Of a DNA stretch of 64,000 bases, positions 1 to 64,000 are shown in pieces; positions within the stretch are counted from its first letter, which is position 1, and each line of letters opens with the position of its first letter. Position numbers and translations under genes: made by a program. The stretch comes from Brachybacterium sp. P6-10-X1 (GTDB lineage Bacteria; Actinomycetota; Actinomycetes; Actinomycetales; Dermabacteraceae). The notes under the pieces are model-generated. The model made no database searches. It saw only the letters and a program-made list of their open reading frames with translations, and was not told the DNA's origin. The stretch is taken from assembly GCF_001969445.1 (NCBI RefSeq), contig NZ_CP017297.1, positions 434,001 through 498,000 on the forward strand, in the 5' to 3' direction.

Positions 1-1
1 C

Positions 2-3146
<3,145 letters not shown>

Positions 3147-3154
<8 letters not shown>

Positions 3155-4625
3155 TCCCCGGGGATTCCTGCGCTACCGCGACCGCGAACTGCCCGCGCGC
3201 CGTCCCGTGCCGGTGCGTCTGATGGACTGGCGGGAGGTGTACGAGGCCCGCGAGCAGGGCACTCTCGACGTCGTCTCCCGACAGGCCGGACGCTGCATGA
3301 ACTGCGGCATCCCGTTCTGCCACCAGGGCTGCCCGCTGGGCAACCTGATCCCAGAATGGAACGACCTCGTCTACCGCGAGGACTGGCGGGAGGCGAGCGA
3401 GCGCCTGCACGCGACCAACAACTTCCCGGAGTTCACCGGCCGCGCCTGCCCCGCACCGTGCGAGTCCAGCTGCGTGCTGGGCATCAACCAGCCGCCGGTC
3501 ACCATCAAGAACATCGAGGTCTCGATCATCGACCGTGCGTTCGCCGAGGGCTGGGTCCAGCCCGTGGAGCCCTCCCGGCAGACGGGTCGCGCGGTCGCCG
3601 TCGTCGGCTCCGGTCCTGCCGGGCTGGCAGCCGCCCAGCAGCTCACCCGGGCCGGGCACACCGTGGTCGTCCTCGAACGGGAGGATCGCCTCGGCGGCCT
3701 GCTGCGCTACGGGATCCCCGAGTTCAAGCTCGAGAAGCGCCACGTGGACCGCCGTCTGCAGCAGCTGCGCGCGGAGGGCACCCGCTTCCGCACCGGGGTC
3801 GACGTCGGCGGCACGGGGCCGGACGCGCTGTCCGTCGCCGAGCTCCGCTCCCGCTTCGACGCGGTGGTCCTGGCGACCGGGGCAGACGCCCCGCGGGAGC
3901 TGACGGTCCCCGGCCGCGGGGCCACCGGCATCCACCCGGCCATGGAGTACCTGACCCAGGCGAACCGGCTGGTGGAGGGGGACTGGATCGCCGATCCCCT
4001 CTCGGCCGAGGGCAAGGACGTGGTGATCATCGGCGGCGGCGACACGGGCGCGGACTGCCTGGGCACCGCCCTGCGGCAGGGCGCCCGCTCCGTCACCACC
4101 CTCGCGATCGGCACGCAGCCGCCCGCGGAACGGGACGAGTCCCAGCCCTGGCCGACCCATCCGCTGCTGTTCGAGGTCTCCGCCGCCCACGAGGAAGGCG
4201 GCGATCGCTCCTTCCTGGCCTCGACCACCGGGTTCGAGGTGGACGCGGACGGCGCGGTGAGCGGGTTGAAGGTCTCCCGCACCGAGTACCGGGACGGCGA
4301 CCGACGGCCCGCCCCCGGCACCGGGACCGTCCTGCCGGCCACGCTCGTGCTGATCGCGATGGGCTTCGCCGGCGCCCGCGAGGACGGCCTGCTGGCGGAT
4401 CTCGGGGTGGAGCTCACCGCCCGTGGCACCATCGCGCACGATCAGCAGTGGACCACGACCGCCTCCGACGTGTTCACCGCGGGCGACTGCGCCCGAGGTC
4501 AGAGCCTGATCGTGTGGGCGATCGCCGAGGGCCGCGCCTGCGCCGCCGCCGTCGACCGCCATCTGATGGGCTCCAGCTCCCTGCCGGCGCCGGTGCGCCC
4601 CGGGGAGAAGCCCGTCACGGTGTGA
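3147..4625 (+). CDS. gltD: glutamate synthase small subunit
   Basis: Predicted 492 residues, usual for the family. It passes electrons from NADPH through FAD and Fe-S clusters to GltB. The N-terminus carries the cysteine motifs CMNCGIPFCHQGCPLG and CPAPCESSC for 4Fe-4S clusters. An FAD Rossmann motif GSGPAG and a second dinucleotide motif GGGDTG follow. The start ATG at 3147 is chosen because MADPRGFLRYRDRE matches the usual N-terminus and the overlap with the gltB stop is typical of coupling. An in-frame ATG 13 codons upstream lies inside gltB and gives an unrelated extension. It ends TGA at 4623-4625, with 102 nt before pyk and no clear terminator hairpin there. Confidence 0.97.
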
Positions 4626-4727
4626 AAGACTAGGGGCGACCACGCGATGCTGCGGCCCGTCCGGCAGTGCGCTTCGTGGTGCCCGCCGGAAGGCTGCGGC
4701 CCTTACTCGAACTACTGATGGGTTGAC

Positions 4728-6203
4728 ATGCGAAAAGCGAAGATCGTCTGCACACTGGGTCCGGCGACCAACACGTACGAACAGATCCGGACCTTGATCG
4801 AGGCGGGTATGAACGTGGCGAGGATGAACCTCAGCCACGGCTCGCACGACGAGCACGAGCAGGTCTACGCGAACATCCGCCGGGCCGCCGAGGACCTCGG
4901 TCGCAATGTCGCCGTGCTGGTCGACCTCCAGGGGCCGAAGATCCGCCTGGGCACCTTCTCCGACGGACCGCACCAGCTCGAGGTCGGCGACACCTTCGTG
5001 ATCACCACGGACGACATCGTCGGCACCCGGGAGCGGGTCTCGACCACGTTCAAGGGCCTGCCGGGCGACTGCCGCCCCGGCGACGTCCTGCTGATCGACG
5101 ACGGCAAGGTCTCCGTCCGCGTCACCGATGTCTCCGACACCGAGGTCCGGACCGTCGTCGAGGTGCCCGGCCCGGTCTCGAACAACAAGGGCATCAACCT
5201 CCCCGGCGTCGCCGTGTCGGTGCCCGCCATGAGCGAGAAGGACGTCGACGATCTGCGCTGGGGCCTCGCGCTCGGGGCCGACGTGATCGCCCTGTCCTTC
5301 GTGCGCGACGCCCACGACATGGACCAGGTCCTGCGCATCATGCAGGAGGAGGGCCGCCGGGTCCCCGTCATCGCGAAGATCGAGAAGCCGCAGGCCGTGC
5401 GCGCGCTGCGGTCCATCGTCGGCGCCTTCGACGGCATCATGGTCGCTCGCGGCGACCTCGGCGTCGAGCTGCCGCTGGAGCAGGTCCCGCTGGTGCAGAA
5501 GCGCGCCATCGAGCTCGCCCGCCGCAATGCCAAGCCGGTCATCGTCGCCACTCAGGTGCTCGAGTCGATGATCGAGAGCCCGCGCCCCACCCGCGCCGAG
5601 GCGTCGGACTGCGCCAACGCGATCCTCGACGGCGCCGACGCGGTCATGCTCTCGGGCGAGACCAGCGTGGGCAAGTACCCCTTCGAGGCGGTCCGCACGA
5701 TGGCCCGCATCATCACCAACACCGAGGAGAACGGCGCCGACCGGATCCTCCCGCTGGGCACCATCCCCCACACCCGCGGCGGGGCGATCACCCGCGCGGC
5801 CGCCGAGATCGGCGACCAGCTCTCCGCGCAGTACCTGGTGACCTTCACCGAGTCGGGCGACACCGCGCGCCGCCTGTCGCGCCTGCGGCCCTCCATCCCG
5901 CTGCTGGCCATGACGCCCTACCCGGAGGTCGCGCGCCAGCTGTCGCTGACCTGGGGCACCGAGGCGCACCTGGTGCCCATGCAGAAGGACTCCGACGCGA
6001 TGGTCGCCGAGGTCGACGACCTGCTGCGCGAGCACAAGGGATTGCAGAAGAACGATCTGGTCGTCGTGGCGGCCGGCTCGCCCCCCGGCGTCCACGGCTC
6101 GACCAACACGCTGCGCGTGCACCGCATCGGTGACCTCGACGGGACCGAGTCCGCCCGCATCGAGGCGGACAACATCGCCGCCGGCCCGCAGGCGCAGGCC
6201 TGA
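4728..6203 (+). CDS. pyk: pyruvate kinase
   Basis: Predicted 491 residues, full length for bacterial pyruvate kinase, which makes pyruvate and ATP from phosphoenolpyruvate and ADP in lower glycolysis. The N-terminus RKAKIVCTLGPAT, the catalytic-lysine region IAKIEKPQAV and the signature MVARGDLGVELP are all present. The catalytic barrel and C-terminal allosteric domain are intact. The ATG at 4728 lies directly before the conserved N-terminus; no strong Shine-Dalgarno is seen, only a weak purine stretch. It has its own 102-nt leader after gltD and a large palindromic hairpin immediately after the stop, so it is probably monocistronic. It forms the left chromosomal flank of the integrated island. 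Confidence 0.97.
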   Translation: MRKAKIVCTLGPATNTYEQIRTLIEAGMNVARMNLSHGSHDEHEQVYANIRRAAEDLGRNVAVLVDLQGPKIRLGTFSDGPHQLEVGDTFVITTDDIVGTRERVSTTFKGLPGDCRPGDVLLIDDGKVSVRVTDVSDTEVRTVVEVPGPVSNNKGINLPGVAVSVPAMSEKDVDDLRWGLALGADVIALSFVRDAHDMDQVLRIMQEEGRRVPVIAKIEKPQAVRALRSIVGAFDGIMVARGDLGVELPLEQVPLVQKRAIELARRNAKPVIVATQVLESMIESPRPTRAEASDCANAILDGADAVMLSGETSVGKYPFEAVRTMARIITNTEENGADRILPLGTIPHTRGGAITRAAAEIGDQLSAQYLVTFTESGDTARRLSRLRPSIPLLAMTPYPEVARQLSLTWGTEAHLVPMQKDSDAMVAEVDDLLREHKGLQKNDLVVVAAGSPPGVHGSTNTLRVHRIGDLDGTESARIEADNIAAGPQAQA

Positions 6204-6220
6204 CACCCGGAGGCGTACGA

Positions 6221-6252
6221 CGGCGCCCACGGCCTGCAGGCCGTGGGCGCCG
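6221..6252 (+). terminator. pyk transcription terminator, perfect palindrome
   Basis: A perfect 32-nt inverted repeat, folding as a ~14-bp GC stem with a TGCA tetraloop, begins 17 nt after the pyk stop. There is no T-tract, which is common in high-GC Actinobacteria. It ends 4 bp before the left att repeat, so it belongs to the chromosome and not to the island. Confidence 0.8.
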
Positions 6253-6256
6253 TGGT

Positions 6257-6283
6257 GGTGCCGGATGCGGGACTCGAACCCGC
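6257..6283. repeat. left attachment site (tRNA-Leu 3' fragment)
   Basis: 27 bp identical to 21218-21244. It contains the T-arm strand (gactcgaaccc) and acceptor strand (gccggat) of tRNA-Leu in minus orientation. Downstream sequence (6284 onward) does not complete a tRNA, so this is the duplicated att core, not a second tRNA gene. Confidence 0.9.
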
Positions 6284-6375
6284 CCTACATGGCCGTGTGA
6301 CCACGTATTACCTGGTCAGAGCCGAGTTGCGGATTCACGATGGATCTCGTAGCTAGGCGTGGGATAACGGAAGTC

Positions 6376-6394
6376 TGTGCTCAAAATGTGCTCA
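6376..6394. repeat. candidate integrase arm-type sites, left end
   Basis: Two copies of tgtgctca at 6376-6383 and 6387-6394, spaced 11 bp apart, lie between the left att core and the integrase stop codon. The same octamer with the same 11-bp spacing recurs at the right end. Position and spacing fit arm-type binding sites for a tyrosine integrase. No binding data are available, so this is inference. Confidence 0.5.
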
Positions 6395-6407
6395 CGCGAC
6401 GGCGGCC

Positions 6408-7157
6408 TCAGCGCCCGCCACGAGCAGCTCGACGCGGCTTCTGCGCAGCCAGGAACTTCTCCCGCGCCTCCCCGATGCGCTCGGATACGGTATCGAGGTC
6501 CGTGTCGAACAGATCGGCATAGGTGTCGAGCGTCAGCGCCGCCGAACGATGGCCGAGCATCCGCTGGACGGCCTTGACCGAGGCACCTGACTGGACCGCG
6601 AGGGAAGCAGCAGTGTGCCGCAGATCGTGGATCCGGAGATAGTCGACCTCGGCCGAGTCGAGCGTGGACTCCCACCAACGCTTGCCGTCCGCATCCCTTG
6701 CCGGCTGCCGAAGATGCTTCTGGGCCTTCGAAACGAACAGCATGTCGTTGCCGCGGAGCTTGTTGTCCGCCAGATGCTTCCCGATCGCGTCGACGAGGAA
6801 CCTCGGCGCCGGGACCGACCGGAACTCCTCGGACTTCGTGGTGTCGACGACGAACCCCTTGTTGGTGATCGCCACCGACCTCGTCACCGAGATGCGACCT
6901 CGGGACAGATCGATGTCCGACGCCCGCAGCTCGGTCGCCTCACCCCACCGCAGCCCGCAGTACGCCAGTACGAGCACCAGCACTTCGTACTGGCCCGAAA
7001 TCTTGCCCGCAGCTCGAGAGATCGCATCCACCTCGCCATGAGTCAGATAGCGCGACGCCGCCTTCTTCTTCCGTGGCAGCTCCAGTGACTCGTCCCGGGC
7101 CGGGTTCGCAACGATCTTCCGGGCCCGCACAGCTCGATCGAGGATGCCAGCAAGCAC
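6408..7157 (-). pseudogene. tyrosine recombinase/integrase, N-terminally truncated
   Basis: The 249 visible residues cover the end of the SAM-like domain and the complete catalytic domain of a phage-type tyrosine integrase. Catalytic signatures are visible: an Arg in CGLRWGEATEL, HDLRHTAAS, the MLGH region and the nucleophile Tyr in TLDTYADLF. The usual ~120-150 N-terminal residues (arm-binding and most of the core-binding domain) are missing. Upstream of 7157 the frame stays open but becomes low-complexity Ser/Arg/Cys sequence, and a different coding-like frame begins on the other strand. So the gene appears cut at about 7160. A GTG at 7155-7157 could start a short product, but such a protein would lack arm-site binding. 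It lies next to the left att repeat, the expected place for this element's integrase. Confidence 0.8.
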
Positions 7158-7162
7158 GCCGC

Positions 7163-7447
7163 TCGTTCGGCAAGAACGCGATCGAGATCGGCATGAGCGG
7201 GTGGAGCAAGAGCCTCTTCGACTCGGAGCAGGTCGGCTACGACGAGCTCGAGATCGACACCAGCGACCAGGGCTCCAATCTTCGAGCTCGCGCCACGGTC
7301 ACGCTCCCCGACGGCATGGAGGTAGACGTCGACGACTTCGACACCGCAGCGGCGGTGCAGGACTGGTCGCCGGACAGCGTACGCAGCGTCTCGCGAGACG
7401 CCTCGGACGAGAGGGTTCTGGAAGATCTCACGCGGCTGGCCGCCCGG
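7163..7447 (+). pseudogene. orphan coding fragment, unknown family
   Basis: A plus-strand frame with normal codon bias reads SFGKNAIEIGMSGWSKSLF, then continues to DGMEVDVDDFDT and EDLTRLAARI. It begins abruptly at the integrase break near 7160 and runs into the 3' end of the sulfatase gene at about 7448. It therefore looks like the inside of a gene truncated on both sides. An ATG at 7193 would give a roughly 100-residue ORF ending at 7501, but its last 18 residues are only the antisense of the sulfatase. I do not recognise the family. It marks a recombination scar between the integrase and the cargo genes. Confidence 0.4.
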
Positions 7448-7448
7448 A

Positions 7449-9698
7449 TCAGTCGATCACCTCGTGGTAAGTGCCATCGCCCCCGTCGTCAGCCAAGGTG
7501 AGCTCGACCTTCTCGAGCTGACCGGTGAACGGGAAAGGCCGGGGATAACGATCACTGACGGGAGAGAGTGCATCACGTCCAATCTCCAATCCCTGCCATG
7601 ACAGCATGTAGCGCGCTGTCGAGGGAAGATGGACGCCTCCCACCGGCATGCCGTCGACGCGCAGCTCGACGGCGCCCTGAAGGGTTCCAGTTCGAGTGAA
7701 GTGCATCGCGAGCAGGTGCCGACCATTATCAAGAATGGCGGGGCCGGCGGCATGCCGCCGTGTGCCCTGATGGTTGTATTCATAGTGGAGCTCACGATCG
7801 GCCAGCCACAGAACATAGCCACCGTTGACGTCACCCTGGCTGATCAGCACTCCTTCGTCATTCCCGGCCGTGTCGACCGTGGCTTCGATGCGGTGGGAAC
7901 GGTCGTAGATCAACGGTGTCACGCCAGCGGGGATTCGCCCGACTCCACGATGCAGGACGAAGTGATTCCGGCGGCGTGGGGAGGCGGCGCTGTGGTACTT
8001 AGCCGCTCGTTCCGCGAAATTGCGGTCATCGAGCGGGAAAACTCCGTGCCGATCCGCCTCGGACCACCAGCGACCGATGAGCTCATGCAGGATCTCCGGG
8101 CGTTCGGCTGCGAGGTCATGGCATTCAGAGAAGTCTTCGGCCAAGTTGTACAACTCCCACCGGTCCGCTGAGTAGGAAGTATGTCTCTCGTGGTACGCGA
8201 CCGCCTTCCAGCCCTCATGGACGATGGCCCGGTGGCCGTACATTTCGAAGTACTGCGTGGGATGTGAGGTCGGTGCCGTCCCGTCGACGAAGGAGTACTG
8301 CATGGACACTCCGTGCACGGGGAGCTGGGGAACGCCGCGATGTTCTTCGGGTGGCTCGATGCCCACGACATCGAGGATCGTAGGAGCGATGTCGATGACA
8401 TCGTGGAACTGGTTTCGCCGTTCGCCTGCGACTTCCGCCAGCCTGCGCGGCCAGGACACGATCAGCGGGGCCCGGACTCCACCGGCGTGTACGTTCTGCT
8501 TGTACCTCTTCAATGGAGTGTTCCCGACCTGGGCCCAGCCCCACGGATAGTTGCTGTGGCAACGCCAGGTACCGATATCTTCGATCTGTGCCAGCGCGTC
8601 CTCGAGTTGCACCGGGTCGCCGTTTTCATAGGCGATGGTGTTGGTCGTACCGTCTGGCCCCCCTTCCTGGCTTGCACCGTTGTCCGACATCAGCAGGATG
8701 AGGGTGTTGTCGTGGACACCCAAGTGCTCCAGGTGTGCGATCAGCCGTTCCAGCTGGTCGTCGGTATGCTCGAGCATCGCGGCGAAGGCCTCCTGCAGTC
8801 GCGCCATGACTCGCTGCTCATCGGGGGAGAGATCGTCCCAAGGCTGTACCCCGTCGTTTCGCGGAGCCAGAGCGGTTCCCTCGGGCACGATGCCAAGCTC
8901 GATCTGGCGTTGCAGCCGCCGTTCGCGAACGACATCCCACCCTTCTTCGTAGCGTCCGCGCACGCGGTCGAGGTATTCGGCGTGCGACTGGTGTGGACAG
9001 TGGGCTGCCCCGAGGGCGAGGTACGCGAAGTAGGGCTTATGAGGTGCCACGGACTTGTGATCTGAGATGTAGTCGATCAGGTGATCGACGAGATCATCGG
9101 TGAGGTGGTAGCCCTCCTCCGGCGATGCCGGTGGGTCGACCCGATGATTGTCCTGGACGAGCTCGGGAAAGAAGTGGTCGGTCAACCCCTCGAGAAAGCC
9201 ATAGTGCTGGTCGAAGCCGCGCCCCAGTGGCCACTGGTCATACGGCCCGGCGCTGGAGGTCTGATCCATCGGGGTTAGATGCCATTTCCCGAAGGCGGCG
9301 GTGTTGTAGCCACGGTCACGAAGCAGTTCCTGGACCATGGCAGCACGTGGTGACACTGCGCCGCGTTTTCCGGGGTAGCCGCTATCAGCGTTCGAGAGCA
9401 TGGACATGCCCACTGCATGGTGATTGCGCCCCGTGAGGAGACTGGCACGAGTTGGCGAGCACAGCGGTGTGACATGGAAGTTTGTGTAAGTGAGCCCGGA
9501 TGCGGCCAGGCCATCCATGGTCGGGGTTGCGATCTCGGAACCGAAGCATCCCAGGCTTCCGAAACCGACGTCGTCCAGGACAATCATGATGACGTCGGGC
9601 GACTCCGCGGCTGGGCGGGCCGCCTCAGGCCACCAGGGCTCGCTATCTCGATAGGTGGTGCCGACGGTAGCCCGGCCTGCGATTGGATGCTCGGACAT
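7449..9698 (-). CDS. type I sulfatase (arylsulfatase family) with C-terminal beta-sandwich
   Basis: Predicted 749 residues, in the size class of large actinobacterial arylsulfatases. Hydrolyses sulfate monoesters using a formylglycine made from Cys80 in the C-S-P-T-R motif. Metal ligands are suggested by LDDVGFGS near residue 41 and LMSDNGASQ in the middle of the protein. Residues ~590-745 look like a LamG/concanavalin-type beta-sandwich. No signal peptide is visible, so it is probably cytoplasmic or exported by a non-classical route. The ATG at 9696-9698 has a good Shine-Dalgarno (AAAGGAA). It follows the MFS gene by 47 nt on the same strand, so the two form one operon, with the transporter first. 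No formylglycine-generating enzyme lies in the island, so maturation must come from elsewhere. Substrate unknown; an organic or aryl sulfate is the best guess. Confidence 0.9.
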   Translation of the reverse strand: MSEHPIAGRATVGTTYRDSEPWWPEAARPAAESPDVIMIVLDDVGFGSLGCFGSEIATPTMDGLAASGLTYTNFHVTPLCSPTRASLLTGRNHHAVGMSMLSNADSGYPGKRGAVSPRAAMVQELLRDRGYNTAAFGKWHLTPMDQTSSAGPYDQWPLGRGFDQHYGFLEGLTDHFFPELVQDNHRVDPPASPEEGYHLTDDLVDHLIDYISDHKSVAPHKPYFAYLALGAAHCPHQSHAEYLDRVRGRYEEGWDVVRERRLQRQIELGIVPEGTALAPRNDGVQPWDDLSPDEQRVMARLQEAFAAMLEHTDDQLERLIAHLEHLGVHDNTLILLMSDNGASQEGGPDGTTNTIAYENGDPVQLEDALAQIEDIGTWRCHSNYPWGWAQVGNTPLKRYKQNVHAGGVRAPLIVSWPRRLAEVAGERRNQFHDVIDIAPTILDVVGIEPPEEHRGVPQLPVHGVSMQYSFVDGTAPTSHPTQYFEMYGHRAIVHEGWKAVAYHERHTSYSADRWELYNLAEDFSECHDLAAERPEILHELIGRWWSEADRHGVFPLDDRNFAERAAKYHSAASPRRRNHFVLHRGVGRIPAGVTPLIYDRSHRIEATVDTAGNDEGVLISQGDVNGGYVLWLADRELHYEYNHQGTRRHAAGPAILDNGRHLLAMHFTRTGTLQGAVELRVDGMPVGGVHLPSTARYMLSWQGLEIGRDALSPVSDRYPRPFPFTGQLEKVELTLADDGGDGTYHEVID

Positions 9699-9745
9699 GG
9701 GGTTCCTTTCTGACGAGGGACGAGAAGGCTCGCGAGCACGAGGAC

Positions 9746-11107
9746 TTATGTGCTGGAGCTGAATCGAGTCGCGCCCCGGGCGAGATCGTCGAGGCTGCGC
9801 CCCTTGGTCTCCGGTGCGAGTACAAAGACGACGGCGAAGTTGATGAGCGCAGCCACAGCGATCACGGTGAAGATCCCGTGGCCGATGGCGTCGTAGAGAG
9901 TGGGCAGGGCGAGCGTGCCGAGGACGCTCCCCAGTTTCCCGATCATGTTCACGATCCCGATCGCGCGCCCACGGATCGAGGCTGGGAAGAGTTCAGGTGC
10001 CCATGCGTAGAAGGCGATCGAGGTGCCTCCGTTGATCACAGCGATCGCGACACCAAAAGCGATCAGCACCAATGGAACGACGGCGATTCCCCAGTACATG
10101 CTCAAGCAGGCGAGGATGAGCATGCCGAGGCAGCTGAGCGCAACGATCCGTCGGCCGACGGATTCAATCAGCCAGAGGCAAACTGCGGTGCCGACGGCAG
10201 CCGCCACTAGCGTCGACGCCCCGGTGAACAACAGGGCCGTGTACGCCTGCGGACTAACGATCCGAGTGATCAGAGTCGGCTGGTAGAGCAGGATCGCTGA
10301 GCCGTAGAGGTTGTTGAATCCCCAGTAGACGGCCATGCAGAGCAGCAGCCAGATGAAGGGACGCCGGAACAGGACGCTCAGCCGCGCAGGTGCGTAGGTG
10401 GAAACTGGGCGGTGTGTGGGAGCGGAGCTTGCCTCCGTGCCGCGGGCGTACTTCCAGGCCGCCATGGCGTCCTCGTGACGGCCGCGCGCTTCGAGCCAGT
10501 ACGGAGATTCGGGTGTCTTATGCCTCAGGAAGAGCAGTATGAGGGCGGGGATTGCTCCCGTCGCGAGCACCCATCGCCAGTGGTCTTCGTTCCCGGCGAT
10601 GAGGTATATCGCCAGGGTCACCACGATGGCCAGAACCCCGCCGAGCATCCAGGCGACTCCACCCATCCCGGTGAAGGTGCCTCGGCGTTGGCGGGGGATG
10701 AATTCCGCGACGAGCGCTGCGGACGGCGGCATGTCGGCGCCGATCGCCAGGCCCACGACGAAGCGCAGGAGGATCAGGGGTGCGAGGGAGGGAACCGCGA
10801 TGGTGAGCAGGGAACCCACGACGAACAGGAGCATCGAAGTAAAGAAGATTGGCTTGCGTCCGAAGCGGTCCGTGAGCGGTCCGGAGATCGGCGATCCCAC
10901 TGCCATACCGATGAAAGCGGCCGCAGTGAGCAGGCCGACTTGCCCGGGGGTGAGGTCGAATTCCGGACGGATCGCGAGCAGGGCCCCTCCGAGGATGAGC
11001 AGGTCGTATCCGTCGACGAAGTACCCGCCGATGGCGGTGAGTGCAATGCGTCGTTGTCCGCTGGTGAGAGCACCGGAGTCGAAGGAGATCTGAGACGTCG
11101 TCGTCAT
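9746..11107 (-). CDS. MFS transporter, sugar/organic acid porter type
   Basis: Predicted 453 residues with about 12 hydrophobic segments. Motifs of the major facilitator superfamily are clear: DRFGRKP in the loop between helices 2 and 3, and PESPYWL after helix 6, as in sugar-porter and related metabolite:H+ symporters. It sits in the inner membrane. It is the first gene of a two-gene operon with the downstream sulfatase and is divergent from a LysR-type gene 98 bp away. That suggests uptake of a sulfated compound or export/import of its desulfated product, induced by the LysR protein. The substrate cannot be read from sequence. ATG start at 11105-11107 fits the family N-terminus (short polar tail, then helix 1). 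Confidence 0.88.
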   Translation of the reverse strand: MTTTSQISFDSGALTSGQRRIALTAIGGYFVDGYDLLILGGALLAIRPEFDLTPGQVGLLTAAAFIGMAVGSPISGPLTDRFGRKPIFFTSMLLFVVGSLLTIAVPSLAPLILLRFVVGLAIGADMPPSAALVAEFIPRQRRGTFTGMGGVAWMLGGVLAIVVTLAIYLIAGNEDHWRWVLATGAIPALILLFLRHKTPESPYWLEARGRHEDAMAAWKYARGTEASSAPTHRPVSTYAPARLSVLFRRPFIWLLLCMAVYWGFNNLYGSAILLYQPTLITRIVSPQAYTALLFTGASTLVAAAVGTAVCLWLIESVGRRIVALSCLGMLILACLSMYWGIAVVPLVLIAFGVAIAVINGGTSIAFYAWAPELFPASIRGRAIGIVNMIGKLGSVLGTLALPTLYDAIGHGIFTVIAVAALINFAVVFVLAPETKGRSLDDLARGATRFSSST

Positions 11108-11159
11108 GGAGTTCCTAGGTCGATGAGCAGGGATGATCTCGACAGTAGGGACGTAGACC

Positions 11160-11209
11160 GCATACGTCCAATGCTATTTGCGGCTATTTCCCATATGCTT
11201 GGCGTATGC
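11160..11209. promoter_or_regulatory. candidate LysR operator in the MFS/LysR divergent region
   Basis: A perfect 7-bp inverted repeat, gcatacg (11160-11166) and cgtatgc (11203-11209), flanks a direct repeat gctattt-gcg-gctattt with 10-bp spacing. The right arm overlaps the LysR start codon at 11206, which would fit autoregulation. AT-rich, symmetric and in the shared promoter, it is a plausible LysR-type site; assignment is inference. Confidence 0.45.
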
Positions 11210-12159
11210 CGCAGTCGTCACGTCAGCCGCCGTCGCTCACCTGGATCGCTTCCTTCGTCGCTGTGGTCGAGCAGGGCACTTTCACGGCCGCGGCTGCGGC
11301 GCTGAACCGTGCACAGCCGCGGGTGAGCGCGCATGTGGCTGCGCTGGAGAACCACCTCGGTGCCGCATTGCTTGTCCGCGGCTCTCGCCGGGTGGAGTTG
11401 ACAGCGGCGGGATCGGCCTACCTGCCGCACGCGACTGCAGCGCTCAGCGATCTGCACGATGGCGATGACGCGGTGAGCGCGATGAGCTCGACGATGCAAG
11501 GCAGGGTCCGCGTTGGTGGCTACCCGGGAGCGATGGCCGTCTTCATCGCCCCGCTGATCCGCCGGTTTCGGGCGTTGTACCCCGGAGTCGAGGTGAAGTT
11601 GCGGGAAGCAGATCCGACCGCGCTCGAAGATCTGGTTGCCTCTGGGGAGGTCGATCTCGCCGTGCGGACGGCAGACGTTCCGCAACGGCACCACAACGTA
11701 CCTTCCGAGCAACTGTTCTACGAACGTATCCAGATGATCACTCGCCGGGACCGTCGACCAGTGCACAGTGGTGTTGCGGATCCCTCGATCATCGAGGGGG
11801 CGACAGTCATTGTTAGCGGAGATCCTCTTGGCGGATGGGAGGACTACCGGGATCGCTTGGACCGCATAGGTGTTGAGCCTGAAGAAGTGATCACTGTCGT
11901 GCAACCGACGACAGTCATGGCACTCGTTCGGGAGGGCCTCGGCGTCGGCCTGCTGGGAGCCCTAGCGGCACGCGTGACCATCAGCGACGAGCTGACTGCA
12001 ATGGATCTGCCCGAGCCACTCTGGCTACGGGAAATTAGGGTCTACCGGCGTAGTCAACGCTCTCCCGACGCCGCGGTGTCCGCTTTCGCGGAGCTCCTGC
12101 AGGCGGAGGCGCCGGCGCTGACCGCAGGGCGGACGGTATGGCACCCTCGCTCGACGTGA
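11206..12159 (+). CDS. LysR-family transcriptional regulator
   Basis: Predicted 317 residues. Residues ~12-75 form the LysR winged helix-turn-helix (SFVAVVEQGTFTAAAAALN, then RVSAHVAALENHLGAALLVR), followed by the two-lobe LysR substrate-binding domain (VRVGGYPGAMAVFIAPLI onward). It is divergently transcribed from the MFS/sulfatase operon across 98 bp, the classic arrangement for a LysR activator of the neighbouring genes. The inducer is probably the transported or desulfated compound. The ATG at 11206 is taken because it lies shortly before the HTH; an upstream in-frame start would run into the operator-like repeats. The third-position GC bias is weaker here than in the chromosomal flanks, consistent with transfer. 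Confidence 0.9.
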   Translation: MPQSSRQPPSLTWIASFVAVVEQGTFTAAAAALNRAQPRVSAHVAALENHLGAALLVRGSRRVELTAAGSAYLPHATAALSDLHDGDDAVSAMSSTMQGRVRVGGYPGAMAVFIAPLIRRFRALYPGVEVKLREADPTALEDLVASGEVDLAVRTADVPQRHHNVPSEQLFYERIQMITRRDRRPVHSGVADPSIIEGATVIVSGDPLGGWEDYRDRLDRIGVEPEEVITVVQPTTVMALVREGLGVGLLGALAARVTISDELTAMDLPEPLWLREIRVYRRSQRSPDAAVSAFAELLQAEAPALTAGRTVWHPRST

Positions 12160-12413
12160 CGCGGTGTCTCCGGAGACAGGTTCCACCTGGCGAGGCTGGG
12201 CGACGACATGGGCCCCGTAATCCCTCAGCTATCGCATGCATACGCTGCTCTCCAGTGCGGCGAGAATCGAAGGGTCTACATCCGAATCAAGACAATCGGA
12301 TCAATCGCGAGGAACCGCAAAAATGCGAGAGGTACGTCGATGACTTCGACACGGGGTGAGGATCCAGGAGTCCTCGCGGGAGGGGTGCGCCGCGCCCTGC
12401 GGGAGGCATCGGA
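12160..12413 (+). other. inter-module region with a short coding remnant
   Basis: No full gene. The last 70-80 bp before the IS carry a plus-strand frame with coding-like codons ending VLAGGVRRALREASD, whose TAG stop (12415-12417) lies in the IS terminus. This looks like the tail of a gene cut by the insertion. A 19-bp stretch at 12334-12352 matches 7326-7344 with one mismatch; both read VDDFDT. This may be chance or a shared ancestral fragment. Confidence 0.35.
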
Positions 12414-12443
12414 CTAGATGTAGCTGGTCATGACGTTATCGAC
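12414..12443. repeat. IS481 left terminal inverted repeat
   Basis: 30 bp matching the reverse complement of 13508-13537 at 25 positions, with the shared core ggtcatgacgtt. The first four bases, CTAG, give a TAG stop on both strands: one ends the transposase frame (minus strand), the other the truncated upstream frame (plus strand). Confidence 0.8.
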
Positions 12444-13421
12444 GTTGGCGTGGAGGCGTGAGGCCGGTGGCTGATCGCCGCAGGCGGTGTGTGGGCGATG
12501 GTAGTCATAGTGATGGGTCCAGACGCCGATCGCTTCTCGTCTCTCGCTCTCGGAGTCGTAAGCGCGGGCGTATAGACACTCGTCGGTCATCAGCCGCTGG
12601 TAGCGCTCGATCTTCCCGTTGTGGCGGGGCGTATAGATCCGGGTGCGCTGGTGCCGGCCGATAAACGCACAGGTCGAACGGCGGAACGCCTTAGCGGTGT
12701 AGTTGCTGCCGTTGTCCGTGACCAGGCGAGAGATCCGCGTGATCCCATGCTCGGCGAAGAACACCAGCGCGGTGGAAGAACGCGATCGTCGTCGCGGCGG
12801 TCTCGTCCTCGAGCGCCTCGGTGTAGGCCAGGCGCGAGAACCCGTCCTCCACGGCGTGGAAGTAGGTGTAGCCGACTTTCTGGTCGTGGGATCGCCTGCT
12901 GGCCAGAGCCCTCGTACTGCCGTGGCCATGGACCCGCCAGCCGCCGCCGTCGGGGATCTTCCCGACCTTCTTCACGTCCATGTGGATCATGTGCTCGGGA
13001 TAGCGGGGGTGATCTTCCCTGGTCGGCGCAGATTCTCCCCGTCCGGGGTGATGTTGTGAATCCGGTTCAGACCGAGCCGGTCCAGCCACCGCGTCGCCGT
13101 CCGGACACTGCAGCGGACGTGGTGCCCGTCGATGAGCTCGCGGGCGATGCGGCGGGCAGACCACTTCTTCTTGCGCCGCCAGTGCTCGATCAGCTCCACT
13201 ACTTCCGCGGGCAGACGCGATGGCCGGTTCGCCGGGGCGCTGGAGCGGTCCTCCAGCCCGGCCGCACCGGCAGCTCGGTAGCGACCGACCCACGTCGAGA
13301 GCGTCGCGCGGGCGATGTGGAACTCGGCGGCGACGTGCGCGATCGGCCGGCCACGCTCGAGGACCTGGGCGACGGCGCGCTGCCTTCCGAGCACGGTCAG
13401 CGGGGCATTACGGTGGGTCAC
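12414..13421 (-). pseudogene. IS481-family transposase with two frameshifts
   Basis: Read from a GTG at 13419-13421 (VTHRNAPLTVLGRQR). An N-terminal HTH region (IAHVAAEFHIARATLSTW, then DRSSAP) lies in one frame to about 13000. The first DDE segment, HMDVKKVGKIPDGGG, with Asp, lies in a second frame to about 12775. The segments VTDNGSNYTAK (Asp) and HNGKIERYQR (Glu) lie in a third frame, which runs to the stop. All catalytic residues are still present but spread over three frames, so the gene is broken by two indels. IS481 elements normally encode one uninterrupted ORF of about 320 residues, so programmed frameshifting is unlikely. Confidence 0.85.
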
Positions 13422-13507
13422 GGAACGGGTCTCCTCCCAGCAGATGAATGGCTTCAGCACCACCCATCGTGCAGGTCAGGGACCCGTTCCTTCATCCCCA
13501 CCCCGCT

Positions 13508-13537
13508 GTCTACAACGTCATGACCCGCAACATTTAG
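13508..13537. repeat. IS481 right terminal inverted repeat
   Basis: Partner of 12414-12443. Bases 13534-13536 supply the TAA stop codon of the adjacent sulfatase gene on the minus strand, so the insertion defines or slightly trims that protein's C-terminus. Confidence 0.8.
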
Positions 13538-14967
13538 AAGGGCGCTAGGCGCTCGCGAGAGCGATCCTCAGTGGCTGCGAGCACATCCAGCACGACGCCC
13601 ATCATCTTTGTGCGCTGCTCCTGCTGCGCGGGAACATCCCAGAGGTTGTCTAGCTCATCGGGGTCGGCGGCCAGGTCGTACAGCTCGCCGGTGCGGTCGC
13701 GGTCGGTCGCGGGACGGCCATGGTGCACCACGATCTTCCAGCTCCCGCGCCGCACCATAGTGGTGAACACCGGCGGGTCGTAAGCCCAGCATCCGTCCCG
13801 GTATTCCGAGAGGACCCAGCCACGGTCCTCCCAGTCCTCGCCCCGCCACAGCGGCCCCAGGTCCCGGCCTTCAGCGTGGGGAAGTCCACGGGACCCCGCG
13901 GCGGCCAGGGTCGTGCTGGTGAGGTCGATCCATTCTACGAGCTCCCCGCGCACCTGGCCGGCGGGGACGGTCCCGGGCCGACGCACAATCAGAGGCACCT
14001 TCACCGAGCAGTCAAACATCATCGGCCCTTTGAGCAGCATGCGGTGGTCGCCCAGCATCTCGCCATGGTCGCTGGTAAAGATCACGAGCGTGTCCTCGGC
14101 GAGCCCCTCGCTGTCCAGCGCCCCGAGGATCCGCCCCACCTCCTCGTCCACCAGGGAGACCATGGCGTAGTACTGAGCGATGATTTCCTGTAGCTGCTCC
14201 GGGCTGTAGTCGTCGAATCCCGGCATGTGCCCGGCGTACGACTTCGCCGACTCCTGTTGGTAGATTGCCGGCTTCGTCTCCAGCTCGCCCTCGATGGTGA
14301 CTGGCCGGGGCAGCGACTGCGCGTCGTACATCTCGCGGAACCGTTCGGGGGCCTCGAAGCCGTGATGGGGATCGAAGAAGTTCGCGATGAAGCAGAACGG
14401 CTTGTCCTTGTCGCGGGTGTGCGCGAGGAACTCGATCGTTTCCTCCGCGATCCAGCGGCTGTAGTGCGCTTCCTGGGGGAGCGCGTCGATCGACCGTTGC
14501 CGTTCTACGACGGCGTCGCGGTACAGATCCGGGTGGGTGCGCCGCAGCCAGTTGTGGTACTCGTTCGCGGGGGAGCGCACATAGGGGTCGTGCGCCCAGC
14601 GGAAGATCCGGAAACCGTCGTTCAGCCGCGGCTCGATCCTGCCGGCGAAGGCGGAGCCGAGATGGAACTTCCCGGCGAGTCCGCAGTCGTACCCCTCGTT
14701 GGCCAGGACCGTGGTGAACAGCTCCGTGTCCGGATCCATGTCCACGCCGTTGGCCCACAGGCCGTGGTGGCGCGGATACCTCCCCGTCATCAGACTGCCG
14801 CGGGAGGGCGCGCACACCGGCGACTGGGTGTAACAGTTCTCGAATCGGGTGCCCTGGGCGGCCAAGCGGTCCAGGTGCGGGGTGTGGATGTGTGGATTGC
14901 TGGCGGCACCGAGGGCGTCGTAGCGCTGCTGGTCGGTGCTGATCAGAAGGATGTTCGGGCGGGTCAT
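13534..14967 (-). CDS. type I sulfatase, choline/heparan-sulfatase-like group
   Basis: Predicted 477 residues. N-terminal NILLISTDQQRYDALG gives the metal-binding Asp, and C-A-P-S-R at residues 52-56 is the formylglycine motif (Cys52). FTSDHGEMLGDH in the middle supplies further metal ligands. The C-terminal sub-domain with LYDLAADPDELDNL is typical of sulfatases acting on sulfated sugars. No signal peptide is visible, so a cytoplasmic enzyme acting on imported substrate is likely. It is the last gene of a four-gene minus-strand operon, 39 nt after the second permease. The stop codon lies inside the end of the IS481 element, so a few C-terminal residues may have been lost, though the length is near normal. 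Exact substrate unknown. Confidence 0.9.
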   Translation of the reverse strand: MTRPNILLISTDQQRYDALGAASNPHIHTPHLDRLAAQGTRFENCYTQSPVCAPSRGSLMTGRYPRHHGLWANGVDMDPDTELFTTVLANEGYDCGLAGKFHLGSAFAGRIEPRLNDGFRIFRWAHDPYVRSPANEYHNWLRRTHPDLYRDAVVERQRSIDALPQEAHYSRWIAEETIEFLAHTRDKDKPFCFIANFFDPHHGFEAPERFREMYDAQSLPRPVTIEGELETKPAIYQQESAKSYAGHMPGFDDYSPEQLQEIIAQYYAMVSLVDEEVGRILGALDSEGLAEDTLVIFTSDHGEMLGDHRMLLKGPMMFDCSVKVPLIVRRPGTVPAGQVRGELVEWIDLTSTTLAAAGSRGLPHAEGRDLGPLWRGEDWEDRGWVLSEYRDGCWAYDPPVFTTMVRRGSWKIVVHHGRPATDRDRTGELYDLAADPDELDNLWDVPAQQEQRTKMMGVVLDVLAATEDRSRERLAPF

Positions 14968-15006
14968 GGGGTCTCGCTTCCGGGTGGAGAAGGCGGGCAG
15001 GGGCCG

Positions 15007-15903
15007 TCAGTTCTTCACGGCACCGGCGATCCCTTCGACGAAGTGACGCTGGAGCAGCAGGAACAGGGCAAGGATGGGCAGCAGGGAGATCGAAGCGGCT
15101 GCGGCCAGGCCCGCCCAGTCCGTGGAGTTCGTGCCCTGGAAGGCGAGCATCCCCACGGCCACCGTGCGGTTCTCGGGAGTGGAGAAGGTGAACACCAAGG
15201 GCAGGAAGAAGTTGTTCCAGGTGCCCAGGAACGTCAGCACCACCACGGTGGCGGTGACCGGTCCCGACAGCGGCAGCATCACTCGGAAGAACGTGCGCAG
15301 GAAGCCTGCGCCATCGATCACCGCGGCCTCTTCCAGCTCCTTCGGGATCCGGGAGAAGAACCCCATATACAGCAGGACGGCAGCGACATTGCCGCCGCCG
15401 GCCATGGCGAGCACCAACCCCGCGCGAGTGTTCAGCAGGCCCAGCAGGTCGGACAGCTCCACCACGGGCACGATGAATAGGCCGGTGGGGATGAACATCG
15501 TGGCCACCAGCACTGTCATGATGAGCCGGCGGCCCCGAAAGCGGTAGCGAGCGAGCACGTAGCCGGCGGTCGCGCAGCGCACCACCACCAGCACGATGCT
15601 CGCTGCCGTGATGACGACGGAGTTGAGCATGTATTGCGAGAACCCGGCCTCAGACCAGGCTGCGGCGTAGTTCTCGGGGTGCCAGGTCTCAGGGATCAGA
15701 TTAAGGCCGCTCGCGAAAATGTCCAGAGAGTCCTTGAACGAGGCTGAGAGCACCCAGAGCAGCGGGTATAGCCAGACGAGGCCGAGGACTGCGAGCCCGA
15801 GGGTCTGGAGCCAGCGCAGCGCACGCCGAGGGATCCGTCGGTGCTTCGTGAGGGCGGGGCGATCATCCGCGGGGTGGACGGTCGACGTAGCGTCGGCGGT
15901 CAT
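15007..15903 (-). CDS. sugar ABC transporter permease, MalG type
   Basis: Predicted 298 residues with six hydrophobic segments, in the binding-protein-dependent carbohydrate uptake (CUT1) permease family. The EAA loop EEAAVIDGAGFLRTFF, followed by LPL, contacts the ATPase. The ATG at 15901-15903 is chosen because it overlaps the stop of the upstream permease by 4 nt and precedes a short Arg-rich cytoplasmic N-terminus (MTADATSTVHPADDRPALTK). Longer frame extension upstream is antisense-like. Pairs with the MalF-type permease to form the membrane channel. No ATP-binding subunit is in the operon; CUT1 systems of Actinobacteria commonly share one MsiK-type ATPase encoded elsewhere. Confidence 0.92.
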   Translation of the reverse strand: MTADATSTVHPADDRPALTKHRRIPRRALRWLQTLGLAVLGLVWLYPLLWVLSASFKDSLDIFASGLNLIPETWHPENYAAAWSEAGFSQYMLNSVVITAASIVLVVVRCATAGYVLARYRFRGRRLIMTVLVATMFIPTGLFIVPVVELSDLLGLLNTRAGLVLAMAGGGNVAAVLLYMGFFSRIPKELEEAAVIDGAGFLRTFFRVMLPLSGPVTATVVVLTFLGTWNNFFLPLVFTFSTPENRTVAVGMLAFQGTNSTDWAGLAAAASISLLPILALFLLLQRHFVEGIAGAVKN

Positions 15904-16877
15904 CGGTGCCGCTCCTGTCTCCGTCGTGCCAGCGACATCAGGGCGGTCAGCGATCCGATGAGCAGGACGGTGATCACACCGAAGGCGACGCCGATCGCGG
16001 AGGCGTACCCGAGATCCGGGCGGCCGTCGCCGAAGGCCGTGTCGTAGATGTAGACCTCGGTGACCATGGTCGAGAAGAAGGGGCCGCCGCCGGTCATGGT
16101 GACCACCAGATCGAAGATCTGCATGGTCTCCACCACTGTGAGCACTGTGATGATGATGGCGAAGGGTGTCAGCAGCGGCAGCGTCACGTGCCGCAGGCGC
16201 TGCCAGGGTCCGGCTCCGTCGACTTCCGCGGCATCCAGCAGTTCGCGGGGCACGGTCTGCAGTGCGGCCAGCCAGTAGATGAGCGTCACCCCCATCCACT
16301 TCCACACGTGAACCCCCATGACGCTGCCGAGCGCGGTGTCCGAGCTGCCCAGGAAGTCGACGGGCCCCTGGCCCACCAGCTCCAGCAGCGCGTTGACAGG
16401 ACCACTGGAAGGGTCGAGCACGAAGCCCATCAAGATACCTACGATCGCGGTGGTCGCCACCACCGGCACGAAGAACGCGGTGCGCAGCAGCCCGGCGAAG
16501 GGCAGTCGCGGGTCGTTCAGCATCATCGCGAGCACGAGCGAGGCGCCGACGCGGATCGGCACGGTCACCACGATGATCAGCAGTGTGATGCCTAACGACT
16601 TCCAGAACAGATCGTCGGACAGCAGGCGGGCGAAGTTATCCAGTCCGGTGAAGCTGCGGGCCTGTCCGAGACCGCGCCATTCGAGCATCGAGTAGTAGAT
16701 GCTCGAAAGACTCGGCCACACCGTGTACAGCGTGAACAAGATCAGTGTGGGAGCGAGGAAGAGGGCGATCCACCACGGGGAGCGGTTGCCTCCCGGGCCG
16801 TCGGTGGGCGGACGTGCACGACCCGACGGAGGGGCGACCTGCTCCGACGCGGACGACGGTGCGAGAGTCCCGGTCAT
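15900..16877 (-). CDS. sugar ABC transporter permease, MalF type
   Basis: Predicted 325 residues: a Pro/Gly-rich cytoplasmic N-terminus (about 30 residues), then six hydrophobic segments beginning WWIALFLAPTLILFTLYTVW. The EAA loop is DAAEVDGAGPWQRLRHV followed by TLPLL. Belongs to the CUT1 permeases that take up oligosaccharides and related compounds. It starts 12 nt after the binding-protein stop and ends with a 4-nt overlap into the MalG-type gene, so all are one transcript. With the downstream sulfatase, this points to import of a sulfated sugar or glycoside. Confidence 0.92.
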   Translation of the reverse strand: MTGTLAPSSASEQVAPPSGRARPPTDGPGGNRSPWWIALFLAPTLILFTLYTVWPSLSSIYYSMLEWRGLGQARSFTGLDNFARLLSDDLFWKSLGITLLIIVVTVPIRVGASLVLAMMLNDPRLPFAGLLRTAFFVPVVATTAIVGILMGFVLDPSSGPVNALLELVGQGPVDFLGSSDTALGSVMGVHVWKWMGVTLIYWLAALQTVPRELLDAAEVDGAGPWQRLRHVTLPLLTPFAIIITVLTVVETMQIFDLVVTMTGGGPFFSTMVTEVYIYDTAFGDGRPDLGYASAIGVAFGVITVLLIGSLTALMSLARRRQERHR

Positions 16878-16889
16878 CTTCTTCCCTCC

Positions 16890-18344
16890 TCAGTACTTCG
16901 TCGCGTCGTAGTCGTCGCCAAGGTGGTAGTCCTCGAAGACCCAGTCATCGAGGGAGACCTCGGTGCCGTCGGCGGTGACGGCGTCGATCGCCTTCTCCCG
17001 CTCCGCGGTGACGGCGTGCGAATAGGTCTTCAATGCGGATCGTGCGTCGTCGAGGTCGCCGCCCAGGTAGCCCTGGGCGATCTCGCCCAGGTTCGGGCGT
17101 ACGTCGTCCATTTGTGCAATGACGGTCCCGACGGCCGCGTTGCGGGCTACCGGGCTGGGAGCGAGGAAGCAGTTCTTGCGGAAGATGCCGATCGCCGCGG
17201 CGTAAGCGTCCGCAACATCGGCGGAGCTCACGGCGTCGAGGTCGGTGGGAGGCTGATCCATGTTCGCCGCGAGGGCGGCGCTGAACTCCGGCCGAGTGAG
17301 CAGGGAGAACAAGCCGCCGACGGCGTCGACGTGGGTGGAGGCCGCGTTGCGCCAGAACTGGCCCTCGGCCGGTCCGCGGGCAGTGACGCCCTTTCCGTCG
17401 GGCGAGGGCACGTTCGACACCGCCAATACCGGCAGAAAGTCCGCGAACTCGCCGGCCACCACGCCGGCATTCCACGGGCCGTCGAAGAAGATCGCGGCAT
17501 CACCGGAAGCCCAGCGCACCCGCGCCTCCCGTGCGTCCAGAGAGGTCGAGGCGGGGAGCATGTATCCGTCGGAGATCAGGGACTTCAGGAACTCGAGTGA
17601 GTCGACGAATGCGTCGGCGTGGAATACGTACTCGCCGGTGGCGGGATCGGTGACGCCTGCGCTGCCGCCGCCGTGGGCCAACGCCTGACCGGCGGCCTGG
17701 GCCAGGTCCACCAGATGCTCGCCCATGCGGTCGGGAAACGCCAGGTTCGTGATCCACGGACTTGTGGTGCCGGCAGAGACCAGATCGGCGCAGAGTGAGC
17801 GGAATCCATCCCAACTGAGCGCCCCGGCATCCGGGTCGTGACCTGCAGCCTGCACCATCTCCCGGTTCATCCAGGCAAGGCTCGAATGCTGCTGGTGGCT
17901 GAAGATCGGGACTGAGTGCACCTGTCCGTCGAAGACGTGGATTCCCTCGAACAGCACCTCGGCGACCGCTTGCTGGGCTTCGTCGTCCAGCGTGACTGGG
18001 CCCACGGTGCCGTCGGCGACCAGGGCGGCCGACGGGACGCTGAAGAGATTCGTGAACACGTCCGGCAGCTGATCGCTGGTCTGAGCGAGCTGGAGAGCCT
18101 GGCCCATGTCGTTGGGGTTGTAGACGGTGCGTTCGACCTCCGCTCCGCCGTCGGCGGCGAAATCGTCGAAAAGACCCGTCAGGGCCTTCTCCAAGGGGTC
18201 GAAGTGGTCCCACCACAGCACATTCGAGGACCCTTCACCGGCTCCGCCATCCCCGGAGGACGACGAGCGGGAGCAGGCGGTCGCGGACGTGGCGGATGCG
18301 AGTGCGGTGAGGGCGAGTAATCGGCGGCGGGTGATGATGACCAT
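16890..18344 (-). CDS. sugar ABC transporter substrate-binding lipoprotein
   Basis: Predicted 484 residues, solute-binding family 1 type for carbohydrate importers. N-terminus has a twin-arginine-like TRRRLLALTAL stretch and the lipobox TATAC, so Cys24 should be lipidated and the protein anchored outside the membrane. Mature part begins with Ser/Gly linker, then WWDHFDPLEKALTGLFDDF, the typical first strand and helix. It is first in the operon, with its own promoter (18387-18415) and a LacI-type palindrome in the leader. High expression relative to the permeases is usual for this layout. The ligand is unknown; a sulfated carbohydrate is likely from the neighbouring sulfatase. Confidence 0.92.
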   Translation of the reverse strand: MVIITRRRLLALTALASATSATACSRSSSSGDGGAGEGSSNVLWWDHFDPLEKALTGLFDDFAADGGAEVERTVYNPNDMGQALQLAQTSDQLPDVFTNLFSVPSAALVADGTVGPVTLDDEAQQAVAEVLFEGIHVFDGQVHSVPIFSHQQHSSLAWMNREMVQAAGHDPDAGALSWDGFRSLCADLVSAGTTSPWITNLAFPDRMGEHLVDLAQAAGQALAHGGGSAGVTDPATGEYVFHADAFVDSLEFLKSLISDGYMLPASTSLDAREARVRWASGDAAIFFDGPWNAGVVAGEFADFLPVLAVSNVPSPDGKGVTARGPAEGQFWRNAASTHVDAVGGLFSLLTRPEFSAALAANMDQPPTDLDAVSSADVADAYAAAIGIFRKNCFLAPSPVARNAAVGTVIAQMDDVRPNLGEIAQGYLGGDLDDARSALKTYSHAVTAEREKAIDAVTADGTEVSLDDWVFEDYHLGDDYDATKY

Positions 18345-18364
18345 GGAGGCTCCTGAAGGTCGTG

Positions 18365-18378
18365 GTACGACGTTGTAC
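18365..18378. promoter_or_regulatory. candidate LacI-family operator
   Basis: 14-bp near-perfect palindrome gtacgacgttgtac (12 of 14 symmetric positions) with the central ACGT/CG-type symmetry of many LacI-family sites. It falls just after the predicted transcription start of the binding-protein operon and 21 bp before its start codon, where a bound repressor would block transcription. A related half-site, gtacgtta, lies nearer the divergent regulator gene. Confidence 0.55.
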
Positions 18379-18386
18379 TGGCGTGG

Positions 18387-18415
18387 ACGCTAGACGGGCT
18401 CGTCAGGACTGTCAA
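18387..18415 (-). promoter_or_regulatory. promoter of the ABC transporter/sulfatase operon
   Basis: On the minus strand a perfect -35 TTGACA (18410-18415) is followed by a 17-bp spacer and a -10 TAGCGT (18387-18392). Transcription would start near 18380, directly before the palindrome at 18365-18378. Confidence 0.65.
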
Positions 18416-18545
18416 CGCACAGAGAGAAGCAAATTGGCACGTCAAGGCCAGTCGAGTGCCGACTGTTTGGACAGCGAGTGCCGCTTCAGTGATACAGAAC
18501 AATCGGTACGTTAAGCTCTGCGCGAGGACGATGTGAGGAGCCCCC

Positions 18546-20480
18546 ATGGCCAGACGACCAGCGGCCCCGCTGAGGCTGCGAGCGGGAGACCGGGAGGTGC
18601 TGGAGACGGTCGCTGAGGGCACCGATCCCGCCGCAGCACAACGGGCGAGAATCCTCCTCGCTGCGGCCGACGGCATCTCGAATACCGAGATCGCCGAAAG
18701 CCTCGGCGCCTCGCGACAGAGCGTTCTACGATGGCGCGGCCGCTACGGCGCCGAAGGGGTCGACTGCCTCCGGGACCGTCCGCGGCCGGGTCGCCCACAG
18801 GCGCTGAGCCCGGCGGAGATCGTAGCGCGGGCCCTGCGGGCGCCGAGTTCGGCGGAGGCCGCGAGCGGGCGCTGGAGCACACGCACACTCGCGAACGCTC
18901 TGGGAATCAGCTCCGCGACGGTTGCGCGAGCCTGGACTCAGTACGGTCTGGCTCCCTCCGAGGCCGGTGCGCTCGAGTTCGACACCCGGCCGACGATGAT
19001 CCTCCGCCCCGGACGCATCGTGGGGCTCCTGCTGAACCCGCCCGTCGGCCTCGTGGCCTTCGTCGAAGCGGAGCGCGAGGCGGACGGGCACTCGGCGGGG
19101 GAGGCCCCCGCGCGCCAGGGACCGAGACGAGCCGGATTGGAGGCCGCGCGAGAGATCGCAGCCGAGCTCGCCGCAGCACGCGCCCACGAAGATCGCACCG
19201 GTGTCGCCCACCCCTCCGAGAAGGATGTCGCGGAGTTCCTGGAGAATGCCCGTGAGCGCGGAGCGCAGGTGATCGGCACCGGGGCCGGCATCCAGGAGAC
19301 CGGAGAAACGGCGGCGGTTGACACCTTCTCCGAGTGGCGACGGGCCGTTGAGGCACTCACCGTGGCAGCAGCGGTCGCCGGCGACGTCGACGGGCTGAGC
19401 TCTCTCCGAGAGCGCTTGCGGGACTCTGCCATCTCCGCGGATACCGTCATCTGGTCTGACGGCGACGTATCCATCGCGCGACCCTCGCGCGTGACGATGC
19501 GGGACGTCGCGACCGCGGCCGACGTGTCGATCAAGACGGTCTCAAACGCTCTCACCGGCGCAAAGCACGTCGCACCGGGCACTCAGCGCCGTATCGATCA
19601 CGCCGTCCGGGAGCTCGGCTATCAGGTGAACACCGCAGCCCGCCAGCTGCGCACCGGGCGTCACGGCGCGTTGGTGCTCGCTGTCCCTGAGCTCCGCCTG
19701 AGCTACTTCGCGGAACTGGCCGAGAAGATCATCGACGAAGCCGAACGCCACCAGTTGAGCGTGCTCGTCCAGACCACCCGAGGAGATCTGCATCGGGAGC
19801 TCCGCGTCATCGATAGCGCACGGCGCCGAGCCGATGGGCTGATCATCGCCGCCCACGCGTTACGCCACGACACCCTGAGCCGCCTGACCACTACTGGCCC
19901 CCTCGTCGTGCTCGGCGAGGCGGTCCAAGGAATCGGCGCCGATCAGATCACCATCAGCAATGCCGACGCCGCGACGACCGCCATGGACCACCTCTTAGAG
20001 ATCGGTCGCCGTCGCGTAGTCATGCTGGGTATCGCACCCCGCGCCGTGGCCGAAGCGCGGGTTCGGGGATGCCGAGCCTCGGCCGACCGCCATGGAGTGG
20101 ACCTCGACCCAGCGCTCATGCTCCCTGCCACCTTGTGGCGCCGCGACGAAGGCGAACGGGCGCTGCTGGAGCTGCTGGACCGGGGCGTCCCCTTTGACGC
20201 TGTCGTCGGCTTCAACGACGAGCTCGCTCTCGGCGCTCAGCACGCCCTGCTGGCCCGGGGAGTGAACATCCCCGAGGACGTCGCCGTCATCGGCTTCGAC
20301 AACTCCAACGACGCCGTCTACTCCACCCCCGGTCTCACCTCGATTGCGCCGGCCTTCGACGTCATCGCCCGCACGGCAGTTTCCTTGGTGACGGATTATC
20401 CTGCAAAGGGCAGTTCGCGAGACGCGCCAATTCACGTCATTGCCCCACACCGACTCATGGTGCGCGGTTCCACCTCCTGA
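18546..20480 (+). CDS. LacI-family regulator fused to an IS630-type transposase DNA-binding domain
   Basis: Predicted 644 residues, about twice a normal LacI protein. Residues ~8-84 match the N-terminus of IS630/Tc1-type transposases: RARILLAAADGISNTEIAES, then SRQSVLRWRGRYGAEGV and RPRPGRP. Residues ~108-134 (WSTRTLANALGISSATVARAW) match their second HTH. Residues ~155-176 (RIVGLLLNPPVGLVAFVEAE) align with the first catalytic strand, but where active transposases have Asp in V-D-E-K this has V-E-A-E; the remaining DDE core is absent. After a ~130-residue Ala/Glu-rich linker, residues ~315-372 form a LacI HTH (RVTMRDVATAADVSIKTVSNAL) and ~373-644 the LacI sugar-binding domain. It is divergent from the ABC/sulfatase operon and is probably its repressor. 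GGAG lies 7-8 nt before the ATG. The frame is continuous with strong GC3, so the fusion looks genuine. Confidence 0.85.
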   Translation: MARRPAAPLRLRAGDREVLETVAEGTDPAAAQRARILLAAADGISNTEIAESLGASRQSVLRWRGRYGAEGVDCLRDRPRPGRPQALSPAEIVARALRAPSSAEAASGRWSTRTLANALGISSATVARAWTQYGLAPSEAGALEFDTRPTMILRPGRIVGLLLNPPVGLVAFVEAEREADGHSAGEAPARQGPRRAGLEAAREIAAELAAARAHEDRTGVAHPSEKDVAEFLENARERGAQVIGTGAGIQETGETAAVDTFSEWRRAVEALTVAAAVAGDVDGLSSLRERLRDSAISADTVIWSDGDVSIARPSRVTMRDVATAADVSIKTVSNALTGAKHVAPGTQRRIDHAVRELGYQVNTAARQLRTGRHGALVLAVPELRLSYFAELAEKIIDEAERHQLSVLVQTTRGDLHRELRVIDSARRRADGLIIAAHALRHDTLSRLTTTGPLVVLGEAVQGIGADQITISNADAATTAMDHLLEIGRRRVVMLGIAPRAVAEARVRGCRASADRHGVDLDPALMLPATLWRRDEGERALLELLDRGVPFDAVVGFNDELALGAQHALLARGVNIPEDVAVIGFDNSNDAVYSTPGLTSIAPAFDVIARTAVSLVTDYPAKGSSRDAPIHVIAPHRLMVRGSTS

Positions 20481-20749
20481 GGCGCACCGCCGTGGCACAG
20501 CTGTACTGCGTTCGCTGTATCCACACGTCGAGGCCTTGCAGCTGCCTTGCGCCTGCGATCGACTCCGAACGACAGTGTGAAGCGTCCGCAGATGATGCCC
20601 ACCCCCTTGTGAGGGATCGCCTTCCGGTATGCCGGGTCCGCGGCAGCATGGCGGGTCGAACACCACCATTGTCCTCACGGGGACAGCGGGAGGAGCGCGC
20701 CACCGGTCCCGACCTTCACACGGCGGCCGAGCCAGCGGGATTCGCCGAC

Positions 20750-21036
20750 AGGCCTTGGCCGGTCTGGTGGTGAGGTCGGCCAGGCGGCGCTCGATGTTGA
20801 CGGTGGCGGAGCGTGCGGCGCTCTCGCGGCCGCGGCGGTCGGTGCGTAGAGCGACCGGGTCGTCCACCGAGTCGACCCAACCGGTGGCGATGGCGAATCC
20901 GCGCATGGCCAGCGATCGATTCCGACGATGCGCGCGGCGAGGGCTGCCGGGATCTGATCGCCTGGCGACGTGGGAAGTCCCTCCGTGGCGTAGATGCTGA
21001 CAGTCTCGCGGGCGGGGCGCGCATCACGTGCTGGGC
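20750..21036 (-). pseudogene. degraded coding remnant at the right end of the island
   Basis: Two overlapping minus-strand frames have strong third-position GC bias but neither forms a gene. One reads ETVSIYATEGLPTSPGDQIP and then AARIVGIDRW, to about 20910. The next frame continues MRGFAIATGWVDSVDDPVAL and on to RRLADLTTRPAKA, to about 20755. This looks like one gene with a frameshift near 20910. I do not recognise the family. The rest of 20481-21122 shows no supportable gene, promoter or hairpin. Confidence 0.35.
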
Positions 21037-21122
21037 GAGGGGAGGGGCCAGCGGAGCGATCGCCTGTGATTCATCGCCGAGCTGCGGCCCGATGTGGGGT
21101 GGACTACGTGGGTCGGTCCACG

Positions 21123-21158
21123 CGTGCTCAGAGAAAGTATGTGCTCAAACCGTGCTCA
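21123..21158. repeat. candidate integrase arm-type sites, right end
   Basis: Three copies of (t/c)gtgctca at 21123-21130, 21140-21147 and 21151-21158. The last two are spaced 11 bp, exactly as in the pair at 6376-6394 inside the left end. They lie about 60 bp inside the right att repeat. Confidence 0.5.
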
Positions 21159-21217
21159 AATCGGCCTGGCCTGGGTCATTCTGGGGGCATCGGTGCAGGT
21201 CACAGCTCATGGTTAAG

Positions 21218-21244
21218 GGTGCCGGATGCGGGACTCGAACCCGC
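21218..21244. repeat. right attachment site (within tRNA-Leu)
   Basis: 27-bp copy identical to 6257-6283. It spans the tRNA 3' acceptor strand, the discriminator base and most of the T-arm, so integration kept the tRNA intact. Confidence 0.9.
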
Positions 21245-21302
21245 ACGCCCTCACGGACAGCGCATTTTGAGTGCGCCGCGTCTACCATTCCGCCAATCCG
21301 GC
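21220..21302 (-). tRNA. tRNA-Leu (anticodon CAA)
   Basis: 83-nt cloverleaf on the minus strand. The acceptor GCCGGAT pairs with ATCCGGC; the anticodon stem GCGCA/TGCGC holds loop CTCAAAA (anticodon CAA, reads UUG). A long class II variable arm and T-arm GCGGG-TTCGAGT-CCCGC follow, as expected for tRNA-Leu. The 3' CCA is not encoded (ACCC follows). Its 3' end is the integration site of the island. Confidence 0.95.
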
Positions 21303-21327
21303 TCGCCCCCTCGCGGGAGGGCTGGAC

Positions 21328-21333
21328 TAGAAT
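21328..21333 (+). promoter_or_regulatory. candidate -10 element upstream of pdtaR
   Basis: TAGAAT, close to the -10 consensus, lies about 79 bp before the response-regulator ATG. No convincing -35 is seen at the proper spacing, so this is tentative. Confidence 0.35.
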
Positions 21334-21411
21334 ACCGCTGATGACCACCGTCCTCGACCACGCGGGTGCAGCGCACCCGGGGGCAGGGCACAACCCGAGA
21401 CACAGGGCGAC

Positions 21412-22062
21412 ATGACAGACGAGAACGCTTCCCTTCCCGACGACCCCCAGGACCTCTCCGCCCCGGAGGAGGGCAGCTCCCGCCGCACCGCGGTGGTGGC
21501 CGAGGACGAGAGCCTCATCCGCATGGACATCGTGGAGACCCTGACCGAGGCCGGATTCGAGGTCGTCGCCGCGGTCGGCGACGGCGAGAGCGCCGTGGAC
21601 AAGGCCCGCGAACTGCGCCCCGACGTGGTCGTGATGGACGTGAAGATGCCGCAGACCGACGGCGTCACCGCCGCCGAGCGGATCGGTGAGGACAATCTCG
21701 CCCCCGTCGTGATGCTCACCGCCTTCTCACAGGCCGAGCTGGTCGAGCGGGCGCGGGACGCCGGCGCCATGGCCTACGTGGTCAAGCCGTTCACCCCCGC
21801 GGACCTGCTGCCCGCGATCGAGATCGCGATCTCCCGCTTCACGCAGATCACCCAGCTCGAGTCCGAGATCGCCGACCTCGGCGAGCGGTTCGAGACCCGC
21901 AAGCGCGTGGACCGCGCCAAGGGCCTGCTGCAGACGAACATGGGCCTGTCGGAGCCGGAGGCGTTCCGCTGGGTCCAGAAGACCTCCATGGATCGTCGGC
22001 TGACGATGCGCGAGGTCGCCGACGCCGTGATCGACCAGCTCGGCGGCGCCGGCAAGGAATGA
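21412..22062 (+). CDS. pdtaR: ANTAR-domain response regulator (PdtaR-like)
   Basis: Predicted 216 residues. A receiver domain (~residues 24-140) has the acidic pair ED in VVAEDESL, the phospho-acceptor Asp in VVVMDVKMPQTDG, and the Lys in YVVKPF. A C-terminal ANTAR domain (RVDRAKGLLQTNMGLSEPEAF and RRLTMREVADAVI) follows. ANTAR proteins bind paired hairpins in nascent RNA and prevent termination; in mycobacteria PdtaR works with the kinase PdtaS. No kinase gene is adjacent here. The ATG at 21412 gives a short acidic N-terminal tail; it lies next to tRNA-Leu and is the chromosomal right flank of the island. Confidence 0.92.
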   Translation: MTDENASLPDDPQDLSAPEEGSSRRTAVVAEDESLIRMDIVETLTEAGFEVVAAVGDGESAVDKARELRPDVVVMDVKMPQTDGVTAAERIGEDNLAPVVMLTAFSQAELVERARDAGAMAYVVKPFTPADLLPAIEIAISRFTQITQLESEIADLGERFETRKRVDRAKGLLQTNMGLSEPEAFRWVQKTSMDRRLTMREVADAVIDQLGGAGKE

Positions 22063-22152
22063 CGCACTGACGGACCGACGGGCTCCCGGAGCGCGTCGGG
22101 ACCATCGATCCGGCGCCGGGGCCCGCCGGGACGAGAGGGGGAGCACAGGGAG

Positions 22153-23505
22153 ATGTCGATCTCGCGGCGCACGCTGGTGCGCGGCCTCGGGGCGGGGGTG
22201 CTCGGCGCCGGGTCCCTGTCGGCCTGCACCGGCGGACGTCGTGGGAGGCAGCCCGAGACGACAGGGCCGACGGGCCAGGCCCTCACCGAGCCGGACACGC
22301 CGCTGACCCTGGGCTCGATCGGTTCCTCCGTCGGGCGGTCCGCGGCCTTCGAGACGCCGATCAGCCTGGCCCTCGGCCAGGCGATGATCGACGTGAACAA
22401 ACGGTGGGGCGGCCTGTTCGGCCACGAGGTCACCCTCCTCGAGCGCCACGTGATGGCCGAGCCCGGCGAGGATCTCACCGACGTCATCGCCGGGTTCGCC
22501 GAGGCCGGGGTGAACGCGGTGATCACCTCGATCGACGAAGAGGCCCTGATCGCCGCGATCCCCGCCTTCGTCGACGCCGGGATCGCGGTGATCGACGTGT
22601 TCACCTCGGGCATGAGCGTGCGCGCCCCCGAGGTAATCTCCTCGAACATGCTGATCCGCCTGGCGCCGAACGACATCGCGCTGGCCGCGCTGTACGCGGA
22701 GGCCTCCTGGGCGGCCAGCTCGGACAAGGGCGGCCCCCCGGGAACGGTCGCTCTCCTCTCCGAGGACACCGCGCACGGGCACAGCCTGCGCGAGGAGCTC
22801 AGCCGGATCCTCGACCCCGACGGGGGCGGGGTCGTCGCCGAGCACTTCTACCCGGCCGGGTCGATGGGGAAGAGCGCCCCCATCGTCGAGAAGATCTTGA
22901 CGACCCCGCCGGCCCTGCTGGTGCTCAACACGGGCCCCGAGGCGGGGCCGCTGCTGTCCGCGCTGCACGAGGCCACGCTCGATGAGGAGGGGAAGCGTCC
23001 CACCGTCGAGTTCGCGCGCCGGCTCAGCCCGGCCGCGAGCGTGGACTACGGCGCCGCCGAGCTCGCGCCGGAGTCGCTCAGCTCGGCGACCGGGTATCTT
23101 CCCGGGGCCGAGCTCACCGTCGACCACGTGAACATGATGCTCAACCTCGATGCGTCCCTCCAGCGCACGGGCTACGGATACTCGCAGCAGGCCTACGATG
23201 CCGCGGTGCTGGCCTGCCTGGCGGCCCAGGACGCCCTGTCGGTCGACGGGGTCGACATCGCCGCCTCCGTCGGCGCGGTGCTCACCGGGACCGAGGAGTG
23301 CTCGAGCTACGGCGACTGCAGCTCGATCCTGCGCACCGGGGTGCAGACGCAGGAACGAACGACGGTCTCCTACAGCGGGCGGATGGGCCCGCTCGAGCTG
23401 GGATCGGCCAAGGACCCTCGCACCGGGACGCTGCGGACCTTCGCCTGGAACGAGGCCAACGAGAGACAGGCCGACGGCGACCAGGACTTCGAGACCCCCG
23501 AGTGA
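22153..23505 (+). CDS. periplasmic-binding-protein type 1 lipoprotein (ABC amino acid/amide type)
   Basis: Predicted 450 residues. The N-terminus MSISRRTLVRGLGAGVLGAG has a twin-arginine motif, and LSAC is a lipobox, so a lipid-anchored exported protein is likely. The body resembles the type 1 periplasmic binding fold of branched-chain amino acid/urea/amide binding proteins (LTLGSIGSSVGRSAAFETPI, then ALGQAMIDVNKRWGGLFGHE). No permease or ATPase genes are next to it, so it may feed a distant transporter or act as a sensor. Start ATG follows GGGAG by 1-5 nt, rather close, so the start could shift slightly. It ends convergent with the thioesterase gene, 27 bp away. Confidence 0.8.
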   Translation: MSISRRTLVRGLGAGVLGAGSLSACTGGRRGRQPETTGPTGQALTEPDTPLTLGSIGSSVGRSAAFETPISLALGQAMIDVNKRWGGLFGHEVTLLERHVMAEPGEDLTDVIAGFAEAGVNAVITSIDEEALIAAIPAFVDAGIAVIDVFTSGMSVRAPEVISSNMLIRLAPNDIALAALYAEASWAASSDKGGPPGTVALLSEDTAHGHSLREELSRILDPDGGGVVAEHFYPAGSMGKSAPIVEKILTTPPALLVLNTGPEAGPLLSALHEATLDEEGKRPTVEFARRLSPAASVDYGAAELAPESLSSATGYLPGAELTVDHVNMMLNLDASLQRTGYGYSQQAYDAAVLACLAAQDALSVDGVDIAASVGAVLTGTEECSSYGDCSSILRTGVQTQERTTVSYSGRMGPLELGSAKDPRTGTLRTFAWNEANERQADGDQDFETPE

Positions 23506-23532
23506 CCCGCGCTCCGTCGGGTGACCGCGCGC

Positions 23533-23997
23533 TCAGCGCGACGGCAGCAGCATGGTCTGGACGGTGACGGTGCTCAGCAGCGCCCCCGACTCGTCGTGCA
23601 CGTCCACCAGATAGCTCGCGACCTGCCGGCCGGCATGACGGACGGTGCAGGTCGCGGTGACGGTGCCGGAGCGCGCCGAACGATGGTGCAGCGCGGAGAC
23701 CGAGGTGCCGACCGCCTGCGCCCCCTCGCCGTGGACCTCGCGCGCCTGCAGCATCGCCGCGAAGGAGGCGATCGACTCGGCCAGCGCGATGGTCGCGCCG
23801 CCGTGCAGCAGACCGGCCGGCTGGGTGTTGCCCGCCACCGGCATGGTCATGATCCCGCCCCGCGCATCCAGCTCGCGCAGCTCCATCCCGCACCGCTCCA
23901 CCATCGTGCCCCGGATCATGGGGGCGACCAGAGCGCGCAGGCGCTGGCCGGTCAGCGGGGAGGAGGGGATCTCGGGCAGGTCGCTCAGGGAACTCAT
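23533..23997 (-). CDS. hotdog-fold thioesterase (PaaI/MenI-like)
   Basis: Predicted 154 residues, one hotdog domain. The motif GLLHGGATIALAESIASFAA contains the HGG and catalytic Glu typical of acyl-CoA thioesterases in the PaaI / 1,4-dihydroxy-2-naphthoyl-CoA group. The ATG at 23995-23997 (MSSLSDLPE) is preferred over one 6 codons upstream, because the upstream codons lie in the polA/thioesterase divergent spacer. Cytoplasmic. Substrate cannot be decided; menaquinone synthesis or general CoA-ester clearing are both possible. Divergent from polA across 77 bp. Confidence 0.85.
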   Translation of the reverse strand: MSSLSDLPEIPSSPLTGQRLRALVAPMIRGTMVERCGMELRELDARGGIMTMPVAGNTQPAGLLHGGATIALAESIASFAAMLQAREVHGEGAQAVGTSVSALHHRSARSGTVTATCTVRHAGRQVASYLVDVHDESGALLSTVTVQTMLLPSR

Positions 23998-24074
23998 GCC
24001 CCGAGCGTGCCACACGCGGCACCTCCCGGCCGCCGGATCTGCGGACGTCCGCCCGACGTGCGAGACTTCTCCTC

Positions 24075-26786
24075 ATGAGTGCGAGCGACACCGGTGACCA
24101 GCGCATCCTTCTGATCGACGGGCACGCCATGGCGTTCCGCGCCTTCTTCGCGCTGCCTGCCGACGGCTTCAGCGACGGGCGCGGGCAGGCGACCAACGCC
24201 GTCTACGGCTTCGCCCGGATGCTCATCAACGTCGTGACCTCGGAGCGGCCGACCCACGTCGCGGTCGCCTTCGACCTGCCCGGCGGCACCTTCCGCGACC
24301 GCATCTACGATCAGTACAAGGGCGGGCGTGAGGTGACCCCGCCCGAGTTCGTCGGCCAGATCGACTTGATCATGCAGGTGCTCGACGCGCTCGGGGTGTG
24401 CTGGCTGACCGTCGAGGACTACGAGGCCGACGACATCATCGCCACCCTCGCCACGCGCGCCGCCCGCGAGGGCGGGGAGGCGCTGATCGTCACCAGCGAT
24501 CGCGACGCGATCCAGCTGGTGGACGAGAAGGTCACCATGCTGCAGCCGGTCAAGGGCGTCACCGAGATGCGCCGGATGACGCCCGCCGCCGTCGAGGAGA
24601 AGTACGGGATCCCGCCGGAGCGGTACTCCGATCTCGCCGCCCTGGTCGGCGAGGCGGCCGACAATCTGCCCGGGGTGCCGGGTGTCGGCCCCAAGACCGC
24701 CGCGAAGTGGATCGTGAAGTACGGCGATCTGCCCGGCATCATCGCCCATGCCGGCGAGATCTCCGGCAAGGCCGGCCAGTCGCTGCGCGACCATCTCGAG
24801 GACGTCGAGCGCAACCGATTGATGAACGCCGCGGTCCTCGACCTCGACCTGCCGACCGATCCCGGTCGCTACGCGCTCGGCGGCGGGGGCCGCGAGCGCA
24901 TCGCGGCCGTGTTCGACGAGCTCGCCTTCGGCGACACCATCCGGCGCGATCTGCCGGCGGTGCTGTTCGGCGAGGACGGGGACGCGTCCGCGGAGCAGGA
25001 ACCGGTCGTGGAGGTGCTCGAGCTCGACGGGGCGACCGGCCTGCACGCTCTGCTGGGGGAGGACTCCGAGCCGCTGGCCCTGACGATCGCCGACGACGTG
25101 CGCGGCGGGCCGATGCTGGGGATCGCGACCGGCCGGGCCCGGGCCGCGGTCCGCCTCGAGCAGCTCGACCCCGACGCGTCCTCCGTGCTGTCCGAGTCGC
25201 TCGGGGGCACGCGGGAGGTGCGCACCACCGACGTCCCCGCGGTGCGTTCCTGGCTGCAGCTGAACGGTTACCCGCTCGGTGAGCGGGCCCGGGACCTGGC
25301 TCTGGAGGCCTTCGTCCTGCGGCCCGGGGCGCGCAGCTATGACGCCGAGGCGCTGGGCACGGAGCTGGGGGGCGCCCGCTTCGACCCGCGGCCGCGCAAA
25401 CCTGCCGACTCCTCCCTGGCGAAGGAGACGCCCGAGGTGCGCTCGGGCCACGTCGCCGCCGCGGGCGCCCGGCTGGCCGAGGCCGCCTCGGCGCTGCACC
25501 CGGCGGCCGAGGAGCTCACGCGCCGCCACGGCGAGGAGCCCTGGGCCGTCGGCATCCTCGAGGACCTCGAGCGACCCCTGCAGACGGTGCTGGAGACCAT
25601 GCACGCACGGGGCATCGCGATCGACCAGAGGGCGCTGGCGGCGCTGCGCGAGGAGTTCGAGGGCTTCGTCTCCCAGGCCAAGCGGGAGGCCGGCGCGATC
25701 GTGGGCGAGGAGGTCAACCTCGCCTCCCCCAAGCAGCTGCAGGTGGTGCTGTTCGAGACCCTCGCGCTGCCGACCACGCGGAAGATCTCCTCCGGCCACT
25801 CCACCGACGCGGAGTCCCTCACCGACCTCCTGGAGAAGCTGGAGCCGGGGTCCTCGGGCCACGACTTCCTGTCCTGGCTGCTGCGCTTCCGGGAGATGAG
25901 CAAGCTGACCGGGTACGTCGTCGGCCTGGACAAGGTCCACGACAGCTCCTCGCGGGTCCATACGACGTTCCAGCAGACCGCCGCGGCGACCGGTCGGCTC
26001 GCCTCCACCGAACCCAACCTCCAGAACATCCCGGTGCGCACCGCGGAGGGCCAGCGCATCCGCGACGTCTTCGTCGCGGGGGAGGGATACGAGACGCTGC
26101 TGACGGCCGACTACTCCCAGATCGAGATGCGCATCATGGCGCACCTGTCCGAGGACGCCGGATTGATCGAGGCCTTCCAGACGGGCGAGGACCTGCACAA
26201 CTTCGTCGCCTCCCGCGTGTTCGGGGTCTCGCCGGACGCCGTCGACCCGGCGATGCGCTCCAAGACCAAGGCCGTCAGCTACGGCCTCGCCTACGGGCTG
26301 AGCGCCTTCGGGCTCTCCCGGCAGCTGCGGATCTCCCGGGCGGAGGCGACCGACCTCCGCGACGGCTACTTCGAGCGCTTCGGCGGGGTGCGGGACTACC
26401 TGCATCGGAGCGTCGAGACGGCTCGGTCCACCGGATTCACCGAGACCATCCTCGGCCGACGCCGCTACCTGCCGGACCTCACCTCCGACAACCGCCAGCG
26501 CCGGGAGAACGCCGAGCGCGTCGCCCTGAACTCCCCGATCCAGGGCAGCGCCGCCGACATCATCAAGCTCGCGATGCTCGCCGTGGAGCGACGGATGCGC
26601 GCGGACGCGCTCGACTCGAGGATGCTGCTGCAGGTCCACGACGAGCTCGTGCTCGAGGTCGCCCCGGGCGAGCTCGACGCCGTCCGGAGGATCGTGGTCG
26701 AGGGGATGGACCGCGCCTACGATCTCTCGGTCCCGCTCGAGGTCGGCGTCGGCGTCGGTCGCACCTGGCGCGAGGCGGCGCACTGA
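24075..26786 (+). CDS. polA: DNA polymerase I
   Basis: Predicted 903 residues, normal length. An N-terminal 5'-3' nuclease (~1-300; DGHAMAFRAFFALP, YEADDIIATLA, TSDRDAIQL, GVPGVGPKTAAKWI) removes RNA primers. A middle 3'-5' exonuclease-like domain lacks the DEDD residues and is probably inactive, as in other actinobacterial PolA proteins. The C-terminal polymerase has motif A DYSQIEMRIMAHLSED, motif B RSKTKAVSYGLAYG and motif C VHDELVLEV. Functions in Okazaki-fragment maturation and repair gap filling, working with the UvrABC proteins encoded further right. ATG at 24075 is in a 77-bp divergent spacer with the thioesterase gene. It precedes rpsA, a neighbourhood common in Actinobacteria. Confidence 0.97.
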   Translation: MSASDTGDQRILLIDGHAMAFRAFFALPADGFSDGRGQATNAVYGFARMLINVVTSERPTHVAVAFDLPGGTFRDRIYDQYKGGREVTPPEFVGQIDLIMQVLDALGVCWLTVEDYEADDIIATLATRAAREGGEALIVTSDRDAIQLVDEKVTMLQPVKGVTEMRRMTPAAVEEKYGIPPERYSDLAALVGEAADNLPGVPGVGPKTAAKWIVKYGDLPGIIAHAGEISGKAGQSLRDHLEDVERNRLMNAAVLDLDLPTDPGRYALGGGGRERIAAVFDELAFGDTIRRDLPAVLFGEDGDASAEQEPVVEVLELDGATGLHALLGEDSEPLALTIADDVRGGPMLGIATGRARAAVRLEQLDPDASSVLSESLGGTREVRTTDVPAVRSWLQLNGYPLGERARDLALEAFVLRPGARSYDAEALGTELGGARFDPRPRKPADSSLAKETPEVRSGHVAAAGARLAEAASALHPAAEELTRRHGEEPWAVGILEDLERPLQTVLETMHARGIAIDQRALAALREEFEGFVSQAKREAGAIVGEEVNLASPKQLQVVLFETLALPTTRKISSGHSTDAESLTDLLEKLEPGSSGHDFLSWLLRFREMSKLTGYVVGLDKVHDSSSRVHTTFQQTAAATGRLASTEPNLQNIPVRTAEGQRIRDVFVAGEGYETLLTADYSQIEMRIMAHLSEDAGLIEAFQTGEDLHNFVASRVFGVSPDAVDPAMRSKTKAVSYGLAYGLSAFGLSRQLRISRAEATDLRDGYFERFGGVRDYLHRSVETARSTGFTETILGRRRYLPDLTSDNRQRRENAERVALNSPIQGSAADIIKLAMLAVERRMRADALDSRMLLQVHDELVLEVAPGELDAVRRIVVEGMDRAYDLSVPLEVGVGVGRTWREAAH

Positions 26787-27022
26787 CGGCCCGGGGTCCG
26801 ACGGCGGTGGTGTGCGATGGCGGGGCGACCGACCTCACACGGGTCCGCGGTGGCCGAGCGCCCTGGTCCCTCGCGCTTCGCAGGGACTGCTGGTAAGCTC
26901 GTGGGGGTCTGTGCGCGGACCGTCCCGCCCGTCGGGAGCCGCCGTGCACGGATGCGCCCCTCGCGGGTCGCCGCACGCCCATCGTTCCTACTCATACCTG
27001 TCCCGACGGAGTCCATACCTAC

Positions 27023-28528
27023 ATGACCGACACCACGACCCCCCAGATCGCCATCAACGACATCGGCGGCGCCGACGAACTCATGGCTGCCATCGATGCG
27101 ACCATCAAGTACTTCAACGATGGTGACATCGTCGAGGGCACCGTGGTGAAGGTCGATCACGATGAGGTCCTCCTGGACATCGGCTACAAGACCGAGGGCG
27201 TCATCCCCTCGCGAGAGCTGTCCATCAAGCACGACGTCGACCCCGGTGAGGTCGTCGAGGTCGGCGACGAGATCGAGGCCCTGGTCCTCCAGAAGGAGGA
27301 CAAGGAAGGCCGGCTGATCCTGTCCAAGAAGCGCGCCCAGTACGAGCGCGCCTGGGGCACGATCGAGCAGATCAAGGACGACGAGGGCGTCGTCACCGGC
27401 CGCGTCATCGAGGTCGTCAAGGGTGGTCTCATCGTCGACATCGGCCTGCGCGGCTTCCTGCCCGCCTCCCTCGTCGAGATGCGTCGCGTGCGCGATCTGC
27501 AGCCCTACGTCGGCCAGGAGATCGAGGCGAAGATCATCGAGCTCGACAAGAACCGCAACAACGTGGTCCTGTCGCGCCGCGCCTACCTGGAGGAGACCCA
27601 GTCCGCGGTCCGCTCCGACTTCCTGCAGACCCTGCAGAAGGGCCAGGTGCGCGAGGGCGCCGTGTCCTCCATCGTCAACTTCGGCGCGTTCGTCGATCTC
27701 GGCGGTGTGGACGGCCTGGTGCACGTCTCCGAGCTCTCCTGGAAGCACATCGACCACCCCTCCGAGGTCGTCGAGGTCGGGCAGAAGGTCAACGTCGAGG
27801 TGCTCGACGTGGACATGGATCGCGAGCGCGTCTCCCTGTCGCTGAAGGCGACCCAGGAGGACCCGTGGCAGCTGTTCGCCCGCACCCACGCCATCGGCGA
27901 GGTCGTCCCGGGCAAGGTCACCAAGCTCGTCCCCTTCGGCGCCTTCGTGCGCGTCGAGGACGGCATCGAGGGCCTGGTGCACATCTCCGAGCTGGCTCAG
28001 CGCCACGTGGATCTGCCCGAGCAGGTCGTCACCGTCGACCAGGACGTCTTCGTCAAGGTCATCGACATCGATCTCGAGCGTCGCCGCATCTCGCTGTCGC
28101 TGAAGCAGGCCAACGAGGGCGTGGACCCCGAGGGTGATGACACCACCTTCGATCCGGCCCTGTACGGCATGGCCGCGGAGTACGACGAGAACGGCGAGTA
28201 CAAGTACCCCGAGGGCTTCGACCCGGAGACCAACGAGTGGCTCGAGGGCTACGAGGCTCAGCGCGAGGAGTGGGAGGGTCAGTACGCTGCCGCCTACGAG
28301 CGCTGGACCGCCCACAAGACGCAGGTCGCCGAGGCGATCAAGGCCGACGAGGAGTCCGCGAACGCGCCGGCCGCCGAGTCGTCGTCCTCCTCCTCGTCCA
28401 CGTCGTCCTCGACTCCGGCGGCTGCGCCCGCGGCGCAGTCCTCCTACCAGTCGAGCACCACGGACGAGGGCACGCTGGCCTCCGACGAGGCACTGGCCGC
28501 CCTGCGCGCCAAGCTCACCGGCAACTGA
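27023..28528 (+). CDS. rpsA: 30S ribosomal protein S1
   Basis: Predicted 501 residues with four S1 RNA-binding repeats: about residues 36-105, 123-188, 209-277 and 294-363. Typical repeat cores are visible (GDIVEGTVVKVDHDEVLLDI, VREGAVSSIVNFGAFVDL, VPGKVTKLVPFGAFVRVEDG). It lacks the fifth and sixth repeats of proteobacterial S1, as usual in Actinobacteria. The C-terminal tail (~370-501) is acidic, then Ser/Ala/Pro-rich, probably disordered. Brings mRNA to the 30S subunit. The ATG at 27023 has a 236-bp leader after polA with no supported promoter. A strong hairpin follows 22 nt after the stop. Confidence 0.97.
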   Translation: MTDTTTPQIAINDIGGADELMAAIDATIKYFNDGDIVEGTVVKVDHDEVLLDIGYKTEGVIPSRELSIKHDVDPGEVVEVGDEIEALVLQKEDKEGRLILSKKRAQYERAWGTIEQIKDDEGVVTGRVIEVVKGGLIVDIGLRGFLPASLVEMRRVRDLQPYVGQEIEAKIIELDKNRNNVVLSRRAYLEETQSAVRSDFLQTLQKGQVREGAVSSIVNFGAFVDLGGVDGLVHVSELSWKHIDHPSEVVEVGQKVNVEVLDVDMDRERVSLSLKATQEDPWQLFARTHAIGEVVPGKVTKLVPFGAFVRVEDGIEGLVHISELAQRHVDLPEQVVTVDQDVFVKVIDIDLERRRISLSLKQANEGVDPEGDDTTFDPALYGMAAEYDENGEYKYPEGFDPETNEWLEGYEAQREEWEGQYAAAYERWTAHKTQVAEAIKADEESANAPAAESSSSSSSTSSSTPAAAPAAQSSYQSSTTDEGTLASDEALAALRAKLTGN

Positions 28529-28549
28529 TCGACTGATCCGTTCGCCACA

Positions 28550-28587
28550 GGCAGCGGCCCGGCCCCGGAAGGGGTCGGGCCGCTGCC
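28550..28587 (+). terminator. rpsA terminator
   Basis: 17-bp stem with one G-T wobble and a GGAA loop, starting 22 nt after the rpsA stop and followed by tcgttcc rather than a T-tract. Confidence 0.8.
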
Positions 28588-28674
28588 TCGTTCCGGGGCC
28601 GAGTTCGGGCCTCGCCCTCCGACGCGCCCCGAACGGACCTGCATCCACGGCGTCCTGCAGGGCACACTGGTGCC

Positions 28675-29505
28675 ATGACCACCGCTCTCGATGACCATCC
28701 GATCCATTCCTGGCTCACCGACATGGACGGGGTACTCGTCCACGAACAGTCCGCCCTGCCCGGAGCGGCCGACTTCATCGCGGCGCTGCAGCGCTTCGGG
28801 CGGCCCTTCCTGGTGCTCACCAACAACTCGATCTTCACACCCCGGGACCTCCGGGCCCGCCTCTCCCGCAGCGGCTTCGACATCCCCGAGGAGTCGATCT
28901 GGACGAGCGCCCTGGCCACGGCCCGCTTCCTCGCCGAGCAGGCCCCCGGCTCCGCCGCCTACGTGATCGGCGAGGCCGGACTCACCAGTGCGATGCATGA
29001 CGAGGGGTTCATCCTCGCCGACACCGACGTCGAGTTCGTGGTGCTGGGGGAGACCCGCACCTATTCGTTCGAGTCGATCAGCCGCGCCATCCGCCTGATC
29101 ACGAACGGGGCGAAGTTCATCGCCACCAACCCGGACGTCACCGGGCCGAGCTCGGAGGGACCGCTGCCGGCCACCGGCTCCGTGGCCGCTATGATCACCG
29201 CGGCCACGGGCATCAACCCGTACTACATCGGCAAGCCCAATCCCCTGATGATGCGCACCGCCCTGAACCGCATCGGTGCGCATTCCGAGACCTCCGTGAT
29301 GATCGGGGACCGCATGGACACCGACGTGAAATCGGGCCTCGAAGCGGGGATGAGGTCCGTGCTGGTGCTCACGGGCTCCACCAGCGAGGACGAGATCGCG
29401 CAGTACCCCTACCGTCCCACTGCCGTCATGGACGGCATCGCCGATGTCGTCCCGCTCGTCGAGTCGCTCACCCCGCTGGAGTCCGTCGAGCTCGACGAGG
29501 ACTGA
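28675..29505 (+). CDS. HAD-superfamily phosphatase, subclass IIA (NagD-like)
   Basis: Predicted 276 residues. Motif I DMDGVLVHEQ (nucleophile Asp in D-x-D-G), motif II VLTNNS, the cap region, then the conserved GKPNPLMM and MIGDRMDTDVKSGLEAG (motif IV acidic residues). HAD-IIA enzymes dephosphorylate small phosphometabolites such as nucleotides, p-nitrophenyl phosphate-like compounds or sugar phosphates; the real substrate is not evident. Cytoplasmic. ATG at 28675 is close to the family N-terminus. The gene stands alone between the rpsA terminator and a secreted-protein gene. Confidence 0.9.
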   Translation: MTTALDDHPIHSWLTDMDGVLVHEQSALPGAADFIAALQRFGRPFLVLTNNSIFTPRDLRARLSRSGFDIPEESIWTSALATARFLAEQAPGSAAYVIGEAGLTSAMHDEGFILADTDVEFVVLGETRTYSFESISRAIRLITNGAKFIATNPDVTGPSSEGPLPATGSVAAMITAATGINPYYIGKPNPLMMRTALNRIGAHSETSVMIGDRMDTDVKSGLEAGMRSVLVLTGSTSEDEIAQYPYRPTAVMDGIADVVPLVESLTPLESVELDED

Positions 29506-29613
29506 CCTGACGAGGGCTGGTATGCAGATCGTGTGTGGGCCCCGTGCATGTCGTGGCGATGGTGCTTGACCCTCCCGCCCCGCTCTGGAAAGGTCATGCC
29601 TGACTCGCAACGC

Positions 29614-29631
29614 GGTCAAGGAATGGTCAAG
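29614..29631 (+). repeat. 11-bp-spaced direct repeat upstream of a secreted-protein gene
   Basis: ggtcaag at 29614-29620 and again at 29625-29631, period 11 bp, about 100 bp before the ATG at 29728. The 11-bp phase is reminiscent of actinobacterial direct-repeat operators, but no regulator can be named. Confidence 0.3.
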
Positions 29632-29727
29632 TCGTGCGGCTCGGGATCATCCCGACGTCGACCGTTCCACCCGGCGGGTCCCCGGGGCGCCAGAGGGCGG
29701 CCGGGCCGCAGAGCGAAGGAGACGACG

Positions 29728-30516
29728 ATGACTCGCCGACGTCCGATCAGGGCCCTGACCGCGCTGGGACTGTCCGTCCCGCTGCTGACGGGGCTGACCC
29801 TCGCCGGGGGGTCCCTCGCCTCCGCCGAACCGGCTCCGCAGCCCGCCGCCGGCGCTGCCACCGAGGCGCCCGGCGAGATCGAGTCCCGCACCGACACCCC
29901 GACGGACCTGTTCACCACGGGGCCGGAGGTCTTCACGCCGCAGGAGCGGGCCGCGGGGGACACCTCCGTGTCCGCCTCCGCCATCGCCGAGCGTCTCGGC
30001 AGCCGCGCCGGGGACCCGGGCGCGGGGGACCGGGCGGACTGCGCCGGCAGCCTCGACCTGTACGACGTGGCCGGGACGGTTTCCTGCACGGTCACCGGGC
30101 CCGACGGCGCGGAGGAGACCTTCTACGCGTACATGTCTCCCGCCGCCGTCACGGACACCGACTACGCGCTCTACTTCTCCCAGGACGCCCCGCTGTCGAC
30201 GGAGGCGGCGACGGCGCTGAACGACGGTCTGAACGGCACCGGCGCCTATCCGGTCTTCGACGAGACGGATCCTGACACCCCGCAGGTGCTGGACCGGACG
30301 CTCGCCGTCGAGCGGGCGAACTACGTGCTGGACGGCGTCGGCCGGGACGACCTGGTCGTCGAGTCCGTCGAGGCGGAGGTCGATCTCCGCGAGGCCGAGC
30401 CGGTCTCCGGCACGGCGGTGGAGACGGCATCCGGCCGCACCCTGGAGGTGACCCTGCTGCCGATCCCCACCGACGGGGAGGCTCCGGGGATGCTGGTGAG
30501 CATCGAGGGCCCGTGA
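29728..30516 (+). CDS. small secreted protein, DUF4333-like
   Basis: Predicted 262 residues. Basic start MTRRRPIRALTALGLSVPLL is followed by a hydrophobic stretch and a likely signal-peptidase cleavage after LASA. The central region has two cysteines in a pattern like the DUF4333 family (DCAGSLDLYDVAGTVSCTV, then GPDGAEETFYAYM), probably forming a disulfide outside the cell. The rest is acidic, and I recognise no enzyme motif. The ATG at 29728 is chosen for its GAAGGAGA Shine-Dalgarno and the signal peptide; the longer upstream frame has no coding character. Function unknown; family assignment is tentative. Confidence 0.7.
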   Translation: MTRRRPIRALTALGLSVPLLTGLTLAGGSLASAEPAPQPAAGAATEAPGEIESRTDTPTDLFTTGPEVFTPQERAAGDTSVSASAIAERLGSRAGDPGAGDRADCAGSLDLYDVAGTVSCTVTGPDGAEETFYAYMSPAAVTDTDYALYFSQDAPLSTEAATALNDGLNGTGAYPVFDETDPDTPQVLDRTLAVERANYVLDGVGRDDLVVESVEAEVDLREAEPVSGTAVETASGRTLEVTLLPIPTDGEAPGMLVSIEGP

Positions 30517-30633
30517 TCCTTCGGGCGTGCGCCCCGCTCGGCGTCGCGTCGCCGTGCCGGCAGGGCGGCGACGCCGCCCGCGCACGGTGGACGACGACTC
30601 CTGTCCTCAGCGCCGCATGAGAGGATCGGGGCC

Positions 30634-31881
30634 ATGTTGCGCTGGCTCACGGCCGGGGAGTCCCACGGCCCCTCCCTCATCTCCCTGCTCGACGGCGTCC
30701 CCGCCGGTGTCGAGCTGACCAGTGATGATCTGAAGGCGGCCCTGGCGCGTCGCCGTCTCGGCCACGGCCGCGGCAGCCGGCAGAAGTTCGAGCAGGACGT
30801 GCTGACGATCCACGGCGGGCTCCGTCACGGACGCACACTCGGCTCCCCGCTCGCGATCGAGATCGCGAACTCGGAGTGGCCGAAGTGGGAGAAGGTCATG
30901 AGCGCCGATCCGGTGCCGCGTGAGGACCTCGTGGTCGACGCCGGCACCGGGGACGAGCGCGAGATCGCCCGCAATCGGCCCCTGACCCGTCCGCGCCCCG
31001 GCCATGCCGATCTCTCGGGCATGCTCAAGTACGGCTTCGACGAGGCCCGACCGATCCTCGAGCGCGCCAGCGCCCGGGAGACGGCGGCCCGGGTGGTCGC
31101 CGGTCGCGTCGCGAGCGCGATCCTCGAGCAGACCGCCGGGATCCGTCTGGTCTCCCACACCCTCGCCGTCGGCACCGTCCGCGTCCCCGACGACGCCCCG
31201 CTGCCGGCGCCGGGCGATGACGCCGCCCTGGACGACGATCCGCTGCGCTGCTTCGACCCCGGGACCTCGGAGGCGATGGTCGCCGAGGTCGACGCGGCGA
31301 AGGCCGACGGCGACACCCTCGGCGGCGTCGTCGAGGTCCTCGCCTACGGCGTCCCCGTCGGGCTCGGCTCCCACACCCAATGGGACCGCAAGCTCGACGG
31401 CCGCCTCGCGCAGGCCGTCATGTCCATCCAGGCCATGAAGGGCGTGGAGATCGGGGACGGATTCGCCACCGCCGCCCGCCGCGGCTCCGCCGCCCACGAC
31501 GAGATCCTCGCCGCCGGGGACCAGGACCCCGCTGCGGCGACCCCGCGCGCCAGCAATCGTGCGGGCGGTCTCGAGGGCGGTATGAGCAATGGTCAGGTGA
31601 TCCGCGTGCGCGGGGCCCTGAAGCCGATCTCGACCGTCCCGCGCGCGCTGCGCACGATCGATGTCGTCTCGGGCGAGCAGACGACCGCGAACCACCAGCG
31701 TTCCGACACGTGCGCGGTCGCGCCCGCCGCCGTCATCGCGGAGGCCGTGGTCGCCCTCGCCCTCGTCGACGCCCTGCTCGAGAAGACCGGCGGCGACAGC
31801 GTCCAGGAGATCCGCGCCCATCTCGAGGACACCGTCTCGCTGCAGTCGACGATCGTGGGCGGCGCGGGCGGGGCCTCGTGA
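30634..31881 (+). CDS. aroC: chorismate synthase
   Basis: Predicted 415 residues; FMN-dependent last step of the shikimate pathway (EPSP to chorismate). N-terminus MLRWLTAGESHGPSL with the catalytic His, the RRLGHGRGSR motif, RPGHADL and the C-terminal RSDTCAVAPAAVIAEA are all conserved. The ATG at 30634 begins the conserved N-terminus directly. First gene of an aroC-aroK-aroB-aroD operon: its stop overlaps the aroK GTG start by 4 nt. The pathway feeds aromatic amino acids, folate and menaquinone. No pathway regulator or attenuator is visible upstream. Confidence 0.97.
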   Translation: MLRWLTAGESHGPSLISLLDGVPAGVELTSDDLKAALARRRLGHGRGSRQKFEQDVLTIHGGLRHGRTLGSPLAIEIANSEWPKWEKVMSADPVPREDLVVDAGTGDEREIARNRPLTRPRPGHADLSGMLKYGFDEARPILERASARETAARVVAGRVASAILEQTAGIRLVSHTLAVGTVRVPDDAPLPAPGDDAALDDDPLRCFDPGTSEAMVAEVDAAKADGDTLGGVVEVLAYGVPVGLGSHTQWDRKLDGRLAQAVMSIQAMKGVEIGDGFATAARRGSAAHDEILAAGDQDPAAATPRASNRAGGLEGGMSNGQVIRVRGALKPISTVPRALRTIDVVSGEQTTANHQRSDTCAVAPAAVIAEAVVALALVDALLEKTGGDSVQEIRAHLEDTVSLQSTIVGGAGGAS

Positions 31882-32432
31882 CGGGACCCGCCGTCATCCT
31901 GCTGGGGGCGATGGGTGTCGGCAAGACCAGCGTCGGCCGCGAGCTCGCCGCTCGGCTGGACCTGCCCTTCGACGACCTCGACGCGATGATCGTCGCCGAA
32001 GCCGGACGCCCCATCCCGGACATCTTCTCCCGCGAGGGCGAGGAGAGCTTCCGTCGGCTCGAGGCCGCGGTGCTCGAGCGTGCTCTGAGCGCGTCCCGGG
32101 GCACCCGCGGGGTGCTCTCCCTCGGCGGGGGAGCCGTCATGCATCCTGCATCGCGGGAGCGTCTGCGGGGTGGTCCCATCGTGCTGCTCGAGGTCGACGA
32201 GTCGGTGGCGGCCCGGCGCCTCGGACGCGGCCACGGGCGCCCGATGCTCGCCGGGGGCCAGGACCCGATGATCCGCTGGCGCGAACTCGCCGTCGAGCGG
32301 GGCCCCGTCTACCGGGAGCTGGCCCGGTGGCGGGTCGACGCCGGGCGCGGGACCGCTGCGGCGGTGGCCCGCACCATCACCGACATGATGGGCCAGGACC
32401 TGCTGTCCGGCCCCGAGGAGGAGAACGCATGA
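31878..32432 (+). CDS. aroK: shikimate kinase
   Basis: Predicted 184 residues; phosphorylates shikimate using ATP. Walker A GAMGVGKTSVG, the shikimate-binding FDDLDAMI (Asp) and RRLEAAVLER, and LSLGGGAVM are typical. The start is the GTG at 31878 that overlaps the aroC stop by 4 nt and gives MTGPAVILLG. Its stop in turn overlaps the aroB ATG by 4 nt, so the three enzymes are translationally coupled. A normal-length, intact member of the family. Confidence 0.96.
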   Translation: MTGPAVILLGAMGVGKTSVGRELAARLDLPFDDLDAMIVAEAGRPIPDIFSREGEESFRRLEAAVLERALSASRGTRGVLSLGGGAVMHPASRERLRGGPIVLLEVDESVAARRLGRGHGRPMLAGGQDPMIRWRELAVERGPVYRELARWRVDAGRGTAAAVARTITDMMGQDLLSGPEEENA

Positions 32433-33511
32433 GCACGACCGTGATCCCCGTGACCACCCCGACCGGCGGCTACGACGTCCGTGTGGGCCGGGGGATCCTC
32501 GCCGTTGTCCCGGGGCTGGTCCCGCAGCGGGCTCGGCGTGTGGTGATCGTCCACCAACCGAGTCTGCGCGAGGTCGCCGAGGAGGTCCGCGCCGCGATCG
32601 CGGAGACCGGACGGGACGCCTTCGCCGCCGAGGTTCCCGACGGGGAGGAGGCCAAGACCGCGCAGGTCGCCGGCTTCCTCTGGGGCGTGTGCGGGCAGGC
32701 CGAGATCGGCCGTCAGGACCTGGTCGTCGGCCTCGGCGGCGGGGCCGCCACCGACCTCGCCGGCTTCGTCGCCGCCTCGTGGCTCCGGGGCGTGGACGTG
32801 CTGCAGATCCCCACCACGGTGGCCGCCATGGTCGACGCCGCCGTCGGCGGGAAGACCGGGATCAACACGGCCGAGGGCAAGAACCTCGTCGGCGCCTTCC
32901 ACCCACCGCTGGCGGTTCTCGCCGACCTCGACGTGCTCGCCGGGCTCGGGGCGCACGACGTCGCCGCCGGCCTCGCCGAGGTCGTCAAGGGCGGGTTCAT
33001 CGCCGATCCCCGCATCCTGGAGATCATCGAGGAGGACCCGGCCGCGGTGCTCGACGTCGGAAGCGCCGCCTTCCGCGAGGTCGTCGAGCGCAAGATCCGG
33101 ATCAAGGCCGGGATCGTCTCCGCGGACCTCACCGAGCAGGGCGAGCGCGAGATCCTCAACTACGGCCATACCCTCGCCCACGCGATCGAGCGCAACGAGC
33201 GCTACCAATGGCGCCACGGTGCCGCGGTCTCCGTCGGCATGATGTTCGCCGCGGAACTCTCGCACCTGGCCGGGAAGCTCTCGGAGGCCGAGGTGGACCG
33301 GCATCGCCAGGTGCTCACCTCGCTGGGGCTGCCCACCACATACCGCGACCGGCAATGGCCCAAGCTCGAGGACGCCATGAAGCGCGACAAGAAGACCCGC
33401 GCGGGCCTGCTGCGGTTCGTGGTGCTGGACCGGATCGGATCCGTCTCCCGCCTCGAGGGGCCCGACCCCGCCCTGCTGCTGTCCGCCTACGCCGCCATCA
33501 CGGCAGATTGA
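32429..33511 (+). CDS. aroB: 3-dehydroquinate synthase
   Basis: Predicted 360 residues; NAD- and metal-dependent conversion of DAHP to 3-dehydroquinate, the second shikimate step. Conserved features: VVGLGGGAATDLAGFVAASW with the NAD-binding glycines, IPTTVAAMVDAAVGGKTGIN, the metal-site region EVVKGGFI and the NYGHTLAHAIE histidines. ATG at 32429 overlaps the aroK stop by 4 nt. Followed after 10 nt by aroD. Intact and of normal length. Confidence 0.97.
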   Translation: MSTTVIPVTTPTGGYDVRVGRGILAVVPGLVPQRARRVVIVHQPSLREVAEEVRAAIAETGRDAFAAEVPDGEEAKTAQVAGFLWGVCGQAEIGRQDLVVGLGGGAATDLAGFVAASWLRGVDVLQIPTTVAAMVDAAVGGKTGINTAEGKNLVGAFHPPLAVLADLDVLAGLGAHDVAAGLAEVVKGGFIADPRILEIIEEDPAAVLDVGSAAFREVVERKIRIKAGIVSADLTEQGEREILNYGHTLAHAIERNERYQWRHGAAVSVGMMFAAELSHLAGKLSEAEVDRHRQVLTSLGLPTTYRDRQWPKLEDAMKRDKKTRAGLLRFVVLDRIGSVSRLEGPDPALLLSAYAAITAD

Positions 33512-33521
33512 CGAGGAGATC

Positions 33522-34325
33522 GTGAACGACACCGCTGCGAGGACCGCGACGGTCCGGGGGATCGAACTGGGCCGTGCCCGGCCCGAGATCATCGTGCCGC
33601 TGGTCGGCGAGGACCACGAGGCGCTGCTGGCCCAGGCCGAGGCCGCCGTCGCGACCCCGGCGCGGATCCTCGAGTGGCGGATCGACCGCTTCCGCCCGGA
33701 CCTCGAGGACGCCGAGGAGCACCGCGAGGCCGTGCTGGCCTCGCTGTCGCCCCTGCGGGCCGCGCTCGGGCCGGACAAGGCGCTGCTGGCCACGTACCGC
33801 ACCGCCGCGGAGGGCGGGGGCCGACAGCCCCGCGACACCGACCTCGCCATCCTGCTGGAGGCCCTCATGGGCTCCCGACGGGCCGGGACGCAGTCCCAGG
33901 TCGACCTGATCGACGTGGAGACCTCCCGGTCCCCGAAGATGGTCTCGCGGGTGATCGCGACCGCGCACCGCAACGGCGTGGTCATCATCGGCTCCCACCA
34001 TGATCTCGAAGGGACCCCGGACGAGGGCGAGCTGGTCGAGCGGATCCGCGCCCAGCGCGCCCTCGGCGCCGACGTCCCCAAGATCGCCGTCACCCCGCGC
34101 ACCGCGCGGGACGTGCTGACCCTGCTGTCGGCGAGCCTCACGGTCGCCGAACAGGGGCAGGGACCGCACATCGCGATCGCCATGGGCTCGCTCGGCGTGG
34201 TCAGCCGCGTGTCGGTCGAGACGTTTGGCAGCGCCGCGACCTTCGCGTCCGTCGGGCGCGGCTCCGCCCCCGGCCAGCTCGAGGCCGACGACGTCGCCAG
34301 GATGCTCGAGCGCCTGCGCCCCTGA
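33522..34325 (+). CDS. aroD: type I 3-dehydroquinate dehydratase
   Basis: Predicted 267 residues; dehydrates 3-dehydroquinate through a Schiff base. The class I motif ILEWRIDRF (Glu51, Arg53, Asp55), the catalytic His in GSHHDLEGTP (His160) and the Schiff-base Lys187 in DVPKIAV are all present. The start is a GTG at 33522 after GAGGAG, 10 nt past aroB. Many Actinobacteria instead use the unrelated type II enzyme (AroQ) in this position, so a type I gene here is notable. The gene ends inside a terminator hairpin. Confidence 0.93.
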   Translation: MNDTAARTATVRGIELGRARPEIIVPLVGEDHEALLAQAEAAVATPARILEWRIDRFRPDLEDAEEHREAVLASLSPLRAALGPDKALLATYRTAAEGGGRQPRDTDLAILLEALMGSRRAGTQSQVDLIDVETSRSPKMVSRVIATAHRNGVVIIGSHHDLEGTPDEGELVERIRAQRALGADVPKIAVTPRTARDVLTLLSASLTVAEQGQGPHIAIAMGSLGVVSRVSVETFGSAATFASVGRGSAPGQLEADDVARMLERLRP

Positions 34326-34340
34326 ACGGCCTCAGGGGCG
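34317..34340 (+). terminator. aro operon terminator
   Basis: 9-bp perfect stem (cgcccctga/tcaggggcg) with a 6-nt loop that includes the aroD stop codon region. The same hairpin could act from the other strand for the TRIC/cyclase-remnant side. Confidence 0.65.
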
Positions 34341-34344
34341 GCGG

Positions 34345-34458
34345 GCGAAGGCGCGGACGGGGAACGAGGGCATCCCGGCCACGGGCAGCGGGACCGGGCA
34401 GCCCCGGATGCATCGTCATGCCGGGGTGGATCGGCTGGGTGCGGTCGACCAGGGTCAT
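34345..34458 (-). pseudogene. cyclase-family (kynurenine formamidase-like) N-terminal remnant
   Basis: Starts at an ATG (34456-34458) with a strong GGAGGAG Shine-Dalgarno and reads MTLVDRTQPIHPGMTMHPG, which resembles the N-terminus of cyclase/metal-dependent hydrolase family proteins. After about 20 residues the family similarity is lost, and the frame runs into the aro terminator and aroD. It seems to be the first ~60-100 bp of a gene that once followed the TRIC gene and was deleted by a junction with the aro operon. Confidence 0.45.
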
Positions 34459-34473
34459 GGTGCACGCTCCTCC

Positions 34474-35379
34474 TCAGTGCGGCCGGTCATCTCCCTCATC
34501 GGGGTCGGGGTCGCGCTCGAGATCAGGGCCCTCCGGGAACTCGATGTCCTCGCCGTCGTGCTCCGCGAAGGCGCGCTCGGCGTACTCCCCGGCGTCGGCG
34601 TCCCGGAGGCCGACGTCGTCGGCCAGGTCGTCCACCGTGGCGTCGACCACCGGGATCGCGCCGGTCTCGTGGGCGACCCGCTCCCGCTCGGAGCGTCGGG
34701 TGCGGCGCACCAGCGCCTTCAGCTGGGAGGCGGACATCGTCACCTGCCACTCGCTGTGCGCGGGCAGCGACCAGCGGCGCCAGGCCGCGAGCCCCGCCAG
34801 CAGGGCCCCGATGCCGACGGCCACCAGGACGTACGGGGAGGGGATCCCGAGCGCGACGACCCCCCACGTGCCGACGGCGGTGACCAGGGCGCCGGTCGCA
34901 TAGAGGGGGCCGCCGCCGAAGATCGCGGGGACGCGCCCCACCAGCACGTCGCGGATCACGCCGCCGCCCACGGCGCTGACGACGCCCAGCAGGATCGCCG
35001 GCAGCGGATCCAGGCCGTAGCCGATCGACTTCGCCGTGCCGGTCGCCGCCCACAGCGCCATCGCGGCGATGTCCAGCACGGAGACCAGATGCCGCCACCA
35101 TGCCCCCTCGGCGGAGATCAGATAGGCGAACAGCGATCCGCCCAGCGCGCAGGCCAGGTACCACCCGCCGTCGAAGGCCGCGGGGGTGCCGTAGTCGAGG
35201 ATCAGATCACGCACCAGGCCCCCGCCCAGGCCCGCGACGATCCCGATGAACGCGAAGCCGACGGCGTCGAAGTTCAGCCGGGCCGCCAGCGCCCCGGCGG
35301 CCACACCCATGACGGCCACGCCGATCAGGTCCAGCACGCGCAGCAGATCGTTGGTCACGAGCAGTTCGAGGGGGTCCAC
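34474..35379 (-). CDS. TRIC/UPF0126-type membrane protein
   Basis: Predicted 301 residues. Seven or so hydrophobic segments (LDLIGVAVMGVAAGALA to ALLAGLAAWRRWSLPAH) contain the twice-repeated glycine-rich motif GIVAGLGGGLVRDLIL and SAVGGGVIRDVLVGRVP, the hallmark of trimeric intracellular cation channel/UPF0126 proteins. The C-terminal ~90 residues form an acidic cytoplasmic tail not found in short homologues. Probably a monovalent cation channel in the membrane. A GTG at 35377-35379 (VDPLELLVTNDLL) is taken as start; other near starts are possible. Divergent from coaE across 54 bp. Confidence 0.85.
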   Translation of the reverse strand: MDPLELLVTNDLLRVLDLIGVAVMGVAAGALAARLNFDAVGFAFIGIVAGLGGGLVRDLILDYGTPAAFDGGWYLACALGGSLFAYLISAEGAWWRHLVSVLDIAAMALWAATGTAKSIGYGLDPLPAILLGVVSAVGGGVIRDVLVGRVPAIFGGGPLYATGALVTAVGTWGVVALGIPSPYVLVAVGIGALLAGLAAWRRWSLPAHSEWQVTMSASQLKALVRRTRRSERERVAHETGAIPVVDATVDDLADDVGLRDADAGEYAERAFAEHDGEDIEFPEGPDLERDPDPDEGDDRPH

Positions 35380-35433
35380 GGACTCGACGGTAGCCCTCCG
35401 GACGCCCCGGCGTGCTCCCCGTACGATCGGGGC

Positions 35434-36084
35434 ATGACACCGGCCACCTCCGCCTCCCTGCCGCGTCTCGGCCTGACCGGCGGCATCGGCTCCGGGAAGT
35501 CCACGGTCGCGGCGATCTGGCGGGCGGCCGGTCACCGGGTGATCGACCTCGATGCGCACTCCCGTGCCGTGCTCGACATCCCCGGCGACGGGGTCGAGGA
35601 GACCGTGGCCCGGTTCGGCGAGCGGCTGCGCACCCCGGCAGGCACCATCGACCGCGCGGCCCTGGCGTCGATCGTCTTCGCCGACCCTGCCGCGCGCGCC
35701 GCCCTGGAGGAGATCGTGCTGGGCCGCGTGGATCGCGCGGTCGCCGCCGAGGAGCTCCGGGCGGCCGACGCGGGCGAGCCCTTCGTGATCCACGACAGCC
35801 CGCTGCTGCTGGAGAAGCACCAGGACGCCGGCTACCGATCTGTCATCGCCGTGCTCGCCCGGCGCGAGGACCGCATCGACCGGGTGATGACGGACCGCGG
35901 CAAGGACCGCGCCTATGTCGTCTCGATCATGGCTGCCCAGGTCACCGACCTCGAGCGGATCCGGCGCGCGGACCGCCTGGTGCTGAACACCGCCGGGCGC
36001 GACGTCCTGGCCGAGCGCGCCGAGCACGCCCTGGCCGTCGTCACGGCCGGGCTAGACGATCTCGCGGATTCCGCCGAGCGCTGA
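35434..36084 (+). CDS. coaE: dephospho-CoA kinase
   Basis: Predicted 216 residues; last step of coenzyme A synthesis. Walker A LTGGIGSGKSTVA, the VIDLDAHSRAV Asp region, the lid (RVMTDRGKDRAYVVSIMAAQ) and LVLNTAG toward the C-terminus are conserved. ATG at 35434 gives the expected short N-terminus. Precedes uvrB by 51 bp, a neighbourhood common in Actinobacteria. Actinobacterial CoaE can have an extra C-terminal domain; it is not present here. Confidence 0.95.
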   Translation: MTPATSASLPRLGLTGGIGSGKSTVAAIWRAAGHRVIDLDAHSRAVLDIPGDGVEETVARFGERLRTPAGTIDRAALASIVFADPAARAALEEIVLGRVDRAVAAEELRAADAGEPFVIHDSPLLLEKHQDAGYRSVIAVLARREDRIDRVMTDRGKDRAYVVSIMAAQVTDLERIRRADRLVLNTAGRDVLAERAEHALAVVTAGLDDLADSAER

Positions 36085-36135
36085 TCGTGCGGCCCGGCCA
36101 TGTCGCCCGTCGGCCCCGGGCCGTAGGCTCGTCCC

Positions 36136-38238
<2,103 letters not shown>

Positions 38239-38294
38239 GGGGTCGGACGTGGAGGCCCCTGGTCGCGTTCCATGCACCGGCGACGGACATCACA

Positions 38295-38741
38295 TCACCC
38301 TGGCTCGCGCTCCCACGGTTCGATGTCGCCGGGCACGACCGTGAACAGCGGATGGGGCTCGGGACCGGCGACGAGGTGTTCCCGCTGCCAGCGGTCGGGA
38401 CTGCGGTGCTCGAGCTTCGTCAGCAGATGTCCCCACTCGAGCGCGAGCTGTCCGCCGGTGACCGGGATCCGCGCCGGTTCCGCACCGTCGGCCGGCGCCG
38501 CGTCGATCCTCGTCCGATCGAAGCGGTATCCCCGCGCCGTGGCCTCCTCGGCCAGGACGTCGAGATAGGCGCCGACGGTGGCGAGCGGATCGCCCTGCGC
38601 CCGGAACCGCTCGAGCTGAGGGTGCGACCGGTAGCCGCGCGTGCGGCCGGCGAGCACCGCCTGGGCCAGCAGCGATTCGCGCCAGCAGCCCGTGAGGCCC
38701 TGGCGGTCGAGATGGCGGGGGTGCAGTGACCAGAGGCGCAT
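38295..38741 (-). CDS. pyrimidine-dimer DNA glycosylase/endonuclease V-like protein
   Basis: Predicted 148 residues. The N-terminus MRLWSLHPRHLDRQGLTGCW followed by LLAQAVLAGRTRGYRSHPQLERF is the conserved core of the bacterial Pyr_excise family (T4 endonuclease V relatives, Pfam PF03013). The Arg and His-rich stretch near the N-terminus resembles that of the phage enzyme, but bacterial members are mostly uncharacterised. ATG at 38739-38741 matches the family start. Convergent with uvrB, 56 bp apart, in a region rich in repair genes. A DNA-repair role is plausible, not proven. Confidence 0.75.
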   Translation of the reverse strand: MRLWSLHPRHLDRQGLTGCWRESLLAQAVLAGRTRGYRSHPQLERFRAQGDPLATVGAYLDVLAEEATARGYRFDRTRIDAAPADGAEPARIPVTGGQLALEWGHLLTKLEHRSPDRWQREHLVAGPEPHPLFTVVPGDIEPWEREPG

Positions 38742-38888
38742 CCGCCCATTCTCCTGCGGACGTGGCAGGAGATGCGTCCTTTCGTCGGGTGTCGTGCCGA
38801 GACCACGTCGGTACCGTGAAGCCCGCACCGAGGTGGTCCACGTGTGAGCGCCTACCTCTGACGCCGACACCCAGGAGCGATCCGACCG

Positions 38889-39434
38889 ATGCCTGCAGCA
38901 CCACGCGACACCATCTTTCCCCTGGTCATCGGGGGTGCGGCCTCGACCGCTCTCGGTATGATCCCGCTCCATCGGCTGCCCCACCCGGTGCAGATCGGCT
39001 ACGTCGTCCTCCCGGCCGCCTTCGCCGCAGCCGTCACCTACGCCGCCCAGCGGACGCGAGACCGCCGACAGCCGGGCGAGGCGCCTGCGCCGCCCCCGGC
39101 CGCTGCTCCGGTGCCGGCCGCAGAGGATGCTCGGGCCTCCGACGTCGAAAGCTGCGACGCGCGGCCATGGGTCGGCCGGCTCGGCCTGTCCCTCGGGGTC
39201 GGCGCGGTCGTCGCCGGAGCCGGCGCCGGCGGGATCTGGATCGACCATCGCGTGGAGAACGTGCTGCGATCCCTCGCCGTGCCGGCACCGCGCCTGGTCA
39301 TGGGTATCGCCGGTGGGATCATCACCACCGTGCTGGCAGCGGGTGCCGACTCCGAGGACTCCGACGGTCCGGATGATTCCGGGTGGCTGCCGTGGGCGTC
39401 GGGATCGACGCGCCCGAGGACGCCGCGCGGCTGA
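38889..39434 (+). CDS. hypothetical membrane protein
   Basis: Predicted 181 residues with two N-terminal hydrophobic segments (TIFPLVIGGAASTALGMIPL, VQIGYVVLPAAFAAAVTYAA), an Arg/Ala/Pro-rich loop, then two more (LGLSLGVGAVVAGAGAGGIW and LVMGIAGGIITTVLAAGA) and an acidic C-terminus. No family recognised. The ATG at 38889 follows AGGAG by about 10-12 nt. Codon bias fits a real gene. About 290 bp after it (39435-39725) show no supportable gene before the acetyltransferase. Confidence 0.55.
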   Translation: MPAAPRDTIFPLVIGGAASTALGMIPLHRLPHPVQIGYVVLPAAFAAAVTYAAQRTRDRRQPGEAPAPPPAAAPVPAAEDARASDVESCDARPWVGRLGLSLGVGAVVAGAGAGGIWIDHRVENVLRSLAVPAPRLVMGIAGGIITTVLAAGADSEDSDGPDDSGWLPWASGSTRPRTPRG

Positions 39435-39725
39435 ACCTCCTGCAGGCTCCTGTGAGGTGTCACGGTCCGGTGGGCGATCGGTCGTCCTCGCGGGTCCGGA
39501 AACTCGCGGCGCGTCGTCCGTGACCGTGAGATGGTGGCGAGGGTTGCGGGACCGCCGCACGCCGGAATGGTCGACGTCGACAGAAGAGGACCTACGAGGA
39601 CCTACGGGAACCTGCTCGCTCAGGACGGGAGGCTCGCCACCATCGTCGCCGAGCAGAGACTTCGCCGAACAGAGATGAAGGGCCCCGTGCTTGACTCCGC
39701 GGGCTCCGTGCCCGAGGGTCCCGAC

Positions 39726-40235
39726 ATGACGATCACCGTAGGACCGCTGCGCGTCGAAGACGCCGAGGCGATGGTCGCCGCCGAGGACGAGGAGACGATC
39801 CGTCGGCTCACCGGAGGGCGCAGCACGGTCGAGGGAACGCGCGAGTACGTGCATCGCCTGGCGGAGAACGCTCGCGCCGGGAGCACCAAGCGCGCTTTCA
39901 CGATCCGGGTCGACGACGAGTGCGTGGGGTCGATCGACCATGACGCCGACCCGCAGGACGGCATCGGGCCCGGTGACGTGAACATCGCCTTCGCCCTCGC
40001 CCCGTGGCTGCGGGGGCGCGGGATCACCGCGCGCGCCGTCGATCTGGTCTGTGCCGAGCTGAGCAGGCAGGGCGCGGGGGAGCGCGCCGTGATCCGCTGT
40101 CAGGCGGACAACATCGGTTCGGTGCGGGTCGCCGAGAAAGCCGGCTTCGCCTACGCTCGGGACGCGCTCAGCACCAGCGAGGACGACGAGCACGGCGACC
40201 CCGTGCGCTTTCGCGTGTACGTCCGGGAGCTCTGA
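39726..40235 (+). CDS. GNAT-family N-acetyltransferase
   Basis: Predicted 169 residues, one GNAT domain: TITVGPLRVEDAEAMVAAED at the N-terminus, the central strand VNIAFALAPWLRGRGITARA with the R-G-R-G-I acetyl-CoA loop, and NIGSVRVAEKAGFAY near the C-terminus. Resembles RimJ/RimL-type acetyltransferases acting on protein N-termini or small amines; the substrate is unknown. ATG at 39726 is preferred because GAGGG lies 7 nt before it; an upstream ATG at 39675 is in frame. Its last 85 bp overlap the 3' end of the PAP2 gene on the other strand. Confidence 0.85.
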   Translation: MTITVGPLRVEDAEAMVAAEDEETIRRLTGGRSTVEGTREYVHRLAENARAGSTKRAFTIRVDDECVGSIDHDADPQDGIGPGDVNIAFALAPWLRGRGITARAVDLVCAELSRQGAGERAVIRCQADNIGSVRVAEKAGFAYARDALSTSEDDEHGDPVRFRVYVREL

Positions 40236-40951
40236 GCTCGCTCGAGGCCATCCCGGTGCTCCCCGCGGGCGGGGTCGCGCTCGGCCGGTCCGTGCTCGAG
40301 CTGGGGGGCGCGGCGGAACCTCTGGAGCCCGCGCTGGACCGGGGGAGCGCCCCACCTGGCCATGAGGAGGACGACGAGCGCTCCCAGCATGGCGCCGGCG
40401 AGGACGTCGTGCGGGTAATGCACCCCGACGAGCACCCGGCTGAGGGCCGTGAGCGCGGCGAGCGGGAGCGCACCGAGCGCCAGGCGGACAGACATCACCA
40501 GCACCGCCATCGCGATCGCGGCCGAGATGGTCGCGTGGTTGCTGGGCCAGGACCAGTCCGCGGCGTCCGGGCAGGGGCTGATCGTCTCGACCGCGAAGTT
40601 CCGGCACGGGCGCAGCTCGGCCACGAGCACCTTGATCGTCTCGCTGGCCAGATACGCGAGCACCACTCCCGCCCCGGCGGCGAGCCCCCGAGCGAGCGCC
40701 GTCGGTCCTCGGCGGCGCGCACGCAGGATCGCGATCCCGAACAGCGCCATCAGGCCGAGGATCCCGTATTCGGAGATGCCGGCGATCCCGGTGCGGACAG
40801 CGGAGGGCAGCTCGGCAGCCACGCCGACGGCACCGCGGTACGCCATCCCTCGCACGAGCAGCAGGGCCAGGACCGCCGTCCCGGTGAGGACGAGCACCGC
40901 CCCGAGCAGCAGGAGAGGGCAGGACGGGGGAGGGGAATGCCGATGTCGCAT
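40151..40951 (-). CDS. PAP2-family lipid phosphatase
   Basis: Predicted 266 residues with about six hydrophobic segments. The three phosphatase motifs are present: KVLVAELRP (KX6RP), PSNH (normally PSGH) and SRVLVGVHYPHD (SRX5HX3D). Such enzymes dephosphorylate undecaprenyl pyrophosphate or phosphatidic acid on the outer face of the membrane. The start at ATG 40949-40951 (MRHRHSPPPSCPLLLLG) is chosen for the basic N-terminus before helix 1; MTPRG, 12 codons upstream, is another option. The C-terminal ~55 residues extend past the last motif and are coded over 85 bp shared with the convergent GNAT gene. Confidence 0.85.
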   Translation of the reverse strand: MRHRHSPPPSCPLLLLGAVLVLTGTAVLALLLVRGMAYRGAVGVAAELPSAVRTGIAGISEYGILGLMALFGIAILRARRRGPTALARGLAAGAGVVLAYLASETIKVLVAELRPCRNFAVETISPCPDAADWSWPSNHATISAAIAMAVLVMSVRLALGALPLAALTALSRVLVGVHYPHDVLAGAMLGALVVLLMARWGAPPVQRGLQRFRRAPQLEHGPAERDPARGEHRDGLERAQSSRTYTRKRTGSPCSSSSLVLSASRA

Positions 40952-41022
40952 CCGTCCAGCACAGCAGAGCGACCCCCGCGGCGTCATCCGCCCGCGGGCG
41001 GAGATGGGCCGGATTCGGACGA

Positions 41023-42576
41023 TCACGCGGCCGGTTCCAGCAGGTTGCGACAGAGGACCTCGACGCAGTCCGCGAGGCCGAATCCGGCCCCACCCGTGGT
41101 CGCGGCGATGCGCTCGGGGTCGGCGTCCTGCGCCGCGGTGGGGAAGGTGGGGGAGTCGGGCCGCACGCGCACGGACTCGTGCAGGGCGGGCCAGCGGGCC
41201 TGGACGGGGTGGCCCGCCCGGTCCAACACCTGGAAGCGCGGCGCGAGCTGGGTCGCGCGAGCAGTGTCGGGGACGAGGCGGAGTCCGCCCTCGTGGACCA
41301 TCACATGGTGGCGACGGCACAGCAGGGCCAGGCCCTCGATGTCGGTTGCTCCGCCCTCGGACCAGGGCGTGGTGTGGTGGGCGTCGAGGTGGCGGCTCTG
41401 ATGGCAGCCGGGGAAGCTGCAGACGCCGTCGCGCAGGCGGAGGGCGCGCCGCTGGGCACGGGAGGCGAGACGACGGGACCGGCCCAGGTGGAGCACCTCG
41501 CCCCCGGCATCGGTGATCATCAGCGCGACCTTCCCGGTGCAGGCCAGCTGTTCTGCAGTGCGGGGCTCCAGGGGGCCTTGCCCGGCGACGCCGCAGCGCG
41601 GGGGCGTCCCCGCGGGAATCTGTTCCGGGTCCACGGTCGCGGGCACAGGGGCTGGCGCGAGGTCGGACCCGACCTCGCTCGGGTCGACGGCGGCCGACGG
41701 GGGGGAGGGTTCCGACGTTCCCGCGGGAACGTGGTCTATGAGCGTTTCGGCGCTCACCTCGACGATGACCAGATGGCGGTCCTCCCCGGAACGGTCGTTC
41801 GGTTCAGCGTGGAGGAAGGTGCGGGCGAGGTCGTGCAGGGCGTCCGCCTTGCGCTGCTCCAGGGTCGGGGTGGCACTGATCTCCGCCGCCTTCGCCGTGA
41901 GGTCATCGGGGCTCGGCTGCGCGGCACCGCTGCTCGTCAGAGCGTCGGCGTCGGATTCGGCCCCCGACGGATCGTGGCCGTCGCGGTCCAGGGCCAGGTC
42001 CAGAGCGGTGACCACCTCGGCACCCATCTCGGCCGGCAGCACAGCACGGATCTCGACCATGCCGTCCTCGCGGGTCTGCCAGCGGGCCTCGCGCACCGCG
42101 TCCTGTCCGAGGCGGCTGCCGTCGACGGCGCGGAAGGAGGAGATGGCCCGGGCGAGCTGGGAGGCGGTCATCGCCCGGGCCATCTCCACCAGCATGGCCT
42201 CGTCGACGCGCCCGACGACGCGGGTGATCTCCCGGACCTTGGAGTAGGACAGCCGACCGGCCCGGAACTCTGCGACGGTCAGCGGCAGCTCCGGCAGGGC
42301 CCGGGCTACCCGCACGTGCTCGCGGGAGGTGCCGGGGGTCATCGAGCATGCCCAGGCGAGCCAGTGGGCGGTCGACTTCAGGCCCACGAAGCACCTCGTC
42401 CCATCGCGCGCGTCGAAGTCGGCGACCATCAGCAGCAGCTCGCAGGTGGCTTCGGCGATCAGCGCCGCCTGCTGCTGGATCCGCTGCCCCAGTTCCTCGG
42501 CCTCCGGCCGGGCGAGACGGCGAGGGCGGGAGGTGTCGGACTGATCGGATTTCGGGGTCAGCGGGGTGAGGGGCAT
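41023..42576 (-). CDS. DUF222/HNH endonuclease-domain protein (13E12-type repeat family)
   Basis: Predicted 517 residues. The N-terminal two-thirds is a DUF222 domain (SMTPGTSREHVRVARAL, LPLTVAEFRAGRLSYSKVRE). The C-terminus is an HNH nuclease: CSFPGCHQSRHLDAHHTTPW and LCRRHHVMVHEGG, with Cys ligands and the two catalytic His. A low-complexity Pro/Ser-rich stretch lies between them. These proteins are numerous in actinobacterial genomes, including the M. tuberculosis 13E12 repeat family; function is unknown and may be related to selfish elements or DNA processing. The ATG at 42574-42576 follows TTGGAG and fits better than the longer upstream frame. Confidence 0.85.
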   Translation of the reverse strand: MPLTPLTPKSDQSDTSRPRRLARPEAEELGQRIQQQAALIAEATCELLLMVADFDARDGTRCFVGLKSTAHWLAWACSMTPGTSREHVRVARALPELPLTVAEFRAGRLSYSKVREITRVVGRVDEAMLVEMARAMTASQLARAISSFRAVDGSRLGQDAVREARWQTREDGMVEIRAVLPAEMGAEVVTALDLALDRDGHDPSGAESDADALTSSGAAQPSPDDLTAKAAEISATPTLEQRKADALHDLARTFLHAEPNDRSGEDRHLVIVEVSAETLIDHVPAGTSEPSPPSAAVDPSEVGSDLAPAPVPATVDPEQIPAGTPPRCGVAGQGPLEPRTAEQLACTGKVALMITDAGGEVLHLGRSRRLASRAQRRALRLRDGVCSFPGCHQSRHLDAHHTTPWSEGGATDIEGLALLCRRHHVMVHEGGLRLVPDTARATQLAPRFQVLDRAGHPVQARWPALHESVRVRPDSPTFPTAAQDADPERIAATTGGAGFGLADCVEVLCRNLLEPAA

Positions 42577-42714
42577 GGCGGTCTCCAACCGGCGGTGGTT
42601 CTGGACTGCAGTCCCAGTGCACCAGGTGGCGCCGACATGCGAGACAGGAGACCGCGCTCTGTGGACCGGCACGAGGTGTGGAGGATGGTGTCCGGGAGCC
42701 GGGCCCGATCCCTC

Positions 42715-44454
42715 TCACTTCGTCGGCGAGCGCTCCGTGATCGTCAGGTCCAGCGGGAAGTCGACGACGCTGCCGGGGAACAGCAGGCGCCCGGCGGCTT
42801 CGGCGGAGGCCAGGATCGCCGAGGCGGCGGCGTCGGCCTGCGCGGCCGGGGCATGCACGATCACCTCGTCGTGCAGGAAGAAGACGAGGTGGGCCCGCCG
42901 GGAGAACACCGGGCCCGACGGCGTCGCCTGCTCCGCCTCCGGGACCGGATCGAAACCGGCCAGGGACAGCCGCAGCGCCGCGAGCCAGGACAGCGCCCAT
43001 TCCGCGGCCGTGCCCTGGACCACGAAGTTGCGGGTGAACCGGCCACGGTCGCGGGCCGCACGCCGGGCGCGCTCCTGCTCGCCCGAGGCGGCATCGGGAA
43101 GGTTCGCGGTGGTCTGCGCTCGGGTCCACTCGGCCTCCGGCGCAGGGGAGGAGCGGCCCAGCCAGGTCGAGACGGTTCCGCCCCGCTCCCCGGTGGCGGC
43201 GGCCTCGTCGACCAGGTGCATCGCTGCGGGGAAGTTCCGCCGCAGCCGCGGCACCACCCGCCCGCTGTCGCCGGTGGTTCCGCCGTACAGCGCGCCGAGC
43301 ACTCCCACCTTCGCCTCCTGGCGGGTCTCGACCACGCCGGCGTCGACGATCCCCGCATAGAGATCCCGATCCGCCCCCGCGGCCGCCATCGCGCTGTCGC
43401 CGGACATCGCGGCCAGCACGCGCGGCTCCAGCTGCGACACGTCGGCGCTGACCAGACGCCAGCCGTCGTCGGCCCGCAGCGCGGGGCGCAGCTGGCGCGG
43501 GATCTGCAGCGCCCCGCCGCCGCTGGCCGCCCAGCGGCCCGTGACCACGCCGCCGGGGACGTAGACAGGTCGGTATCGGCCGTCGTCGACCCACTCGTCC
43601 AGCCAGGTCCAGCCATTGGCGGTCAGCAGGCGGGACATCTTCTTGTAGCGCAGCAGCGGCTCGATCGCCGGGTGGTCGTGCTCCAGCAGCTCCCACTGCG
43701 AGGTGGACTCGACGTCGATCTCCGCCCGGTGCAGAGCGCGCAGCAGCTTCGGCGGGGAGTCGATGCTCAGCGTCGGGTCACCGAGCGCGCTGCGCACCTC
43801 CGCGGCTGCCTCGACCATCCGCGCCGGGGCCTGGCCCGTGCCCGGACGGGGGCCGAGCGCCTCGGCGAGGATGCGGTCGTGCTCGGCGACGTCCCACGGG
43901 ACCCCCGCGGCGTGGAGCTCGGCGGCCACCAGCGCCCCCGCCGACTCCGCCGCCACCAGCAGCCGCAGCCGGCCCGGATCGACGGCGCCGTCGGTCGCCG
44001 TGCGGTGCCGGGAGAACTCGGCGAGCGACTCCTGGAGGTCGTGCGGGACTCCACCGCTGCTCGCCGAGGCGTCCAGGTCGAACAGCGTCGCGCCCTGGTC
44101 CGGGGCCGCCTCGAGACCCTGGTCGATGGGGGCGTCCCACGCCGTCGCCGCGCGCACCGGCCGGGGATCGTCCACGAGCTGTGAGTGGCGAAGGATCACG
44201 TGGATCAGACGCAGGTCGTGGCAGCGGGAGACGGTCACCCCCGCCGCCAGGAGCTGCGGATACCAGGAGGCCGTGTCGCTCCAGACCCAGCGCGGTCGAT
44301 GCACGCCCTCGTGGTGCCGGGCGTGCTCCGGCCACTGCTCGGCGGTCAGGTGCACCGTCTCCAGCTCGCCGCCGCCGGCATCGAGGTCGACCACCGTCAC
44401 CGCGCCGCGGGCCCCGCGGCCCACGACGGACCAGACCGGGGCCTGCTCGCTCAC
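42715..44454 (-). CDS. PolI-like DNA polymerase with exonuclease-like N-domain
   Basis: Predicted 579 residues. Lacks the 5' nuclease of PolA. The C-terminal half carries family A polymerase motifs: A SADVSQLEPRVLAAMSGD, B RQEAKVGVLGALYGGTTGD, C FLHDEVIVHAP. The N-terminal part resembles the 3'-5' exonuclease fold of the family annotated as bifunctional 3'-5' exonuclease/DNA polymerase, common in Actinobacteria. Role unclear; repair synthesis is likely. The start is a GTG at 44452-44454 overlapping the stop of the upstream hydrolase gene by 4 nt (GTGA), so it is translated from that transcript. Note the motif A Asp is kept but B is shorter than in PolA. Confidence 0.88.
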   Translation of the reverse strand: MSEQAPVWSVVGRGARGAVTVVDLDAGGGELETVHLTAEQWPEHARHHEGVHRPRWVWSDTASWYPQLLAAGVTVSRCHDLRLIHVILRHSQLVDDPRPVRAATAWDAPIDQGLEAAPDQGATLFDLDASASSGGVPHDLQESLAEFSRHRTATDGAVDPGRLRLLVAAESAGALVAAELHAAGVPWDVAEHDRILAEALGPRPGTGQAPARMVEAAAEVRSALGDPTLSIDSPPKLLRALHRAEIDVESTSQWELLEHDHPAIEPLLRYKKMSRLLTANGWTWLDEWVDDGRYRPVYVPGGVVTGRWAASGGGALQIPRQLRPALRADDGWRLVSADVSQLEPRVLAAMSGDSAMAAAGADRDLYAGIVDAGVVETRQEAKVGVLGALYGGTTGDSGRVVPRLRRNFPAAMHLVDEAAATGERGGTVSTWLGRSSPAPEAEWTRAQTTANLPDAASGEQERARRAARDRGRFTRNFVVQGTAAEWALSWLAALRLSLAGFDPVPEAEQATPSGPVFSRRAHLVFFLHDEVIVHAPAAQADAAASAILASAEAAGRLLFPGSVVDFPLDLTITERSPTK

Positions 44455-45140
44455 CAGCCGCGGTCGCGCCACTCGGGCAGCGACGGGCGCTCCGCGCCGA
44501 GGGTGGTGTCGTCCCCGTGCCCGGGGTAGACCCAGGTGGAGTCGGGAAGACGGTCGAACACCCGGCGCTCGACGTCCTCGATCAGCTGGGTGAATCGCTC
44601 GGGATCGGAGTCGGTGTTGCCCACGCCGCCGGGGAACAGCGAATCGCCCGTGAAGAGGTGGTGCGTCTCGGCGCCCTCCTCGTCGGTGCCGTGCCACAGC
44701 ACGGCGACCGAGCCCGGCGTGTGGCCGCGCAGCGCGATGATCTCGAGCTGCTGCTCGCCGACCTCGAGCACGTCCCCGTGGGACAGCGGGTGATCGATGC
44801 CGGTCATGATCCGCTCGGCGTCCGGGCCGCCGGCCGCCGTGCGCGCGCCGGTGGCGGCGGCCAGCTCGGCGAGCGCCCCGATGTGATCGTGATGGCTGTG
44901 GGTGGTGAGGATCAGGTCCAGCTGTTCCTGCTCGGACCCCTCGGCGACCAGGCGGCGCAGCCTCTCCGGCTCGGCGGCCGCGTCGATCAGCAGCTGCGCG
45001 CCGGTCGACCGGCAGGTCAGTAGGTAGGTGTTGTTGTTCATCGACCCCACCGAGGCCTTGCGGATCTGCAGCCCGGGAAGGGTGCGCAGAGCGCTGTCAC
45101 CATGGGGTTCGACGTGTCCGGTGTACTCGTTGGCGACCAT
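44451..45140 (-). CDS. MBL-fold metallo-hydrolase (glyoxalase II-like)
   Basis: Predicted 229 residues. Metal-binding motif THSHHDH (residues ~80), then HTPGSVAV (His), TGDSLF (Asp) and YPGHGDD (His), the set of ligands of glyoxalase II-type hydrolases. It starts at an ATG at 45138-45140 that gives [10 protein letters not shown]; upstream frame extension is antisense to uvrA and not supported. Probably a hydroxyacylglutathione/mycothiol-type thioester hydrolase; mycothiol is the common low-molecular thiol in these bacteria. Divergent from uvrA, sharing the 72-bp spacer with the LexA-type box. First gene of an operon with the PolI-like gene. Confidence 0.88.
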
Positions 45141-45169
45141 GTGCCCCAGTATGTCGCGTCTCTCTCCGG

Positions 45170-45183
45170 CGAACAACTGTTCG
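45170..45183. promoter_or_regulatory. LexA/SOS-box-like site upstream of uvrA
   Basis: The 14-bp sequence CGAACAACTGTTCG is a perfect palindromic fit to the actinobacterial LexA consensus CGAAC-N4-GTTCG. It lies 29 bp before the uvrA start and 29 bp from the divergent hydrolase start, so one site could control both genes. Confidence 0.7.
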
Positions 45184-45212
45184 AACGTCGGTGGCGCTCG
45201 TAGGATGTCCGG

Positions 45213-48116
<2,904 letters not shown>

Positions 48117-48128
48117 GGTCCGCTGACG

Positions 48129-50069
48129 ATGGCTGACCCATCCACCTATCGCCCTGCCACCGGCTCCATCCCCACGAGGCCGGGGGTGTACCGCTTCCGT
48201 GACGAGCACGGGCGGGTCATCTACGTCGGCAAGGCGAAGAACCTCCGCCAGCGACTGGTCAACTACTTCCAGGACCTCGCGGTGCTGCATGAGCGCACCC
48301 GGCGCATGGTCACGACGGCCGCGAGCGTGCAGTGGACGGTCGTGGGCACCGAGGTCGAGGCCCTCACCCTGGAGTACACCTGGATCAAGGAGTTCGATCC
48401 GCGGTTCAACGTCAAGTTCCGCGACGACAAGTCCTACCCCTACCTGGTGATCACGATGGGGGAGGAGGTTCCGCGGGTGCACATCACCCGTCGACCCCGA
48501 GCCAAGGGCGATCTGATCTTCGGGCCCTACCCGCAGGTGGGGGCGATCCGGGAGACCCTCGACCTGATGCTGCGGGTGTTCCCGATCCGCTCCTGCACCC
48601 CCGGTGTCTACCGCCGGGCCGAGCGCTCCGGCCGCCCGTGCCTGCTGGGCTTCATCGGCAAATGCGCCGCGCCGTGCGTCGGAGACATCTCGATCGACGA
48701 CCATCGGCGCCTCGCGGAGCAGTTCGCGGACTTCATGGCCGGCAACACGGCCACCTACACCCGCCGCATCGAACGGCAGATGCGCGATGCCGCCGCGGCG
48801 ATGGACTACGAGACCGCCGCCGGGCTGCGCGACGACCTGGCCGCGCTGGACAAGGTCATGGAGAAGAACTCGGTGGTGCTCTCGGACGCCACCGACGCCG
48901 ACCTCGTGGGCCTGGCCCAGGACGAGCTCGAGGCCTCCATCCAGATCTTCCACGTGCGCGGCGGCCGGATCCGCGGCCAGCGCGGCTGGACCGCCGAGAT
49001 CCTCGACGACTCCACCGCGCCCGATCTCGTCGAGCGGGCCCTGACCACCCTGTACACCGAGGGCACCGCACCCAAGGAAGTGCTCGTCCCCGTCCAGCCC
49101 ACCAACCGCGAGCAGGTGCTGGAGCTGATCGGTCGCGCCGTCGACCTGCGGATCCCGCAGCGCGGCGAGAAGAAGGACCTGCTGGCCACGGTCACCGAGA
49201 ACGCGACCGACGCGCTGCGCCTGCACCGGCTGAAGCGCACCGGCGACCTCACCGCCCGCACCAAGGCGCTCGAGGACCTGGGGGAGGCGCTCGAGCTCGC
49301 CGAGCCCCCGCTGCGCATCGAGTGCTTCGACATCTCCCACTCCTCGGGCACCAACGTGGTCGGCTCCCAGGTGGTCTTCGAGGACGGCCTGCCCAAGAAG
49401 AGCGAGTACCGCCGCTACTCGGTCACCGGCGCCGCCGCGCGCGACGACACCGCCTCGATGCACGACGTGCTCACGCGGCGCCTGAAGCGTCACCTGGACC
49501 CGCCCGAGAAGACCGAGGAGGAGTCGCGGCGCTTCGCCTATCCGCCCTCCCTGATCCTGGTCGACGGCGGGCCCCCGCAGGTCGCCGCCGCCCAGCGCGT
49601 GCTCGACGAGCTCGGGATCACCGACATCGCCCTGGCCGGCATCGCCAAGCGACTCGAGGAGATCTGGCTGCCGGGGGACGAGTACCCGGTGATCCTGCCG
49701 CGCACCAGCGAGGCCCTGTTCCTCGTCCAGCGCCTGCGGGACGAGGCCCACCGCTTCGCGATCACCTACCACCGCTCCAAACGGGGCAGGGCCATGCAGG
49801 CCAGCGCCCTGGACGGCATCCCGGGCCTGGGCCCCGCCCGGCGCCGCGCCCTGCTGGACCGCTTCGTGACCGTCTCCGCGATCCGGGAGGCGAGCCAGGA
49901 GCAGCTCGAGGAGGTCGATGGGATCGGTCCCGCGTTGGCCGCGCAGTTGCTGGCCGCGCTACGATCCGACCAGGCGACGGACACCGACGCCGTGAGGCAC
50001 GACAGGACGGACGAGGACTCGCTCGACGTCGCGGTGGACATGGCCACCGGCGAGATCCTCGACCGCTGA
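48129..50069 (+). CDS. uvrC: excinuclease ABC subunit C
   Basis: Predicted 646 residues. Makes both incisions around the lesion. N-terminal GIY-YIG nuclease domain ([20 protein letters not shown], then Tyr/Arg residues), a UVR domain near residue 215 ([20 protein letters not shown]), the RNase H-like C-terminal nuclease ([20 protein letters not shown] with Asp), and a helix-hairpin-helix pair ([19 protein letters not shown]). The ATG at 48129 begins 12 nt after uvrA. All domains are intact; length is normal. Confidence 0.97.
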
Positions 50070-50110
50070 CCCGGTCCCCGCGCAGCCCACGACCCTGGAA
50101 GGAATCTCCC

Positions 50111-51007
50111 ATGCAGGATGATCCCTCGACGGCGCCCCGCTCCGATGCGACCGGGGACATCGTCATCATCACCGGCCTCGCCGGTGCCGGTCGGGAGACC
50201 GCCGCGCACGCCCTGGAGGACATGGGCTGGTACGTCGTCTACAACATCGCCCCGCAGCTGATCACCACCCTGTACGAGCTGCGCGCCAGCGCCGTCGGCC
50301 GCGAGAACCGCTTCGCGGTGGTGGTCGACCCCCGCTCCGGGCCGTTCTTCTCCGAGCTCTCCGACGTGGTCGCCGAGCTGCGCCGTGCCGACCTCCGCCT
50401 GCGCCTGCTGTTCCTGACCGCCGACGAGTCCACGCTGGTGCGCCGCTTCGACTCCGTGCGCCGGCCCCACCCGCTGCAGGGAGACGAGGGGGTGCTCGAG
50501 GGGATCCGCCGCGAGCGCGAGATGCTCGCGCCCTACCGGCGCATGGCAGATCTCGTGATCGACACCTCCCCGCTGAACGTGCACCAGTTGACGATGAAGA
50601 TGCGCTCCGTCTTCGGCACCAGCGAGGAGCAGCGGCTGACGGTGACCATGCTGTCCTTCGGGTTCAAGTACGGGATCCCGCTGGAGGCCGACCACGTCAG
50701 CGACGTGCGCTTCATCCCCAACCCGTACTGGGTGCCCGAGCTCAAACCCTTGCGCGGGACCGACCGCGAGGTCGCCGATGTCGTCCTCGGCGATGCCAAC
50801 GCCGGGGAGTTCGTCACCAAGTATCTGGAGATGATCACGCCCGTGCTGCGCGGGTACAGCGCCGAGAACAAGCACTTCACGACCCTCGCGATCGGCTGCA
50901 CCGGCGGCAAGCACCGCTCCGTCGCCGTGGCCGAGAGCCTCGGGGACCAGCTGCGCTCGGCCGGGTACGCCGTCCGCATCCGCCACCGCGATCTGGGGCG
51001 TGAATGA
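50111..51007 (+). CDS. rapZ: RapZ/YvcJ-family nucleotide-binding protein
   Basis: Predicted 298 residues. N-terminal P-loop-like domain ITGLAGAGRETAAHALEDMGW and a C-terminal domain ending in the conserved IGCTGGKHRSVAVAE. In E. coli RapZ regulates a small RNA for amino-sugar metabolism; in Gram-positives the family (YvcJ) is encoded beside yvcK and whiA, as here. The Walker A Lys-Ser of most members is replaced by Arg-Glu, so ATP binding may be altered. ATG at 50111; it ends with a 4-nt overlap into yvcK. Confidence 0.93.
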   Translation: MQDDPSTAPRSDATGDIVIITGLAGAGRETAAHALEDMGWYVVYNIAPQLITTLYELRASAVGRENRFAVVVDPRSGPFFSELSDVVAELRRADLRLRLLFLTADESTLVRRFDSVRRPHPLQGDEGVLEGIRREREMLAPYRRMADLVIDTSPLNVHQLTMKMRSVFGTSEEQRLTVTMLSFGFKYGIPLEADHVSDVRFIPNPYWVPELKPLRGTDREVADVVLGDANAGEFVTKYLEMITPVLRGYSAENKHFTTLAIGCTGGKHRSVAVAESLGDQLRSAGYAVRIRHRDLGRE

Positions 51008-52146
51008 GCACCATCGCCTCCCGCTCGGGCGGGCACCGACTGCGCACCGCCGACCGCTCCGCCAGCGCCCGCCGCGGCCGTCGCGGCGACCCGCAGCGGC
51101 CGCTGCGCGTGGTCGCGCTCGGCGGAGGTCACGGCCTGGCCGCGAACTTGCGGGCCCTGCGCCTGCTGACCGACGACATCACCGCGGTGGTCACGGTCGC
51201 CGACAACGGCGGCTCCTCCGGCAGGATCCGCACCGAGATGCCGGTGCTGCCCCCCGGCGACCTGCGGATGGCGCTGGCCGCGCTGTGCGAGGATTCCGAC
51301 TGGGGATCCATCTGGGGCGACGTGATCCAGCACCGCTTCGCCACCGAGGGCGAGCTGGACGGGCACGCCCTGGGCAACCTCCTGATCGTCTCCCTGTGGC
51401 AGATCCTCGAGGACCCCATCGAGGGCCTCGATCAGATGGCGGAGCTGCTCGGCGCCCGGGGCCGCGTGCTGCCCATGGCGCTGGAGCCGCTGGACATCGA
51501 GGCCCGCGTGCGCGGCACGGACGGCACGGTGCGCTCCATCAGCGGTCAGTGGCAGGTCGCCACGGCCGAGGGGCGCGTCGAGGAGGTGCGTCTGGTGCCG
51601 CCGCGGCCCCGGGTTCCCGAGGCGGTGCTCGAGGCCATCGGCCGGGCCGACTGGATCATCGTCGGGCCCGGCTCGTGGTACACCTCGGTGCTGCCGCACC
51701 TGATGATCCCCGAGATCGCCGAGGCGATCCGCACCAGCCCGGGCCGGCGCTGCATCACCACCAATCTGTCGGTGGGCTCGCAGGAGGCCGAGGGGATGAC
51801 CAGTCTGGACATGCTCGATGTGCTGCTGGAGCGGGCCGACGGCTGCCGTTTCGACGCCCTGGTCGCCGACCCCACGACGCTCGACGACGCCCTCGTGCTC
51901 GCCCAGGCCGCGGAGTCCCGCGGGATCCGGGCGCTGCTGCGTCAGGTCAGCGTCGGGGACGGGCGGCCCCATCACGACCCGGTGCGCCTGGCCGCCGCCT
52001 ACCGGGACCTGTTCGACGACGCCTACGGCGACGTCGAGCCCACCCCCGGCACCACGGCCCCGGGCACGACGCACGGCACGACCTACGGCGCGGCCACGGC
52101 CGCGACCCCATCGAACGAGGAGGACCTGCATGGCGCTGACGGGTGA
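51004..52146 (+). CDS. yvcK: YvcK family gluconeogenesis/cell-wall regulator
   Basis: Predicted 380 residues. Homologues (YvcK, CuvA) bind UDP-GlcNAc and link carbon status to peptidoglycan synthesis. Visible family features: [17 protein letters not shown] at the N-terminus, [13 protein letters not shown], the [13 protein letters not shown] stretch, and [15 protein letters not shown]. Its N-terminal 33 residues are a basic Ser/Arg-rich extension, and the C-terminus is a Thr/Gly/Ala-rich tail. ATG at 51004 overlaps the rapZ stop by 4 nt. The end of the gene overlaps the whiA start by 17 nt. Confidence 0.93.
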
Positions 52147-53128
52147 GGCCAAGGAGGAGCTGAGCCACCTCGAGGTGACACGGCCCTCGGCCCGCAAGGC
52201 GGAGGCGGCGGCGATGCTGCGCTTCGCCGGCGGGCTGCACCTGGTCGCCGGACGGGTCGTGGTCGAGGCGGAGCTGGACTCCGCGGCGGTCGCGCGCCGA
52301 CTGCACGCGATCATCGGGGACATGTACGGGCATCGCGCCGATCTCGCGGTGCTCGCGCCGGCCGGGATCCGACGCACCACCCGCTATCTCGTGCGGGTGG
52401 ACCGTGAGGGCGGGATGCTCGCACGGCAGACCGGGCTGCTCGACGCCCGCGGACGGCCCGTGCGCGGGATGCCGCCGTTCGTCGTCGGCGGGGCCGCGGT
52501 CGATGCGGAGGCCGCCTGGCGCGGCGCATTCCTCGCCCGCGGCACCCTGACCGAACCGGGACGCTCCTCGGCGCTCGAGCTGTCCTGCCCCGGTCCGGAG
52601 GTGGCGCTCGCGATGGTCGGCGCCGCGCGGCGCCTGGGCGCGGCCTCGAAGGCGCGCGAGGCCCGGGGCGCGGACCGGGTGGTGCTCCGCGACGGCGACG
52701 CCATCTCGACGCTGCTGTCCCGCATGGGCGCGCGGTCCACCGTGCGGACCTGGGAGGAACGCCGCACCAAGCGCGAGGTCAAGGCGACCGCTCACCGCCT
52801 GGCGAACTTCGACGATGCCAATCTGCGCCGCAGCGCTCGGGCCGCGGTGGCCGCGGGCCAGCGCGTCCAGCGGGCGCTGGAGATCCTCGGCGACGAGGTC
52901 CCCGAGCATCTGCAGGCGGCCGGCCGACTCCGCCTGGAGCATCGCCAGGCCAGCCTCGAGGAGCTCGGACACCTCGCTGATCCGCCGCTGACCAAGGACG
53001 CCGTCGCCGGGAGGATCCGCCGGCTCCTGGCGATGGCCGACAAGCGGGCGGAGGATCTGGGACTCCCGGGGACCGATGAGGAGGTCGACGAGGGGCAGCT
53101 GCCGGCGTCTCCGGATCCCGGGGCGTGA
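52130..53128 (+). CDS. whiA: WhiA sporulation/cell-division-type transcription factor
   Basis: Predicted 332 residues. N-terminal LAGLIDADG-like domain ([20 protein letters not shown] to [14 protein letters not shown]) and C-terminal HTH ([20 protein letters not shown]), the two-domain WhiA layout. WhiA binds DNA with WhiB in Streptomyces, but also acts in non-sporulating Actinobacteria, where it influences cell division and metabolism. ATG at 52130 follows GAGGAGG, inside the yvcK end. A GC-rich palindrome (cccggg-cc-cccggg) sits near 53145, but it is only a weak terminator candidate. Confidence 0.95.
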
Positions 53129-54283
<1,155 letters not shown>

Positions 54284-54319
54284 TCCTCGCTGTCCCGTCC
54301 TGACGACCAGGACATCCCC

Positions 54320-54366
54320 GGAGCCCGCCGGTCGCCACCCCGAGGGGTCGGTGCCCGGCGGGCTCC
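54320..54366 (+). terminator. gap terminator
   Basis: 12-bp outer stem (ggagcccgccgg/ccggcgggctcc) with further internal pairing, 36 nt after the gap stop and 65 nt before pgk. It may be partial, letting some transcripts continue to pgk. Confidence 0.65.
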
Positions 54367-54430
54367 GCTCGTCCGACGGCCTCGTGCGCACCCCGCTGCC
54401 GCACGGCCACGACCCGAAGGAACCACCACC

Positions 54431-55633
54431 GTGCTGAAGACCATCGATGCGCTCGGAGAGCTGCGCGGCCGACGCGTGCTCGTCCGCGCCGATCTCAACG
54501 TCCCGCTGGACGGGACCACCATCACCGACGACGGCCGCATCCAGGCCGCCCTGCCCACCATCACCCGGCTCGTCGAGGCCGGCGCCCGGGTGGTGGTGAT
54601 CTCCCACCTCGGCCGCCCGAAAGGTGTCCCGGAGGACGAGTACTCCCTGAGGCCCGTCGTCGGCCGGCTCGGCGAGCTGCTCGGCCAGGAGGTCGCCTTC
54701 GCGACCGACACCGTCGGCGACTCCGCGCGAGCGGTCGTCGACTCCCTCGCCGACGGCCGCGTCGCCGTGCTCGAGAACCTTCGCTTCCACCCCGGCGAGA
54801 CCGCGAAGGACGACGGCGAGCGCCTCGCCTTCGCGAAGGCGCTGGCCTCGCTCGGGGACGCCTTCGTCTCCGACGGCTTCGGCGTCGTCCACCGCAAGCA
54901 GGCCTCGGTCTACGAGCTGGCGACCTTGTTGCCGGCGGCCGCCGGCGAGCTGGTGCTGCGCGAGGTGGAGGCGCTCCGCAAGGTCACCGACGAGCCGCGG
55001 CGGCCCTTCGTGGTCGTCCTCGGCGGCGCGAAGATCGCCGACAAGCTCGGCGTCATCGATGCGCTGCTGGGCAAGGCGGACCGGCTCCTGATCGGCGGCG
55101 GCATGGCCTACACCTTCCAGAAGGCGAAGGGCTACGAGGTCGGCGACTCGCTGCTGGACGAGAGCAAGCTCGACGTCGTGCGCGAGTACATGGAGCGGGC
55201 GGAGCGCAACGGTGTCGAGCTGGTGCTGCCGGTCGACACCGTCGTCGCCCCCGAGTTCTCGGCCGACGCCCCCGCCTCCGTGGTCGCCGCCGACGCCATG
55301 CCGGCCGACCAGGAGGGCATGGACATCGGCCCCAGGACGGCGACGCTGTTCGGCGAGAAGATCGCCGATGCCGCCACCGTCTTCTGGAACGGCCCGATGG
55401 GGGTCTTCGAGTTCGAGAGCTTCGCCGGCGGCACCAAGGCGGTCGCCGACGTCCTGGCCACGGCCGACGGCTACACCGTGGTCGGCGGCGGCGACTCCGC
55501 CGCCGCGGTCCGCACCCTCGGATTCGACGAATCCCTCTTCTCGCACATCTCCACCGGCGGCGGCGCGAGCCTCGAACTCATCGAGGGCAAGGACCTGCCG
55601 GGCATCTCGATCCTCGAGGAGGACACCAAGTGA
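54431..55633 (+). CDS. pgk: phosphoglycerate kinase
   Basis: Predicted 400 residues. [13 protein letters not shown] near the N-terminus, SHLGRPKG, the FDGFG-like [12 protein letters not shown], and the C-terminal GGGDSAAAV are conserved; nucleotide- and substrate-binding domains are complete. Makes ATP from 1,3-bisphosphoglycerate. Start is GTG at 54431; GAAGGA is 7-12 nt upstream. Its stop overlaps the tpiA GTG start by 4 nt, so the two are translated together. Confidence 0.97.
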
Positions 55634-56403
55634 GCACCCGTACCCCGCTGATGGCGGGCAACTGGAAGATGAATCTCGACTGGAAGCAGGGCCTGGCCCT
55701 GGTCGAGGAGCTGGGCGACCAGCTCAAGGGCGTCGACACGGACGCGGTGGAGGTCGCCGTGCTGCCCCCGTTCGTCGACCTCCGCACCGTGCAGATGGTG
55801 GTCGAGGCCGACAAGCTGCCGATCTCCTACGGCTCCCAGGACGTCTCCCCGCACGAGTCCGGCGCCTACACCGGGGAGGTCTCCGGCTCCATGCTGAAGG
55901 CTCTCGGCGCGACCTACACGACGGTCGGGCACTCGGAGCGTCGCCAGTACCACGCCGAGACCGAGGAGGTCACGAACGCGAAGGTGAAGGCGTCCTTCGC
56001 CGCAGGCCTGGTCCCGATCCTGTGCGTCGGCGAGCCTCTCGAGGAGCGTCAGGCCGGCAAGCACGTCCAGTACACCCTGGCGCAGCTCGAGGGCGGTCTG
56101 GAGGGTCTGGACGCCGAGCAGGCGAAGCAGATCGTCATCGCCTATGAGCCGGTCTGGGCCATCGGCACCGGTGAGGTCGCCACCCCGGACGACGCCCAGG
56201 AGGTGTGCGCCGCGATCCGTGACGCCCTGCGCTCCCTGTACGGGAACGAGGTCGCCGACGCCGTGCGTGTCCTGTACGGCGGCAGCGTGAAGTCCTCCAA
56301 CGTCGTCGAGCTGATGGGCAAGGAGGACGTCGACGGTGCCCTCGTCGGCGGCGCCTCGCTCAAGGCCGAGGAGTTCGCGAAGATCGCGGGCTTCCAGGGC
56401 TGA
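55630..56403 (+). CDS. tpiA: triosephosphate isomerase
   Basis: Predicted 257 residues. Substrate Lys in MAGNWKMN, catalytic His in GHSERR, catalytic Glu in [11 protein letters not shown], and the C-terminal GGASL are all seen. Interconverts DHAP and G3P. The start is GTG at 55630, overlapping the pgk stop by 4 nt. An efficient hairpin follows 41 nt after the stop. Confidence 0.98.
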
Positions 56404-56444
56404 GTCGAGCCGATCGATCGCCGCTGAGCGAGAGGCGTGCCACG

Positions 56445-56473
56445 CGGGCCGGGTCCCTGAGGGGCCCGGCCCG
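56445..56473 (+). terminator. tpiA terminator
   Basis: 13-bp stem (cgggccgggtccc/ggggcccggcccg, one wobble) with a TGA loop, ending the gap-pgk-tpiA transcript. Confidence 0.8.
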
Positions 56474-56478
56474 TGGCG

Positions 56479-56484
56479 TATGCT
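56479..56484 (+). promoter_or_regulatory. candidate secG -10 element
   Basis: TATGCT, a good -10, lies 5 bp after the tpiA terminator and 39 bp before the secG start. The matching -35 would fall inside the hairpin, and none is obvious. Confidence 0.45.
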
Positions 56485-56523
56485 GGATCGGTCCTGACAT
56501 CATCGTGGAAGGTGCTCCGCCCC

Positions 56524-56772
56524 GTGGATCTGCCCCTGCTGAAGCTCATCCTTCAGATCCTGCTGGCCGTGTTCAGCCTCCTGGCCATCATGCTCGTGCT
56601 CCTGCACAAGGGACGCGGCGGCGGCCTGTCCGACATGTTCGGGGGCGGCGTGTCCTCCTCGGCCAGCGCCTCGGGCGTGGCCGAACGGAACCTCAACCGG
56701 CTGACCGTGACCATCTGCGTGCTGTGGGGCTTGACCTGCGTCGGCCTCGGAGTGGTCGAGCGCTTCCTGTGA
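56524..56772 (+). CDS. secG: preprotein translocase subunit SecG
   Basis: Predicted 82 residues from a GTG at 56524 (MDLPLLKLILQILLAVFSLL). Two hydrophobic segments flank the conserved LLHKGRGGGLSDMFGGG loop, then the second helix TICVLWGLTCVGLGVVE. Part of the SecYEG protein-export channel. The 17-codon extension to an upstream ATG begins inside the terminator region and is not supported. Known actinobacterial SecG proteins are about this length. Confidence 0.93.
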   Translation: MDLPLLKLILQILLAVFSLLAIMLVLLHKGRGGGLSDMFGGGVSSSASASGVAERNLNRLTVTICVLWGLTCVGLGVVERFL

Positions 56773-56801
56773 GCGCTCACTGCTGAGCCCACCGAATTCA
56801 C

Positions 56802-56842
56802 GACGACGGGCCGGTCACCGAGGTGGTGACCGGCCCGTCGTC
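56802..56842. terminator. bidirectional terminator between secG and opcA-pgl
   Basis: A perfect 18-bp inverted repeat with a 5-nt loop, midway between two convergent genes, so it can stop transcription from both sides. Confidence 0.85.
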
Positions 56843-56884
56843 CGTGTCGCCGCAGCTCATGCGGCCGCCGGCTGAGCGGTCGGC

Positions 56885-58600
56885 TCAGCGGGTCCGCTGC
56901 GAGGCCGCCGCCCGATCCAGGAACCAGGTGGTCGAGTGCAGGCCCCGCACGGCCGACGCCGGGAGCACCCAGGGCTCGATGTCCCCGTGGCCAGCGGCGA
57001 CCGCGGCGGCCTTCTCCTCGCCGGCGACCAGCAGTGCGACGTGGCGCGCCGAGTTCAGCACCGGCCAGGTCAGCGAGATGCGCTCCGGCGGAGGCTTCGG
57101 GGAGTTGCTGACCGCGACCGCGGTCGCCCCGACCTGTCGCTGGTCCGGGTGCTCGGGGAACAGGGAGGCGATGTGCCCGTCCGGCCCCACACCCAGCAGG
57201 AGCACGTCGAAGAACGCCCGGCCGCGGGTGCGGAACGGCTCGTCGCCGCCGGACTGGTCGAGCTGCTGGCCGTACCAGGCGGCCGCCTCCTCCAGGGACA
57301 TGCCGTCGGCGGGGGAGGGCATCGCGTGGATGTTCCGGGGCGGCATCCCCGCCTCCTGCAGCGGCTCCAGCAGCCCGGATCGCACGGCGACCTCGTTGCG
57401 CTCGCTCGAGTCCGGGTCCACGTAGCGTTCGTCGCCCCACCAGATGTGGAGGCGGGAGACGTCGACCTCGGCGGCGGCCAGCGTGGCCGGGAGCGCCCGG
57501 GCCGTGGCGGTGCCGACGGTTCCGCCGGTGACCACGAGGTGGGCGAGGTTGCGCTTCTCCAGCGCCGTGGCCAGCTGGGACGCGGTGGCCTCGGCGGCTG
57601 CCGTGGCGACCTCCGCCCCGTCGGCGAGGACCGTGTCGGTGGGCTCGGGCTTGCCGCTGGCGTAGGTGCCGGAGTCATCGATCGCGCTGAAGGCCGTGGC
57701 GAGGACTTCGCCGTAGACCTCGTCGGGATCCAGCCGTCGCAGCTCCTCGGCGAGCAGCTCGTCGAGCGTGCGGCGGGGCATGGTGACGTGCTGGCCGCTG
57801 TCGTCGCCGGGAAGGGTCATCACGATGGCCTCGTCGCTGACGCGGGTGAGGTCGATGGCCCCGTCCTCGCGGATGAGCCGCACCCCGTGCACACCGGCGG
57901 TGCCCGTCTCGCCCGAGGAGCTCTCGACGATCCGGGCATCGACCCCGAGGCTGTGCGAGAGCCAGGCGGCCATCAGGACCACCGAGGGGTTCCCGGGAGC
58001 GCCGGAGACCTCCACCCGCTGCGGGACGGTCACCGGCGGAACCTCGAAGGCGCTGGCGACCAGCCCGCGCCAGCGGGTCAGGCGCGACCACGCCAGATCC
58101 GAGTCGCCGCTGGTGTACCCGCGGCGCAGCCGCTTGAGCGTGTCGATCGGTCCCGCGCAGGCGGCGGAGTCGGTGATGCGACGCTGCGACATGGAGCCCA
58201 GCACGTCGTGGACGGGGGAGGACGGGGCGCCCTCCGGCCACCAGGTGACGATCGGGGCGTCGGGCAGCAGCAGCGCCATGACCAGGGTGTCCAGCGAAGC
58301 CATGAGGTCGCCGCGGGCTCGCAGGATGACGATCTCGCCGGCGCCCGCGTCGCGCCCCACGCGGATCTCGGCGTCGAGACCGGAGGTCTCCGCCTCGGGA
58401 TCGGCATCGACCACCAGCACCCGGGCGGGGTGCTCGTGGCTCGCGCTGATGGCGGCCTCGAGGGGCTCCTCGATGTCTCCGGTGGCGATGATGATCAGGG
58501 TCAGGACCCGGCCGATGGTGTTCGCGCCGAAGGTCTCCCGCATCTCGATCATCTTCTTGTCGATCGATGATGCGGTGGTGTCGGTCAGGGTGGTGATCAC
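56885..58600 (-). CDS. OpcA-6-phosphogluconolactonase fusion protein
   Basis: Predicted 571 residues in one continuous frame. Residues ~1-310 match OpcA, the glucose-6-phosphate dehydrogenase assembly protein (KMIEMRETFGANTIGRVLTL, PDAPIVTWWPEGAP, RITDSAACAGP). Residues ~325-571 match 6-phosphogluconolactonase (HIWWGDERYVDPDSSERNEV, GVGPDGHIASLFPEHP). In most Actinobacteria these are two genes (opcA and pgl/devB), so this is a fusion of consecutive genes; a ~15-residue linker near 312-325 joins them. There is no frameshift or stop at the junction. The start is GTG at 58598-58600, overlapping the zwf stop by 4 nt. It should supply both the assembly factor and the second enzyme of the oxidative pentose-phosphate route next to their partner. 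Confidence 0.9.
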   Translation of the reverse strand: MITTLTDTTASSIDKKMIEMRETFGANTIGRVLTLIIIATGDIEEPLEAAISASHEHPARVLVVDADPEAETSGLDAEIRVGRDAGAGEIVILRARGDLMASLDTLVMALLLPDAPIVTWWPEGAPSSPVHDVLGSMSQRRITDSAACAGPIDTLKRLRRGYTSGDSDLAWSRLTRWRGLVASAFEVPPVTVPQRVEVSGAPGNPSVVLMAAWLSHSLGVDARIVESSSGETGTAGVHGVRLIREDGAIDLTRVSDEAIVMTLPGDDSGQHVTMPRRTLDELLAEELRRLDPDEVYGEVLATAFSAIDDSGTYASGKPEPTDTVLADGAEVATAAAEATASQLATALEKRNLAHLVVTGGTVGTATARALPATLAAAEVDVSRLHIWWGDERYVDPDSSERNEVAVRSGLLEPLQEAGMPPRNIHAMPSPADGMSLEEAAAWYGQQLDQSGGDEPFRTRGRAFFDVLLLGVGPDGHIASLFPEHPDQRQVGATAVAVSNSPKPPPERISLTWPVLNSARHVALLVAGEEKAAAVAAGHGDIEPWVLPASAVRGLHSTTWFLDRAAASQRTR

Positions 58601-60153
58601 GGTCGCCTCCAGGTACGTCCGTCACGAGCGAGCATCTCGTGGGCGGTGTCGGGGCCCCAGCTGCCGGGGCGGTAGGGCGCCGGCTTCAGGTTCTCGGCCC
58701 AGAACTCGGTGATGGGGTCGAGGATCTTCCAGCTGAGCTCGACCTCCTTCTGCCGCGGGAACAGCGGTGGATCGCCCAGGAGCATGTCCAGGATCAGCCG
58801 CTCGTAGGCCTCGGGGGACTCCTCGGTGAAGTTCATGCCGTAGGCGAAGTCCATGGTCACGTCCCGCACCTCCATCTGGGTGCCGGGCACCTTGGAGCCG
58901 AAGCGCATCGTCACGCCCTCGTCGGGCTGGACGCGGATGACGATCGCGTTCTGGCCCAGGTCCGCGGTGTCGGTGGAGCGGAAAGGCAGGAACGGGGCCC
59001 GCTTGAACACCAGGGCGATCTCGGTGACCCGACGCCCCAGACGCTTGCCGGCGCGCAGGTAGAACGGCACGCCCGCCCAGCGGCGGGTCGCGATGTCCAG
59101 TCGGAGAGCGGCGAAGGTCTCCGTCACCGAGTCCTCGGGGATCCCGTCCTCCTCGACGTAGGGGCGGACCTCCTCGCCGCCCTGCCAGCCGCCCACGTAC
59201 TGGCCCCGGGCCGTGTGCGCCCCGAGGTCCTCGGGCAGCTCGAGCGCGGAGAGCACCTTCTCCTTCTCCGCGCGCAGATCGGAGGCGCGGAAGGAGACCG
59301 GTTCCTCCATCGCGGTCAGGGCGAGCAGCTGCAGCAGGTGGTTCTGGATGACGTCCCGCGCGGTGCCGATGCCGTCGTAGTACCCGGCGCGCGAGCCGAT
59401 GCCGATGTCCTCGGCCATCGTGATCTGCACGTGGTCGACGTACCCGGCGTTCCAGACCGGTTCGAACATCTGATTGGCGAAGCGCAGCGCCAGGATGTTC
59501 TGGACGGTCTCCTTGCCCAGGTAGTGGTCGATCCGGAAGACGTCCTCGGGGCGGAAGACCTTCTCGACGACGTCGTTGAGCTCGCGGGCGGAGGCGAGGT
59601 CGTGGCCGAAGGGCTTCTCGATCACGACGCGGCGCCAGGAGCCGTCCCGCGGCGTGTTCAGCCCGGAGTTCGCCAGCTGCTCGCAGACCTGCGGGAACGC
59701 GTCCGGCGGGATCGAGAGGTAGAAGGCGTGGTTGCCGCCGGTGCCGCGGGTGCGGTCCAGCTCGCCGACGACCTCGGTCAGCCGCTCGAAGGCGGCCGTG
59801 TCGTCGAAGGTGCCGGTGACGAAGCGCAGGCCGCCCCGGAGCTGCTCGAAGACGCTCTCGGAGAAGCCGGTGCGGGAGTGCTCGGAGACGCTCTTGCGCA
59901 CATAGTCGGCGAAGTCGTCGTCGGACCAGTCCCGGCGGCCGTAGCCGACCAGGCCGAAGCTGGGCGGCAGCAGACCGCGGTGGGTGAGGTCGTAGATCGC
60001 CGGCAGGAGCTTCTTGCGGGCGAGATCGCCGGTGACGCCGAACATCACCATGGAGCTGGGGCCGGCGATGAGGGGGAGGCGGCGGTCGCGAGGATCGCGC
60101 AGCGGGTTGGCGACGTCCTCCGCCCCGAGCGGGGCAGTGCTGGTATCGGTCAC
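58597..60153 (-). CDS. zwf: glucose-6-phosphate dehydrogenase
   Basis: Predicted 518 residues. NADP-binding FGVTGDLARKKLLPA, the active-site RIDHYLGKETVQN (His and Lys) and the C-terminal domain are intact. First step of the oxidative pentose-phosphate pathway; in Actinobacteria its activity needs OpcA, encoded directly downstream with a 4-nt overlap. ATG at 60151-60153 (MTDTSTAPLGAEDVANPLRD) follows AAAGGA. Preceded by the tal terminator, so it may have its own promoter in the short 60154-60183 gap, though none is clear. Confidence 0.97.
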   Translation of the reverse strand: MTDTSTAPLGAEDVANPLRDPRDRRLPLIAGPSSMVMFGVTGDLARKKLLPAIYDLTHRGLLPPSFGLVGYGRRDWSDDDFADYVRKSVSEHSRTGFSESVFEQLRGGLRFVTGTFDDTAAFERLTEVVGELDRTRGTGGNHAFYLSIPPDAFPQVCEQLANSGLNTPRDGSWRRVVIEKPFGHDLASARELNDVVEKVFRPEDVFRIDHYLGKETVQNILALRFANQMFEPVWNAGYVDHVQITMAEDIGIGSRAGYYDGIGTARDVIQNHLLQLLALTAMEEPVSFRASDLRAEKEKVLSALELPEDLGAHTARGQYVGGWQGGEEVRPYVEEDGIPEDSVTETFAALRLDIATRRWAGVPFYLRAGKRLGRRVTEIALVFKRAPFLPFRSTDTADLGQNAIVIRVQPDEGVTMRFGSKVPGTQMEVRDVTMDFAYGMNFTEESPEAYERLILDMLLGDPPLFPRQKEVELSWKILDPITEFWAENLKPAPYRPGSWGPDTAHEMLARDGRTWRRP

Positions 60154-60183
60154 GGTCGTCCTTTCTCGGACACGGACTCACGA

Positions 60184-60218
60184 GAGCACGGTCCGCCCCT
60201 CGGGGCAGGACCGTGCTC
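60184..60218 (-). terminator. tal terminator
   Basis: 11-bp perfect stem (gagcacggtcc/ggaccgtgctc) with an inner 5-bp stem, 12 nt after the tal stop on the minus strand. Confidence 0.75.
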
Positions 60219-60229
60219 GCCGTGAACTC

Positions 60230-61342
60230 TCAGGCGCTGACGTCGTCGATCGACGCCGAGACGGTCTCCAGGAGACCCTCCCAGGCCTTCTCGAACTTCT
60301 CGACGCCCTCGCGCTCGAGGACGGCGTAGACGTCGGCCAGATCGACGCCGGCGGCTTCGACCCGATCGAGCACTGACGAGGCGGAGACGGCCTTCTCGGC
60401 GGTCAGGGCCGGGGCGGGCTCGGAGTGGTCCGCGACCGCGTCGAGGGTCTTCTCCGGCATGGTGTTCACGCTCGGGGACGAGACGAGCTCGTCGACGTAG
60501 AGAGTATCCGGGTAGTCCGGGTTCTTCACACCGGTGGACGCCCACAGGGTCCGCTGGGTGTTGGCACCCTTCTCGGCCAGCGCCGCGAAGCGCCCGGAGT
60601 CGAAGGCCTCGAGATAGCGGCCGAAGGCGACCTGGGCGTTGGCCAGCGCGGCGCTGCCGCGCAGCGTCTCCGCCTCCCCGCCGAGGGCCGCGAGGCGATC
60701 ATCGATCTCCGCGTCCACGCGGGAGACGAAGAACGAGGCCACCGAGTGGATCTTCGAGAGATCCTTGCCGGCCGCGGCGGCCTGCTCGAGGCCGCTGAGG
60801 TAGGCGTCGACGACCTCGAGGTAGCGATCCACGGAGAAGATCAGCGTCACGTTGACGCTGATCCCCGCGGCGATCGTCGCGGTGATGGCCGGCAGGCCCT
60901 CCTTCGTCGCCGGGATCTTGATGAAGACGTTCTCCCGGCCGACGACCTCGTGCAGGTGCTTCGCCTGGGCGACGGTCTTCTCGGTCTCGTGCGCCAGACG
61001 CGGGTCCACCTCGATGCTCACGCGGCCGTCGACGCCGTCGGTGGAGGAGTGCAGGTCGGAGAAGAGATCGGCGGCGCTGCGGACGTCGTCGGTGGTGAGC
61101 ACCTCGACGACCGCGTCGACGTCCTTGCCCTCGCCGGCGAGGCGGGCGATGTCCTCGTCGTACTCGGAGCGACCGGAGATCGCGGACTGGAAGATCGAGG
61201 GATTGGTGGTCACCCCGACGATGTTGCGGGTGTCGATGAGCTCCTGCAGGTTGCCCGAGGACATCCGCTGGCGCGAGAGATCGTCCAGCCAGATGGAGAC
61301 TCCGGCGTCGGAGAGGGCCTGGGTGCGGGGATTCTGAGTCAT
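60230..61342 (-). CDS. tal: transaldolase
   Basis: Predicted 370 residues, typical of the actinobacterial type. TTNPSIFQ near the N-terminus and the Schiff-base Lys in [10 protein letters not shown] are visible, with [11 protein letters not shown] and TLYVDELV further along. Transfers dihydroxyacetone units in the non-oxidative pentose-phosphate pathway. ATG at 61340-61342 ([14 protein letters not shown]) follows GGAAGGA. It lies between tkt and zwf, in the usual order tkt-tal-zwf-opcA-pgl. Confidence 0.96.
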
Positions 61343-61472
61343 ATGCGTTCCTTCCGGGCGCGGCGCGCCCTGCATCGAACTGCTGTCACCCTCGTCAACG
61401 TACGAAGGACGGATCCTCTTCCGCGCCGTGGCGGAAGGAACCCGGTCGTGCACCGGACGAGGGCGGGGGAGA

Positions 61473-61510
61473 GGTCGCGGGGCGGGACCCGGAGGCCCCG
61501 CCCCGCGACC
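61473..61510 (-). terminator. tkt terminator
   Basis: 14-bp GC stem with a ~10-nt loop right after the tkt stop on the minus strand. Confidence 0.75.
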
Positions 61511-61512
61511 GG

Positions 61513-63621
61513 TCAGGCGCCGGCGGCGGCGAGGGACTCCTTCGCGGCGGCGAACACGGCGTCGGCCGTGAACCCGTACTCGCGGAAGAGGGTCTTCGCG
61601 TCGGCCGAGGCCCCGTAGTGCTCGAGCGAGACGGCGCGGCCGTGGGCGCCGAGGAAGCGATACCAGGGCATCGCGATGCCGGCCTCCACGGTGACGCGGG
61701 CGGTCACCGACGACGGCAGCACGGACTCGCGGTAGGCCTCGTCCTGCTCGTCGAACCATTCGACCGACGGCATGGAGACCAGACGGGTGGGCACGCCCTC
61801 GGCCTCGAGCTGCTTCTGCGCCTCGGCGGCGTACTGCAGCTCGGACCCGGTGCCGATGAGGATGACCTGCGGGGCACCCGAGGAGGCCTCCTTCATCACG
61901 TACCCGCCCTTGACGAGGTTCTCGGCCCCGGCGTACTCGCTGCGGTCGAACGTGGGCATCGCCTGGCGGGAAAGGACCAGGCCGACCGGGCCGCGGTCCC
62001 GCTCGAGGGTCGCCTTCCACGCCTGCGCGGTCTCGTTGGCATCGGCCGGACGCACGATCGAGAGGTTCGGGATCGCGCGGTAGGCGGCCAGGTGCTCGAC
62101 CGGCTGGTGGGTGGGGCCGTCCTCGCCCAGGCCGACGGAGTCGTGGGTCCACACGTAGGTGGCCGGGACCTTCATCAGCGAGGCGAGGCGCACGGCGCCG
62201 CGCATGTAGTCGGCGAACTGGAAGAAGGTGCCGCCGTAGGGGCGGGTCAGGCCGTGCAGGGAGATTCCCGAGAGGATGGAGCCCATGGCGTGCTCACGGA
62301 TGCCGAAGTGCAGCGTGCGGCCGAACTCGTCCCCGGCGAACTCGGCGGAGCCGTACTCCGCCGGGAGGAAGGACGGTTCGCCCTTCATGGTGGTGTTGTT
62401 CGAGCCGGCGAGGTCGGCGGAACCGCCCCACAGCTCGGGCATCACCGGGGCGAGGGACTCGAGGACCTTGCCGGAGGCGGCGCGGGTGGCGAGCCCCTTC
62501 TCATCGGCCTCGAAGGTCGGGAACGCCTCGGCGAAGCCCGCGGGGAGCTCCCGGGCCCGCAGACGGTCCAGGAGCGCGGCGGCCTCGGCGTTCGCGGAGC
62601 GCCAGGCCTGGTAGCCCGTGTCCCATTCGGCCTTGGCGACGGCGGCGCGCTCGGCGAGGGAGCGGGTGTGATCCAGCACGTCCTCGTCGACCTGGAACTG
62701 CTGCTGCGGATCGAAGCCGAGGACCTCCTTCAACCCGGCGACGGCCTCGGTGCCGAGCTTGGCCCCGTGCACCGCGTGGTTGCCGGCGAGCTCGGGGATG
62801 GGCCAGCCGATGATGGTGCGCAGGCGGATGAACGTCGGCTTGTCGGTGACCTCTTGGGCGGCGAGGATCTCGGCCTTCAGCGCGGCGACGTCCTCGACGT
62901 ACACAGAATCGGCCGTGCCGCCGTTCCTCCAGTCGACGGTGCGCACGTCCCAGCCGTAGGCGGCGTAGCGAGCGGCGGTGTCCTCCTGGAAGGCGATGGA
63001 GGTGTCGCCTTCGATGGAGATCTCGTTGTCGTCCCACAGGACGATGAGGTTGCCGAGCTTCTGGGTGCCGGCGAGCGAGCTGGACTCGCTGCTGACACCC
63101 TCCTGGAGGTCGCCGTCGGAGGCGATCACATAGGTGAAGTGGTCGAAGGGGCTGGTGCCCGGCGCGGCCTCGGGGTCCAGCAGGCCGCGCTCGCGGCGCT
63201 GGGCCATCGCCATGCCGACGGCGGAGGAGATGCCCTGGCCGAGAGGGCCGGTGGTGACCTCGACGCCTCGGGTGTGGAAGTTCTCGGGGTGCCCCGGGGT
63301 CTTCGAGCCCCAGGTGCGGAACTCCCCGAGGTCCTTCTTCTCGAGGCCGAAGCCGCCGAGGTAGAGCTGGATGTACTGGGTGAGGCTGGAATGGCCGGCG
63401 GACAGCACGAAGCGGTCGCGCCCGAGCCAGCGCGCATCGGTGGGATCGTGGCGCATCAGGTCCTGGTAGAGCAGGTATGCGGCGGGTGCCAAGCTGATCG
63501 CGGTGCCGGGGTGGCCGTTGCCGACCTTCTCCACCGCGTCCGCGGCGAGGACGCGGACGGTGTCCACCGCCCGCTTGTCGAGCTCGGTCCAGCCCTCGGG
63601 GGCCTTGAACGTTTCGGTCAC
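61513..63621 (-). CDS. tkt: transketolase
   Basis: Predicted 702 residues. Thiamine-diphosphate enzyme of the non-oxidative pentose-phosphate pathway. N-terminal [19 protein letters not shown] with the His and ThPP contacts, the ThPP-binding [20 protein letters not shown], and the pyrimidine-domain [14 protein letters not shown] are complete. A GTG at 63619-63621 ([20 protein letters not shown]) follows AAAGGAAG. Divergent from the gene at 63940 across 318 bp. Confidence 0.97.
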
Positions 63622-63881
63622 GTCGAGTGCTTCCTTTCACCGGAGTGCGGCCGCTGCGGCCGCTCGGATGGACTGCTCCGCTCGGCGCGGCCCGACCGGC
63701 GTCCTGCGACGTCGGGACCGCGCGCGGAGCAACGGGTCCACCTTAATGCGAGCAGGCCCGCCGCACATCTTGGTCCAGCCTGTTGCCCTCCGGGCGGACG
63801 TCCGTGCCCCTCGGGTCCCCGGCGCGCCGACGGTGCCGGGACTCACCTCCGTGGTGACTGGGACCTCAGGGGGCGAGCGAC

Positions 63882-63887
63882 TAGACT
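63882..63887 (+). promoter_or_regulatory. candidate -10 element of the right-edge gene
   Basis: TAGACT, 52 bp before the GTG at 63940, with a weak TGGGAC at -35 spacing of 17 bp. The rest of 63622-63881 shows GC-rich spacer only, with no gene. Confidence 0.35.
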
Positions 63888-63939
63888 GGTCGGGTTCACG
63901 CGACGGCAGCGTCGCGCTCAGGAGGAAGGACGGTGGGCG

Positions 63940-64000
63940 GTGACCGCCACCCAGGGAGCTTCGGTCCGGGACTCGGGTCAGGGCGGTGATCGCACCCCTC
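63940..64000 (+). CDS. 5' end of a gene, probably protoheme IX farnesyltransferase
   Basis: Open frame from a GTG at 63940 to the window edge, reading MTATQGASVRDSGQGGDRTP. AGGAGG lies about 14 nt upstream. A competing GTG at 63933 closes after 18 codons. In Actinobacteria ctaB (heme O synthase) is commonly divergent from tkt, which is the basis for the guess; the 20 residues seen carry no diagnostic motif. Confidence 0.4.
   Translation, partial: MTATQGASVRDSGQGGDRTP

Follow-up and report, generated by a model that had tools for sequence, protein, structure and literature searches.

A LacI-family regulator fused to an IS630-type transposase half in Brachybacterium and its relatives: a probable transposase-capture transcription factor

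The window analysed here is a stretch of 64,000 nucleotides of DNA from Brachybacterium sp. P6-10-X1. Based on profile and tree comparisons, it was concluded that the N-terminal half of one of its gene products descends from an IS630 transposase, and homology searches placed the fusion in one conserved clade of ten species. The sequences strongly indicated that a whole element was captured by loss of the transposase stop codon and decayed afterwards. We proposed that the product is probably a transposase-capture transcription factor, in which a whole IS630 was fused to a LacI regulator by stop loss and the N-terminal half would act as a second DNA-binding module.

The fusion gene and its protein

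The following features were assigned to the gene.

18535..18540, plus strand: GAGGAG, Shine-Dalgarno-like, ahead of the start codon (sequence and survey of the fusions)
18546..20480, plus strand: IS630-LacI fusion regulator gene, 644 residues in a single frame from an ATG start, orthologues known
18639..18956, plus strand: IS630-type helix-turn-helix (HTH) pair, residues 32-137 (NF033545, E 9.8e-18; profile and model matches)
18783..18797, plus strand: RPGRP linker joining the two HTHs, residues 80-84, AT-hook-like (compare the Tc3 and ISY100 transposases)
19020..19073, plus strand: relic of the first DDE catalytic strand, residues 159-176, with Ala175 in place of Asp (hhalign match)
19074..19469, plus strand: probable remainder of the DDE core, shortened and remodelled, residues 177-308 (collinear in the joint alignment)
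19464..19487, plus strand: possible weak relic of the right IS630 terminal repeat, codons 307-314 (best junction site, in frame)
19488..20477, plus strand: complete LacI-family regulator, residues 315-644 (Pfam and NCBIfam)

The initial annotation had described one 644-residue frame that joins an IS630-like HTH pair to a full LacI regulator, and the open reading frame, NCBIfam, Pfam and the profile-profile comparison all agreed with it. The NCBIfam IS630 model NF033545 matched residues 32-137 (E 9.8e-18, 64.6 bits); the cut-off of this model, set for a whole transposase, is 100 bits, which the fusion missed, and an intact relative scored 283. The LacI-type NCBIfam models covered residues 315-643. 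All Pfam matches were above their cut-offs, namely HTH_29 (33-92), HTH_32 (60-130), LacI (317-362; 45.0 bits against a cut-off of 27) and the periplasmic-binding-like sensor domain Peripla_BP_3 (481-643; 86.9 against 26.5). The transposase DNA-binding domain is in frame with a host regulatory protein, as is characteristic of host-transposase fusions, and the LacI HTH begins at residue 315-317, unlike the N-terminal HTH expected of a LacI-family chain. The GC content by codon position was similar in the transposase and LacI halves, and it was lowest at position 2.

The number of residues ahead of the LacI part ranged from 239 to 379 across the species. In two Brachybacterium orthologues (L012 and L013) the linker before the LacI part was up to ~65 residues longer than that of the window, at about residues 318-378.

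Distribution of the fusion

The N-terminal module was found in 5 of the 38 genomes of the genus, and all five copies were joined to LacI. When 396 genomes of the order were searched with a profile, five further LacI fusions came to light, all in a second family, four of them in a single genus and the fifth in another; fusions were present in 5 of the 24 genomes of this second family, and a dedicated search of those 24 raised no extra one. The set includes Brachybacterium sp. YJGR34, B. halotolerans, B. subflavum, Ruania rhizosphaerae and Pseudactinotalea suaedae. A sample of 396 genomes from the phylum returned the genome of the window, some long frames, and frames and fragments of the IS630 type. 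The best five candidates were scored per genome in the order and phylum searches, hence ten species is a lower bound. The search for the same two-domain order, which had been suggested as a check, returned orthologous fusions in at least ten species of two families. An assembly accident was rejected, as the fusion occurs in ten species.

The module matched once in the genome of the window (G000) and lay at the same locus in every species; that is, it is not a multi-copy mobile element. Elsewhere in the same genome, an IS630-like frame was observed at locus L051 (G000:C1:3677656-3678513, minus strand), with an open frame of 352 residues that matched model positions 3-299 with 75.6 of the 100 bits of the family cut-off.

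IS630 ancestry of the N-terminal half

The comparison of a profile of ten fusion modules with a profile of twelve IS630 transposases gave an E value of 1.6e-43 with 45% identity over residues 1-176. The alignment began at residue 1 of both and ran through the first catalytic strand, where VGLLLNPPVGLVAFVEAE of the fusion modules stood against VGLYLNPPENAVVLCVDE of IS630. When the ten fusions were placed in a tree together with 33 IS630 rows, they formed one clade (100/99), which was nested in IS630 beside actinobacterial IS630s. Those rows were the loci, out of 45 listed, whose frame was intact and contained DEK(S/T)Q or DVKPQ as well as WxNx(V/I)E, while alignment A7 held nine of the ten fusions, the Pseudactinotalea row being left out. 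The claimed IS630 origin of the N-terminal half held by NF033545, by the profile comparison and by the tree. A non-transposase regulator family over residues 1-176, named beforehand as the result that would speak against this origin, was not found in the Pfam and NCBIfam libraries.

The invariant positions of the ten fusions cluster in the HTH pair and the RxGRP linker, of which R80, G82, R83 and P84 were invariant in all ten. An AT-hook role has been described for a linker of this type (PMC2170065), and in the IS630-family transposase ISY100 the N-terminal HTH pair with the AT-hook-like region footprints its 24-bp repeat (PMC2170065).

The only PDB match by sequence profile at E 0.01 was the DNA-binding domain of SETMAR (7s03, E 3.3e-5). 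The AF2 model of the module reached a pLDDT of 81.9. In the structural check that had been proposed, the modelled HTH pair resembled the DNA-binding domains of Pax, Mos1 and SETMAR at a middling Z of about 6, but the same value was reached by sigma-factor region 4 and other HTH folds.

Catalytic residues and remains of the core

By alignment, the first and the second catalytic Asp were absent in all ten fusions (one row has a gap at the first), and the third triad position was occupied by E in two, D in three, T in two and R in three of them. The initial annotation had read a change from V-D-E-K to V-E-A-E. The relic of the first strand and the loss of its Asp were confirmed, but the residue aligned opposite the first catalytic Asp is Ala175 and not Glu174. 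Taken alone, the relic gave an E value of about 0.001-0.002, and none of 100 column shuffles equalled it.

The rest of the core had been considered gone. It has indeed become shorter and been remodelled, yet some members retain traces that are collinear with the C-terminus of the transposase, and residues 177-308 are probably what remains of the DDE core. The sequence evidence beyond the first strand is weak and at most suggestive. When the profiles of the middle region and of the DDE core were compared, nothing past the first strand was significant. Column shuffles did as well as the C-terminal half against the DDE core in 1 of 100 local and 19 of 100 global alignments, and as well as the part past the first strand in 2 and 64 of 100, respectively. 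The collinear placement of residues 177-308 comes from the joint alignment and leans on it. These residues were not recognised as an RNase H-like core by profile or fold search. The middle domain alone was predicted by AF2 as a compact alpha/beta domain (pTM 0.79); a fold search with it gave no PDB match, which does not speak against an RNase H fold.

Relics of the IS630 ends

In 12 of 13 related intact IS630s the left terminal repeat, with the consensus CTAGTGTCGCGTGTCGTTAGTTCC, begins at -47 to -56 from the transposase start. In 10 of the 13 the stop codon of the transposase is the TAG of the CACTAG end, i.e., the outermost triplet of the right repeat. A repeat matrix was built from 12 ends; the more distant L045 and L085 were left out, and L026 gave no CTAG end.

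Whole-locus scans with this matrix were performed for the fusion loci of Ruania (G136, L126; 35734 positions) and of genome G149 (L217; 8888 positions), and each returned just two sites scoring at least 8. One was a relic of the left repeat at -50 in the right orientation, with scores of 12.7 in Ruania and 15.4 in G149. The other was an inverted relic of the right repeat at codons 285-292 (16.0 and 13.0, respectively), which lies 14 codons ahead of the LacI HTH. Its reading frame is the one used by the C-terminus of the transposase, with a sense codon where the stop once stood. The relic ends share 15-17 of 24 positions with the repeat consensus. In position-restricted shuffles, the p values in G136 and G149, respectively, were 0.009 and 0.003 at the left end, and 0.0045 and 0.0175 at the right. 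Across 75 other loci, which together offered 2.33 million positions, a score of at least 12 was reached 7 times, once by a near-perfect repeat with 36.7. Ruania and G149 are close relatives, so their relic ends count as one lineage.

Because both ends of the insertion sequence bracket the module, a whole element would have been captured, and the core would have shrunk later. The transposase capture put forward in the initial annotation stood with respect to the IS630 origin and the fusion to LacI, but the relics of both ends indicate that more than the DNA-binding domain was captured.

Degenerate ends of this kind, in the place of the flanking terminal inverted repeats of a mobile element, were found in G136 and G149 alone. 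At the junction in the window (codons 307-314) the p value was 0.038, which was lost on correction for ten loci. The junction of G225 (p 0.028) and the upstream regions of G066 (p 0.046) and Pseudactinotalea (p 0.019) likewise did not survive the ten-locus correction. The junctions of G066 (p 0.45) and Pseudactinotalea (p 0.95) and the upstream region of G225 (p 0.24) were negative for a relic, as were all tests beyond those named. No left-repeat relic was found by shuffles upstream of the five Brachybacterium loci including the window (p 0.15 to 0.66), and an upstream repeat relic in this genus was rejected after both strands of 200 bp had been scanned (lowest p 0.082).

The adjoining operon, the divergent promoter and the operator

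The gene cluster on the other side of the divergent region and the elements of its promoter are listed below.

13534..14967, minus strand: sulfatase (arylsulfatase and choline-sulfatase models below their cut-offs; synteny)
15007..15921, minus strand: sugar ABC permease 2, start uncertain (models and synteny)
15900..16877, minus strand: sugar ABC permease 1 (models and synteny)
16890..18344, minus strand: sugar ABC substrate-binding protein (SBP), divergent from the fusion (position and synteny)
18364..18379, no strand: candidate LacI-type operator GGTACGACGTTGTACT, a near-palindrome with central CG (variants in all ten divergent regions)
18387..18392, minus strand: SBP promoter -10 box TAGCGT, 7 bp from the operator (alignment of the divergent regions and sequence)
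18410..18415, minus strand: SBP promoter -35 box TTGACA (GTCAA kept in all ten regions; 17-bp spacing read from the sequence)

The SBP had no NCBIfam match at E 1e-5, and its name therefore rests on its neighbours. The fusion was divergent from the same SBP gene in all ten loci. An orthologue of this gene (at least 57% identity) was present in 10 of the 396 genomes of the order, which were precisely those with the fusion, and it adjoined the fusion in each; the next-best SBP was 42% identical. Among 20 weaker SBP loci examined, of 45 weaker matches listed, neither half of the fusion was found in the 1.5-kb flanks. Synteny was compared in nine loci, one per other species, three of which were too short to show anything past the SBP. 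The order in which the permeases and the sulfatase followed was identical in the window and in the six orthologous loci long enough to show it (L014-L017, L126 and L128). Just downstream of the sulfatase gene, at 12420-13470 on the minus strand, a degenerate IS481-type transposase was observed, split over two frames (P0007, E 2.1e-26; P0008, E 1e-13).

A 16-bp even near-palindrome with a central CG (GGTACATCGTTGTACC and variants) occurred in all ten divergent regions. LacI operators are mostly even palindromes with a central CG (PMC4052901). In the window, the promoter reads TTGACA-N17-TAGCGT, and the operator follows its -10 box after 7 bp. The earlier claim that the fusion stands divergent from a sugar-ABC/sulfatase operon which it would control gained support from the arrangement of all ten loci and from the conserved LacI-type operator in that promoter. 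No second broadly conserved site was found in the ten divergent regions. The exact operator 15-mer occurred once in the genome, followed by five sites with two mismatches; sites with at most three mismatches numbered 60, against 38 in a reversed-pattern control, a modest excess. These counts did not establish a wider regulon.

Proposed origin and function of the fusion

The sequences strongly indicated that an entire IS630 element landed directly ahead of a LacI gene beside the sugar operon, that the stop codon of its transposase was then lost, allowing in-frame read-through into LacI, and that the catalytic core decayed and shrank after the fusion. The LacI half, as a dimer seated just downstream of the -10 box, may repress the operon and would be released from the operator by the binding of a sugar.

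The architecture of HTH pair and AT-hook is kept, as in ISY100, which suggests that the N-terminal half is a second DNA reader. This reader would be independent of the LacI half and ancestrally specific for the left terminal repeat that fronted its own gene; in Ruania, the relic of this repeat lies ~165 bp from the LacI operator. Binding by the N-terminal half could result in autoregulation, in tighter tethering or in a loop across the divergent promoters. As a single operator is conserved, the second binding site is a predicted one. In Brachybacterium, where no upstream repeat relic is detectable, the module would have changed its site or taken another role.

Constraint on the N-terminal half and alternative explanations

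Pairwise dN/dS values (NG86) were estimated for five pairs in three parts each, the HTH pair, the core and the LacI half. Between the window and its nearest relative YJGR34 they were 0.159, 0.535 and 0.152, respectively. The four other pairs gave 0.43-0.58 for the HTH pair, 0.23-0.64 for the core and 0.05-0.33 for the LacI half, with the HTH pair above the LacI half in each. All the point estimates, in three parts of five pairs, were below 1, as under purifying selection. The HTH pair was thus strongly constrained in one of the five comparisons and moderately in the other four.

Some of these values favour a different role of the transposase half. It may be translated and yet have no specific DNA binding, serving as a linker or as an oligomerisation or stability domain, when the LacI half alone regulates. 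We considered this rather unlikely. It would agree with the core dN/dS of 0.52-0.64 in four of the five pairs, with the variable length ahead of the LacI part, and with divergent regions in which the LacI-type operator is the sole broadly conserved site (10 of 10). In G149 versus G136, moreover, the HTH pair (0.58) was under weaker constraint than the core (0.23). However, a mere linker does not account for the clustering of the invariant positions of ten fusions in the HTH pair and the RxGRP linker, nor for the comparison of the window with YJGR34, where the HTH pair was 82% and the core 56% identical and dN/dS of the HTH pair was 0.16.

Improbable, in our estimate, is an internal start that yields a plain LacI repressor too, so that long and short forms coexist and compete. 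An in-frame ATG, often a GTG as well, was present at the LacI boundary in all ten fusions. But no in-frame start within 25 codons of that boundary had a Shine-Dalgarno-like sequence within 16 bp in any of the ten, whereas such a sequence preceded the annotated start in nine. Based on this survey and on the domain matches, the fusion is present in the sequence and is most likely translated from residue 1. A start downstream of about residue 300, which the initial annotation had named as fatal to its reading, found no near-boundary in-frame codon with ribosome-binding support.

It is very improbable that the transposase half silences resident IS630s by occupying their terminal repeats. A binding domain of the transposase type is retained without the catalytic aspartates, and inhibition is plausible in principle; however, the module search matched the fusion alone in G149 and G136 (at E 1e-6 among the best five candidates and at E 1e-12 among 97 scored), so that no close IS630 target was seen there, and silencing leaves the constant linkage to one sugar operon unexplained. 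That the N-terminal half is the ordinary HTH pair of a host regulator, merely resembling transposases, is scarcely credible: Pfam HTH_29 and HTH_32 are generic, with weak scores from many HTH families, and the predicted fold is common to sigma factors and others, but a generic HTH regulator is contradicted and was rejected by the profile-profile homology, which begins at residue 1 and takes in the first catalytic strand, and by a fusion clade lying among IS630 rows, and the element ends that flank the module in one lineage also stand against it.

Relation to known systems

The transposase-capture reading places the fusion between known families. It shares with the IS630 elements (Tc1/mariner-type, e.g., ISY100) the HTH pair, the AT-hook-like linker, the N-terminal start and the first catalytic strand, and in two fusion species the relics of the terminal repeats. 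Unlike them, it is single-copy at a fixed locus, has lost both Asp residues in all ten species, has a shortened core and no transposase stop, and carries LacI. With the LacI-family sugar regulators it has in common the LacI HTH, the periplasmic-binding-like domain and the 16-bp even near-palindrome beside a sugar ABC operon, but its LacI HTH is preceded by 314 residues that contribute another DNA-binding domain. In the scan that named the relatives, the best unfused LacI reached 45% identity in the LacI part.

The capture of transposases as transcription factors has been documented in animals (PMC10027918, PMC12062965), the vertebrate cases being those of Cosby et al. 2021 as cited in PMC12062965. 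As in SETMAR, KRABINER and CSB-PGBD3, a transposase part is in frame with a host gene, and the fusion profile matches the SETMAR domain. In contrast to these, the present fusion is bacterial and its partner is itself a complete DNA-binding regulator; CSB-PGBD3 is described as formed by splicing, whereas the present fusion apparently arose by stop-codon loss at the end of an insertion sequence.

The TldR proteins, TnpB-related RNA-guided regulators, are similar in that a transposon-type protein has become a bacterial transcription regulator. They originate from TnpB, which, however, is an RNA-guided nuclease and not a DDE transposase, and TldR is not known to be fused to a classical regulator.

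In a 2022 review of the recruitment of prokaryotic mobile elements, the passages on this subject name Xre-type repressors and antitoxins as sources of transcription factors and show no regulator derived from a DDE transposase (PMC8987985). Judged by the titles and abstract openings of the open-licence literature searched, there was no bacterial precedent, and TldR of the TnpB type was the one related case. The route of capture is unusually legible, since both ends of the element are traceable in one lineage and the fusion took place right at the stop codon of the transposase. The way in which an insertion beside a regulator gene turns into a two-headed regulator could be tested in bacteria.

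A second family of fusions

A single actinobacterial domestication of IS630 may, tentatively, have produced a reusable DNA-binding module that was joined to LacI in ten species and also to regulators of an unrelated family, GntR-FCD. If so, it would be a bacterial counterpart to the vertebrate transposase-capture transcription factors, and the repressors would read two unrelated sites, one of them derived from the transposon's own ends. The proposal rests on frames of 513-610 residues in another genus and family, in which a shorter relative of the HTH pair is joined to a GntR-FCD regulator. The HTH pair of the GntR fusions matched both IS630 (E 5.8e-14) and the LacI-fusion module (E 1.2e-18). 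In a joint tree, which took 10 of 32 GntR modules, the LacI and GntR fusions formed one clade against IS630 (100/99.5), with both branches long. The LacI fusions do not form one clade in this tree, and this split, together with the fast evolution of both groups, makes long-branch attraction possible. The comparison of the GntR-type with the LacI-type middle profile was not significant.

The GntR-FCD fusions were located at L078-L083 and L244-L273 (families f7 and f15). Four of the frames were scanned with Pfam, where FCD was above its cut-off in all four and GntR in two. Of the 57 genomes of that genus, 51 matched the module at E 1e-12, and in 42 the match reached E 1e-53 or better. The GntR start motif was present in all 30 loci fetched from the genus, and two more loci were found in another family.
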